Origin: Bacteroidia bacterium
GTDB lineage: Bacteria; Bacteroidota; Bacteroidia; SpSt-205
Reading direction: 5' to 3'
DNA length: 47,495 bases
NCBI GenBank assembly: GCA_025057135.1
Contig: JANWXY010000003.1
Span: 1 to 47,495, forward strand
The position numbers and the translations under genes were made by a program. Shown piece after piece: positions 1 through 47,495 of the stretch. The notes under the pieces are model-generated. The model made no database searches. It had not been told where the DNA came from and worked only from the letters and a program-made list of their open reading frames with translations. The stretch's first letter is position 1. Each line of letters opens with the position of its first letter.

Positions 1-84
1 GGCCCCCCCCCCCCCCCGCCGCCCCCCCCCCCCCCCCGGGGCGCCCGCCACTTTTGGGGGCTCCCGCCGCCAAAAAACCCTATA
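1..84. other. Low-complexity poly-C contig end
   Basis: The first ~40 bases are nearly pure C, followed by G/C-rich blocks unlike the rest of the window, which is of balanced composition. No gene, promoter or repeat family is visible. The following M3 peptidase gene (minus strand) ends intact at 85. Most likely this is a sequencing or assembly artefact at a contig end; a genuine homopolymer cannot be excluded. Confidence 0.6.
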
Positions 85-1815
85 TCAACCCTCGAAACCA
101 TCCTTAAGCATTGCACGCACCCGCTTAAGATGACGAACGATAAAGCGGAATATCTCGTCTAACTCCTCCGGTCGGAAAAAGAACTTGACCCCCGCCGCCT
201 CGTAAATCTCCGGCACTGTCCTTAGATAGCCGAGCGAAAGCGCATACAGGTACTTCTCCATCGTAACCTTGGGATTTTGGTCGTAATTATACCACACTTG
301 GAGAGCGCCCAACTGCGCCAGCCCATATTCTATGTAGTAAAGGGGATAATCAAAAATGTGCAGCTGCCGATGCCATAGAATATCAAGAGTACCCTCAGGC
401 CAGCTCACCTGATCTCCATGAAAGCGCCGGTAGAGCTCTACCCATTTTTGTCGGCGGACAGCATGGGTGTGGATGGGATTTCTATACAGCCATTCCTGAA
501 AGGCATCAACAGTAGCTACCCAAGGGAAAAGAGTAATGACCCGACTAATCTGTTGGAACCATGCCCGCGCACTATCTCTCGGATTTGGATAGAATACTAC
601 CGGATAAAGCGCCATCAACTCCATGCTCATAGAAGCAAGCTCTGCCACCTCTGAGGGATATTCCCGTTGAAGCATGAAAGGCAGATGCCGACTCTGAAAG
701 GTATGTACTGCATGGCCGACCTCATGAACGAGCGTGACTAAGTCTCCATGCGACCCTGCGGCGTTCATGAAAATAAAAGGCAGTCCTGACTCATGAAGGG
801 AATAGTTGTATCCCCCAGGGGCTTTACCAGGACGGGAGAAAAGATCCAAATGCCCAATAGAATGCATGTACCGTACTATTTCTGCGATCCGAGGGTGAAG
901 CTGTTCAAAGATTTGAATGCCTTTAGTGATAAGCTCTTCCTCTTCGGTGAAAGGACGAAGGGGAGCAGATAAATCACATGGGTCTACATTTAGGTCCCAT
1001 GGCTTGAGCTGGTCTAATCCAAGGCTGCGCCGTCTGTAGGTCAAAAGGCGATTGTACAAACGCTTGACAGAGCGTTCTACGAGAGCATGAAAGTTATGAC
1101 ACAGCTCAACGCTCCAGTCAAATCGCCCGAGCTGACGAAACCGATAGTCATAGTAATTATCAAATCCCGCATTATGCGCTATCTGTGTGCGGATAGCGAT
1201 CAGTTCATCCATGAGGGTTTCAAGGCGTTCAGCGTGTGCAGAACGCGCTTGATGTATTTTCCACCAGACCTCTTCTCTACGAGCTCTATCGGGCGACTCT
1301 AAAAACAAGCTGGCTTGGGGGAGGGTAAAGACTTTGCCATCTATTTCTACACTAAGCTGCCCGATGATTTCATTATACTCTTTCGCCAAAAGCTCTAAGC
1401 GAGTCTCCAGAGGAATATTTTCGGGGCGATGGAGAGCGAGATAGTTTTGAACTATGCGATTGAAGTTGAGGAATTCTTCTTGCGGCAATAGGGCTCGCCA
1501 TGGTGATTCCCAATACTTCTTGTACAGCTCATACCGAACCTCATTCAACCGAGGCTGAACTTCTGAAATATAGCGCTCATAGTCCTGACGACTTTCTACA
1601 TCTTGAGTGTTCTGTGTGAAGCGAATGAAACTCCACCCGCCTGCCTCACTAACAGCTGCTTCCAGTTCATTCAAACGGCGCAGCCACTGATAAAACTCAG
1701 AGAAACTTTTCCATTGTGTCGTACGCAGCTCCTCCACATAGGGAGCGAGATTCTCCCAACTTGTGAGCGTGAGCTGAGGAGGGAGCCATTCTCTTACGGG
1801 GCTGGCGATATGCAT
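85..1815 (-). CDS. M3-family oligoendopeptidase (PepF/thimet-like zinc metallopeptidase)
   Basis: A cytoplasmic zinc peptidase expected to cut short peptides. The HEXXH zinc motif reads HEVGH at residues 364-368, and the third ligand is expected in the EVAELAS segment about 25 residues later (near 389-392), as in family M3. Length (576 aa) fits oligoendopeptidase F. An in-frame ATG at 1842 would add nine residues (MLDFLFFCI). I prefer 1815 because the sequence from MHIASP onward resembles family N-termini and because a TTTG ends exactly four bases upstream, the spacing seen before other genes here. It follows gyrA on the same strand with a ~70-bp gap, so co-transcription is possible. The family is clear; the peptide specificity is not. 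Confidence 0.9.
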   Translation of the reverse strand: MHIASPVREWLPPQLTLTSWENLAPYVEELRTTQWKSFSEFYQWLRRLNELEAAVSEAGGWSFIRFTQNTQDVESRQDYERYISEVQPRLNEVRYELYKKYWESPWRALLPQEEFLNFNRIVQNYLALHRPENIPLETRLELLAKEYNEIIGQLSVEIDGKVFTLPQASLFLESPDRARREEVWWKIHQARSAHAERLETLMDELIAIRTQIAHNAGFDNYYDYRFRQLGRFDWSVELCHNFHALVERSVKRLYNRLLTYRRRSLGLDQLKPWDLNVDPCDLSAPLRPFTEEEELITKGIQIFEQLHPRIAEIVRYMHSIGHLDLFSRPGKAPGGYNYSLHESGLPFIFMNAAGSHGDLVTLVHEVGHAVHTFQSRHLPFMLQREYPSEVAELASMSMELMALYPVVFYPNPRDSARAWFQQISRVITLFPWVATVDAFQEWLYRNPIHTHAVRRQKWVELYRRFHGDQVSWPEGTLDILWHRQLHIFDYPLYYIEYGLAQLGALQVWYNYDQNPKVTMEKYLYALSLGYLRTVPEIYEAAGVKFFFRPEELDEIFRFIVRHLKRVRAMLKDGFEG

Positions 1816-1819
1816 GATA

Positions 1820-1827
1820 CAAAAAAA
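1820..1827 (-). promoter_or_regulatory. Possible -7 element of the M3 peptidase gene
   Basis: On the minus strand this reads TTTTTTTG, one mismatch from TAnnTTTG, and is followed by four bases (tatc) and the ATG at 1815. It is weak because it sits in a T-run, but the spacing equals that of the strong promoters in the window. Confidence 0.35.
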
Positions 1828-1884
1828 CAAAAAATCCAGCATAAACTTAGGGGGCCCCGCTGCAAAGAGGAGGGCATCTACATT

Positions 1885-4323
1885 CTACTCACCCCGCACA
1901 AGCGACACGGCTACGACTCTATCTCCCTCGCGAAGCCTGATAAATCGCGTCCCCTGTGTATCGCGTCCCTGCTGAGATACCTCCATCGCTGAGAATCGGA
2001 TACTCTGCCCTCCTTCCGTAACTACTAAAAGCTCTTCCTGCATCGTACGAAGTAGAATAGCGGCGACAAGCTTTCCTGTTTTTTCCGTCACACGGAAAGT
2101 GCGGATGCCTTTGCCTCCCCGATGCGTGCTTCGGTACTCCTCAAATGGAGTAGCCTTACCGTACCCATTTTCAGAGACTACCAGCAGACTTCCCTCTGAA
2201 ACTTCTAAAGGAACAAGGGCGACCACTTTATCCCCTGCTTCCAGCTCCATACCTATCACGCCAGTGGCCTCGCGTCCCATCGCCCGAACCTCTTCATGGG
2301 GAAACCTTATGGCTTGCCCTTGCTGGCTAACAATACACACTTCTCGCACGACTTTTTCGTCTATCAGCGCAGCCGCGACCAACTCATCGCCCTCTTTGAT
2401 AGATAAAGCTATAATCCCCTTACTGCGGGGACGGCTGTAATCGCGTAAAGGCGTCTTCTTGATGATGCCATTTCGGGAGACAAAAACCAGGCTGTGCCGA
2501 CTGATAAAATCTTCATCCTGAAGGGATGATACATTCAAGTAAGCAACTACACGATCATTTGGAGATAGTGCAAGGAGATTCTGAATGTGTCGTCCTTTCT
2601 GATTACGATGAGCTTCTGGCACTTCATGTATGCGCAACCAGTAACAATACCCTTTTTCTGTGAAGAGAAGCAAATAATCGTGCAAACGAGCGACTAAGAC
2701 ATCCTGAATAAAGTCTTCATCTTTGAGGTCCATCGTTCTTACACCTGTGCCGCCGCGCCCCTGAGCCCGATATGCTGTAAGTTCTGTGCGTTTGATGTAG
2801 CCTTGATGAGAAATAAATACAGCCACTTCGGTATTCGGAAGGGTGTCTTCTATAGTAATCTCGCTTTCATCGGGCAGTATTTGTGTGCGGCGAGCATCTC
2901 CAAAGTCAGCCTCCAGTTTCTCTAACTCTCTCCGTATGATAGCTTTTTGCTCTTCGGGATCAGCAAGAACTTTCTTGTAGTAGGCAATCTCTTCTTGGAG
3001 TTTGGCGTATTCTTGTTGTATCTTTTCTCGCTCCAGCGCCGTGAGTCTCTGCAAGCGCAAATCTAGAATTGCCTGAGCCTGAGTGACAGAGAGTCCAAAT
3101 CGCTCCATTAAGCCGACTCGAGCTTCTTCTGGGGTCTGGGATCGACGGATAAGGGCTATCACTTCATCTAGATGATCTAAGGCCCTAAGAAGCCCTTCTA
3201 AGATATGAGCGCGCTTTTCTGCCTGAGCCAGTTCGTAAGCAGTGCGCCGCAGGATAACCTGCGTGCGATGCTCCAAATACGCTGAAAGAACCTCCCTCAA
3301 AGTCATAAGGCGAGGTCGCCCTTTGTATAGAGCTACCCAGTAGCCGTTATACGAGGTTTCTAAAGGGGTATGGACATATAGATTGTTGAGAACGACTTTG
3401 GGGACAGCATCTTTTTTGAGCTCTATGACCACGCGTACGCCTTCTCTGTCAGACTCATCTCGTACTTCGGCGATACCTTCTATTTTTTTCGTCTCAGCCA
3501 GATGGGCTATGGCTGCGACGAGATGGGCTTTACTCACCCGATATGGAATCTCCGTGATGATGATGGCGCTTCGTCCGCCGGGCAGGGTATCTATATAAGC
3601 GCGCCCACGCAGCTTAAGTCGCCCTCGCCCTGTTGAGTACATTTGATAGATGCCTTCTTTCCCTAAAATGACGCCTCCTGTGGGAAAATCCGGCCCTTGA
3701 ATAGCCTCCACCAGAGCCTCGTTGGACACCCCCGGCTGATCTAAAAGTAGGCGTAAAGCTCGTACGACATCTGAAAGATTGTGGGGTGGAATATCCGTCG
3801 CCATACCTACTGCGATGCCACTCGCTCCATTTAGGAGAAGATTTGGAAGTAAAGCGGGTAAAACCGTAGGTTCTTTGAGAGATTCGTCAAAGTTTGGGGC
3901 AAAGTCTACAGTATCTTTATCTAAGTCCGCTAAAAGCGTGAGAGAAATAGCTGATAGCCGCGCCTCAGTATAGCGCATGGCTGCGGGCGCATCGTTATCC
4001 ATGGAACCGAAATTTCCTTGCCCTTCCACGAGAGGGTAGCGAAGGGTCCAGGGCTGGGCCATACGCACCATCGTATCATAGACGGCCGCATCTCCATGTG
4101 GATGATATTTCCCGAGAACTTCCCCGACAATACGAGCAGACTTCTTGAAAGGCTTATCAGGGGAAAGCCCGAGCTCAAGCATGCCATATAAGACGCGTCT
4201 CTGCACAGGCTTTAACCCATCTCTCACATCTGGAAGGGCTCGGGATACAATCACACTCATCGCATAGTCTATGTAAGCGCTCCGCATCTCGTCCGTAATG
4301 GAGCGCTGAACGATCTGACTCAC
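1885..4323 (-). CDS. gyrA: DNA gyrase subunit A
   Basis: Type IIA topoisomerase subunit that cleaves and rejoins DNA through a tyrosine; with GyrB it introduces negative supercoils. The 812-aa protein starts with the winged-helix breakage-reunion domain, with catalytic Tyr118 in the motif [11 protein letters not shown], followed by the tower/coiled-coil region and six-bladed C-terminal propeller. The GyrA-box is degenerate (QGRGGTG, compared with QRRGGKG in E. coli), which still favours GyrA over ParC. The segment [11 protein letters not shown] carries Ala79 where E. coli GyrA has Ser83. The start is GTG at 4323: it gives the expected N-terminus, and an exact TAGTTTTG element ends four bases before it, so the mRNA is probably leaderless. 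It lies downstream of rnpB on the same strand but has this promoter of its own. Confidence 0.96.
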
Positions 4324-4327
4324 GAGG

Positions 4328-4335
4328 CAAAACTA
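4328..4335 (-). promoter_or_regulatory. -7 promoter element of gyrA
   Basis: Minus strand reads TAGTTTTG (exact TAnnTTTG), then cctc, then the GTG start at 4323. Expected transcription start is at or next to the start codon. No TTG is found 17-23 bases upstream. Confidence 0.8.
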
Positions 4336-4422
4336 CGAAGGCAGAGGATAATGGTATGTCTATAACAAACTCTTGCCGCTGGACGCATCCCTCGTGTTTC
4401 AAACTCTATGGGAAAAAGATAT

Positions 4423-4730
4423 AAGGGACGGGTAGTAAGCCGGATTCTGTGTCTACGCCTACATTTATCTGAGCGGCTCACCCGCTGGCTATGGGAGCAG
4501 TCATCGCCAGCTTACTTAGCCTTGCGTCAGCCGGGGGTTACCTGCAAGGGTGCTTTTACCACCCTTTTTCACCCTTACCTGCGGATGCAGGCGGTATATT
4601 TTCTGTGGCCCTATCCGTCTATCTACCTTGCGGTAGATAGCCTCCCCTTGCGGAGAGCGGCTCGCTCCCTGACGTCCGGACTTTCCTCTGAAGGCAGTAA
4701 GTCCTTCAGTGTAGGCGCCCCCGTCCCTTA
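4423..4730 (-). ncRNA. rnpB: RNase P RNA (class A), M1 RNA
   Basis: Catalytic RNA of RNase P, which matures tRNA 5' ends. Read on the minus strand, the hallmark 5' segment GAGGAAAGTCCGGAC lies near 4675-4690, and the 3' segment ACAGAATCCGGCTTACTACC near 4433-4452. The ends AAGGGACGGG (5') and CCCGTCCCTT (3') pair to form helix P1, which sets the borders at about 4730 and 4423. Length (~308 nt) is normal for a bacterial type A RNA. A T-rich stretch follows the 3' P1 strand and could help termination. The 5' border touches the stop codon of the PorE-like gene at 4731-4733, so the RNA is either made from a promoter inside that gene or cut from its transcript. Confidence 0.95.
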
Positions 4731-6743
4731 TTATTTCTCAGCAAAATCTAATCCCAATATGCGAAACTCCGCTCGGCGATTAGCTTGCTCATCTGCATCT
4801 GATAGCTCAGGATAGATTAGAGGCTGCGACTCTCCAAAGCCTATGGCAGATAAGCGACGAGGATTGATACCTTTATTGGTCAGGTACTTTACTACTGCCT
4901 TAGCGCGATTGTCAGAGAGGCGGATGTTATATTTCTCGCTCCCGTTTGTATCGGTGTGGGCCCCTATAAGAATGCGGAGAGAGGCATTATTTTGGAGCAG
5001 GGCGACAAGCTTATCCAACTCCGAAGCGGCATCCGGGCGGATGTCGTATTTATCAAAGTCAAAGTAGATATTCTGGAGCACTATCGGGCGAGCGATTTCT
5101 ATGCGATCCAAGTAGATGTCAATATCCGCTTCAAGTTCCATAGACTTCGTTGCGTCACGGGTAGAAACGGCGACTTCGTTAGCGAGATATTCAGGGGCAT
5201 TACCAATCAAACGGTAATCTTTTCCGGGTTCCAAAGTAAAACGATACCGCGCGCTCTGGTCCGTATTGAAGGTATCTATCGGTACAAGCTTACCCTCACG
5301 AGATTCATAAAGGGTTACGGTAGCAAAGGGTATAGGTAGTTTAGTAGAACCGTCTCGCACTGTGCCTTGCACAGCCAGTTCAATCTTCTGACGCAGGATT
5401 CGCTTGACCAAATAAATGTCATCCCGGCCGCGTCCTCCGGGCCTATTGGAGGCGATAAAACCTATGGTATCTTGCTTTATCCAGAATAGAGAGAAGTCAT
5501 CGTACGAAGAGTTGATTGGAGTACCGAGATTTTTAGGCTGTTGCCAAGAAGCCAAACGCCCCTCTGCGCGAAAGACATCATAGCCGCCCATTCCCGGGTG
5601 TCCATCTGAAGCAAAGTATATCGTTTTGCCATCTCGTCCCACGTGGGGATAGATTTCATTGAAAGGGGTATTGATGATTTTACCAGCATGAACTGGGGCT
5701 CCCCACTCATTCCCGACTTTCTGGGCATACCAGATATCAGTTCCACCGAGTCCGCCATCCCTATCCGAAATGAAGTACATGATGTTTCCATCAGGTGTAA
5801 GAGATGGCTGAGCATCGTAGGTAGGAACGAGTTTCTTTTTTCCTTTGGAGTTGACCTCAACCTCTCTTTTGCCTGCGATAGCTTCTATTTTCTCAAAAGG
5901 CCCCCACTCTTTCTTCTGCGGATCAAATGTGCTGCGAAATATACTGCACCCCCAGTACTTACGATATTTTCCCTGTCCGCAGATGGTATAGTACATCGTC
6001 ATCCCATCAGGGGCGATGACGGCACCACCATCATTTGCCGCTGTATTGACCTTCTTGCCGAGATTTTGAACTTTACCTACCACACGACCGAGATAAGCTG
6101 TATCACTCTTCATTTGCACCACCCATAGGTCTGAATACGTAGGCTCCCCATACTCTGGGAAACGAGCGCTACTCTGACCTCCCGTACGATGGCTGGTAAA
6201 AATAAGAAAAGTATCGCTTTTCACGACGAAAAGCGTGGGCGCGTATTCGCTCACCTGAGAGTTTACAGCCATGAGAGAACGAAGCTCATAGGCAGGCTGC
6301 TCAGCGAGTAGCTTTTCCGCAAGCTTGCATCCTTCTAACTCCACTTCCGCCTGTTTGCGCAGAATGTCTTGGGTTTTATGCCTGCGTAAAAACTCCTCAA
6401 GAGACTGCTGAGCCTCTTTGTATCGGCCTAACTTTTTCTGAGCAATACCCAAATCCAGATAAATCGTATCACTGGTTTCTGCGTTGATGGCCAGAGCTTT
6501 TTGGTAAGCCTCTACGGCTTTTTCGGTTTCATTTGTGTACCAGTAGCAGCGTGCCAGCTTGTAAGCGGCATACTGATTGTTTGCATCAAGAGCTAAGGCT
6601 TGTTTGTACAGCTCAGCGGCTTTTTCTGGGTTGCGGTAGGTATAGTACTCTTTATCGGCTTCGGCGATTAGCTTCCGAACTTTGCTGGACTGAGCGAAAA
6701 GTGTAGCCCACCCTACGGCTAATAGAGTTAGATAGCGTCGCAT
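4731..6743 (-). CDS. porE: PorE-like T9SS envelope protein: TPR, PD40 propeller, CRD, OmpA domains
   Basis: Predicted periplasmic/outer-membrane-associated protein that anchors the type IX secretion machinery to peptidoglycan, by analogy with P. gingivalis PorE, which has the same four-domain order. The 670-aa protein has a signal peptide (MRRYLTLLAVGWATLFAQ), TPR repeats (~25-150), five PD40/WD40-like blades (~175-455, for example SDRDGGLGGTDIW and ASNRPGGRGRDDIYL), a carboxypeptidase-regulatory-like domain (~470-545) and an OmpA C-terminal peptidoglycan-binding domain from residue 558 (IYFDFDKYDIRP ... GAHTDTNG). I start at the ATG at 6743 and not at 6860: only this start exposes the signal peptide, and a TATATTTG element lies seven bases upstream. 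No lipobox is visible, unlike P. gingivalis PorE. Its stop codon touches rnpB. Confidence 0.88.
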   Translation of the reverse strand: MRRYLTLLAVGWATLFAQSSKVRKLIAEADKEYYTYRNPEKAAELYKQALALDANNQYAAYKLARCYWYTNETEKAVEAYQKALAINAETSDTIYLDLGIAQKKLGRYKEAQQSLEEFLRRHKTQDILRKQAEVELEGCKLAEKLLAEQPAYELRSLMAVNSQVSEYAPTLFVVKSDTFLIFTSHRTGGQSSARFPEYGEPTYSDLWVVQMKSDTAYLGRVVGKVQNLGKKVNTAANDGGAVIAPDGMTMYYTICGQGKYRKYWGCSIFRSTFDPQKKEWGPFEKIEAIAGKREVEVNSKGKKKLVPTYDAQPSLTPDGNIMYFISDRDGGLGGTDIWYAQKVGNEWGAPVHAGKIINTPFNEIYPHVGRDGKTIYFASDGHPGMGGYDVFRAEGRLASWQQPKNLGTPINSSYDDFSLFWIKQDTIGFIASNRPGGRGRDDIYLVKRILRQKIELAVQGTVRDGSTKLPIPFATVTLYESREGKLVPIDTFNTDQSARYRFTLEPGKDYRLIGNAPEYLANEVAVSTRDATKSMELEADIDIYLDRIEIARPIVLQNIYFDFDKYDIRPDAASELDKLVALLQNNASLRILIGAHTDTNGSEKYNIRLSDNRAKAVVKYLTNKGINPRRLSAIGFGESQPLIYPELSDADEQANRRAEFRILGLDFAEK
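4742..4750 (-). promoter_or_regulatory. Possible rnpB promoter inside the porE 3' end
   Basis: Minus strand reads TAGATTTTG, i.e. TA-N3-TTTG, one base longer than the usual -7 element, and ends 11 bases before the rnpB 5' end. It overlaps the last codons of the PorE-like gene. Weak; the alternative is processing of rnpB from the porE transcript. Confidence 0.3.
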
Positions 6744-6750
6744 GCCAGCA

Positions 6751-6758
6751 CAAATATA
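6751..6758 (-). promoter_or_regulatory. -7 promoter element of the PorE-like gene
   Basis: Minus strand reads TATATTTG (exact), seven bases before the ATG at 6743. It is divergent from the alaS promoter in a 57-bp intergenic region. Confidence 0.75.
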
Positions 6759-6788
6759 AGGCAAAAATCGCAAACCTCTCGGTTTGCC

Positions 6789-6796
6789 TACCTTTG
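6789..6796 (+). promoter_or_regulatory. -7 promoter element of alaS
   Basis: TACCTTTG (exact TAnnTTTG), then cttt, then ATG at 6801. The predicted transcript has essentially no leader. Confidence 0.82.
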
Positions 6797-6800
6797 CTTT

Positions 6801-9383
6801 ATGTGGAGTACAGGGCAAATACGACGGGCATTTTTGGATTTTTTCGCAGGGAAAGGGCATCTAATCGTTCCTTCTGCCCCCCTTGTCAATAAAAACGATC
6901 CCACGCTCTTTTTCGTCAATGCCGGCATGAATCCTTTCAAGGATGTATTCATGGGATTCAAAGAAGCGCCTGCTCCCCGAGTAGCCGATACGCAAAAGTG
7001 CTTACGCGTCTCTGGCAAACATAACGACTTAGAGGAAGTCGGGCATGATACCTATCATCACACTTTTTTTGAAATGCTTGGCAACTGGTCTTTTGGCGAT
7101 TACTTCAAGGCAGAAGCTATTGCTTGGGCATGGGAGCTTCTGACCCAGGTGTATAAGCTCCCGCCAGATCGTCTATATGTGACGGTATTTGGGGGCGATG
7201 AAGAATGGGGCCTACCCAAAGATGAGGAAACATACGCCTTGTGGCAGCAATATGTTCCCGCGGAGCGCATAAGGTTTTTTGGACGCAAAGACAACTTCTG
7301 GGAGATGGGCGACACTGGTCCATGCGGCCCTTGTACAGAGATCCACATAGACCTTCGGACAGAAGCCGAGGACTCTGCCGCGCCTTTACTCAACTCGGGG
7401 CATCCCCTCGTCATAGAGATATGGAACTTGGTCTTCATTCAATACAATCGCCGAAGCGACGGGAGCTTAGAACCCCTCCCTATCAAAAGTGTAGATACCG
7501 GGATGGGGCTGGAAAGATTAGCTATGGCGCTCCAAGGCAAGACATCTACTTATGATACTGACATTTTTCTAAGTCTCCGTCAGGCAGTGGAGAAGCTTAG
7601 CGGCTACTCCTACGGCACAGATGCCAAGAAGGATGTAGCTGTTCGCGTGATAAGTGATCATATTCGTGCGCTTGGCTTTGCGATAGCTGATGGGCAGTCC
7701 CCTAGCAATGTCGGAGCTGGATATGTGCTGCGTCGGCTTTTGCGGAGAGCTGTACGATATGGGTATCAATTCCTCGGCCTGTCAGAGCCATTCTTGCATA
7801 GCCTCATACCGCTGCTTGCAGAGCAGTACGCAGATACCTTCCCTGAGCTCCAAGCTCAAGCCGATACCATCCAAAACATCATTGCTGGCGAAGAGGAAAG
7901 CTTCCTGCGCACACTTGGGCGCGGGATGGCTCGGTTAGAGGGTTTCCTTGCCCATCATCAAGTTCAGACCATTCCAGGCGAGGTCGCGTTTGAGCTATAC
8001 GATACTTATGGGTTTCCATTGGACCTTACGCAGCTCATCGCCCGAGAACGCGGGCTCTCCGTAGATATCAGCGGTTATGAACAAGCGCTCGCTGCTCAGA
8101 AAGCCCGCAGTCGCCGGGCTACTGAGCGCAGTTTCGGGGATTGGCTGGAAATAGAAGAAGGGACGCATTCGCATTTTATCGGTTATGATGCTTATGAAGC
8201 GCGGGTTCGCATCATCCGCATGCGCCAAGTAGAGGGGGCTAAAGGTCGCCAGTATCATGTGGTACTGGATAAAACGCCCTTCTACCCCGAAGGCGGTGGT
8301 CAGGTAAGCGACACAGGCTATCTAAGGCGTGGGCGAGATCGGTTGGACGTCATCCATGTGTATAAAGAACAGGAAACCATCATCCATGTACTCTCCGCCC
8401 TTCCCGAAAATCCGGAGGGCGAATGGTACGCCGCCATAGATATTGCAAGGCGTACAGGGACTTCTCATCACCATACTGCAACCCACCTTCTACATGCAGC
8501 ATTGCGAGAAGTCCTCGGCCCCCATGTGCGTCAAAGCGGCTCCTTAGTCGCCCCCGACCGCTTGCGATTTGATTTTTCTCACCCGCACAAGCTGACCTCA
8601 GAAGAGCTGAGCACCATAGAACGCGTCGTGAATGACAAGATCGCCGCCGCCCTCGTTCGCCGAGAATACAGGGATCTCCCATATCAAGCCGCCATAGCCA
8701 AAGGAGCTTTAGCCTTCTTCGGCGAAAAGTATGGCGAACGGGTACGCATGATAGAGTTCGGCGGAAAGTTTTCGCGAGAGCTATGTGGAGGCACTCACGC
8801 AACCAATACCTTAGAGCTCCGTTACTTCAAGATACTGAGCGAGTCTGCTAGTGCTGCTGGTATTCGCCGTATAGAAGCCATCACTGGCGACTCATATTTT
8901 GCGTGGGTCAGAGACCGCCTAAACGAAATAGAACAAGTACGTAGCCTACTCAAGCATCCGCCGCAGCTGCTCAAGTCCGTAGAAAAACTTCTCGCAGAAA
9001 AGGAAGCATGGGAAACCCAGCACAATGCGTGGATCCGTTTATATGCAGAAATGCTCTTAGCCCACTGGGGAGAAAAAAAGCTATACATCGCCGAGACTCG
9101 CCTACCTGACGGGGTGGGTGTGCGTGAATTATTACTTGCGCTACAGCGAGTGCGTCCTACGGCGACTTTCGTTCTGGTCATACCGCGGGATGACTCTATG
9201 GACATCGGCATCTGTGCCCCTGATAAAGCCCAAAATCTTCTTAACCATATATGCCAGGCCATCGGAGGCAGAGGAGGGGGGCAGCAGAAGCTCGCCACAG
9301 GCAAACTCCCGCCTCTGCCCGATGCAGTAAAGCGGCTGACAGAGCTCTTACAGCTTATTGAGAGTCCAGCATACAAGGATTAG
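6801..9383 (+). CDS. alaS: Alanine--tRNA ligase
   Basis: Class II aminoacyl-tRNA synthetase charging tRNA-Ala with alanine in the cytoplasm. The 860-aa protein has the N-terminal aminoacylation core (starting STGQIRRAFLDFFAGKGH), the editing domain with zinc-site residues H558 and H562 (HTATH) and C662/H666 (CGGTH), and a C-terminal C-Ala domain ending in a GGRGGG glycine-rich stretch. Length is normal (E. coli 876). The ATG at 6801 gives the conserved N-terminus and sits four bases after a TACCTTTG element. It is transcribed away from the PorE-like gene and appears monocistronic; the next gene is 175 bp away with its own promoter. Confidence 0.98.
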   Translation: MWSTGQIRRAFLDFFAGKGHLIVPSAPLVNKNDPTLFFVNAGMNPFKDVFMGFKEAPAPRVADTQKCLRVSGKHNDLEEVGHDTYHHTFFEMLGNWSFGDYFKAEAIAWAWELLTQVYKLPPDRLYVTVFGGDEEWGLPKDEETYALWQQYVPAERIRFFGRKDNFWEMGDTGPCGPCTEIHIDLRTEAEDSAAPLLNSGHPLVIEIWNLVFIQYNRRSDGSLEPLPIKSVDTGMGLERLAMALQGKTSTYDTDIFLSLRQAVEKLSGYSYGTDAKKDVAVRVISDHIRALGFAIADGQSPSNVGAGYVLRRLLRRAVRYGYQFLGLSEPFLHSLIPLLAEQYADTFPELQAQADTIQNIIAGEEESFLRTLGRGMARLEGFLAHHQVQTIPGEVAFELYDTYGFPLDLTQLIARERGLSVDISGYEQALAAQKARSRRATERSFGDWLEIEEGTHSHFIGYDAYEARVRIIRMRQVEGAKGRQYHVVLDKTPFYPEGGGQVSDTGYLRRGRDRLDVIHVYKEQETIIHVLSALPENPEGEWYAAIDIARRTGTSHHHTATHLLHAALREVLGPHVRQSGSLVAPDRLRFDFSHPHKLTSEELSTIERVVNDKIAAALVRREYRDLPYQAAIAKGALAFFGEKYGERVRMIEFGGKFSRELCGGTHATNTLELRYFKILSESASAAGIRRIEAITGDSYFAWVRDRLNEIEQVRSLLKHPPQLLKSVEKLLAEKEAWETQHNAWIRLYAEMLLAHWGEKKLYIAETRLPDGVGVRELLLALQRVRPTATFVLVIPRDDSMDIGICAPDKAQNLLNHICQAIGGRGGGQQKLATGKLPPLPDAVKRLTELLQLIESPAYKD

Positions 9384-9522
9384 AGGGTATAGAGCCAAAA
9401 ACCAACCTACACGCCCATAAGTGACCACAGAAGTGGGCATCAGTCCCTGCTCTGAGAACACAAATCCTCTGCTCTAAGCTTGACTAAGGCGCCCCCTCGT
9501 CTCTGCGCCGTATGATGGTCTG

Positions 9523-9554
9523 TTGGTAATAAGTACGAGAATTTTATACCTTTG
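9523..9554 (+). promoter_or_regulatory. hmgA promoter (-33 TTG, -7 TACCTTTG)
   Basis: TTG at 9523-9525, 21 bases, then TACCTTTG at 9547-9554, then tgtc and ATG at 9559. This matches the Flavobacterium-type consensus TTG-N17-23-TAnnTTTG with the usual four-base gap to the start codon. Confidence 0.88.
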
Positions 9555-9558
9555 TGTC

Positions 9559-10734
9559 ATGCCCCATTATGTAAGACTTGGGCAGGTGCCTCATAAGCGG
9601 CACACACAGTTTCGTAACAATGGCAAGCTATTCGCAGAAGAGCTGATTAGTACGGAAGGCTTTTCAGACATATACAGTCTCGTTTATCACGTGCATCCAC
9701 CGACCATTGTTCGTGCGGTGGAAGAGCGCACTGTGGATTTACGTCCCCGAGCTGCGATAGAAAACAACATGCGACATAGGGCTTTTCGTGGATTTGCCGT
9801 TCAGCCTCAGGAAGATTATCTGGAAAGTCGTACTGTCGTGCTCTTCAACGAGGATGTCCATCTGTCGCTGGCTGCTCCCAAGCGAGGCTTTTCGGACTAC
9901 TTTTACAAAAATGCCTCTGCCGATGAACTGATATTTGTACACGAGGGCACAGGCGAACTGCGCACGGGCTTTGGGATAGTCCGTTTTCAGCCGGGGGATT
10001 ATCTTCATATTCCACGAGGGACGATTTATCAGATGCGGTTTGATACTCCCGAGAATAGGCTATTCATCATAGAGTCCTACTGCGGTGCGCTTCGGTTCCC
10101 CAAACGGTACATGAATGAGTACGGTCAGCTGATGGAGCACTCTCCTTTCTGCGAGCGGGATATTCGTCCGCCGACAGACTTGGAGACCCACCACGAGACT
10201 GGTGAGTTTGTCGTCAAAATCAAAAAACGTGGTGAGCTTTTTACCTATATTTTAGGCACTCATCCGTTTGACTTTGTCGGTTGGGATGGCTATCTATATC
10301 CGTATGCTTTTTCCATACATGACTTTGAGCCTATAACTGGGCGTGTTCATCAGCCCCCTCCGGTTCATCAGACTTATGAAGCGAGGCAGTTCGTGGTATG
10401 CTCATTTGTGCCGCGCCTGTATGACTATCATCCTTTAGCTATCCCCGCGCCTTACAATCATAGCAATGTTGATTCTGATGAAGTGCTCTACTATGTAGAG
10501 GGAGAGTTCATGAGCCGCAAGCATGTAGAGCGTGGCATGATAACTTTACATCCGATGGGCATACCTCATGGGCCTCATCCTGGCGCCGTAGAAAAAAGCA
10601 TCGGGGCTAAGGAAACGCATGAGTTAGCCGTCATGGTAGATACTTTCCGCCCCCTCATGCTCACGCAAGCAGCCCTTGAAATAGAAGCATCTGACTACTA
10701 CCTAAGCTGGATACCTGATACACAAAAAATCTAA
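9559..10734 (+). CDS. hmgA: Homogentisate 1,2-dioxygenase
   Basis: Fe(II) cupin dioxygenase that opens the ring of homogentisate to 4-maleylacetoacetate in tyrosine/phenylalanine breakdown. The C-terminal half shows the ligand region: YNH (His301), an acidic pair Asp307/Glu308 in VDSDEVLYYVEGEF, and His337 and His340 in GIPHGPH. This resembles the His-Glu-His set of human HGD, though the acidic ligand spacing is ambiguous by one residue. Length of 391 aa is the shorter bacterial form. I start at the ATG at 9559 (MPHYVRLGQVPHKRHTQF), not at an upstream TTG at 9523, because the promoter occupies that stretch. hppD, the enzyme making its substrate, begins six bases after its stop. Confidence 0.93.
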   Translation: MPHYVRLGQVPHKRHTQFRNNGKLFAEELISTEGFSDIYSLVYHVHPPTIVRAVEERTVDLRPRAAIENNMRHRAFRGFAVQPQEDYLESRTVVLFNEDVHLSLAAPKRGFSDYFYKNASADELIFVHEGTGELRTGFGIVRFQPGDYLHIPRGTIYQMRFDTPENRLFIIESYCGALRFPKRYMNEYGQLMEHSPFCERDIRPPTDLETHHETGEFVVKIKKRGELFTYILGTHPFDFVGWDGYLYPYAFSIHDFEPITGRVHQPPPVHQTYEARQFVVCSFVPRLYDYHPLAIPAPYNHSNVDSDEVLYYVEGEFMSRKHVERGMITLHPMGIPHGPHPGAVEKSIGAKETHELAVMVDTFRPLMLTQAALEIEASDYYLSWIPDTQKI

Positions 10735-10740
10735 CGAGCT

Positions 10741-11871
10741 ATGAGTACGATTACAGAAATCTTATCTACACCGACGCAGGCAGCCGATTTTCTGCCTATT
10801 CTTGGGACGGACTATGTTGAGTTTTATGTTGGAAATGCCAAACAATCTGCGTATTACTACCAGCATGCTTTTGGCTTCCAGCCCGTAGCTTATAGAGGTT
10901 TAGAGACAGGGCATAGAGAAGCCGCTAGCTATGTGCTCCGTCAAGGAAAAGTAACGCTCGTTTTGACCACGCCGTATCATCCTGGCAACTTTATCTCTGA
11001 CCACATATACCGCCATGGGGATGGGGTACGCACTCTGGCCCTCTGGGTAGAAGATGCTACTCAGGCATATGAAGAAACTACTAAGCGTGGCGGTAAGTCT
11101 TTTTTACCGCCGACTCGCCTCACGGATGAACATGGCGAGGTGGTGCTTTCGGGGATTCATACCTACGGAGATACTGTCCATGTATTTGTAGAGCGTAAAA
11201 ACTATCGTGGGGCTTTTCTGCCAGGGTTTATTCCGTGGTCGGGCTTTGGTAAAAGCGAACCTGTCGGCTTCAAATACGTAGACCACTGTGTCGGAAATGT
11301 CTATCTCGGAGAAATGAACCAGTTTGTCGCCTTCTACCGAGATGTGATGGGATTCAGCCAGCTGGTATCTTTTGATGACAGAGACATCTCTACGGAGTAT
11401 TCGGCGCTGATGAGTAAAGTCATGGCCAATGGAAATGGGTATATCAAATTCCCTATAAACGAGCCTGCCAAAGGCCGCCGAAAATCCCAAATAGAAGAGT
11501 ATCTGGAATTCTACCATGGCCAAGGAGTACAGCATATAGCTCTGGCTACGGATGATATTATTCATACAGTGAGAGAACTGCGAAAGCGGGGCGTAGAATT
11601 TTTAGAGACGCCGAAGGCATATTACGAGACAGTGTTGGATCGGGTAGGGCACATAGATGAGCCGTTGGAAGTGTTAGCCGAGCTTGGGATACTAATAGAC
11701 CGAGATGATGAGGGCTATCTTCTACAAATTTTCACCAAACCAGTACAAGACCGGCCGACGGTATTTTATGAGATTATCCAGCGTAAGGGCGCCAAGTCCT
11801 TTGGAAAAGGAAACTTCAAAGCCCTTTTTGAGGCCATAGAACGAGAGCAAGCCCGCCGCGGCAATCTGTAA
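10741..11871 (+). CDS. hppD: 4-hydroxyphenylpyruvate dioxygenase
   Basis: Non-haem Fe(II) enzyme of the vicinal-oxygen-chelate fold that converts 4-hydroxyphenylpyruvate to homogentisate, the step just before HmgA. The 376-aa protein contains two glyoxalase-like halves and the 2-His-1-Glu iron site at His182 (VDHCVGNV), His265 (GVQHIALATDD) and Glu344 (FYEIIQRKG). The conserved C-terminal region (LQIFTKP ... FGKGNFKALFEAIEREQ) is present. It is spaced six bases from hmgA and no promoter is seen between them, so the two form an operon. The maleylacetoacetate isomerase and fumarylacetoacetase needed to finish the pathway are not in the window. Confidence 0.96.
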   Translation: MSTITEILSTPTQAADFLPILGTDYVEFYVGNAKQSAYYYQHAFGFQPVAYRGLETGHREAASYVLRQGKVTLVLTTPYHPGNFISDHIYRHGDGVRTLALWVEDATQAYEETTKRGGKSFLPPTRLTDEHGEVVLSGIHTYGDTVHVFVERKNYRGAFLPGFIPWSGFGKSEPVGFKYVDHCVGNVYLGEMNQFVAFYRDVMGFSQLVSFDDRDISTEYSALMSKVMANGNGYIKFPINEPAKGRRKSQIEEYLEFYHGQGVQHIALATDDIIHTVRELRKRGVEFLETPKAYYETVLDRVGHIDEPLEVLAELGILIDRDDEGYLLQIFTKPVQDRPTVFYEIIQRKGAKSFGKGNFKALFEAIEREQARRGNL

Positions 11872-11881
11872 GCTTGTCTCT

Positions 11882-13069
11882 TTGAAGCGCTTTTTGCGCC
11901 GCAGCGAGTGGAAGATTAAGGCTACTCTCCGAAGCCTTTCACCAGCCCTACGGATTTGTCTTACGCCCCCTACGAGATCTCATAAGGGCTACCAAGGTCA
12001 TGCCTTTATCCGTATGGATGGGCTGGGGGACCTCTGGATGTGGCTGCCTTTCGTCGCTGCTCTCAGAAAACAGTATCCCGAAGAGCCTTTTTATCTCTTG
12101 GTGAATTCTCTGTGGGCAGAGGTCGCCGAGCAAACAAATCTCTTTGCCAGAGTAATACCTATACAAGCAGAGCGGTTTCGCCGTTCCGTAACTTACCGCA
12201 GGCGGGCTATACAGGAGCTTCGGCAGCGCATGCCTCCCGTAGAGCGGATTTGGCAAAGTACCTATTCCAGAAGGATCGTCGTGGAGGACCTACTGAGCTA
12301 TGCTGTTCCCGCTCGCGAGCGCATAGCATGGAGCCGAGACGCCGCAGTCCCAGAACCGTACTGGCTCGGGAACTGGCTGGATGCGCGGATTTATACCACT
12401 CTATACCATTCGCCGCTGCCCTCTCTGACGCATGAATGGATACGGTACAAGTGGTGGCTGCAACAACTGGGCTTAGATTCATTAGACTTTGGTATTTACT
12501 ATCGGCTGCGGGAAAAGCTACGGTATCCTTCGCCCACGCCATTTATCGCCGCTGTGGTAGGCGCAGGGGGGCGAGCTCGCATTCCGCCACTTTCCCTCTT
12601 TCAAACGCTACTGCAGCGGCTAAAACGTCGCATGGGTATGCCCGTACGTTTGCTCGGGACGCTTTCAGACAGAAAGTTTGCTGCTGCACTCAAAGATAGT
12701 GATGATGTAGAAGACTACACAGGGCGATTATCTCTTATAGAAGCGATAAAGTCTGTAGCCAGCGCCTCGTTAGTTATCTCACCAGAGACAGGTTTAGGAC
12801 ACATTGCATGCACTTTAGGCATTCCTACCTTAGTGATAGCGGGGGGCGGACATTGGGGACGATTTATTCCATATCCTCCTGAGGGCGCATTTCCTCTCAA
12901 GGTAATCACCCATGAAATGGCATGCTTTGGCTGTGGCTGGATGTGCAAATACCAGCTCTCCCGAAATCACCCTTACCCTTGCATCGCGCAACTATCCCCA
13001 GAAGAGACCGCTAATCAGGCGGTAGAATGGGCAGAGAAAATGCTTCACTCTAAAACACAGTCGGCATAG
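11882..13069 (+). CDS. Glycosyltransferase family 9 (heptosyltransferase-like)
   Basis: Likely transfers a sugar onto lipopolysaccharide core or another envelope glycan at the cytoplasmic face. The GT9 N-terminal motif IRMDGLGDLWMWLP and C-terminal ADP-sugar-binding region ISPETGLGHIACTLGIPTLVI are present. An unusual C-terminal cluster of four cysteines (CFGCGWMC, then PYPC) could bind a metal. The start is probably TTG at 11882, ten bases after hppD; a weak TAAGCTTG lies five bases before it, overlapping the hppD stop codon, so it may be both read through from hppD and transcribed alone. A link to tyrosine catabolism is not obvious. The 3' end overlaps thpR by 20 bases in convergent orientation. 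Confidence 0.83.
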   Translation: MKRFLRRSEWKIKATLRSLSPALRICLTPPTRSHKGYQGHAFIRMDGLGDLWMWLPFVAALRKQYPEEPFYLLVNSLWAEVAEQTNLFARVIPIQAERFRRSVTYRRRAIQELRQRMPPVERIWQSTYSRRIVVEDLLSYAVPARERIAWSRDAAVPEPYWLGNWLDARIYTTLYHSPLPSLTHEWIRYKWWLQQLGLDSLDFGIYYRLREKLRYPSPTPFIAAVVGAGGRARIPPLSLFQTLLQRLKRRMGMPVRLLGTLSDRKFAAALKDSDDVEDYTGRLSLIEAIKSVASASLVISPETGLGHIACTLGIPTLVIAGGGHWGRFIPYPPEGAFPLKVITHEMACFGCGWMCKYQLSRNHPYPCIAQLSPEETANQAVEWAEKMLHSKTQSA

Positions 13070-13574
13070 TCGGCCGCTTGAAAAGATACCGATGAAGCGG
13101 CTTATACGTCGCGCCCTCTGGGCGCAAGATGGACTGATAAATATACCCTACCGTGAAAAGAAAGCTGATGGGTTCTACCTTCCTCGAGCTTTGCCACCGT
13201 AAAGGAACGCGCGAACGAGCTATCGTAATATGCGGCACAAAGGGGGCGGTAAAAGGAAGGTCTAAAACCTCATGTAGGCATTTCACGGTTTCTTCTAAGA
13301 GTGGAGATCGTTCCAAATAAACCCAGAGGGTTCTACCTTTCCATCCGATATGACTCGGACGGAGGGCAACACAACTATGCCCCTGAAGTATAGGCGTCAC
13401 AAGCCGATGAATCTCACTGACCTGAGTCTCAGTTCGTTCGCCGAGGAAACAGAGGGTTAGATGCCAAGATTCGGTAGGAATCCACCGAGCCCCATCTGGT
13501 AAAAGTGGGGGGCGATTTTGGAGTATCCACGCAGTAGCCTCAGGCGGTATAGGCAGTCCTATGAAAACCCGCAT
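13050..13574 (-). CDS. thpR: RNA 2',3'-cyclic phosphodiesterase (2H family)
   Basis: Small cytoplasmic 2H phosphoesterase (LigT/ThpR family) that opens 2',3'-cyclic phosphates on RNA ends. Both catalytic HxTx motifs are visible: His38-Leu-Thr40 (HLTLCFLG) and His115-Ile-Thr117 (HITIARSR). The N-terminus MRVFIGLPIP is typical (RxFxAIxLP) and length (174 aa) is normal. It is divergent from porZ and convergent with the GT9 gene, overlapping its last 20 bases. No clear TAnnTTTG element lies close to its start. Confidence 0.9.
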   Translation of the reverse strand: MRVFIGLPIPPEATAWILQNRPPLLPDGARWIPTESWHLTLCFLGERTETQVSEIHRLVTPILQGHSCVALRPSHIGWKGRTLWVYLERSPLLEETVKCLHEVLDLPFTAPFVPHITIARSRVPLRWQSSRKVEPISFLFTVGYIYQSILRPEGATYKPLHRYLFKRPTMPTVF

Positions 13575-13654
13575 ACTCTTTTAGGCACTACTAACTAACG
13601 AAAAATAGCACATATATCTGTAAGATGCCGGCAGAGTTTCTGTTGATTGGTTTG

Positions 13655-13662
13655 TATGTTTG
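13655..13662 (+). promoter_or_regulatory. -7 promoter element of the porZ operon
   Basis: TATGTTTG (exact), ten bases before the ATG at 13673. A competing element TATATCTG (one mismatch) lies at 13613-13620, exactly four bases before an upstream in-frame ATG at 13625. Which pair is used decides the PorZ N-terminus. Confidence 0.5.
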
Positions 13663-13672
13663 TAGTAAGGTG

Positions 13673-15916
13673 ATGCGATGGGTAATAGCGCTGGTGTGGC
13701 TTGCATTTTCACAGGGCGGTGTAGCGATCGGACAATGGGGAGTATATGCCTATCATGGATACATAAAGCGTATAGGATATGCTACGCCTTATTTCTGGTT
13801 TCTGAGTGGGGAAGGAGTATGCCTAATAGACGGCGAAACTGGTGCTTATCGGGAGTTAGACAGGACCCGTGGTCTTTTATACAACCTGCCCACGGCTCTG
13901 TATAGTGATAGCCGTGGAGAGGTATTTATAGGTTACGAAGACGGACAAATCCAGCACGGAACCTCGCCTCAGTATCTGGAGGTGATACGAGACATTGCGA
14001 TTAATCCTTTCTATACCTCCAGGGCGATCAGAGACTTTTACGCCAAAGGCGACACTTTATTTATAGCTACGGATTTTGGCTTAGTAGTTTGGCATAGGAG
14101 ACTTCGGCGCGTGCTTGGAAGTGTATCGCAGTTTCCGGGTAAATCCTTCGCCGCACCTGTCAAAGGTGTATGGTATGCAGCCGCTCGTCTGTGGGCTTTC
14201 ATGGAGGAGGGACTTTATACACTGCCCGAAGGGCTTCCATGGACGGGTCCCTGGCAAAAGGTATCCCGTACGGGCGTGTTGGACACCTTTGCCCTATTCC
14301 GCGGTTGGGCTGAGACGCCCATGGGACTCTTGGCTGCTTACAAGGGCAATCTGTATCGCTGGACGGACACAGGCTGGACGGCATATCAGTTAGCTCCGCC
14401 TCTGGGAGGAAAAAGGGTTTTTAGCATATGTAGCCAAGGGGGTAGTTGGGCAATCGCTCTGGATACGACAGATATATTTTACTTCGGGGCGGATGGCACT
14501 ATTAGAAAGCTCTGGAATCCCGCAGCTCATGTAATATGGATATCTTCTGATGGCTCCTATGGTGCAGCCGGAAGCACTTGGATCGGGGGGCTTGCTTATT
14601 CTCCCAAGCAGAACATCAATACCGATACCTATCAGCGACTGCGCAGTAGCTTACCTACTGACATCACGCCGAATCCAGAGGGACTCTTTTTTGTACATAG
14701 TGGCTCCGGATTCTGGGGGCCGGGATGGGGCAATATGCTCACTTTCTATCCTCATGGTGCTCAAAGGGGGATCGGAATAGAGCCCAATCAAATCCTTCAA
14801 CGACCGGTTACGGGCTTCACTCAGACAGCCTGGGATGGCCAGCACACCTGGGTACTCAGTAGTGGGCTGGTCTTTAAGGTCCATCGCACCAGCATTACAG
14901 ATACTTTTAGTGCGTATAACGCTCCATTTGACGGACTTTTCCCCGATGCCGACGGTAAGCCAACCTTGATGGGATTCTCATCCATAGCCATAGACAGTAG
15001 AGGTACTGTCTGGATAGGCAAAACGTTTGGCTTCAGGAATATCCTTTGGTACAGCCCTTCCACTAGTAGATGGTACACATTAGCGCGTTCAGAAGCTGTC
15101 CTCTCTGTGAAAGTTGACTCACGAGGATACAAATGGTTTCTCCTAAGAGGTGGCAAGCTTTTAGTCATAGATGACCGAGGGCGGCCGGACGAACCGAGTC
15201 AGTTCAGGACGGCTTTATTAGGTGAAGGCGGGCAACCTCTGCCGGGTTTGCCGAGTATAGTTATACAAGCGCTCGCGCCAGACCGGGGAGGGGCTATTTG
15301 GCTTGGCACGGATAAAGGCGTTGCAGTATTGAATGGCGACCCTTTTTCGGGTATAGTATCGGTTTCTGTGCCTGTGATTGAAAATCGTTATCTCTTAGAG
15401 GAGGAGAGTATCACGGATATTGCCGTGGATGGGCAAAACCGTAAATGGATCGGTACTTATAGCAGCGGTGTATATGTCCTAAACTCAGACGGTACGCGCC
15501 AGCTCGCTTCCTATAATGTCAGTAATAGCCCTTTACCGAGTAATCTGATTTACCGAATCCGCCCATGGGATCATACAGGCGAAATTTTTATGCTTACTTC
15601 CGCTGGTACTGTCAGCTACAGAGACTGGGCGACCAGCCCCTCAGAACGGCTGGATACTCTGTACATCTTTCCCAATCCCGTATCTCGGCACTTTGAAGGC
15701 TTAGTAGGAATACGAGGCTTATCTGAAAGTAGCACTGTACGAGTCATGACCACTGACGGGCAGCAGATTCGGTATTTACAAGGATTTGGCGGACAGGCTG
15801 TATGGGACCTGCGCACCATAACTGGGGAAAAAGTTTCCCCGGGCGTCTATCTAATCGGCGCCATAGATAAGGAGGGACAACGCAGCGCCTTAGGGAAAAT
15901 TATTGTTACGGACTAA
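13673..15916 (+). CDS. porZ: PorZ-like T9SS beta-propeller protein
   Basis: Predicted surface component of the type IX attachment complex. PorZ proteins consist of two-component-regulator-type propeller repeats followed by a T9SS C-terminal domain. Here the 747-aa chain has a signal peptide (MRWVIALVWLAFSQG), many propeller blades with motifs such as IDSRGTVWIGKTFG, DRGGAIWLGTDKGVAVLNG and VDGQNRKWIGTYSSGVYVL, and a C-terminal sorting-type domain (LYIFPNPVSRHFEG ... SPGVYLIGAID). Being next to recO also fits my recollection of porZ placement in other Bacteroidota. An upstream ATG at 13625 would add 16 residues; I chose 13673 because it gives a standard signal peptide. The gene starts a chain of five same-strand genes. 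Other ligand-binding propeller proteins are possible alternatives. Confidence 0.78.
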   Translation: MRWVIALVWLAFSQGGVAIGQWGVYAYHGYIKRIGYATPYFWFLSGEGVCLIDGETGAYRELDRTRGLLYNLPTALYSDSRGEVFIGYEDGQIQHGTSPQYLEVIRDIAINPFYTSRAIRDFYAKGDTLFIATDFGLVVWHRRLRRVLGSVSQFPGKSFAAPVKGVWYAAARLWAFMEEGLYTLPEGLPWTGPWQKVSRTGVLDTFALFRGWAETPMGLLAAYKGNLYRWTDTGWTAYQLAPPLGGKRVFSICSQGGSWAIALDTTDIFYFGADGTIRKLWNPAAHVIWISSDGSYGAAGSTWIGGLAYSPKQNINTDTYQRLRSSLPTDITPNPEGLFFVHSGSGFWGPGWGNMLTFYPHGAQRGIGIEPNQILQRPVTGFTQTAWDGQHTWVLSSGLVFKVHRTSITDTFSAYNAPFDGLFPDADGKPTLMGFSSIAIDSRGTVWIGKTFGFRNILWYSPSTSRWYTLARSEAVLSVKVDSRGYKWFLLRGGKLLVIDDRGRPDEPSQFRTALLGEGGQPLPGLPSIVIQALAPDRGGAIWLGTDKGVAVLNGDPFSGIVSVSVPVIENRYLLEEESITDIAVDGQNRKWIGTYSSGVYVLNSDGTRQLASYNVSNSPLPSNLIYRIRPWDHTGEIFMLTSAGTVSYRDWATSPSERLDTLYIFPNPVSRHFEGLVGIRGLSESSTVRVMTTDGQQIRYLQGFGGQAVWDLRTITGEKVSPGVYLIGAIDKEGQRSALGKIIVTD

Positions 15917-15918
15917 AA

Positions 15919-16410
15919 ATGCGCTTCTACCTCGTTTCTGCTACCACACAGGTGAGATGGGAACGGCGGGTCCGTTCATCAGCAGTACCCGCTCTCGTAG
16001 GGTGCACCGGCCCTTTAGCACCCACTGTCTCCAAGCAGCTTAGCGCGGCTTTTTCAGAACTTGGCATACCTAACCGATGGTTGCCCATGCGGCGCCGACC
16101 AGAGCTTCTGGAAAAAACTGTATCTGCGGGACACTGGCAAGCCTCAGTTTTATCTCAGCTTCAACAAGAAACGCCGATTATTATACTCGATGCTGAAGAC
16201 TCCCAGCTTCGCACACTATGGGACTTCCTGCGCATCTCTGGGGAAATAGAGGATTTGTACTTTATGCCGGCCCACCTCATACCCACCACCATACATGCTC
16301 GCACTCTATCCGACCTACGAGAATGGGCCGCTGCCGATGAAGCTCTCCAAAAGGACTTTCTCTTAGCAGCCAATTGGCTACCCTGCACCCTTACACCTAT
16401 GCTCTCATGA
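15919..16410 (+). CDS. Hypothetical protein between porZ and recO
   Basis: I do not recognise this 163-aa protein. It begins two bases after the porZ stop and ends in an ATGA overlap with recO, so it is translated as part of the operon. It has no signal peptide, membrane segment or cysteine motif; the N-terminal third is basic and the C-terminal half looks alpha-helical (TLSDLREWAAADEALQKDFLLAANW). The stretch TPIIILDAEDSQLRTLWDFLRISGEIEDLYFMP looks like a beta-strand/helix alternation of a small alpha/beta protein. Its place between an outer-membrane secretion factor and a DNA-repair gene gives no firm clue. Confidence 0.72.
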   Translation: MRFYLVSATTQVRWERRVRSSAVPALVGCTGPLAPTVSKQLSAAFSELGIPNRWLPMRRRPELLEKTVSAGHWQASVLSQLQQETPIIILDAEDSQLRTLWDFLRISGEIEDLYFMPAHLIPTTIHARTLSDLREWAAADEALQKDFLLAANWLPCTLTPMLS

Positions 16411-16943
16411 GCTACGAAGTGAAAACCCGCGGGATAGTGCTCCGTCGCTATCCTTTTAGAGAAAAAAGCTGGATTCTCAGGCTGTATACGGAAAGCGAAG
16501 GTACCCTAAGCGTACTTGCTTCTGGGAGAAAGCAGGCGGTAGCTTTACCCGGGGCCCTGGTTCATGTCACCTTGCGCATCCGCCCCCACAGAGAAATCCA
16601 GCGACTCGTTGAAATGGATTGGGACTACATTTATGGGCATTTTTTTCATGATCTCGAGCGCACACCTTACCTGCTATTGGCCATAGAATGGCTCAGCCAG
16701 TGTCTTCGCGCTCCGGAGGGAGACCTTTTTCAATGGCTCCGAAATCAACTCATCGCTCTGGATAAAGCTTCGGAACCGCGCGAGGCTATTCTCCGCATGC
16801 TTGCGGACCTACTCGGACGATTAGGGGGCATGCCTCCGTCCCCTCCCTATACCTTCTCCAAAGTAGAGGAGGCTTATCAGCATGCTTTTCCTGAGTGGAA
16901 GCCCATAAGTAGTCATAGTCTCATTACATTTGCAGGCTTATGA
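16407..16943 (+). CDS. recO: DNA repair protein RecO (short form)
   Basis: RecO loads RecA onto SSB-coated DNA in the RecF pathway. The 178-aa protein begins with the typical OB-fold start (YEVKTRGIVLRRYPFREKSWILRLYTESEGTLSVLA split over residues 3-39). It is shorter than the usual 220-250 aa and has no zinc-finger cysteines, so the C-terminal part is reduced. The ATG at 16407 overlaps the preceding stop (ATGA), and its own stop overlaps dxs in the same way; both suggest translational coupling. An in-frame TTG at 16374 is less likely. Confidence 0.82.
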   Translation: MSYEVKTRGIVLRRYPFREKSWILRLYTESEGTLSVLASGRKQAVALPGALVHVTLRIRPHREIQRLVEMDWDYIYGHFFHDLERTPYLLLAIEWLSQCLRAPEGDLFQWLRNQLIALDKASEPREAILRMLADLLGRLGGMPPSPPYTFSKVEEAYQHAFPEWKPISSHSLITFAGL

Positions 16944-18883
16944 GCGATAATCCTACACCTGTTGGTCCTCTTCTTAGAGATATAGAAACGCCTGAGAGCC
17001 TTCGGCTCCTGCCAGAAGATGCTTTGCCGCAGCTTGCTGAAGAGCTGAGGAGCTTTCTGATACATCATGCCGCTCAGTACGGAGGGCATTTCGCAGCAAG
17101 CTTGGGAGTAGTTGAGCTCACGATAGCTCTTCATTATGTATATCAGACGCCTCAGGATCTCTTAGTGTGGGATGTAGGTCACCAAGCTTATGGGCACAAG
17201 GTTTTGACAGGGCGCCGAAACGTTTTTCATACCAATCGTCTGAAAGATGGTATTTCTGGCTTCCCTAAGCGAGCGGAGTCTATTTATGATACCTTCGGGG
17301 TAGGACATTCCTCTACCTCTATATCAGCTGCTCTGGGCATGGCTGAGGCCCTACGCCATCGGGGAGAAACCCATCGTAAAGTAGTTGCTGTGATTGGAGA
17401 TGGAGCTTTGACGGCTGGTTTAGCATATGAAGGGTTGAATAATGCTGGGGCGTTACAGTCCGACTTGTTGATTATCCTGAATGACAATCAAATCTCCATA
17501 GATGATAATGTCGGTGCTATCAAGGATTATTTAGCAGGTATCACGGCTTCCCGCTCTTACAATCGCTTCCGAGACGAAATATGGAAGCTTCTGACCCGTA
17601 TTCAAGAAAAGTTAGGCACCCGAGTGAGGGATTATGCTGCAAGGTTAGAAGAAGCGCTTACCTTTCTCGTAGCCCGTCCGGCGGTGCTTTTTGAAAGTCT
17701 GGGACTGCGGTATTTCGGTCCTGTAAATGGACATGATGTGCAAGGACTGGTAGATACGCTACGCAATCTATATTCTCTCCCAGGACCTAAGCTCCTTCAT
17801 TGCCGCACAGTTAAGGGCAAAGGCTTCCCTCCCGCTGAGAAAGACCCCATCAAGTGGCATGCTCCGGCTTTCAAATTTGACCCACATACAGGGGAGCCTC
17901 AGATTTCCGCTCCTTCCCAACCCACTCCGCCTCGCTATCAAGACGTTTTTGGCGAAACTATCATAGAGCTGGCGGAAATAGACCCTCGAGTCGTCGCTGT
18001 CACGCCTGCTATGCTCTCAGGCTCCGGTCTGTCAAAAATGCATCGCCTAATGCCCCATCGCTGCTATGACGTGGGTATCGCCGAACAACACGCCGTGACG
18101 TTTAGCGCTGGGCTTGCCACCCAGGGCATGAAGGTTTTCTGTAATATCTACTCTACTTTCCTGCAGAGAGCTTACGATCAAGTAATACATGATGTGGCAA
18201 TACAGGATATTCCTGTAATATTCTGCCTGGACAGAGCAGGTGCCGTAGGTGCAGATGGTGCGACGCATCAAGGGCTTTACGATATTGCCTACCTGCGTCC
18301 CATACCGAATCTCATCCTTTCTGCCCCTCTAAATGAATCCGAGCTGCGTAACCTGATGTTCTCTGCGCTGCAAGCAGAACATCCTTTCGTAATGCGATAT
18401 CCGAGGGGTAATGGAGTTCTCCTAAATTGGCGCACCCCTTTTTCAGAAATCCCGATAGGCAAAGGGCGTCTTTTGAGAGATGGAGAAAATGTCGCTATTC
18501 TCAGCTACGGACACATCGGTAATGAAGTTCTCAGAGCCTGTGAGCTGCTTGAATCGGAAGGATTATTCCCAGCTGTGTATGACTTGCGCTTTGCTAAACC
18601 TTTGGATGAGGAGCTTCTGGAGGAGGTGGCGAGGCGATTTTCTTATGTGATTACCGTTGAGGATGGGGTTAAGATCGGTGGGGTAGGCAGCGCCGTACTG
18701 GAATGGTTCGCTGAACATGGATATGCTCTACCTGTCAAAAGATTAGGCGCGCCAGATATTGTATTAGAGCATGCTACTCAGGCGGAGCAGTATGCCCTGT
18801 GCGGTTATGATAGGTATGCGATAGTGGCATCCGTACGAGATGCCTATCACAAATATGTTCCACATCCGTGGAGATTGCGCTGA
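16940..18883 (+). CDS. dxs: 1-deoxy-D-xylulose-5-phosphate synthase
   Basis: Thiamine-diphosphate enzyme condensing pyruvate and glyceraldehyde 3-phosphate, the first step of the MEP isoprenoid pathway. The 647-aa protein shows the transketolase order: HQAYGHK in the N-terminal domain, the ThDP/Mg signature GDGALTAG (Gly153-Asp154-Gly155) followed by the LNNAG asparagines about 12-14 residues later, the pyrimidine domain motif DRAGAVGADGATHQG, and the C-terminal transketolase domain. Start ATG at 16940 overlaps the recO stop (ATGA). The end overlaps the nhaD-like GTG start by 16 bases. Confidence 0.97.
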   Translation: MSDNPTPVGPLLRDIETPESLRLLPEDALPQLAEELRSFLIHHAAQYGGHFAASLGVVELTIALHYVYQTPQDLLVWDVGHQAYGHKVLTGRRNVFHTNRLKDGISGFPKRAESIYDTFGVGHSSTSISAALGMAEALRHRGETHRKVVAVIGDGALTAGLAYEGLNNAGALQSDLLIILNDNQISIDDNVGAIKDYLAGITASRSYNRFRDEIWKLLTRIQEKLGTRVRDYAARLEEALTFLVARPAVLFESLGLRYFGPVNGHDVQGLVDTLRNLYSLPGPKLLHCRTVKGKGFPPAEKDPIKWHAPAFKFDPHTGEPQISAPSQPTPPRYQDVFGETIIELAEIDPRVVAVTPAMLSGSGLSKMHRLMPHRCYDVGIAEQHAVTFSAGLATQGMKVFCNIYSTFLQRAYDQVIHDVAIQDIPVIFCLDRAGAVGADGATHQGLYDIAYLRPIPNLILSAPLNESELRNLMFSALQAEHPFVMRYPRGNGVLLNWRTPFSEIPIGKGRLLRDGENVAILSYGHIGNEVLRACELLESEGLFPAVYDLRFAKPLDEELLEEVARRFSYVITVEDGVKIGGVGSAVLEWFAEHGYALPVKRLGAPDIVLEHATQAEQYALCGYDRYAIVASVRDAYHKYVPHPWRLR

Positions 18884-20163
18884 TAGCGATATTCCTTCTT
18901 GGGTATGCTCTCATAGCCTTAGAGCATAATCTTCATATAGATAAAGCTGCCACGGCTATCTTGACCGGTGCGACGAGCTGGTTTTTGATTTTTGGACTAC
19001 CTCTTTTTACTCATGGGAGTATTCCTACTGCTTTAGAGGAAGGTCTGGTTCATCATTTGAGCGAGGCTGCTGCCATACTTTTTTTCCTCCTCGGAGCCAT
19101 GACCATCGTAGAAGTCATAGACTCCTATGATGGCTTTCGTTTCCTCCTGCGTCTGATGCGGGTGCATCATGTGGGAACCTTTCTGGGGATTTTAGTGACG
19201 CTGAGTTTCTTCATATCCGCGGTCATAGACAACCTCACTACTACCCTTCTCATGGTATCTCTCCTACAGAAAGCAACGCTACCTGAGCAGCGGAATGTAC
19301 GCTTATTAGGGGCATCTCTCGTAGTATTAGCCGCTAACTCTGGGGGAGCCTGGAGCCCGCTCGGGGATGTAACCACCACCATGCTCTGGATAAAAGGATG
19401 CATAACCGAAACCGGCATTATCAAGAAAACTTTCATTCCCAGCGTCGTATCTGTGGTGGTTCCTTTTCTAATCATGGTACGCTACTTCAGAGGCGCTTCT
19501 TTGAGGGTGCGTGAAGCCTTGCAGGAGGTTCAGGAAGAGCTTCCCGCTCGGGTCAGTCTGACGGTGTTTATTGTAGGGATAGGGGGGATTTTAGCTGTAC
19601 CCATCCTGAAGCTGATATTTCATGTACCGCCATTTTTAGCAATGCTATTAGCGATGAGTGTCGTTTGGATTACCACGGAACTGTTCTACCGCCGCCTCAA
19701 AAATCGTGTAAGTGAGCCTATGCGTCTAAAAGTTGCCTCAGCCTTAGAGAAGATTGATACGCCGAGCTTACTCTTTTTCTTGGGAATACTTTTAGCAGTA
19801 GGCGCTCTTGGGCAGGTGGGACTTTTGCGTCACGCTGCACAAGCTCTGAATGAAGGCATAGGCGACTTAGATATCGTGGTATTCCTAATGGGCGTTCTTT
19901 CTTCTGTCGTAGATAATGTCCCACTTGTTGCAGCGGCGATAGAAATGTATCCTTTGTCGGAGTTTCCGACTGACCATCGCTTATGGGAGTTTATGGCGTA
20001 CGCAGCAGGAGTAGGGGGTAATATTCTCATCATTGGCTCAGCAGCGGGTGTAATAGCTATGGGTATGGAAAAAATAGAGTTTTTCTGGTACCTAAAGCGG
20101 GTAGCGTGGATTGCTTTCTTAGGATACGCTTCTGGAGCTTTGGCTTATATAATACTTGCATAA
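18868..20163 (+). CDS. nhaD: NhaD-type Na+/H+ antiporter
   Basis: Inner-membrane cation antiporter of the ion-transporter superfamily (NhaD/ArsB-like). The 431-aa sequence consists of about 11-12 hydrophobic segments and carries family motifs: NLTTTLLMVSL after a membrane segment, and ANSGGAWSPLGDVTTTMLW, which is characteristic of NhaD. The GTG start at 18868 lies inside the 3' end of dxs (16-base overlap), consistent with coupling in the porZ-recO-dxs operon; a later start is possible but would shorten the first membrane helix. Confidence 0.9.
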   Translation: MEIALIAIFLLGYALIALEHNLHIDKAATAILTGATSWFLIFGLPLFTHGSIPTALEEGLVHHLSEAAAILFFLLGAMTIVEVIDSYDGFRFLLRLMRVHHVGTFLGILVTLSFFISAVIDNLTTTLLMVSLLQKATLPEQRNVRLLGASLVVLAANSGGAWSPLGDVTTTMLWIKGCITETGIIKKTFIPSVVSVVVPFLIMVRYFRGASLRVREALQEVQEELPARVSLTVFIVGIGGILAVPILKLIFHVPPFLAMLLAMSVVWITTELFYRRLKNRVSEPMRLKVASALEKIDTPSLLFFLGILLAVGALGQVGLLRHAAQALNEGIGDLDIVVFLMGVLSSVVDNVPLVAAAIEMYPLSEFPTDHRLWEFMAYAAGVGGNILIIGSAAGVIAMGMEKIEFFWYLKRVAWIAFLGYASGALAYIILA

Positions 20164-20286
20164 AAGCGCCCTGACAGGGACCTACTTACCACCTCGGCTG
20201 CGTAGGCGTCCCAACCCCGAAGTAATCTCAATAACTATACCGCCTCTACCTTGGGCCTTCCAAGACGCCCTGATGTGGCTCGTCAT
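20164..20286. other. Convergent intergenic region between nhaD and the RND pump gene
   Basis: This 123-bp stretch separates two converging genes. I see no open frame of note. GGCGTC and GACGCC form a distant imperfect inverted repeat, but no convincing hairpin with a T-tract on either strand. Confidence 0.5.
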
Positions 20287-23200
20287 TCAGTCTCTTAGGT
20301 AGTTGTACTTCATCCGATGAAGCCACCGGCGCCACCTAAGAGTGCCTGCGTGAAGCATATAATACAACACAGGAACTACTATTAGCGTAATCACAGTTGC
20401 AAAGCTCAACCCAAAAATAATAGCACTCGCTAAAGGCAGCCAGAAAAATGCGGTGTCCCCTCCAAAAAATATCTTGGGATCACCCGTTTCAAACAGAGAC
20501 ACAAAGTCTATATTGAAACCCACAGCTAATGGAATAAGCCCCAGCACGGTAGATGCGGCTGTGAGGAGAACAGGCTTCAACCGAATAGAGGCCCCCTCTA
20601 CAATAGCCCGACGCGTGCGATAGCCACGCCCTCGCAGCTCTTCTATGAACTCTACAAGCAGAATGCCATTCTTTATGACCACCCCGAGAAGGGCTACAAT
20701 GCCTACCCCAGCCAGCACGACGGAAAACTCTATTTGAGTCAGCGCAAAGCCCCAAATCACTCCTATTAGACTGAAAAATACTTGTGAGAGAATAATCAGC
20801 GGAATGCCCACAGAGTTGAACTGGGCTATCAGAATGAGGAATATCCCCCCGACCGCCAGCAGAAATGCCCGTTGAAGAAATGCTGCGGCTTTGCCTTGCT
20901 CCTCCTGTTCTCCGCCTATTTTGACTGAGACCTCCTTAGGTAAAGGTAGCGCTTGTAGGGCTCTGCGAATCTGATTATTTATGTCAGTGGCATTATAGCC
21001 TGGAAGCACATCGGAGGATATGGTGATAGTTCTTTTGAGATTTTTACGGCGGATAAGCCCCTGTCCAGAACCGTACGAAAGGGTGGCGAAACTGGAAAGG
21101 GGATACTGCTTGAGGCGGCCATCGCTCATATCTCTGAATACGATGCGATGCGTAAGCAGAAGCTCCGGCTGGCGCTGGTAATCTTCTTTATAGCGGATTT
21201 GAATGGGATATTCGTCTTCTTTATCACGAAGCTTAGAAGCTTCTTTACCATAAAGAGCCGTTCGGAGCTCACCTCCAAGCTGGGCTGCGGATAAACCCGC
21301 CCGCTGCGTTCTTTCTCTATCCACAAGGAGGCGTATCTCCGGACGGCTCAGAACGAGGTCGCTATTGAGCTCTTGGATACCAGGAATACGCAGAGAATCT
21401 AAAAAGCTTTTTACAAGCTGGGAGGCCCGAATAGCAAGTGTAGGGTCTTCACTGGAAACTTCTATTTGGATAGGTTTGCCTGCTGGTGGTCCTGCACGAT
21501 CTGGCTCTACTTGAAGGGTGACCCCCGGAATATCTCGCAGAGCTAAGTAAATGGAGTCTAAGTATGGACGGGTAGATCGTCCCTCTCGCTTTCTAAACTC
21601 TACAAAGGCAATAGTGATCTTGGCTCTATTCGGTGCGCTACTACTACTGCGGTCAAAAGGGTCTCCCGACCCTACACCGACATTTACAAGCACTGAGGTA
21701 ACCAGAGGGTTACTTTCGCCTAAAACGGCTTTGACTTTTTTATATGCCAATTCGGCGAGCTGATTCGTGTAGTCAGCTGAGGTGCCCTCTGGTAGCTTCA
21801 AGTAGGCATAAATGTAGTTGGGGTCTCTATTGGGGAAAAAAGACACCTTGGGCGGTCGCGCAGCGAAGAGAATTACTCCCAGAATGAATAACCCTAAGAC
21901 GCCGAGGAGTACCCATTTAGGATGTCCGCGCTGGATAGACCAGTGAAGGATGCGACGATGACCTTTCATAAAAGACGGCAAAACCTTCTCTTGAAAGCCC
22001 GTAATCATCCAGCGGAGTATCGTACGCGCAGCGATAAAAAGCCCTATCAGCGTCAAAGTAAAATTGCCCATGGCTATCCACCCTGCCAGGTAAAACACCC
22101 CTGCCGCAAGGGCTATTAGTCCGAGTGTAAAGAGAAAGCCTCTACTCCATACTTTTCTTTTCCCTGCCTCCACAGGACGCATAAAATCCACCGCAAAGAC
22201 AGGATTGATGATGTAGGCAACAAGCAGAGAAGCAAAAAGGGTGATCAGAAAGGTTACAGGCAAGTAGTATAAAAATTTCCCAGGAATGCTCTCCCAGAAA
22301 AGTAGAGGTACGAAGGGCGCCGCAGTGATTAGAGTGCCTGAGAGTACGGGAATAAACACCTCTGTGGCAGCTACTTGAGCTGCTTGAAGTATAGGCACTC
22401 GTCCATTGTCAAAGAGCCTATATGTATTTTCCACGACGACAATAGCGTCATCCACTACGATCCCCAGAGCTAATAAAAAGGTAAAGAGCACCACCAGGTT
22501 GAGGCTGTATCCTAAGGTCGGAAAAGCCAAAAAGGCCACAAATGACGATAAAGGCACGGATAGCCCGACGAAAAGAGCATTTTCCAGTCCGATAAAAAAC
22601 ATCATTACCACTGTAACGAGGATAAATCCAATAATAATCGTATTCACGAGGTCATCTAGTTGAACGCGAGTGCGTTCAGATTGGTCATTAGTGATGACGA
22701 CGCGAAGATTAGGAGGTAAGAATTCTCGCTGGGCTCGTCCTATCAGAGCGAATATCGCATCGGCCGCCTCTACGAGATTTTCTCCGGACTTTTTGATGAC
22801 ATTTAAGGTAATAACGGGTTTTCCGTCTAAAAAGGCGTAGCTTTCCCGCTTTTTATAGCCGTCATAGACATCCGCCACATCTCGCAGATAGACGGAAGCC
22901 CCGAAGCCTGAGCGAACTATGAGATTTCGTATTTCCTCTACCGAACGAAAACGCGCATCCAATCTTAGAGTTCGCTTTTGTCGCCCTAAGTCAGCTTCGC
23001 CCGCAGAGATTAGGACATTTTCCCGAGAAATAGCTCCCTCTATGTCGCTGAATGCCAGATTGTGGGCTTGTAGGCGGGTCATATCTACATCTACTCGTAT
23101 CTCTCGTTCCAGAGCGCCTACGATATCTACTCGCCGAATCTGGGGCAGGGCTTCTATACGGTCTTTGAGTTCATCCGCATATTTTTTGAGCTGCACGGGC

Positions 23201-23655
23201 GAGTAGTCCCCGGCCAGATTTATAGACATGATTGGGAACTCAGAAAAATCCACATCCGTAATCGTGGGCTCCTGCGGCAAATCCCTCGGAAGGTCTGCAC
23301 GAGCCTTATCTACGGCATCTTTGACGCGGTCTTTACATTCCTTGGGATCTTCGCTCACTGAAAATTCCACTACTATGGTAGAAACGTCTTGTTGGGAGTA
23401 GCTATTGATTTTCTCTATGCCAGCGACCCCCTTTAGACGCTTTTCAATAGGGCGCGTGATAAGATTTTCAATATCGCTCGGAGAAGAGCCCGGATAGACT
23501 GTATTTACCACAATCGTTGGTATGACTAAGTCCGGGAAAAGTTCCTTTGGCAAAGTGATGTATGAGCCTATTCCGAAGAGAGTGATTAGAATGGTGAGCG
23601 CATATATGGTAGTACGATTCTGGGTCGCCCAACGCGTGGGGGCAAAGAGTCGCAT
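20287..23655 (-). CDS. RND efflux pump, AcrB/HAE1 type
   Basis: Inner-membrane proton-driven exporter of the resistance-nodulation-division superfamily. The 1,122-aa chain has the expected twofold arrangement: a membrane helix at the N-terminus, a large periplasmic porter loop, a block of six helices, then a second copy. The proton-relay aspartates are visible in helix 4 (ALGIVVDDAIVVVEN). The N-terminal PKELFPDLVIPTIVV and YPGSSPSDIENLITRPIE motifs match AcrB-like proteins more than metal pumps. No adaptor or outer-membrane channel lies next to it; an adaptor lipoprotein gene occurs at 42676 but 19 kb away. No TAnnTTTG element is obvious before the ATG at 23655. Confidence 0.93.
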   Translation of the reverse strand: MRLFAPTRWATQNRTTIYALTILITLFGIGSYITLPKELFPDLVIPTIVVNTVYPGSSPSDIENLITRPIEKRLKGVAGIEKINSYSQQDVSTIVVEFSVSEDPKECKDRVKDAVDKARADLPRDLPQEPTITDVDFSEFPIMSINLAGDYSPVQLKKYADELKDRIEALPQIRRVDIVGALEREIRVDVDMTRLQAHNLAFSDIEGAISRENVLISAGEADLGRQKRTLRLDARFRSVEEIRNLIVRSGFGASVYLRDVADVYDGYKKRESYAFLDGKPVITLNVIKKSGENLVEAADAIFALIGRAQREFLPPNLRVVITNDQSERTRVQLDDLVNTIIIGFILVTVVMMFFIGLENALFVGLSVPLSSFVAFLAFPTLGYSLNLVVLFTFLLALGIVVDDAIVVVENTYRLFDNGRVPILQAAQVAATEVFIPVLSGTLITAAPFVPLLFWESIPGKFLYYLPVTFLITLFASLLVAYIINPVFAVDFMRPVEAGKRKVWSRGFLFTLGLIALAAGVFYLAGWIAMGNFTLTLIGLFIAARTILRWMITGFQEKVLPSFMKGHRRILHWSIQRGHPKWVLLGVLGLFILGVILFAARPPKVSFFPNRDPNYIYAYLKLPEGTSADYTNQLAELAYKKVKAVLGESNPLVTSVLVNVGVGSGDPFDRSSSSAPNRAKITIAFVEFRKREGRSTRPYLDSIYLALRDIPGVTLQVEPDRAGPPAGKPIQIEVSSEDPTLAIRASQLVKSFLDSLRIPGIQELNSDLVLSRPEIRLLVDRERTQRAGLSAAQLGGELRTALYGKEASKLRDKEDEYPIQIRYKEDYQRQPELLLTHRIVFRDMSDGRLKQYPLSSFATLSYGSGQGLIRRKNLKRTITISSDVLPGYNATDINNQIRRALQALPLPKEVSVKIGGEQEEQGKAAAFLQRAFLLAVGGIFLILIAQFNSVGIPLIILSQVFFSLIGVIWGFALTQIEFSVVLAGVGIVALLGVVIKNGILLVEFIEELRGRGYRTRRAIVEGASIRLKPVLLTAASTVLGLIPLAVGFNIDFVSLFETGDPKIFFGGDTAFFWLPLASAIIFGLSFATVITLIVVPVLYYMLHAGTLRWRRWLHRMKYNYLRD

Positions 23656-23725
23656 AGCACAGGAAACGCTATAAACTATAAGAAAGTTCCAAGTTTCCAG
23701 TTTTACTTCTTTTGCTGAGAGAACC

Positions 23726-23733
23726 TATCTTTG
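23726..23733 (+). promoter_or_regulatory. -7 promoter element of the PorU2-like gene
   Basis: TATCTTTG (exact), then cgat, then ATG at 23738. It lies in the 82-bp region divergent from the RND pump gene. Confidence 0.82.
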
Positions 23734-23737
23734 CGAT

Positions 23738-26700
23738 ATGCTCATGCGCCTGACGAGCGCGAGTCTTCTGCTGGCATATCTTTCAGCGCAGCCTTACACT
23801 TACGGAAACGAGTGGATACAAACGGGTGCGCCTTACATTAAGCTGATTTTATGGCGGGATGGCGTCTATCGCGTCAGTGCGAATCAACTGGGTATCTCTG
23901 TCAGCTCGGCGAGCCTGAGACTCTTTTGGCGGGGAAGTGAGGTGCCGATTTATGTCGCTGATGGGGGTGATGGACTTTTTAGCGGTTCAGATTACATAGA
24001 GTTTGTTGGCCATCGTAACGATGGAGAGCCAGACTCTGTGGCGTTTAGGCATTCCATCCTCCTCCAGAGACAGCCAGGTATTCATGGAAATCCTCTCATG
24101 TCTCTAAATCATAATGACACCTCAGCTTACTTTCTCACTTGGGGCGGCGTGAATGGGCAGCGCCTCCAAACCTACACAGACCCAAACGTCCTGACACGAC
24201 CTACTCAAAATTGGTTCTGGTGGCGATTCGTGGAGAGCTTCCATTGGGCAGGTTATTGGTGGGGACCTCGCAGCTATGAGCAGGACAATAATCCCATGTA
24301 TATCCTTGGAGAAGGTCGTGGTGTAGGACTCAATCCGCTCAGCCGTTCGTATAATCTCCCTGGCCCGCGTACAGATGTGGCTTCGCAGTTTTATGTAGAG
24401 CTGTCTCATGCTTCTCTGACGCCCTCGGGCACGATGAGCTTAGAGTGGCGCGTAGGGAGTTATACAGCAGCTTCAACCACAGTAAATGCGCCGTATTATT
24501 TCCGCCCATATTTCAGCATTCCTATAAACTTTTTGACCCCCTCGCTTTCTATAACTGTCTCCTGCCCAACTTCTGGTTACCGGGGCGAGTTTTTGCATTA
24601 CGCCGCTGTAACATATCCTCGTCAAGCAACGCTGGGGAGCCCTGACACCTTTCTAAGGATAGGTGTAATCAATCCCACAGCTGCACCCCTTACCTTAGTC
24701 CTTAGCAATGTCCCTATAAACGCCGGGGACTCCCTGCTCGTATATGACATGAAACATGGCTACCGCTGGCAAGCCGTATTCAGCGGTTCGCAGTGGTATA
24801 TCCCCCTCCCAGGTATCGCTGATACCTTTCCTCTGTACATCATAAGAGGGCAAAGTATCCAAACCCCAATTGTCCGTAGCGCTATCATTGAGGACTACAC
24901 TAATACCTCTGGTGCCGAGGTGCTACTTGTTACCCATCGGAGTTTAGCTGCATCTGCTATGGCATATAAGCAGTACCGAGAAACCCATCCTACCAATCCC
25001 AGGTCTGTGCTAATCGCATATACAGACGCAATCTATGATGAGTTCGGTTGGGGTCGGGTGAGCCATCCCCTGGCCATAAGGAATCTCGTTCGCTGGGCAT
25101 TAGACCACTGGAACATCCGCCCTAAGTATCTCCTTCTATGGGGAGACGGGGTAGGCCTCCAACGGATAGGGTATGGACAGACTCCCCCTGCTTTTCATCT
25201 CGTGCCGGTTTTTGGATATCCGGCTTCTGATTGGGGGTATGTATCAGATTTTTATGGGCAGAGAGATATCATTCCCACGATCCCGGTGGGACGGGTCACG
25301 GTTCAAAATGACAACGAAGGATTCATCTATATAGATAAACTGCGCACCTATGAAAGCATGTCTAATCCGTCCTGGCTCAAAGCCGCCCTTCATTTAGGGG
25401 GAGGCAGCGATGCGATAGAGCAAGCTCTGATTAGTTCGCAGCTTATAGCATGCCAGCAAGTGTTTGAACAAAGTCCATATTACGGACAGGTAACCTACTA
25501 CCAGAAGCGCACCGGTGGCATGCAGGCCCCGCCTGGCAGCCCCACTATCAAGGAACGCGTAGATAGTGGGGTAGTGATTTTGCAGACCTTCGGACATTCA
25601 GGTGCAGAAATCTTTGATGTAAATTTCTACGAGCCAGTAGATTATGATAACTGGGGGCGCTATCCGCTCGTGATTGTAAATGGCTGCTATCAAGGCAACT
25701 TTGACGAAATCGGCGTACTAAGTAAAATACACAGTGAGCGCTTCTTATTAGAACCTGGACGGGGGTGCTTGTGGTATTTGGCTCTATCTGGAGCAGGCTT
25801 TATCGGCCCCCTGGGAGTGCAGACGCTCCGCATATACGAGGTGCTCTTCCGCGATTCAATCAATATACCCGTAGGGGATGGAATTGTGGAGGCATTTCGC
25901 CGCTTAGTAAATAATGGGATAGGGGCTTTTGAGTATTATCATATTGCAGCTCAGCCGCTTCTCGGTGATCCCTGTGTACGTCTGGCAGGTCCTACTCGTC
26001 CTGACCTTGCAATTACTGCAGGGGATGTGCGCGTGACGCCCACAGAACCATCTGCTGAGCAAAATAGCTTCCGACTATTCATCCGATATCGTAATCTGGG
26101 CATAGCATTTTCGGATAGTTTCACTGTGCAGGTAAGTCACCGTATAGTCGCCACAGGACAACGATTTACCTATACCTACCGCCGAGCGCCTTTCGCTCGG
26201 GTAGATAGCTTCGAGATTGTACTCCCAGCCCTTGTCGGTGAATGGGCTGGTATAAATGAGATAGAGGTATTCGTGGACTCCGACGATAATCTACCTAATG
26301 AGCTCCGAGAAGACAATAATCAGGTACGGATTGAGTTTTTTGTACGATCTCCGCGTCCATTAGCTTTATACCCATGGCCTTATGCTGTCATCAATAAGGA
26401 CTCTATCGCCCTTGTAGCTGCTACATACAATCAAAGCATTTTTTCGCCCCAAGGCTACTACTTTGAGATAGATACCAGCTATCGCTTCAACTCTCCCATG
26501 CGCTATCAGAGCGGGCTGGTCGCTGGCACGACGGTTTTTGGACGCTGGGAGCTGCCATTCCGACTACGAGATAGCGTCGTATACTACTGGCGAGTTCGGT
26601 TAGAGGGCAGCGGCCCCCAAGAATGGACGACCCAGTCATTTCAGTACATCCGTGGACCAAAAGAAGGCTGGGGGCAAAGCGCACGTCCGCAATTCTTAGA

Positions 26701-28684
26701 AAACGAGCTAAACGGACTGAGTTACGCCGCTCCGACTTTTCAGTGGGGATTTACCCAGAGAACTGTTACAATAGAAGCCCGAGACACCTATACGCCTTTG
26801 GGGTCTCGTCGCTTCCTTGAAAAGAATGGTAATATGCTCTCCTTGGTTGCCAGTCACACTTTGAATGCGGGATGGTGGGAAGGAGCTCGCCAACCAGGTG
26901 TTTTTATTGCAGTATTTGACCCTATGACCTTTGAACCGTTGGAGTCGGATCCGCTATTTGGAGGTTGGCGATTTTTCTGTGCGGGTTTCTGCTATCATCG
27001 TTACTCTCCTGCTTATTATCAGGTCCATATGACTACGGACGCTATGATAGATTCTTTATGGGCTGTAGTTCAGCGAGCACCGACAGGCTCGCCAGTCGTA
27101 ATTTTATTTACCGCAGGGCATAATCCATCTTCATGGACGCCTCGAATGACCCAAGTCCTCAGTGCCATAGGGGCTACTACAAATCCCTACAATCTCACTC
27201 TGCGTTCCAAAGGAATCATATTCGGAATAAAAGGTGGGATTCCTGGCACGGCTTCGGAGAACTTCTGCCCCGACACGGTATCCTGCGCTCTTCAGAAAGA
27301 ATACCAAGTCGTGCTTCCTCTGGGATGGATGCACTCTCCGCGTATCCCAAAGCCTGTGCAGTGGGAAGAAGCGTTTTTCGCCTTTGATAAACAAGGGGGG
27401 CGAGACACGATTACCATGTCTATTTATGGCATTCGGGCAGATGGTTCTCAAGATACTCTCTACCGAGAGGTACCGCAAACCAGCGTATATGACCTTCGTC
27501 CGTATAATACACCGTATCAGGAGCTTCGTCTCGTCGGGCGATATGCCAGCAATACTACTGGCACCACTCCTCAGCTGAAATACTGGTATGTGCTCGTACA
27601 ACCCTTTACAGATATCGCCATTGATCCTGCCCTTCGGTGGGTTCTGCGTCGAGATACGGTGGAGGAAGGTGAGAATGTGTCCGTAGAAATCGGACTGCGG
27701 AATCTACTTTCTGCCCGCACTCCCGATAGTGTAGAGGTAGTATTTTTGGTACAAAAAGCCTCTGGTACCTGGGATACTCTCGGATGGCAGAAATACGCAC
27801 CATTAGATGGATTGGATACCACCGTGGTCAGATTTAGTTTCTCTTCGGTAGGATTAGGGGGGAATAATCGCTTACGGATTATCGCCAATCCGCGCCCGCT
27901 TTTCGGCGAGCGCACCTTCATCAATAACCGATGGGAGACGAGCTTTTTCGTCTCTACTGATCGTATCAATCCCGTTGTAGATGTCTTGTTTGATGGCTAT
28001 CGCATACAGAATGGCGATTTAGTCTCACCCCAGCCTGTGATTACCATAGAAATAAAGGATGAAAACCGCTATCTTGCGCTGGACGATACAGCGTCGCTAA
28101 ATGTGCGTTTGCGTCGGGCAGATGACCGGAGCTTAGGCGAGCGCATCTCATACAGCTCTGGACGGCTGACCTTCACACCTGCCACACTTCCCGATAACCG
28201 CGCCAGAGCCGTATTCCGTCCAGATCGTTTAGAGAATGGCGAGTATATTCTAAGCGTGGAAGCTTTCGACAAAAAACGCAATCGGTCGGGCGCCTCTCCA
28301 TATGAAGTGAGATTTCGCATCATCAACGAAAGCTCTATCACTCAGCTCATCAACTATCCTAATCCCTTTTCCACCAGCACAAGATTTTACTATGAGCTCA
28401 CTGGCAGCGTTCTGCCTGAGGTTTTTCAGATACATATCTACACCATTACGGGGCGATTGGTGAAAGTTATAGACCTCAAAGCGCTGGGAGAGGTGCGTAT
28501 CGGGCGCCACTTGACAACCTACGCTTGGGATGGCACAGATGAATACGGAGATCGCCTGGCGAATGGAGTGTATATGTACCGCGTGATTTTACGAATGCCC
28601 GGAGAGCAGCCGATAGAACGCCGAGACGAAGGCCTGTCTTCCTATTTCAAAGGAGGTTGGGGAAAAATGGTCTTGATGCGATAG
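23738..28684 (+). CDS. porU2: PorU2-like C25-family cysteine peptidase / T9SS sortase
   Basis: Secreted gingipain-fold protein, probably the sortase that removes the C-terminal signal from T9SS cargo at the cell surface. The 1,648-aa protein has a signal peptide (MLMRLTSASLLLAYLSAQ), an N-terminal region typical of PorU (WRDGVYRVSANQLG), the C25 peptidase domain with the catalytic dyad His620 (TFGHSGAE) and Cys650 (VNGCYQGNF), then several Ig/CARDB-like beta domains, and a FlgD-like C-terminal domain (INYPNPFSTST ... LANGVYMYRVI). Classic PorU is ~1,150 aa; the longer form with the FlgD-like tail corresponds to the PorU2 type. The alternative is an ordinary secreted C25 peptidase. The first ATG at 23738 fits the promoter spacing. 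Confidence 0.85.
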   Translation: MLMRLTSASLLLAYLSAQPYTYGNEWIQTGAPYIKLILWRDGVYRVSANQLGISVSSASLRLFWRGSEVPIYVADGGDGLFSGSDYIEFVGHRNDGEPDSVAFRHSILLQRQPGIHGNPLMSLNHNDTSAYFLTWGGVNGQRLQTYTDPNVLTRPTQNWFWWRFVESFHWAGYWWGPRSYEQDNNPMYILGEGRGVGLNPLSRSYNLPGPRTDVASQFYVELSHASLTPSGTMSLEWRVGSYTAASTTVNAPYYFRPYFSIPINFLTPSLSITVSCPTSGYRGEFLHYAAVTYPRQATLGSPDTFLRIGVINPTAAPLTLVLSNVPINAGDSLLVYDMKHGYRWQAVFSGSQWYIPLPGIADTFPLYIIRGQSIQTPIVRSAIIEDYTNTSGAEVLLVTHRSLAASAMAYKQYRETHPTNPRSVLIAYTDAIYDEFGWGRVSHPLAIRNLVRWALDHWNIRPKYLLLWGDGVGLQRIGYGQTPPAFHLVPVFGYPASDWGYVSDFYGQRDIIPTIPVGRVTVQNDNEGFIYIDKLRTYESMSNPSWLKAALHLGGGSDAIEQALISSQLIACQQVFEQSPYYGQVTYYQKRTGGMQAPPGSPTIKERVDSGVVILQTFGHSGAEIFDVNFYEPVDYDNWGRYPLVIVNGCYQGNFDEIGVLSKIHSERFLLEPGRGCLWYLALSGAGFIGPLGVQTLRIYEVLFRDSINIPVGDGIVEAFRRLVNNGIGAFEYYHIAAQPLLGDPCVRLAGPTRPDLAITAGDVRVTPTEPSAEQNSFRLFIRYRNLGIAFSDSFTVQVSHRIVATGQRFTYTYRRAPFARVDSFEIVLPALVGEWAGINEIEVFVDSDDNLPNELREDNNQVRIEFFVRSPRPLALYPWPYAVINKDSIALVAATYNQSIFSPQGYYFEIDTSYRFNSPMRYQSGLVAGTTVFGRWELPFRLRDSVVYYWRVRLEGSGPQEWTTQSFQYIRGPKEGWGQSARPQFLENELNGLSYAAPTFQWGFTQRTVTIEARDTYTPLGSRRFLEKNGNMLSLVASHTLNAGWWEGARQPGVFIAVFDPMTFEPLESDPLFGGWRFFCAGFCYHRYSPAYYQVHMTTDAMIDSLWAVVQRAPTGSPVVILFTAGHNPSSWTPRMTQVLSAIGATTNPYNLTLRSKGIIFGIKGGIPGTASENFCPDTVSCALQKEYQVVLPLGWMHSPRIPKPVQWEEAFFAFDKQGGRDTITMSIYGIRADGSQDTLYREVPQTSVYDLRPYNTPYQELRLVGRYASNTTGTTPQLKYWYVLVQPFTDIAIDPALRWVLRRDTVEEGENVSVEIGLRNLLSARTPDSVEVVFLVQKASGTWDTLGWQKYAPLDGLDTTVVRFSFSSVGLGGNNRLRIIANPRPLFGERTFINNRWETSFFVSTDRINPVVDVLFDGYRIQNGDLVSPQPVITIEIKDENRYLALDDTASLNVRLRRADDRSLGERISYSSGRLTFTPATLPDNRARAVFRPDRLENGEYILSVEAFDKKRNRSGASPYEVRFRIINESSITQLINYPNPFSTSTRFYYELTGSVLPEVFQIHIYTITGRLVKVIDLKALGEVRIGRHLTTYAWDGTDEYGDRLANGVYMYRVILRMPGEQPIERRDEGLSSYFKGGWGKMVLMR

Positions 28685-28688
28685 AAAC

Positions 28689-28717
28689 TTGCATACGGGA
28701 GAAAAGTCATATCTTTG
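28689..28717 (+). promoter_or_regulatory. tRNA operon promoter (-33 TTG, -7 TATCTTTG)
   Basis: TTG at 28689-28691, 18 bases, TATCTTTG at 28710-28717. The mature tRNA-Gly 5' end is nine bases further on, leaving only a few bases of 5' leader for RNase P. It directly follows the porU2 stop codon. Confidence 0.85.
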
Positions 28718-28725
28718 CCTGCGCT

Positions 28726-28798
28726 GCGGCAGTAGCTCAGCTGGTAGAGCGCAACCTTGCCAAGGTTGAGGTCGCGGGTTCGAGTCCCGTCTGCCGCT
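28726..28798 (+). tRNA. tRNA-Gly (GCC)
   Basis: The acceptor strands GCGGCAG and CTGCCGC pair. The D-arm (AGCTCAGCTGGTAGAGC), the anticodon stem-loop CAACC-TTGCCAA-GGTTG with anticodon GCC at 28759-28761, and the T-arm (GCGGGTTCGAGTCCCGT) are all canonical. The 3' CCA is not encoded, so CCA addition follows 3' trimming. Confidence 0.97.
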
Positions 28799-28805
28799 CT
28801 ATCTC

Positions 28806-28892
28806 GCCGAGGTGGTGGAATAGGTAGACACGCAGGACTTAAAATCCTGTCGCCTGAAAAAGGCGGTACGGGTTCGAGTCCCGTCCTCGGCA
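28806..28892 (+). tRNA. tRNA-Leu (UAA)
   Basis: Class II tRNA of 87 nt with acceptor GCCGAGG/CCTCGGC and discriminator A at 28892. The anticodon stem-loop is CAGGA-CTTAAAA-TCCTG with anticodon TAA at 28840-28842. A long variable arm (CGCCTGAAAAAGGCG) and T-arm (ACGGGTTCGAGTCCCGT) complete it. CCA is not encoded. It follows tRNA-Gly by seven bases, and a start codon follows it by four. Confidence 0.97.
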
Positions 28893-28896
28893 TGCG

Positions 28897-29106
28897 ATGG
28901 ATAATTCCTTCGCAGACTTCTTGCGTCAGAAGCGTATAAACCCAGAACTATGGGCACAAGGCGAAAGTGAAATGGAACGCCGTTTGCATGAACTGGCTTT
29001 TGAGACGCTGGGTAAAGTAGTATATGAGCAGCGATATCTGTTTTACTTTAATCGGTGGCGCAAACTATATCCCCTCTTAGAAGCTTCCAATCCCTCGGGT
29101 ACTTAG
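28897..29106 (+). CDS. Small conserved Bacteroidota protein (69 aa) behind tRNA-Leu
   Basis: The start codon comes four bases after the tRNA-Leu discriminator base. The protein is charged and helical without membrane segments. It has the pattern of a small family seen next to permease genes in Bacteroidota: an N-terminal FADFLRQKRINPELW part and a C-terminal YEQRYLFYFNRWRKLYPL motif resembling the family's QKLFLIN..RRKYPL ending. I recall this family only by pattern; its function is unknown. Its 3' end overlaps the start of the permease gene by 52 bases if the permease begins at GTG 29055. Confidence 0.68.
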   Translation: MDNSFADFLRQKRINPELWAQGESEMERRLHELAFETLGKVVYEQRYLFYFNRWRKLYPLLEASNPSGT

Positions 29107-30269
29107 CCCGCCGCTTACTGCTGGGACAAGGGCTACGGCGGCAGAGGTTTATTTTCCTCCTGCAGATTAGCGCCATAGCATTAAGCAGCGGCGGCGCCCT
29201 CCTCATTCTCACGTTATCTCATAGTTTCCGTTCCGTTATCACGGATAGATTGTACGGATACTTCGGTGGGCTATGGGTGCAATACTACGCAGGAGAGCAG
29301 GCAAACGAGCCTCGCCCCATCCAGCGCTTCTATCTGAACCGTCTGAATGCGCAGATACAACCGGCTATTCACTTACCAGTATTATTAGAAAGTTCGGAGG
29401 AGAAATACGAAGGCGTACAGCTCATCGCCGTAGAGAAGTCCTGGTGGACAAATCCTCTCTGGCAAAGTAGTGTAAGCATGCCCTCTGTAGAATGGACGGA
29501 AGAAAGCGGAATCGTGCTCTCAAAGCGGCTGGCCGAACGGCTCGGCGCACGCCTCGGCGATAAAATCACGCTCATCTGGCTGGCAGAACCCCCTCGCTTG
29601 CGTCGCCTTCCCGTGATTGGACTATATGATGCGCATATTGAGGAAATAGACAGGCGTGTCGCTTTCGCCCCCTTACCCTTAGGACAGAGGCTTTTAGGAT
29701 GGGATTCTTCTCAGGTACAGATTGGCCACATATACATTCATCGTCCAGAGGCTCAAAAGGCAATCGCTGAGTCCCTCATCCAAAACCTCCCTTCATCTTA
29801 TGAGCTCGTTCCGATTCAGAATATCTTCCCCGATATCTTTGGATGGCTGGGCCTTATTGAGCAGAATGTCCAAGTTATATTAGGGATTGTTCTGGGCCTC
29901 AGTTTTTTCGCAATCGCTTCGGGTTTTTTAGTCCTACAATTTTCCCAGCGATTACGGTATGAGGTTTTGTGGGTACTGGGGGCTGAGCCGTTTCATCTAC
30001 GATATATCATTCTTCATCAAGCCATTCTCTCTGTCATGCTTGGTACGCTTATAGGGGTGATATGGGCGAGCCTTCTCTTATGGACACAGGCTAAATGGGG
30101 CTGGTTTCAACTAGACCCCGAGAACTACCTTTTATCAGCTGTACCCGTGCGGTGGCACTATAAGCCTTACTTGTATGTAGTGGGTACCGGCTTTTTGCTC
30201 TCAGTAGTGCTGAGCTGGCTGACTTATCCCAGAAAGCGAACCATACGTCTCTTAGCCCAGGCAGAATAG
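29055..30269 (+). CDS. FtsX/LolE-type ABC transporter permease
   Basis: Inner-membrane permease of the MacB/FtsX family, in which four helices flank a large periplasmic domain; LolC/LolE members extract lipoproteins for outer-membrane delivery. The N-terminal motif YLARRLLLGQGLRRQRF and first helix (~33-60) are followed by a ~220-residue periplasmic part and three helices (~275-300, ~320-345, ~375-395), matching the family. Length 404 aa fits LolC/E of Bacteroidota. The start is taken as GTG at 29055; no ATG is available upstream of the conserved N-terminus. No ATP-binding subunit is adjacent. It probably shares the tRNA-led transcript. Confidence 0.83.
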   Translation: MAQTISPLRSFQSLGYLARRLLLGQGLRRQRFIFLLQISAIALSSGGALLILTLSHSFRSVITDRLYGYFGGLWVQYYAGEQANEPRPIQRFYLNRLNAQIQPAIHLPVLLESSEEKYEGVQLIAVEKSWWTNPLWQSSVSMPSVEWTEESGIVLSKRLAERLGARLGDKITLIWLAEPPRLRRLPVIGLYDAHIEEIDRRVAFAPLPLGQRLLGWDSSQVQIGHIYIHRPEAQKAIAESLIQNLPSSYELVPIQNIFPDIFGWLGLIEQNVQVILGIVLGLSFFAIASGFLVLQFSQRLRYEVLWVLGAEPFHLRYIILHQAILSVMLGTLIGVIWASLLLWTQAKWGWFQLDPENYLLSAVPVRWHYKPYLYVVGTGFLLSVVLSWLTYPRKRTIRLLAQAE

Positions 30270-30273
30270 GATG

Positions 30274-30281
30274 TACCTTTG
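30274..30281 (+). promoter_or_regulatory. -7 promoter element of the PD40-OmpA gene
   Basis: TACCTTTG (exact), six bases before the ATG at 30288, inside the 18-bp gap after the permease stop codon. Confidence 0.75.
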
Positions 30282-30287
30282 CGCAAA

Positions 30288-31790
30288 ATGCGCAGCCTCT
30301 TAGCTGGGTTAATAGGTATAGCTTTGAGCCAACGCACCCCTCTGCCCCCCTATATCAATACGCCTCTACACGAGAGTGCCCCTGTGCTTTCTGCTGACGG
30401 ACGACAGTTGTACTTCTGGCGATTAGACGACCCCGTAGGATTTGGGGCCCAGGATATTTTTTGTACAACATGGAATGATACTATCGGAGATTTTGCCCTG
30501 CCTGTCCATTTAGGAAGCGGGGTGAATGACCCCCGCGGAAACATTCCGTTCAGCATTACACCAGATGGGCAGAACTTACTGGTATATAAAGAGTTCCGCA
30601 ACCCCCGGAATCCCTGTGAACTTGGCATATCTAAACGGCTTTCTGGTGACCTATGGAGCGCGCCTATCCAGCTCAAGATTCAAAACTTTCAAAGTGAAAG
30701 TGGCAGTTCCCTTACCGCCGCTATGGGATGGGACGGTCGCACGCTCCTTTTATCTATGAAAAGCTATGGCAGCTTAGGGGGTGAAGACTTGTATGTTAGC
30801 TTCTATAACCCCGAACAGAGGCTCTGGTCCGAACCGATGCATTTAGGGCCCATAGTGAATAGTCCCGGTGATGAGATTACCCCCTTTTTAGCCCCTGATG
30901 GACTCACTATGTATTTCTCCTCAAATGGACGCCCAGATTCCAAAGGAATGGATATTTACATGACCCGGCGACTGGATGAAAGCTGGAAACGATGGAGCCC
31001 CCCTCAACGCTTGCCTGAACCTATCAACTCTGCGGCAGAGGATTACTATTTCAAGTTCGCCGCACTCAAGCCTTCCATAGGATATTTCGTCTCAACTGAC
31101 TCCATAAACACGCTTGGTAGAGAAATCTACCGCGCGCCTATTCCTCCAGCTTTTCAGCCCAGGCCAACTGTACTTGTTCAGGGTAGAGTATTGGAGCGTG
31201 ATACTCGTCGTCCGATCCCGAATGCCGAGGTGCGGTATTATGATCTTATTGAGCAAAGGCTGGAAGGAACGGCCGTCTCTGCTGAGGGTACAGGCGAATA
31301 CCGACTTCTCCTACCGCTCGGGTCCTTATATGCTATAATCGTACTCAATCCAGGTTACTTCAGCATCAGCGAACAGATAGACCTTCGAACAGGCAGTAGT
31401 AAGAGTGCCTTTGAGAAAGACATTATCGTCGCGCCTCTCCAAGTGGATGAGACTTTTCGTTTGAATGGCTTATACTTCGATGTGGGGGACAGCACCCTCA
31501 GGCCTGAAAGCGAAGTGGAGTTAGAAAGGCTATCTTGGCTACTCAGTGACAAGCCCACCATGCGCATAGAAATAGTCGGACATACTGACAGTGTAGGGGG
31601 GCTCCAGCGCAATATGGAGCTCTCATGGCGCCGCGCAAATGCCGTTGCTAAGTATCTCATCGCACGGGGCATCCCGCAGGAGAGATTGCAAGTTATTGGT
31701 AAAGGGCCCACGCAGCCTATAGCCGATAATCGTTCTTCAGAGGGACGCGCTCTCAATCGGCGAGTGGAGTTTAGAGTACTCTCTCCGTAG
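30288..31790 (+). CDS. PD40-propeller / CRD / OmpA-domain envelope protein
   Basis: Secreted protein of 500 aa that probably tethers to peptidoglycan through its C-terminal OmpA domain (LYFDVGDSTLRPESEVELE ... GHTDSVGG ... GKGPTQPIADN). A signal peptide (MRSLLAGLIGIALS) is followed by PD40-type blades (ITPDGQNLLVYKE, LAPDGLTMYFSSNGR) and a carboxypeptidase-regulatory-like domain (VLERDTRRPIPNAEVRYYD). It resembles the PorE-like protein at 4731 but lacks the TPR part. The start is ATG at 30288 because the in-frame TTG at 30279 lies within the promoter element. Confidence 0.88.
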   Translation: MRSLLAGLIGIALSQRTPLPPYINTPLHESAPVLSADGRQLYFWRLDDPVGFGAQDIFCTTWNDTIGDFALPVHLGSGVNDPRGNIPFSITPDGQNLLVYKEFRNPRNPCELGISKRLSGDLWSAPIQLKIQNFQSESGSSLTAAMGWDGRTLLLSMKSYGSLGGEDLYVSFYNPEQRLWSEPMHLGPIVNSPGDEITPFLAPDGLTMYFSSNGRPDSKGMDIYMTRRLDESWKRWSPPQRLPEPINSAAEDYYFKFAALKPSIGYFVSTDSINTLGREIYRAPIPPAFQPRPTVLVQGRVLERDTRRPIPNAEVRYYDLIEQRLEGTAVSAEGTGEYRLLLPLGSLYAIIVLNPGYFSISEQIDLRTGSSKSAFEKDIIVAPLQVDETFRLNGLYFDVGDSTLRPESEVELERLSWLLSDKPTMRIEIVGHTDSVGGLQRNMELSWRRANAVAKYLIARGIPQERLQVIGKGPTQPIADNRSSEGRALNRRVEFRVLSP

Positions 31791-31817
31791 GTGTATGCGC
31801 TTGAGATATTCCCTTCT

Positions 31818-31839
31818 GACGGGACGCGGAGGTCCCGTC
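31818..31839. terminator. Hairpin between convergent genes
   Basis: GACGGGAC (31818-31825) pairs with GTCCCGTC (31832-31839) around a six-base loop; an alternative pairing of GCGGAG with a following CTCCGC is mutually exclusive. It lies between the 3' ends of the PD40-OmpA gene and the SRPBCC gene. No long T-tract follows on either strand, so terminator activity is uncertain. Confidence 0.4.
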
Positions 31840-31858
31840 CTCCGCCGTCTATCCGTTT

Positions 31859-32365
31859 CTATCTAATGCTCTGTGGCACTGGTAGAACTTCTTTGGCGCG
31901 AAATATCTCATTTATTTTCCTTTCTCTGAAGTCAAAAATCTCTTCCAAACGCGGTCGTATCACCCATGGGTGAAAGAGCCGGCCCACTTTGCCCAGTGGA
32001 AGCTTGTAATGAACTAAGTCTATCATCAGGACGCCTTCATTCGTCTCATGAAACTCATGCCTATGATGCCAGAAGGCATAAGGTCCGAACCGTTGCTCAT
32101 CTACAAAGAAATATGGAGGCGCTCCCTGACGCGGTCCGTATAAATGAGTAATTTCAGTAACCCACCGCATGGGTATCCCCGCCAAAGGTCGCACGATGTA
32201 TTCTATGATTATTCCTGCTTCCATGATAGGGGGCACTGAGGAAAGGATATCAAAGCCCATGTAGTCGGGAGTGATAGTTTTGAGGTTTTCAGGGCGGGAG
32301 AAAAAGTGCCAGACAGACTCTATCGGAGCAGGAATGAGCTGCTTGCGCATGAGACGATAAAGCAT
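31859..32365 (-). CDS. SRPBCC (START/polyketide cyclase-like) family protein
   Basis: Small helix-grip ligand-binding protein, ligand unknown. The N-terminal LIPAPIESVWHFFSRPENLKTITPDYMGF and the C-terminal helix region (LEEIFDFRERKINEIF) are typical of the SRPBCC cyclase/dehydrase-like group. Length is 168 aa from ATG 32365; an internal ATG at 32350 (MRKQLIPAP) would also fit the family. No convincing TAnnTTTG element precedes either start. It lies 168 bases downstream of the E2 gene on the same strand. Confidence 0.83.
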   Translation of the reverse strand: MLYRLMRKQLIPAPIESVWHFFSRPENLKTITPDYMGFDILSSVPPIMEAGIIIEYIVRPLAGIPMRWVTEITHLYGPRQGAPPYFFVDEQRFGPYAFWHHRHEFHETNEGVLMIDLVHYKLPLGKVGRLFHPWVIRPRLEEIFDFRERKINEIFRAKEVLPVPQSIR

Positions 32366-32413
32366 ATGCAGGGTAGAACAAAATCAAAGACCTTATCGCT
32401 AATCGGCTCAGAT

Positions 32414-32545
32414 ATGCCGCAGCCACTACCTCAAATGCCAATGCCTAAGGCCTACCTCATCTATAAACTCGGCGGCTTGAAAAAGCCCTGCGGAATACCC
32501 ATCTTCCTAAAGAAGCCGAAGTACCGGGCGGCTTTACAGAAGTAG
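32414..32545 (+). CDS. Possible small basic protein (43 aa)
   Basis: An open frame starting MPQPLPQMPMPKAYLIYK with a basic, Lys/Leu-rich tail (LGGLKKPCGIPIFLKKPKY). It lies opposite the gap between the SRPBCC and E2 genes and overlaps the E2 3' end by 12 bases. No promoter element is seen in front of it and I know no family. It may be a chance frame. Confidence 0.22.
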   Translation: MPQPLPQMPMPKAYLIYKLGGLKKPCGIPIFLKKPKYRAALQK

Positions 32546-33781
32546 CCGCTCGGGCTCCTCTAAGAGCTGCTTGAGCGTTTGAAGAAACTGAGCCCCTGTC
32601 GCTCCATCCACGACCCGATGGTCACATGACAGGGTCAAGCGCATGCGACGCTCAACGGCGATTTCATCGTTCGGCCGCACTACTGGAACAGCCTGAATGG
32701 CTCCTACCGCTAAAATAGCTGCTTCAGGTGGATTGATAACAGCGGTAAACTCCTCTATCCCAAACATCCCAAGATTAGACACGCTGAAGGTACTCCCTGT
32801 GTATTCTTCGGGAGAAAGTTTGCGTTGGCGGGCTTTTTCCGCAAGAGTTTGGGTTTCTTTGGCAATCTCGGCAAGCCCTTTTCGGTCAGCGTGCCGCAGC
32901 ACAGGTACGATTAGCCCCTCCTCCACAGCCACAGCAAATCCTATATGAATCTCATGATATAGACGAATAGACTCTCCTGTCCAAGAAGCATTCAAAAGGG
33001 GATGCTTGCGCAAAGCCGAGGCACAAGCCTTAAGAATAAAGTCGTTGAAAGAGATTTTGACATCGGAGAGTTGATTGAGGTGGGCACGCCACTGGGACAC
33101 TTTTTCCATGGAGACGGATATAGTCAGGTAAAAGTGAGGCGCTTCTTGCATGCTGGCGGTGAGTCGGCGGGCGATTGTTTTTCGCATCTGTGTGAGCGGC
33201 TGGTCAGAGTATGCAGCCGAAGTTGGTAGCGCAGTCGTTGGCACAGAAGGCTTCTGAATATGCTGGGCTAAATGAGCTTCTACATCTCGGCGGATAATCC
33301 TGCCGCCCTCCCCAGTACCAGTGATTTCCCGGAGGTCTATGCCTTTCTCTCTGGCTATAGCTCGCGCCAAAGGAGAAGCTTTCAAGCGTCCTTCACCCTC
33401 ACTCAGAGAGGAAGGAGCGGCTGATGTGGAGGGAGCTATACTCCCGGTAGAGCCGGAGACCGTTTCGGTAGGTACTGCGGTCTCCGAAGTCGTAGCAGAG
33501 GTAGAAACCTTGGAGGAACTCAGCAGGGCGGATATATCTTCCCCTGCTTTTCCAATGATAGCTATTACAGCGCCGATGGGGATTGGCTTGCCTTCTTCTG
33601 CACCGATATGAAGGAGGATGCCTCCTACGGGTGATTCAAACTCCATCGTCGCTTTGTCGGTTTCAATCTCGGCTAAAAGGTCTCCGGGCTTGACCGGGTC
33701 GCCTACTTTTTTGAGCCACCGAGCGATGACACCCTCAGTCATCGTATCGCTCAAACGCGGCATTTCTACTACCTCCGCCAT
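32534..33781 (-). CDS. Dihydrolipoamide acyltransferase (E2) of a 2-oxo acid dehydrogenase complex
   Basis: Core subunit that carries and transfers acyl groups between E1 and coenzyme A. The 415-aa protein has a lipoyl domain with the lipoylated Lys43 (ETDKATMEFES), a Ser/Thr/Ala/Pro-rich linker (~80-125), an E3-binding domain (SPLARAIAREKGIDL ... GRIIRRDVEAHL), and the catalytic domain ending in the active-site motif SCDHRVVDGATGAQFL. The lipoyl sequence favours pyruvate (acetyl) E2 (pdhC), but the substrate cannot be fixed from this gene alone; no E1 or E3 gene is in the window. The start lies three bases after the IDO stop codon, so the two are co-transcribed. Confidence 0.93.
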   Translation of the reverse strand: MAEVVEMPRLSDTMTEGVIARWLKKVGDPVKPGDLLAEIETDKATMEFESPVGGILLHIGAEEGKPIPIGAVIAIIGKAGEDISALLSSSKVSTSATTSETAVPTETVSGSTGSIAPSTSAAPSSLSEGEGRLKASPLARAIAREKGIDLREITGTGEGGRIIRRDVEAHLAQHIQKPSVPTTALPTSAAYSDQPLTQMRKTIARRLTASMQEAPHFYLTISVSMEKVSQWRAHLNQLSDVKISFNDFILKACASALRKHPLLNASWTGESIRLYHEIHIGFAVAVEEGLIVPVLRHADRKGLAEIAKETQTLAEKARQRKLSPEEYTGSTFSVSNLGMFGIEEFTAVINPPEAAILAVGAIQAVPVVRPNDEIAVERRMRLTLSCDHRVVDGATGAQFLQTLKQLLEEPERLLL

Positions 33782-33784
33782 AGG

Positions 33785-34933
33785 TCAGCGAATTTGGTGT
33801 GCTTGAGTCTCGTCGCGATGCTTCGCTAAATAAGGCATGAACGGCGTACCGCCTGTGCCTACTTCGGTGGGGTTCGTAACGCTGAGCTGGTGCTGCCTAG
33901 CGATATACTGAGCGGCATATTCCAAGTGTTTCGTGCGAAAGCGCTCTATCCAGTGAAGGCAGGTATTATACAGTTCCTTCAAAGCTGAGGTACGGCCGAA
34001 AAAGGTTCGGTCTATCTTCTGGCTTTCTATATCAAGGATAAACTGTCTATGCTTCGGTGGCATATACTCCAGCATTTCTCGCAAATAGGCACGCAGGGGA
34101 TCATCAGCATGCTGGATACCTAAAGCGGCATCCAGCGCAGGAATGATAGAGCTCTGGGCTCCCGTTTCCCCACGAAACTGCTGGGGCTGCGAGTAGGCAG
34201 CTACCCCTTCATATCGGAGCCCATTTGGAAGGGCGGGATTATTCTTCCAGCCATGAATGTATGGACGCACTCGGTGATAGTATATGTAAGGGTCACATGC
34301 TTCAGGCATACGCAGGAGAATCGCATATACCCGCTCTAAAGCCCCGGCTATCTGGGAGAGCGCTTCTTCAGCAGTGGTGGTATTTTGCGTTTGATAAGCC
34401 TCTACTAAAATGGGTATAGCTTGAATGGCAGGGACAGCTGCTGCCTCTATGGCCACATGGATGAGAATAAACCACTCTTCATCTATGCCGCCCAAAAAGT
34501 TCTGTAAAAGGGCGATGTTATCCAGTGTGACGGGCCCCTCAGGTTCTAATCTGTACCAGTTATCTAACGCATAAGAGGCGTAAGAGAGCACAGGAGGACG
34601 TCCCAATCTTTGAGCTACGGTGTACCAGGGAAGGGCGATGTTCTCTGGAAGCGAATCCGAGGGCGTACTTTCGCCCCATACCCATGCATGCCCGAGATAA
34701 GAAAGCGCCTGCATGGCTCGGCGCCATTCCCCTTCTGTCCGTAGATGAGGGGTCGGGTCCAAAACGGGCATCTGTCGGAGAAAATGGCGTATGCGCCCAC
34801 TCACGAGGAGCTTTGGTAGAGCATAAGCATATTCATCCCACACACTCAGGGCCGCCGGCAGATATCTCACAGGGTCCTGAGAAGGCAGAAATCCTCGCTC
34901 GCTGCTTATATCATAGGCCGATAGCACCAACAT
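33785..34933 (-). CDS. ido: Indoleamine 2,3-dioxygenase-family haem protein
   Basis: Haem dioxygenase expected to open the indole ring of tryptophan to N-formylkynurenine. Across 382 aa it shows IDO family landmarks: YLGHAWVWGE and ENIALPWYTVAQRLGRPP in the first part, FRGETGAQSSIIPALDAALG (substrate-pocket loop with the SGAQS-like motif, here TGAQS), the proximal haem ligand His336 in FRTKHLEYAAQYI, and the C-terminal GTGGTPFMPYL. Bacteria usually use tryptophan 2,3-dioxygenase, so an IDO is less common. An exact TAAGTTTG element ends four bases before the ATG at 34933. It leads a two-gene unit with the E2 gene; no kynureninase or kynurenine formamidase is nearby. Confidence 0.92.
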   Translation of the reverse strand: MLVLSAYDISSERGFLPSQDPVRYLPAALSVWDEYAYALPKLLVSGRIRHFLRQMPVLDPTPHLRTEGEWRRAMQALSYLGHAWVWGESTPSDSLPENIALPWYTVAQRLGRPPVLSYASYALDNWYRLEPEGPVTLDNIALLQNFLGGIDEEWFILIHVAIEAAAVPAIQAIPILVEAYQTQNTTTAEEALSQIAGALERVYAILLRMPEACDPYIYYHRVRPYIHGWKNNPALPNGLRYEGVAAYSQPQQFRGETGAQSSIIPALDAALGIQHADDPLRAYLREMLEYMPPKHRQFILDIESQKIDRTFFGRTSALKELYNTCLHWIERFRTKHLEYAAQYIARQHQLSVTNPTEVGTGGTPFMPYLAKHRDETQAHQIR

Positions 34934-34937
34934 CGGA

Positions 34938-34945
34938 CAAACTTA
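34938..34945 (-). promoter_or_regulatory. -7 promoter element of the ido operon
   Basis: Minus strand reads TAAGTTTG (exact), then tccg, then ATG at 34933. It sits in the 27-bp region divergent from the flippase gene. Confidence 0.83.
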
Positions 34946-34960
34946 TGCATTTTCGGAGGG

Positions 34961-36523
34961 GTGAAGCATAAACAGGTAGCTCAGGGTGCTCTTTGGAATG
35001 CTGCGGGTTATCTTTTGGGTGGAAGCCTCGCAGTCCTCTATCCAGTGCTTTTTGTCTACTGGCTCGGACGAAGTGCTTATGGCCTCGTCAGTTATCTGGC
35101 TCTGATTGTCAGCCAATCTTATCTCCTAAACCTTGGGCTTGGAGAAGCTATGGCCCAACGGCTCACAGTAGCTGTGTCTCGCGGAAATCTTTCAGAGGGA
35201 ATCGCTTTTGTACGAGCGGCTTTGACTGGGGTATGGCTGATGAGTGCAGGTCTCGGCTTATGGTGGATGATTTTCGGTGTAGAGGGACTTTGCTTGATTT
35301 TACCATTAGAGGCGGCTGGGCAACGGCTGCTGTATAGCTCACGAGCATGGCTTCCCCCAGCGATGTGGGGCATTCAAACAGGTATGCTACTGAGCTGGAT
35401 ACCAATAGCGCTCGGTCGCTTCCGATCTGCGGCTGCGCATACCCTTCTCCAGACGCTCTGGCAGGCTTTTTTCCCGCTATTTATCCTGGCTATCAGCCCC
35501 ATGCAATCCCCAGAAACCGCTCTAAAATCCATCTTTCTTGGCTACTTCCTCTATGGACTAAGTATGTGGATACTTGCATGGCGCTGGCTAAGCACTTATC
35601 CCCTCCCCGGTCAAATCGCACTGTTAGGCCCCCTTCTCAAAAAAAGCATATGGAGTGGTCTCCAAGGAATAGGCGCTATCCCCTACACATTCACGGAACG
35701 CACTCTTATAGGCCGTTGGGCTTCGCTTGAGTTGATGGGCTTTTATTCTGCAGTGCATTTCATTCTTTCCAAAGCCATCGCCATCGCAGTGAAAGGATTA
35801 GAAAGTCTTTTTCCGGTGTTTGGTTCAGTCGCTGATAGCCCTACTCGTCAGGTCCTTCGCCTCAGCCAGACGGTATGGTTTATTTCGCTTGGGGCCGGTA
35901 TACTTACTCTGGGCGCTTTGGGCAGTTTGGCTTTACTTCTTCTGCTACTACCGGTACGGATAGAGCTCCACGAACGGGTCATCTTAGGCATGGGAATAGG
36001 TTTTTTCGTGGCCCAGTTACCCATTATTCCAATAACGACTTTCCTTCAAAGTCGCGGCTATTTCCGACAGCTTTTCTGGATAAACCTGCTGCCAATCGCC
36101 GCTGTTTTACTTTTATCGCCAATCTTCGTAGCTTATAGGCTCTTTTTTCTGGCGAATATCTTCGGAGCTGTGGGATGGATGGTGATTTACATTTTCTTTA
36201 CTCTTGAAGGCAAAACTGCTCGTGCTCTCTGGCGTGCATGGGTTCTACCTACTTACGGAAAGATGCTCCTTGTATGTGGAGTAGGAATAGCGGCATATAT
36301 CTTTCTGCCAAAATACATTGGGAGAGAAGTGGGAACTATCGGTGCAGCTGCGAGTCTGTGGGGCTTAGCGGTGGGGCTAATTCTCAGTGAAAAAAGTGGC
36401 TCTCTATGGGGGGCTAAGCGAGACCTCCTCTTTCAGACGCTTCTGTCAGTACGGGGTTTAGCCCAGAGTATGCGGGGGGGTTTCTTTCGCCCACTGCGGA
36501 AGGCTTCGCCGAATAATCGGTAA
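34961..36523 (+). CDS. Polysaccharide flippase (Wzx/MOP superfamily)
   Basis: Inner-membrane lipid-linked sugar exporter. The 520-aa sequence is almost entirely hydrophobic with about 12-14 helices and has the typical N-terminus (QVAQGALWNAAGYLLGGSLA) of O-antigen/polysaccharide exporters. The GTG start at 34961 is the first in frame; GGAGGG just upstream could act as a ribosome-binding site, while the nearest -7-like sequence (CATTTTCG, five bases away) has two mismatches. It is divergent from ido by 27 bp. Its last 66 bases overlap the 222-aa gene on the other strand. Confidence 0.82.
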   Translation: MKHKQVAQGALWNAAGYLLGGSLAVLYPVLFVYWLGRSAYGLVSYLALIVSQSYLLNLGLGEAMAQRLTVAVSRGNLSEGIAFVRAALTGVWLMSAGLGLWWMIFGVEGLCLILPLEAAGQRLLYSSRAWLPPAMWGIQTGMLLSWIPIALGRFRSAAAHTLLQTLWQAFFPLFILAISPMQSPETALKSIFLGYFLYGLSMWILAWRWLSTYPLPGQIALLGPLLKKSIWSGLQGIGAIPYTFTERTLIGRWASLELMGFYSAVHFILSKAIAIAVKGLESLFPVFGSVADSPTRQVLRLSQTVWFISLGAGILTLGALGSLALLLLLLPVRIELHERVILGMGIGFFVAQLPIIPITTFLQSRGYFRQLFWINLLPIAAVLLLSPIFVAYRLFFLANIFGAVGWMVIYIFFTLEGKTARALWRAWVLPTYGKMLLVCGVGIAAYIFLPKYIGREVGTIGAAASLWGLAVGLILSEKSGSLWGAKRDLLFQTLLSVRGLAQSMRGGFFRPLRKASPNNR

Positions 36524-37126
36524 AAGCGTCTCCTCTATCGGAACAATCCATGGGCTCTCTACGGCAAGTGTATAGGGCACAGGCAAATGGGGATATTCTT
36601 TCAATAGATGCTCGCGCACCCGTAAAAAGCCTAACGAAAAAGCGCTATACGAATACTCCCGAAGATAACTCAAATGTATCGCTACCTGTTGAGTATCAGC
36701 CGTGTATAAATGCCGAATCTCATAGACATACACACGAATGGTAGACTCAGTGCCTCGCCGCAGAAATAAATACCCCTCGTCTCTGTGAAGCGGAACAACC
36801 CCCACTGCATGCACCTCTAAGGTGTGCGCAATCGTATCAAATAGGTTTTTCCCCTCCTCAATAGCGCTCTCTAAGCGCGGGAGCGAGAAGCTAACTATAT
36901 CCTCTAAGGTCGCTATTTGAGGGTCATCCTCCGAAGAGACATGGTGAAGTTCCTCAGATATGCGTGTCATTTCCATGTAGGAAGCGACGAGGTCCCCCAA
37001 AGAGGGATATACTTTCTGGGCTAAAAACTCCTTGCTGACTTTCCTTAGGTAGGCGAGCAGGCGATACTGCTGATACTCAGCATCAAACAGCTCTTCTAAA
37101 TACCAGCCGGGACGTAGCCGTTCCAT
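36458..37126 (-). CDS. Hypothetical protein downstream of iscA
   Basis: A 222-aa soluble protein I do not recognise. It starts six bases after the iscA stop, so it is probably the second gene of that unit. No signal peptide, helix of membrane type or metal motif is seen; the first half is strongly helical and acidic (EYQQYRLLAYLRKVSKEFLA), the second half more mixed with a tyrosine-rich stretch (SYLREYSYSAFSLGFLRVRE). The 3' end overlaps the flippase gene by 66 bases in convergent orientation. Confidence 0.7.
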   Translation of the reverse strand: MERLRPGWYLEELFDAEYQQYRLLAYLRKVSKEFLAQKVYPSLGDLVASYMEMTRISEELHHVSSEDDPQIATLEDIVSFSLPRLESAIEEGKNLFDTIAHTLEVHAVGVVPLHRDEGYLFLRRGTESTIRVYVYEIRHLYTADTQQVAIHLSYLREYSYSAFSLGFLRVREHLLKEYPHLPVPYTLAVESPWIVPIEETLLPIIRRSLPQWAKETPPHTLG

Positions 37127-37132
37127 AAGGAA

Positions 37133-37456
37133 CTATACGGCAAAGCTCGTACCGCAGGCGCAAGTACGCGTAGCATTCGGATTGATGAAATGAAATCCCT
37201 TACCCTCCAGCCCGTCCGTAAAATCCAGTTGTGTGCCTGCTAAGTAGAGAAGGCTTTTCTTAGGGACAATTAGCTCTATCCCTTCGGAGTGAAATGAGAG
37301 CTCACCCTCCCTCAGTGTGTCAGCAAAACTAAGGTCATAAGTCAGCCCAGAGCACCCACCGGCTTTAACCTCTATCCGAAGACGAGGGTGAGTATAGCCC
37401 TCTTCGGCACATAGCCGATGAATATGTGCCGCAGCACGAGGTGTCACGGAGAGCAT
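37133..37456 (-). CDS. A-type iron-sulfur cluster carrier (IscA/SufA/ErpA-like)
   Basis: Scaffold or carrier that binds iron or a [2Fe-2S]/[4Fe-4S] cluster and delivers it to apoproteins. The three conserved cysteines are at Cys35 (GGCSGLTY), Cys99 and Cys101 (CACGTSF), as in the whole A-type family. The protein has 107 aa. I start at ATG 37456 and not at an in-frame TTG six bases upstream, because a TATATTTG element ends three bases before this ATG and overlaps the TTG. Which member (IscA, SufA, ErpA) it is cannot be told without the isc/suf context, which is absent. Confidence 0.93.
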   Translation of the reverse strand: MLSVTPRAAAHIHRLCAEEGYTHPRLRIEVKAGGCSGLTYDLSFADTLREGELSFHSEGIELIVPKKSLLYLAGTQLDFTDGLEGKGFHFINPNATRTCACGTSFAV

Positions 37457-37459
37457 ACT

Positions 37460-37467
37460 CAAATATA
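37460..37467 (-). promoter_or_regulatory. -7 promoter element of the iscA-like gene
   Basis: Minus strand reads TATATTTG (exact), three bases before ATG 37456. Confidence 0.72.
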
Positions 37468-37513
37468 CAAAAAATCATCATGTACCCGTTCAGGACAATC
37501 TTTTAGGGCGCGT

Positions 37514-38833
37514 TTATGCCTCTGTTAGGAGCTTCACGGCGGTTTCAGCTGCGGCCATAGCGCCCTCTATATACCCCATCCATGTGACGGCGCGTTCTGT
37601 TCCGCACCAATATAATGGAGGAATAGGCTGGCGCAGACTCTCTCCGAAGTAGCCCCATCCCCCAGGAGGGAAAAATCCCGCATAACATCCGCCTATCAGG
37701 GGATCATCTGCCCAAGTTTTGTGATAAAGCCAGCGGGGATTTCGCCCGAATATTTGACGAATCTCCCCCGCATAGTACGCTTGCCTCTCTTCTGGCGAGC
37801 GATGCAAAAGCCCTCGGGCGACTTTCCCCACGCCAAAACCAGTAATTTGACCATAAGAGCCATCTTCCGGAGAAGTGTCAAATGTAACCCGTAGAGCCCC
37901 TTCCAAGCGCAGCACATGACCGCTTAATCCCTCCTCCCGCCAGAAAGGCCTGTCAAAAATCGCTATTACTTTCGTGACTGTCCCCATCGGCATACGCTGG
38001 GGAAGCTGTGCATATACTGGCGGCAAAGGCGGACTAAACTCAATAGTTTTCATCGCAGCAGGCGGTATGGCGAATAACGCCGTCCGGGCGTTGTATGTTT
38101 TGTTTGTTGTACGCAAAGAGACCTTGTCTGCTTGCCAGAGGATAGAATACACCCGCTCATGAGTTATCCATGGCACCTGTTGGGCTATGCTTTCTATGAG
38201 CGTGGCTGCTCCGTAAGAAAACTTGAGTTCTTGCGCTCCGCCCTCAGCTTCAATCAGGGCTTCTAAGCTGCCAGCACTTCTAATGTAAAAGAGCGCATGC
38301 CAAAGAGATACTTCTGCTGGCTCGCATCCGAGCACAGTAGATAGCCCTATGGCGAAGGCTTCGTACGCCTGTGTGGTAGTGAAAGTTCGGCGCATCCACT
38401 CAGCCAGAGTGATCTCATCCCATGCGGGCTGATAGATTTCCCATGGTCTGATTGGAGAGACATTCTGCGCCATCTTCTTAAGCTTTGCTAATCCCCAACC
38501 TAAATCCAAAAGTGCCGCCCAGGAGAGCTTAGGGATAGTTCCATGGTATCGCCGGCGCTTACGGTTGGTTATGAGGAGGTTTGCCCCGTCGGTATAGGTC
38601 CTATGGACGGGTATCTTGTATGCGTTTATCCAGTTCAGAAGCCGGGTATGCTGAGGCCCTATCCACTGCCCTCCTAAATCTATCGGATGTCCCTCTGGGG
38701 TATATGTAGTATGTAGTCGTCCGCCTAAACGGGATGCCGCCTCTATTACCTGTACATTCAATCCCTTTTTCTGCAGAAGATAAGCAGCATACAAGCCACT
38801 TATGCCTCCGCCCACTATAACCACATCCAGCAT
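37514..38833 (-). CDS. Flavin-containing amine oxidase
   Basis: FAD-dependent oxidoreductase of the monoamine oxidase family, deaminating an amine to an aldehyde with H2O2 release. The 439-aa protein begins with the dinucleotide-binding motif VVIVGGGISGLYAAYLL and the second FAD motif RLGGRLHT; the C-terminal FAD-binding part includes GTERAVTWMGYIEGAMAAAE. The order and length match MAO-type enzymes rather than phytoene desaturases. The substrate is unknown; aromatic amines would fit the tyrosine and tryptophan catabolic genes in the window, but this is only a guess. An exact TACTTTTG element ends four bases before ATG 38833. Confidence 0.9.
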   Translation of the reverse strand: MLDVVIVGGGISGLYAAYLLQKKGLNVQVIEAASRLGGRLHTTYTPEGHPIDLGGQWIGPQHTRLLNWINAYKIPVHRTYTDGANLLITNRKRRRYHGTIPKLSWAALLDLGWGLAKLKKMAQNVSPIRPWEIYQPAWDEITLAEWMRRTFTTTQAYEAFAIGLSTVLGCEPAEVSLWHALFYIRSAGSLEALIEAEGGAQELKFSYGAATLIESIAQQVPWITHERVYSILWQADKVSLRTTNKTYNARTALFAIPPAAMKTIEFSPPLPPVYAQLPQRMPMGTVTKVIAIFDRPFWREEGLSGHVLRLEGALRVTFDTSPEDGSYGQITGFGVGKVARGLLHRSPEERQAYYAGEIRQIFGRNPRWLYHKTWADDPLIGGCYAGFFPPGGWGYFGESLRQPIPPLYWCGTERAVTWMGYIEGAMAAAETAVKLLTEA

Positions 38834-38837
38834 TTTT

Positions 38838-38870
38838 CAAAAGTAAAGCTATATTCGTCTTATGTACAAA
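38838..38870 (-). promoter_or_regulatory. Amine oxidase promoter (-33 TTTG, -7 TACTTTTG)
   Basis: On the minus strand, TTTG at 38870-38867, 21 bases, TACTTTTG at 38845-38838, then aaaa and ATG 38833. The -33 box lies inside the first codons of the divergent nitrilase-family gene. Confidence 0.83.
38850..38857 (+). promoter_or_regulatory. -7 promoter element of the nitrilase-family gene
   Basis: TATATTCG (one mismatch), then tctt, then ATG 38862. It starts four bases from the amine oxidase -7 element on the other strand. Confidence 0.55.
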
Positions 38871-39977
38871 AGACTTGCGCTAATCCTCACAGGCGCGCTC
38901 ATACTCATAAGTCTGACTTATTGGCTCCTCATGCAACCTATGAGCTGCGATGCGCAGTTTAGTATGAAATCCCTGACGATTGAACGGGTAGGCTCTGGGC
39001 AAAGGACGATTGTGGGATTTCAGCCATACTTAGAACCCGCAGATTACGCCTGCGTTGAGCGGTTTGAGCACAAGCTGTCTGCATATTTGGATTCTGCGCG
39101 GGCGGTAGGTTGCTTGCCAGAGAGCGCGATTGTGGCTTTTCCGGAATACATCGGGACATGGCTCGTACTCTTGGGAGAGCCGGCTGGGTGCTTTCGTGCC
39201 CAGACTCTAAATAGTGCCCTCACATGGGCAGTTTTACGCCAACCCTATCGCTTCTGGACATTTTATCAAAAAGCTACCAAGGAGGGGTGGGGCGACCCTG
39301 CTGCGGTGGCGGCTTTTCGTTCGAAAGCCCCTCAAATGGCAGAGGCATTTCATCAGGTTTTTTCTCGTCTCGCTCGCTCTTATAGGGTATTCATAGTCGC
39401 AGGTTCCATAGTACTCCCGGGAGCTCGAATAATAAACGATACCCTACACATAGACCCTGCAGCCCCCTTGGAAAACGTTTCTCTCTTTTACTATCCCGAT
39501 GGGCATGCCGACCCAAAGATTGTGAAGAAGGCTTTTCCGATTGCGCAGGAGTTGGGCTTCACTCGTCCAGGAAAGGTCGAAGACCTACCTATTTATGAAA
39601 CACCTTTGGGACGGATCGGGGTGCTGATATGTGCAGATAGCTGGTTTCCAGCGAGTTACAAGTCTATGGGAAAAGTAGATTTGCTCATTGTACCGTCATA
39701 CTTGATGGGTGACTCCTGCTGGACCTCCCCATGGCGGGGCTACAGTGGCTGGGCCACTCCTGATGATGTCTCTCGTACCCAAATAACCGAAGGAGAAGCC
39801 TGGCTTACCTATGCGATGGGCGGGCGCCTTCCCTCTCACAATCCCAATGCCATAGGGATGAATATCTTTCTTAAGGGACGATTCTGGGAGTTAGGGGCAG
39901 ACGGTCGGGCCGTTTTCGTTTCTGATGGCAAGGTCTCTACGTCAGAGGCCGACATCATTTGCTTGAAGCTGCGATAA
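38862..39977 (+). CDS. Carbon-nitrogen hydrolase (nitrilase superfamily), membrane-anchored
   Basis: The catalytic Glu-Lys-Cys triad of the superfamily is visible: Glu95 (AFPEYIG), Lys222/Lys223 (KIVKKAFPI) and Cys257 (VLICADSWFP). The N-terminus (RLALILTGALILISLTYWLL) is a single hydrophobic anchor or uncleaved signal, so the enzyme probably acts outside the cytoplasmic membrane, which is unusual for amidases of this fold other than Lnt. At 371 aa it is longer than typical ~280-aa amidases. The substrate cannot be deduced. It is divergent from the amine oxidase with only 28 bp between the start codons. Confidence 0.85.
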   Translation: MYKRLALILTGALILISLTYWLLMQPMSCDAQFSMKSLTIERVGSGQRTIVGFQPYLEPADYACVERFEHKLSAYLDSARAVGCLPESAIVAFPEYIGTWLVLLGEPAGCFRAQTLNSALTWAVLRQPYRFWTFYQKATKEGWGDPAAVAAFRSKAPQMAEAFHQVFSRLARSYRVFIVAGSIVLPGARIINDTLHIDPAAPLENVSLFYYPDGHADPKIVKKAFPIAQELGFTRPGKVEDLPIYETPLGRIGVLICADSWFPASYKSMGKVDLLIVPSYLMGDSCWTSPWRGYSGWATPDDVSRTQITEGEAWLTYAMGGRLPSHNPNAIGMNIFLKGRFWELGADGRAVFVSDGKVSTSEADIICLKLR

Positions 39978-40159
39978 ACCAGAACCTCTGTCTTTTTTTC
40001 CTCTCCCTGAATAAGGGCATCCTATGTGTGACCGTTTTTTTCTTCACAAGCATATAAATCCATCTACAATAGGGTACGCAATAACCGACAAAGTTAGGAG
40101 CGGACAAGCTTGTAGTTCCATCTATGATGTGTGAAAAAAGTGTTACATTTGCACCGCTT
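39978..40159. other. Intergenic region before the 80-aa gene
   Basis: A 182-bp stretch with T-rich runs near 39992 and 40037 and a palindrome ACAAGCTTGT at 40104-40113. Apart from the -7 element at 40144 I see no gene or structured RNA. Confidence 0.5.
40144..40151 (+). promoter_or_regulatory. -7 promoter element of the 80-aa gene
   Basis: TACATTTG (exact), eight bases before ATG 40160. A TTG lies 31 bases upstream, too far for a standard -33 box. Confidence 0.62.
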
Positions 40160-40402
40160 ATGCCGATGCCTAAGATAGAACCGATAGAGCTGGAGTCTCA
40201 AATCCGTCAAGTACGCCGAATACTGATTTTAGAGCTGAACCGCTATAAAGTGACTGGTAAAGCCAACTTAGACGAAGCTGAAATTCTCAAAGGTTTAGAC
40301 ACACTCCGTTCTCTGGAGCGCAAAGGGATAAGGAACTTGGACTATTACGACCTGGCTCGCTTCCAACGAATACTACTCAGGCTCCCTGCCTCTCAAAACT
40401 AA
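40160..40402 (+). CDS. Hypothetical small protein (80 aa)
   Basis: A charged, helical protein (IELESQIRQVRRILILELNR, ILKGLDTLRSLERKG) with no membrane segment, cysteine or known motif that I recognise. The ATG at 40160 is chosen over an upstream ATG at 40124 because the latter would place the TACATTTG element inside the coding sequence. It is 39 bases upstream of the SGNH/MBOAT genes and may be co-transcribed with them. Confidence 0.62.
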   Translation: MPMPKIEPIELESQIRQVRRILILELNRYKVTGKANLDEAEILKGLDTLRSLERKGIRNLDYYDLARFQRILLRLPASQN

Positions 40403-40441
40403 TATCCTTCATCTAAAAAAGTATTCAGCCTACCCTGGGGC

Positions 40442-41257
40442 ATGAGCTCAGGGTGGCGAGCGTATTGGTCTTATTGGCTGCTCATAACAGTTTCTCTTGT
40501 ACTTTTTGTAAAACTAAGTCCTTTTTTGCCTGAAAAGTGGGAGCGGATTATGCTCCCTGAGATGGAAGAGCCTGCTATGCCTTCGGGGAGCCAAACACTC
40601 ATTACCATCAAGATTCCTCCACCAATAAGGAGAGAACAAAAATCATCTAAAAAACAGACCACCGAGGAGATAGAGAAAGACACCAGCACTTCGTCCGAAC
40701 GCATACTGCTGATAGGTGATTCTATGATAGAATGGCTCTGTCGGCGGTTAGCAAGCTGGTGTAAGGCGCAAGGTTACCAGCTTTATACGGTTATATGGCC
40801 CAGCTCTGGGATTATGTGGTGGGGACGCTCTGATACACTCCGAAGGTTCATAGAAGCTCACCGCCCTACATATATCCTGATATCTCTGGGCTCCAATGAA
40901 CTTCTCGTTCCTGGCGTAAAAACCCTCGAGCCGTATTTAGAGCGGATTTTTGAGCAGGTAGGCGATATTCCCGTAGTGTGGATAGGTCCGCCTGCATGGA
41001 CTAAGGACAAGGGCCTGATACGCATGCTAAAAGAGCGTATGGGACCTGGGCGTTATCTCTCTTCTGAAAGGCTTATTATGGAGAGAGCTTCTGATGGGGC
41101 GCATCCTATTCCCAGTGAAGCATACAGATGGGCTGATACCCTTGTGAGTTACCTCCGAGATTCCGCTCTCTATCCTTTAGCTTTTTCTCAAAGCCCGCCG
41201 CCTCAGCTTACGACTATTCCGCATAGGACTTACCTTCTCAAACCGCATGCCCCTTGA
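40442..41257 (+). CDS. SGNH/GDSL hydrolase with N-terminal membrane anchor
   Basis: Predicted esterase or acyltransferase partner working on the periplasmic side. One N-terminal helix (~10-24) is followed by a charged linker (~60-85) and the SGNH domain: catalytic Ser94 (IGDSMIEW), Gly150/Asn152 (SLGSNELL) and the Asp218/His221 pair (DGAHP). The gene overlaps the MBOAT acyltransferase by 11 bases. Paired MBOAT and anchored SGNH proteins O-acetylate exported polysaccharides (as in the alginate AlgI/AlgJ/AlgX and PatA/PatB systems), which is the likely joint role. The polymer is unknown. Confidence 0.87.
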   Translation: MSSGWRAYWSYWLLITVSLVLFVKLSPFLPEKWERIMLPEMEEPAMPSGSQTLITIKIPPPIRREQKSSKKQTTEEIEKDTSTSSERILLIGDSMIEWLCRRLASWCKAQGYQLYTVIWPSSGIMWWGRSDTLRRFIEAHRPTYILISLGSNELLVPGVKTLEPYLERIFEQVGDIPVVWIGPPAWTKDKGLIRMLKERMGPGRYLSSERLIMERASDGAHPIPSEAYRWADTLVSYLRDSALYPLAFSQSPPPQLTTIPHRTYLLKPHAP

Positions 41258-42707
41258 TTGGCAAGCCATCTGGCGTTCATTATTTCTCTATCAGGAAAAT
41301 GAACCGATGCTCTTTCCCACCCTTACGTTTTGGGTGTGGGCTATCGTAGTGTTTGGCTTCTACGGCGTTGCTATGCAGCTGCATCGGCGACGGTGGGGGC
41401 TTCTATGGCTTCTGGTATTCTCAGTATTCTTTTACTACAAATCGGCAGGTGGGTTTGTCATTATATTTTTAGGCCTCTTAGTTTTAGAATACCTGCTGGT
41501 CCTATGGATGAAAAGTAGTAGAAAGCCCTCTCAGCTGGCTTTCTGGTCTGCTATCATCATCCCCTTGGGTTTTTTGGGGTACTATAAATACACCCTATTT
41601 TTCATCCAAAACTGGAACTATCTAACAGGTAGTCGTATAGAGGCGCCGGATATTTTCCTCCCAGCCGGTATCTCCTTCTACACTTTCCAAATGATAAGCT
41701 ATGTCGTGGATGTCCGGAGGAATCGCATTTCGCCCAGCAGCTTTTGGGATTATGCGTTGTATATTGCCTATTTTCCACAGCTGGTAGCAGGGCCCATTGT
41801 ACGAGCTGAACATTTCCTCCCCCAACTTTCTAACCCACTCATAGACTCAGAACAGATAGGTCGCGGCTTTTGGCTCGTGCTTCAAGGTTTGGTAAAGAAA
41901 GTAGCCTTTGCTGACTATATCGCTCAGTATAACGACCTTATCTTTGCTAATCCGAAAGGCTATTCGGGGTTAGAGAATCTTTTCGCCATTTACGGATACG
42001 CTCTACAGATATTTTACGACTTTTCAGGCTATAGCGATGTAGCTATCGGCATCGGACGCATGATGGGATTTGACTTAGGTGTCAACTTCGCTAAACCTTA
42101 TCTATCTACGAGCATAACGGAGTTTTGGCGCAGATGGCATATCAGCTTATCTTCTTGGCTGCGGGATTACTTGTACATTCCTCTGGGAGGTAATCGGCGT
42201 GGAGTGGTCCGAACCTATGTCAATCTTTTTCTCACTATGCTTATAGGCGGCTTATGGCATGGGGCATCTTGGAGATTTGTGGTCTGGGGAGGGGTACATG
42301 GACTTGCCTTGGCTGTACATCGGGCTATCTACGGAAAAGACATTCCCCCTCGGTCCGTCGGCCGCCGCCTTATGGGATGGTTTTTGACCTTCCATCTCGT
42401 GTGTGCGCTGTGGGTTTTCTTCCGTGCCAGTGACTTCAGTAAAGCAGTGGCGGTTCTATCCCAGGTAAGCACCGATACCCAGATTAGCCATTTACTACCC
42501 CTGATAGAAAGACGCAGTTTGTTAGTGGGGCTTGTTCTACTGGGGTATATTCTACATACTGTACCGATGATCTGGGTGGAGCGGGTAGAGAAACTTTTTG
42601 CCCGTAGCCCGTTTTGGGTCAAGGTTACTGCATTCATTGGCGTAATACAGCTTATCTTAGAGATGAGGCAAACATATGTTCAGCCGTTTATTTATTTTCA
42701 GTTTTAG
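41247..42707 (+). CDS. MBOAT family O-acyltransferase (AlgI-like)
   Basis: Multi-pass inner-membrane acyltransferase that passes acetyl groups to the periplasm for polysaccharide O-acetylation. The 486-aa protein has about 11-12 helices. The family signatures are present: LPAGISFYTFQMISYVVDV, AYFPQLVAGPIVRAEHFLP, and the catalytic histidine region GGLWHGASWRFVVWGG with His338 and a second His351 (GVHG). It starts within the end of the SGNH gene (11-base overlap) and its 3' end overlaps the adaptor lipoprotein gene by 32 bases, so the three are probably translated from one mRNA. Confidence 0.93.
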   Translation: MPLDWQAIWRSLFLYQENEPMLFPTLTFWVWAIVVFGFYGVAMQLHRRRWGLLWLLVFSVFFYYKSAGGFVIIFLGLLVLEYLLVLWMKSSRKPSQLAFWSAIIIPLGFLGYYKYTLFFIQNWNYLTGSRIEAPDIFLPAGISFYTFQMISYVVDVRRNRISPSSFWDYALYIAYFPQLVAGPIVRAEHFLPQLSNPLIDSEQIGRGFWLVLQGLVKKVAFADYIAQYNDLIFANPKGYSGLENLFAIYGYALQIFYDFSGYSDVAIGIGRMMGFDLGVNFAKPYLSTSITEFWRRWHISLSSWLRDYLYIPLGGNRRGVVRTYVNLFLTMLIGGLWHGASWRFVVWGGVHGLALAVHRAIYGKDIPPRSVGRRLMGWFLTFHLVCALWVFFRASDFSKAVAVLSQVSTDTQISHLLPLIERRSLLVGLVLLGYILHTVPMIWVERVEKLFARSPFWVKVTAFIGVIQLILEMRQTYVQPFIYFQF

Positions 42708-43800
42708 TGCTGTTATTTTCAGTGGGGGGTGCTCGTCGGCTCCCACCAGCCTTCCCATAGAAAAATCCCTGTCCCAAGACACGCTTTATCTAAGTCCTCT
42801 TCAAAAGCAAGGCGCTGAGGTACAGGTATCTCCTTTGCGCGCCGAGGTCGTCCGAGAGCGTGTGCGTCTAATAGGGAGGACGATGGTTTTAGCTCATTCT
42901 CAGGGACGGGCGCACAGTAGGGCAGAGGGCACAGTAGAGTCTATTCTCGTCCGAGAAGGACAGTTTGTTCAGGCGGGACAGGAGCTATTCCGGATATACA
43001 GCGCGAGCGTCATAGAGCTTCAGAGGCAGTTTTTGGAGTTATATGCGCGTTGGCGCGCCGTGCAGAAGCGCCTTGCCTTACAGGAAGGTCTATCGGCACA
43101 ACGAGTTATATCTCAGATGGAGCTGCTCCAAAGTCAAGCTGAGCTGCAACAGCTGGGAGTCCAGATTCAATCCATTCATAGTCAGCTGCGTCTGCTGGGC
43201 TTAGAGCCGGATACAACTGGGCGTATTCGGCTGCTTTCGGTACGAGCTCCTATTGCAGGATATGTTACTTATATAGGTGCTTCTATGGGAGAATACATTC
43301 GTCCCGAGCAGCCACTGGCTTTTATTGTCAATCTAAGTGATATTCATGCGGACCTACATATATCCGAGCGAGAGTTGGCTTGGCTGAAAGAAGGAATGCC
43401 AGTGGAGCTCAGGCTTCCTGGTCTACCCCAGCTGTCTCCACTTTACTCCAAAGTTGAGTATATCGCTCAGGTGGAGGATAGTACGGGGCGGCATCTTTTA
43501 GCCCATGTGCGCGTACCGCCTACGCCATATCCGCTCTTCGCAGGTACTCCTATTGAAGGGTTCGTAGAAAAAGAACTTGGCCGACACTTCGTTGTGCCGC
43601 GCGAAGCCTTAGGCTATCATGGAGGACAGGTATACGTATTTGCCCAGGAAGGCGACCGCTATGTGCCTTTGGTCGTGCAGGTTAGCTTCATAGATAGCTT
43701 AGCACTCATAGAGGGGAAGCAGCTCCGAGAGGGGCTACCCATAGTACAACGCGGGGCAGCATTTTTAGCTTCGCAGCTCTGGCAAGTCGGAGAAGAATAA
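42676..43800 (+). CDS. RND-type efflux adaptor (membrane fusion) lipoprotein
   Basis: Periplasmic adaptor linking an RND pump to an outer-membrane channel. The 374-aa protein begins with a lipoprotein signal (MFSRLFIFSFSAVIFSGGC, acylated Cys19), then a lipoyl/barrel-sandwich motif (GTVESILVREGQFVQAGQELFRI split around residues 84-107), a coiled-coil hairpin (~115-175) and beta-barrel domains (VRAPIAGYVTYIGASMGEYI, LPREAL-like VPREALGYHGGQVYVF). It resembles CusB-type adaptors. No pump or channel gene is adjacent; the only pump in the window is on the other strand at 20287. It overlaps the MBOAT gene, an unusual neighbour. Confidence 0.85.
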   Translation: MFSRLFIFSFSAVIFSGGCSSAPTSLPIEKSLSQDTLYLSPLQKQGAEVQVSPLRAEVVRERVRLIGRTMVLAHSQGRAHSRAEGTVESILVREGQFVQAGQELFRIYSASVIELQRQFLELYARWRAVQKRLALQEGLSAQRVISQMELLQSQAELQQLGVQIQSIHSQLRLLGLEPDTTGRIRLLSVRAPIAGYVTYIGASMGEYIRPEQPLAFIVNLSDIHADLHISERELAWLKEGMPVELRLPGLPQLSPLYSKVEYIAQVEDSTGRHLLAHVRVPPTPYPLFAGTPIEGFVEKELGRHFVVPREALGYHGGQVYVFAQEGDRYVPLVVQVSFIDSLALIEGKQLREGLPIVQRGAAFLASQLWQVGEE

Positions 43801-43801
43801 C

Positions 43802-43809
43802 TACCTTTG
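43802..43809 (+). promoter_or_regulatory. -7 promoter element of the 43814 gene
   Basis: TACCTTTG (exact), then taaa, then ATG 43814. The whole element fits in the 13-bp gap after the adaptor gene's stop codon, showing that the next gene has its own start of transcription. Confidence 0.82.
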
Positions 43810-43813
43810 TAAA

Positions 43814-45061
43814 ATGAGGTTTCTCCTGATAGGACTTCTTGGCGGTCTATGGCTGCGCGGGCAGTATATTCTTATTCCGATGGATGAAAGCCAATCCCAA
43901 CATTTGCGGGCTTATGGGCTCGTTTATGGGTTACTTGCCCGAGGCGTACCCGTAGATTGGCTACTCAACTATCGGGGGGGAAGCTTCGCTTTCATGGAAG
44001 TAGGATGGGCTTTGTCGGAGCTCCAGCGCCGCGATATCCGCTATGAGCAGCTCTCTGTCAGCGATTATGGAGAGATACTGAGGTCTATTAGTCGTCCAGA
44101 AGTCAATATGGATGTTGTTCGCTTAGAAAAAGCCCCTCGTATCGCTGTGTATGCGCCTAAGTCAGCCGAACCCTGGGATGATGCGGTACAGCTTGTTTTG
44201 CTTTATGCGGAGATACCTTATGATATTATCTACGATGATGAGGTTCTATCTGGCAAGATTTCAGAGTACGATTGGATTCATCTACATCATGAAGATTTTA
44301 CGGGTCAATATGGGAAATTCTTCACCTTCCGAGACAAGCCCTGGTATAAGGCGATGGTTCGTGAGCTCAACTTAATCGCCAATCGGTGGGGCTACCGCCG
44401 CGTTCCAGAACTCAAGCTTGCCGTGGTCAAAAAGTTGCGCGAATGGATACTCAGCGGAGGCTTTCTTTTTGCAATGTGCTCAGCAACAGATACTTACGAT
44501 ATAGCCTTGGCCGCAGAAGGTGTAGATATCGTCAGCGAAATTTACGATAATACCCCCGCCGATGCTCTCGCAAATACCAAACTCCGATATGACAACTGCA
44601 TCGCATTTCACAACTTCACCCTACGGCTCAATCCCTACGATTACGAGTTTTCTGATATAGATACGGGAGAAAGGCGGCGGCAAGTTCGTGAGGAGCAGGA
44701 TTATTTTACGCTCAGGGAGTTTTCTGCAAAGTGGGACCCGATTCCCACCATGCTCTGCCAAAATCATCGCACTACCATCAAAGGCTTTTACGGGCAAACC
44801 ACAGGATACGAGATGAGTCTACTGAAACCGAATGTAGTGGTCATGGGCGAGTGCGTGCCGCTGTCCGAAGCACGATACATTCATGGCATACTCGGACGGG
44901 GCTTCTGGACCTTTTATGGAGGACATGACCCGGAGGATTATCAGCATTTTGTTGAAGAGCCTCCCACGGATGTGAGCAAATACCCCTCTTCGCCCGGATA
45001 CCGGCTGATATTGAATAATGTTCTCTTTCCAGCGGCCAAACGCAAAAAGATGAAAACCTGA
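43814..45061 (+). CDS. Conserved secreted Bacteroidota protein, GATase1-like (often labelled asparagine synthetase B)
   Basis: The 415-aa protein has a signal peptide (MRFLLIGLLGGLWLRG) and then the family opening YILIPMDESQSQHLRAYGL, VDWLLNYRGGSF and the segment LHHEDFTGQYG. The stretch GGFLFAMCSATDTYDIALAAEG resembles a class-I glutamine amidotransferase-like nucleophile elbow with a cysteine. Database entries in this family commonly read asparagine synthetase B, but the N-terminal nucleophile Cys2 and the SGGxDS ATP-binding loop of AsnB are absent, and the signal peptide argues for an exported protein. The true function is unknown. Confidence 0.83.
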   Translation: MRFLLIGLLGGLWLRGQYILIPMDESQSQHLRAYGLVYGLLARGVPVDWLLNYRGGSFAFMEVGWALSELQRRDIRYEQLSVSDYGEILRSISRPEVNMDVVRLEKAPRIAVYAPKSAEPWDDAVQLVLLYAEIPYDIIYDDEVLSGKISEYDWIHLHHEDFTGQYGKFFTFRDKPWYKAMVRELNLIANRWGYRRVPELKLAVVKKLREWILSGGFLFAMCSATDTYDIALAAEGVDIVSEIYDNTPADALANTKLRYDNCIAFHNFTLRLNPYDYEFSDIDTGERRRQVREEQDYFTLREFSAKWDPIPTMLCQNHRTTIKGFYGQTTGYEMSLLKPNVVVMGECVPLSEARYIHGILGRGFWTFYGGHDPEDYQHFVEEPPTDVSKYPSSPGYRLILNNVLFPAAKRKKMKT

Positions 45062-45142
45062 GCAGTTTTGTAAATCAGGTGCGATATTTGACTACTCAGG
45101 GTCAGCTCTATGCAGCATGAGCATTCCTAAGGCGTTTTTCTA

Positions 45143-45171
45143 TTGCAGATGGAGAAAACTGCGTACATTTG
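45143..45171 (+). promoter_or_regulatory. Promoter of the small-RNA candidate (-33 TTG, -7 TACATTTG)
   Basis: TTG at 45143-45145, 18 bases, TACATTTG at 45164-45171. No start codon follows at the usual distance; transcription would begin near 45176. Confidence 0.75.
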
Positions 45172-45175
45172 TATT

Positions 45176-45240
45176 AGCCCAGCAGAGAGGCCCCCGGGTT
45201 GATTCCCTTCGGGTTGAGTCCCCGGGGGTTTATATTTTAT
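45176..45240 (+). ncRNA. Candidate small RNA (~60-65 nt)
   Basis: A full promoter points at this segment, which contains no open frame and ends in a hairpin with a U-rich tail. Between the predicted start and the hairpin there are only about 16 bases (AGCCCAGCAGAGAGG region). It belongs to no RNA family I recognise; it is not long enough for 6S RNA or tmRNA. It could be a regulatory RNA, or a promoter closed by an immediate terminator to control the TPR-CHAT gene downstream. Start and end are estimates. Confidence 0.5.
45192..45240 (+). terminator. Strong intrinsic terminator hairpin with UUCG loop
   Basis: CCCCCGGG (45192-45199) pairs with CCCGGGGG (45222-45229); inside, GATTC (45202-45206) pairs with GAGTC (45217-45221), capped by CC-TTCG-GG. 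That gives about 15 base pairs with two small bulges, followed by the T/A-rich tail tttatatttta. It could also end transcripts arriving from the GATase1-like gene. Confidence 0.82.
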
Positions 45241-45403
45241 GAGATGAGAAAGTATTTGGCTGAGGCAAGTTATAAGGCCGTTGGGGCGGCAGACATTCCC
45301 CACCTACACCCTCCCGAATGAACATCTGCCGAAAAGCTGCTGGTACTTGTGTGTTCGGGATGAAAAAAAACTTAGCTTGATTTTTCCTGTAGGCTATGCT
45401 CTT

Positions 45404-45411
45404 TATCTTTG
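45404..45411 (+). promoter_or_regulatory. -7 promoter element of the TPR-CHAT gene
   Basis: TATCTTTG (exact), then agat, then ATG 45416. A TTG lies 24 bases upstream (45377-45379), one base beyond the usual range. Confidence 0.82.
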
Positions 45412-45415
45412 AGAT

Positions 45416-47495
45416 ATGAAATGTTTTTTCGCACTCTGGATGGGCATTCCCCTTTCGGCCCAGCCGCTGCTCCATATGGCCGACAGCCTCCTCAAACAGG
45501 GGCGATATGCGGTGGCGCTTGGGCTGTATGACTCGCTTTTGCGGACGCAGACGATGCCTGATACCCTGCGTCTGCGGCTCTATCTAAAAGGCGCTGAGGC
45601 CTGGGAGGGAGTAAATAGACCTAAAGAAGCCCTTGACTGGATAGCTCCTGCTGAATCACTAGCCCTTCAGCTCAGGGATACGCTACGCTATGCCGAAGTG
45701 CTGGCTTGGAAGGGAGGTTTCTACCCCCAGCGTCGAGCTTATGCAGAAGGGGAAGCGGCGATCCAGCAGGCTTTCCGCTTAGTGGAAGCACAAGATGCCC
45801 AGAAGAGCCTGCTCTATGCGACGCTATGGAGGCGCTGGGGTCACATAGCGCAGGATCAGAGGGATTATCAAGGATCTGCAGAGCGCTATCGCCGAGCAGC
45901 TCAAGTACTGCAAGCTCTTGGGCTCACAGAACATCCCGACTATGCCCGCACGCTCATCAGCTTGGCAATTGCGTATCGGGCTCAAGGGCGATATGCGGAG
46001 GCAGAGACGCTGTACTTACAGGTAAGAGCGATTCAGGCGAAGGTACTGGGCATCGAGCACCCTGAGTATGCCCGCACGCTCAACAACTTGGCGAATATGT
46101 ATGCGCTCCAAGGGCGATATGCGGAAGCGGAGACGCTGCACTTAGAGGTGAGAGCAATTCGGGCGAAAGTACTGGGTACTGAGCACCCTGAGTATGCTCG
46201 TACGCTCAACAACTTGGCAATTGTCTATAAGGATCAAGGGCGATATGCGGAAGCGGAAGCACTGCTGTCGGAGGCGAAGGCGATTTGGGCCAAAGTGCTA
46301 GGCACCGAGCACCCTGACTATGCCCGTACTCTCAACAACTTGGCGAATGTCTATAAGGATCAAGGACGATATGCGGAAGCGGAAGCACTGCTGTCAGAGG
46401 CGAAGGCGATTTGGGCCAAAGTGGTAGGCACTGAGCATCCTACCTATGCCCAATCAATAAATAATTTGGCACTTGTATATTACGATCAAGGACGATATGA
46501 GGAGGCAGAGGCACTGCATTTGGAGGTAAAAGCGATTTGGGCAAAAGTACTGGGCATTGAGCATCCTGACTATGCAGGTACGCTCAATAACTTGGCCAAT
46601 GTGTATCAAGCTCAAGGTCAGTATGCGAAGGCGGAATCCTTGTATCTACAAGTGAAGGGAATTCAAGCGAAGGTATTGGGGAGGGAGCATCCTGACTATG
46701 CCCGCACGCTCAACAACTTAGCGATTGTATATAGGGAGCAGGGGCGGTATGTGGAGGCGGAGGGGCTACTTTTGGAGGCGAAGGCGATAAAGGCGCGGGT
46801 GCTGGGCACCGAGCATCCTGGGTATTACCATTCCTCCCTTTACAACTTAGCCCGTCTTTACCAGAAGCAGCGGCGCTATGGCGAGGCCGACACCCTTTGG
46901 CGGGCTGTGGTGCTCAAAACCTTTACCCGCATTCGCCGAGAGTTTCCCATGCTCTCTACTGCTGCCCGGCAAAACCTACTGGAAAATCTTCTGATGAGCC
47001 GTCTCTCTGGTTTTCAGCGGTATGTAGTAGAGAGACGAGAGCGAGCTGACCTGGTGGAGCTGGGGTATCGAGCGGCTCGCAGCTTAAAAGGCATTCTTCT
47101 CTCCTCCACCGAGGCCATGAAGCATCTGGTGGAGACCAGCCGAGATACGGTGCTCCGAGCCCGATACCATCAGTGGAAACGCCTGGCTGACCAGTACGCT
47201 TTTTTTGCCCTTCAAGAGAACTACGCAGCAGCGGACTCGCTGTGGAAGCGGCTTCAAGAAGCGGAGAGAGAGATTGTACTGCGCTTGCCTGAGTTGAGGG
47301 ACTTTCTGCCTGACCCGGCGGGCGAGCCGCTGACGCCGCCGCTCCGCTCGGAGGAAGCCCTGATAGAAGTAATGCGGGCGCCCGCTGAGAAAGGAGACTC
47401 AATGCTGTATCTTTTCTACCTGCTTCTGCCAGAGGGGAGGAAGCACCGGCTTTATCTGCATGTGCTGTATGCGGACACGCTGTGGGAGCAGCGGG
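45416..47495 (+). CDS. TPR-CHAT protein, secreted (3' end outside the window)
   Basis: The frame stays open to the window edge (693 codons seen). A signal peptide (MKCFFALWMGIPLSAQ) is followed by degenerate TPRs (~20-165) and eight kinesin-light-chain-type 42-residue TPR units (~172-507), each with the pattern EHPxYARTLNNLAxxYxxQGRYAEAE. The last part (SLKGILLSSTEAMKHLV, LWKRLQEAEREIVLRLPEL, SEEALIEVMR) matches the linker and beginning of a CHAT (caspase-like HetF-associated) protease domain, whose catalytic His and Cys would lie beyond the edge. Such proteins are common in Bacteroidota, with undefined substrates. The start is fixed by the TATCTTTG promoter four bases upstream. Confidence 0.88.
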   Translation, partial: MKCFFALWMGIPLSAQPLLHMADSLLKQGRYAVALGLYDSLLRTQTMPDTLRLRLYLKGAEAWEGVNRPKEALDWIAPAESLALQLRDTLRYAEVLAWKGGFYPQRRAYAEGEAAIQQAFRLVEAQDAQKSLLYATLWRRWGHIAQDQRDYQGSAERYRRAAQVLQALGLTEHPDYARTLISLAIAYRAQGRYAEAETLYLQVRAIQAKVLGIEHPEYARTLNNLANMYALQGRYAEAETLHLEVRAIRAKVLGTEHPEYARTLNNLAIVYKDQGRYAEAEALLSEAKAIWAKVLGTEHPDYARTLNNLANVYKDQGRYAEAEALLSEAKAIWAKVVGTEHPTYAQSINNLALVYYDQGRYEEAEALHLEVKAIWAKVLGIEHPDYAGTLNNLANVYQAQGQYAKAESLYLQVKGIQAKVLGREHPDYARTLNNLAIVYREQGRYVEAEGLLLEAKAIKARVLGTEHPGYYHSSLYNLARLYQKQRRYGEADTLWRAVVLKTFTRIRREFPMLSTAARQNLLENLLMSRLSGFQRYVVERRERADLVELGYRAARSLKGILLSSTEAMKHLVETSRDTVLRARYHQWKRLADQYAFFALQENYAAADSLWKRLQEAEREIVLRLPELRDFLPDPAGEPLTPPLRSEEALIEVMRAPAEKGDSMLYLFYLLLPEGRKHRLYLHVLYADTLWEQR
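45929..46936 (+). repeat. 126-bp tandem repeat array (8 units) encoding TPRs
   Basis: The codons for EHP recur at 45929, 46055, 46181, 46307, 46433, 46559, 46685 and 46811, exactly 126 bases apart (42 codons). Adjacent units around 46181-46432 are nearly identical at DNA level (same runs ataaggatcaagg and gcggaagcggaagcactg), indicating recent duplication; the last unit is divergent. Confidence 0.93.

Follow-up and report, generated by a model that had tools for sequence, protein, structure and literature searches.

What supplies the 5′ end of an mRNA whose start codon stands four nucleotides behind a tRNA? The question arises from a 47,495-nt stretch of DNA (the window, meaning the whole stretch analyzed), which is contig C47 of a 2.08-Mb Bacteroidia genome (G000) of 98% estimated completeness. 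On its forward strand, a tRNA-Gly(GCC) gene (28726-28798) and a tRNA-Leu(UAA) gene (28806-28892), both recognized by ARAGORN and Rfam, are followed by a gene for a 69-aa protein (28897-29106) and by a permease gene (29055-30269). tRNA-Gly, whose end was called at 28798/9, has the discriminator U28798 and then C28799, tRNA-Leu has the discriminator A28892, and neither encodes CCA. The tRNA-Leu junction reads CCTCGGC-A-TGCG-ATG, with A at 28892 and the start codon at 28897. The first-pass annotation had given these positions, had noted the missing CCA after tRNA-Leu and had suggested that tRNA processing creates the 5′ end of the mRNA; sequence, ARAGORN and Rfam agree with its coordinates to the base, and the sequence confirms that CCA is not encoded. 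The 4-nt gap TGCG (28893-28896) would then be the whole leader of the released mRNA.

The unit has a single Bacteroidota promoter, which stands before tRNA-Gly. Its -33 element TTG (28689-28691) lies 18 nt upstream of the -7 element TATCTTTG (28710-28717), and several relatives likewise have a TTG 17-18 nt upstream of TAnnTTTG. In F. johnsoniae this element stands 4-5 nt before the transcription start (PMC6847099), a spacing that predicts a start here at about 28722-28723. A forward-strand scan for TAnnTTTG from 28600 to 30300 returned only the element at 28710, one at 29834 inside the permease gene and TACCTTTG at 30274-30281, the next one upstream of a start codon. The latter, 6 nt before ATG 30288, is a candidate near-leaderless promoter of the following gene and sets the downstream limit of the unit as we draw it. 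The scan bears out the earlier statement that one promoter precedes tRNA-Gly and none lies between tRNA and gene. TAnnTTTG is present 7-10 nt upstream of tRNA-Gly in all 11 genomes that carry the 69-aa gene, and the order promoter, tRNA-Gly, tRNA-Leu, small gene is kept in every one of them.

Judged by its conservation, the 69-aa ORF is a real gene. Ten other genomes of the family carry it at 43-74% identity, and comparison with its nearest relative gave a dN of ~0.21 and a dS of ~3.1; together these rule out a spurious small ORF at 28897. The relatives found through the protein are metagenome-assembled Bacteroidia, and from their isolate names we take them to be hot-spring bacteria. The protein has no match in Pfam or NCBIfam, nothing significant among PDB sequences and none among PDB folds, and it yields a confident five-helix model. 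Its distant relatives in other Bacteroidia are single genes that stand away from tRNAs. The protein belongs to an unnamed small Bacteroidia family, with an N-terminus like MTFEEYLKKKKINPEAF and a C-terminus like KKFIINQIRKEF (window copy, loci L293-L297). The permease shows a weak LolC/E-like resemblance to FtsX-type permeases (Pfam FtsX; TIGR02212 under cut-off). GTG 29055 is its only plausible start and gives a 52-nt overlap with the small gene; the GTG start overlaps the small gene in 11/11 genomes, a conservation that is not independent evidence because the GTG falls within conserved Trp-Arg codons.

A chance start codon beside one tRNA can be ruled out, as the arrangement is conserved in 11 genomes. 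The gap between tRNA-Leu and the start codon measures 4 nt in eight of these, 5 nt in two and 7 nt in one from another genus. Its first base is T in all 11 and the remaining bases vary. In the same genomes, the nearby Gly-Leu spacer (fewer than 100 bases away) can be as short as 1 nt or as long as 23 nt (Levene p 0.03). Because the gap stays at 4, 5 or 7 nt while its bases drift and the neighboring spacer varies so widely, what appears to be held is gap length rather than sequence.

The locus is one instance of a pattern that is family-wide in these uncultured bacteria. We surveyed stretches around tRNAs in seven genomes with ARAGORN and an author-written, phase-specific Markov gene caller: four from the family (G000 itself, G005, G003 and G011), one from another family of the same order (G012) and two other Bacteroidia as controls (G047 and G016). 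The first-pass annotation had suggested looking in related genomes for an enrichment of short gaps between tRNA and start codon, and this enrichment was found. Gaps of 0-7 nt made up 47/82 same-strand tRNA-to-gene junctions in the four family genomes, against 98/436 non-overlapping gene-to-gene gaps (OR 4.6, p 9.8e-10), a pooled p that overstates the evidence because related genomes, which are not independent, were treated as independent. Genome by genome, the enrichment p values in the family were 2e-5, 0.052 (G005, borderline), 0.0014 and 0.022. The controls had no such junction (0/34; minima 20 and 15 nt), and G012 had 4/12, an enrichment that is not significant. These counts include two hand corrections, both at tRNA-Leu(UAA), where the small gene had been missed in G000 and the discriminator placed one base off in G005, and the start choices of the gene caller are uncertain, several starts being GTG or TTG. 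Mis-called starts as the source of the pattern were rejected after inspection by eye of families with well-known N-termini (Dxr, Prs, L25, SecE, trigger factor and LigA). By their N-termini, the downstream genes include rplY, prs, dxr, secE, tig (trigger factor), ligA, the fructose-bisphosphatase gene and an OsmC-like gene; among them, L25 alone was confirmed by a profile.

Comparisons of orthologous pairs are a stronger argument than the pooled test. The gap between tRNA-Trp and secE measures 2 nt in 11 of 12 family genomes, 3 nt in the twelfth and 4 nt in G012; its length is kept without its sequence, since all four bases occur at the second gap position. At 26 secE loci of other Bacteroidia, the first usable or likely start lies at least 13 nt from tRNA-Trp, with one exception that has TTG at 9 nt and an in-frame ATG 6 nt further on. 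This leader, together with the absence of short gaps in both controls, rules out a pattern general to Bacteroidia. dxr begins with TTG 1 nt after tRNA-Val in 10/10 genomes (loci L269-L278) and with ATG in none, and no alternative start is possible because the glycine-rich N-terminus of Dxr leaves no room for one. The gap is 2 nt between tRNA-Arg and rplY in 11/11 genomes, and 4, 4, 5 and 5 nt between tRNA-Gln and prs. At five of the ten tRNA-Val loci (L269, L270, L271, L275 and L277), we also observed that the upstream gene runs through the tRNA promoter and ends on a stop codon formed by U8-A9-G10 of tRNA-Val, so that RNase P cutting would remove that stop.

We also looked at promoter-led genes of the family. 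TAnnTTTG stands 3-8 nt before the start of 59/261, 70/302, 61/291 and 15/68 called genes in four family genomes (about 21-23%), with a sharp peak in spacing at 4 nt. In the controls, the corresponding counts are 10/302 and 13/292 (3-4%), and the element is mostly 16-60 nt away; G012 is intermediate in this measure as it is in short tRNA gaps. The first-pass annotation had described near-leaderless promoters in the window, and 10/29 called genes there do have the element 3-8 nt before their start codon. Given the 4-5 nt between element and start site, such genes would yield leaderless mRNAs. The promoter-driven mRNAs of the family thus seem mostly leaderless, and the lineage probably uses leaderless initiation widely. 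Leaderless bacterial genes are well known (PMC3160421), yet the predicted richness of this family in them would be unusual for its phylum: 5.5% of mRNAs are leaderless in F. psychrophilum (PMC9723704), and in F. johnsoniae 87% of leaders are longer than 10 nt (PMC6847099). About ten TAnnTTTG elements in G000, G005 and G003 are separated from the tRNA 5′ end downstream by exactly 4 nt; transcription may therefore begin at base 1 of the tRNA, with no 5′ leader to remove.

The genes needed to mature CCA-less tRNAs appear to be in place. An RNase Z homologue is encoded at G000:C44:1267-2157 (TIGR02651, 278 bits against a 293-bit NCBIfam cut-off), and the family's RNase Z matches fall just under this curated cut-off. 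Homologues were found in 21/21 genomes searched, with only weak partial matches in G008 and G012, both incomplete. The CCA-adding enzyme domain PF01743 is present in 3/3 genomes searched, and nearly all tRNA genes of the surveyed genomes lack an encoded CCA. At the gene level, the features of maturation by RNase Z (the enzyme itself, the CCA-adding enzyme and tRNAs without CCA) are thus present. This enzyme cleaves directly after the discriminator (PMC7479834), and its predicted cut at 28892/28893 behind a CCA-less tRNA-Leu gives the putative 5′ end of the mRNA. A single C (C74 only) follows the discriminator in all tRNAs of G012, G047 and G016 and in all but a few of the other four genomes. 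This near-universal C74 contrasts with the report that cytidines at this place slow RNase Z (PMC7479834). The window itself also carries a class A RNase P RNA gene (4420-4728, reverse strand), 2 nt after a gene that ends at 4731.

We propose that the promoter at 28689-28717 would drive one transcript with tRNA-Gly, tRNA-Leu, the 69-aa gene and the permease gene, and that this transcript would be cut during tRNA maturation, by RNase P at the 5′ side of each tRNA and, directly after the discriminator or one base later, by RNase Z or a different 3′ endonuclease. The last cut would free an mRNA with a 5′-monophosphate and a leader of about 4 nt, on which the ribosome would initiate as on a leaderless mRNA. 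Such a cut would leave predicted 5′ ends at or near the start codon, 4 nt away here and 1-7 nt across the set. A tRNA left in place against the start codon should keep the 30S subunit from binding; cleavage would therefore turn on translation as well. The same arrangement would serve secE, dxr, rplY, prs, tig, ligA, the fructose-bisphosphatase gene and others in the family. We give a probability of roughly 70% to this reading, in which near-leaderless mRNAs at the locus and at the family pairs get their 5′ ends from tRNA 3′ cleavage, and the gene content and gap conservation described above lend support to the first-pass suggestion.

The main rival is genome compaction, which is real here. Short gaps are also seen between tRNAs and at convergent genes of the family genomes, whose coding density is ~92%, and compaction contributes to the short gaps at tRNA junctions because these other spacers are short too; 22% of non-overlapping gene-to-gene gaps are likewise 0-7 nt. 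If compaction were all, intergenic space would be trimmed everywhere, the gaps would have no role, and the genes would be poorly translated from RNA that is uncut or cut elsewhere. We find this quite improbable: gaps between tRNA and start are enriched over those between genes (with kinship ignored in that p), and orthologous pairs are base-exact over genus and family while the Gly-Leu spacer is not. Compaction alone offers no reason to hold a length, and it leaves the base-exact gaps unexplained; the tRNA must be excised in any case. The tRNA-adjacent genes of the family start with ATG in 23 cases, GTG in 17 and TTG in six, and the promoter-leaderless genes with ATG in 163, GTG in 42 and TTG in none. 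The richness in GTG and TTG may mean that position counts more than the codon, or may reflect a few wrongly called starts.

Transcription might instead begin at the gene itself, from a promoter of its own that lies within the tRNA gene or overlaps it, as at other leaderless genes. Leaderless promoters are common in the family, so a start at the codon would be normal, and alternative sigma factors are conceivable. A TAnnTTTG promoter hidden in the tRNA is ruled out, as none of the 47 short-gap junctions has a match with two or fewer mismatches 3-8 nt before the gene start (the best at the required position has at least three in 47/47). That position falls in the acceptor and T-arm, whose sequence is fixed by tRNA function. 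An exact element instead stands at most 30 nt upstream of the tRNA, or of the head of its cluster, at 42/47 of these junctions, and genes with longer gaps behind a tRNA often do have an exact TAnnTTTG 3-7 nt before their start. We have very little expectation that such a promoter explains the locus. Release by tRNA processing could also be real and yet involve another nuclease or another base, through a cut after the encoded C74, an exonuclease or an RNase E-like step. Cleavage was mapped between the two Cs of CCA in P. acnes (PMC3848588), and a lone C after the discriminator is near-universal among tRNAs of the seven Bacteroidia; were the cut to follow C74, genes with a 1-nt gap would become exactly leaderless. 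Against it, RNase Z is encoded, and tRNA-Leu(UAA) has T instead of C in 11/11 genomes. We think this variant rather unlikely overall, with a C74 cut one base later possible at tRNAs other than tRNA-Leu(UAA).

tRNA punctuation is established in mitochondria, and the first-pass annotation had likened the locus to it. The likeness holds in part. As in animal mitochondria, where adjoining mRNAs get their ends from tRNA excision and have little or no leader, tRNAs directly abut protein genes (47/82 junctions at 0-7 nt). Long polycistronic transcripts spanning the genome, with tRNAs on either side of most mRNAs, are not the pattern here: in a ~2-Mb bacterial genome whose many local promoters each stand ahead of a tRNA or tRNA cluster, only tRNA-adjacent genes would be punctuated and most genes are not; many have their own promoters, and cleavage is a prediction. 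In bacteria, E. coli tRNA-tufB carries a tRNA and a protein gene on a shared transcript, from which the tRNA must be excised. The tRNA-Trp/secE pairs of Bacteroidia are of this kind, but the other Bacteroidia loci keep their leader of at least 13 nt, while 1-7 nt remain here at a dozen or more gene pairs. TA-led leaderless genes, with a promoter ~10 bp before the start (PMC3160421), resemble the TAnnTTTG genes of the family in giving near-leaderless mRNAs, but an mRNA released behind a tRNA would owe its monophosphate 5′ end to RNA processing. RNase Z has been proposed to release a small RNA behind a tRNA in Nanoarchaeum equitans, and tRNA-sRNA precursors are also described in plants (PMC3491384); there too one cut makes the 5′ end of the downstream RNA, but the product is a small RNA, not an mRNA. 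We found no precedent among the open-licence papers searched for tRNA processing as a routine source of bacterial leaderless mRNAs, and a mitochondria-like arrangement has apparently not been described before in free-living bacteria.

Altogether, we lean towards the view that tRNA punctuation has become a standard source of mRNA 5′ ends in a free-living bacterial lineage. At a dozen or more genes, among them secE, dxr, rplY, prs and tig, a tRNA gene would take the place of promoter and leader, and tRNA cleavage would present the ribosome with a 5′-monophosphate leaderless mRNA. Such a system may have arisen once initiation no longer needed a leader, so that a tRNA could stand directly before a gene. 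It is mainly through promoter position that bacteria are known to make leaderless mRNAs. If the view is true, RNA processing would routinely make them here, in a phylum in which the members studied so far seldom have them, and this would be a natural bacterial parallel to mitochondrial punctuation. It becomes testable whether ribosomes initiate on 5′-monophosphate leaderless mRNAs and whether secE, dxr and rplY are expressed at a level governed by the rate of tRNA maturation. In this family, tRNA maturation would thereby be tied to the expression of essential genes.
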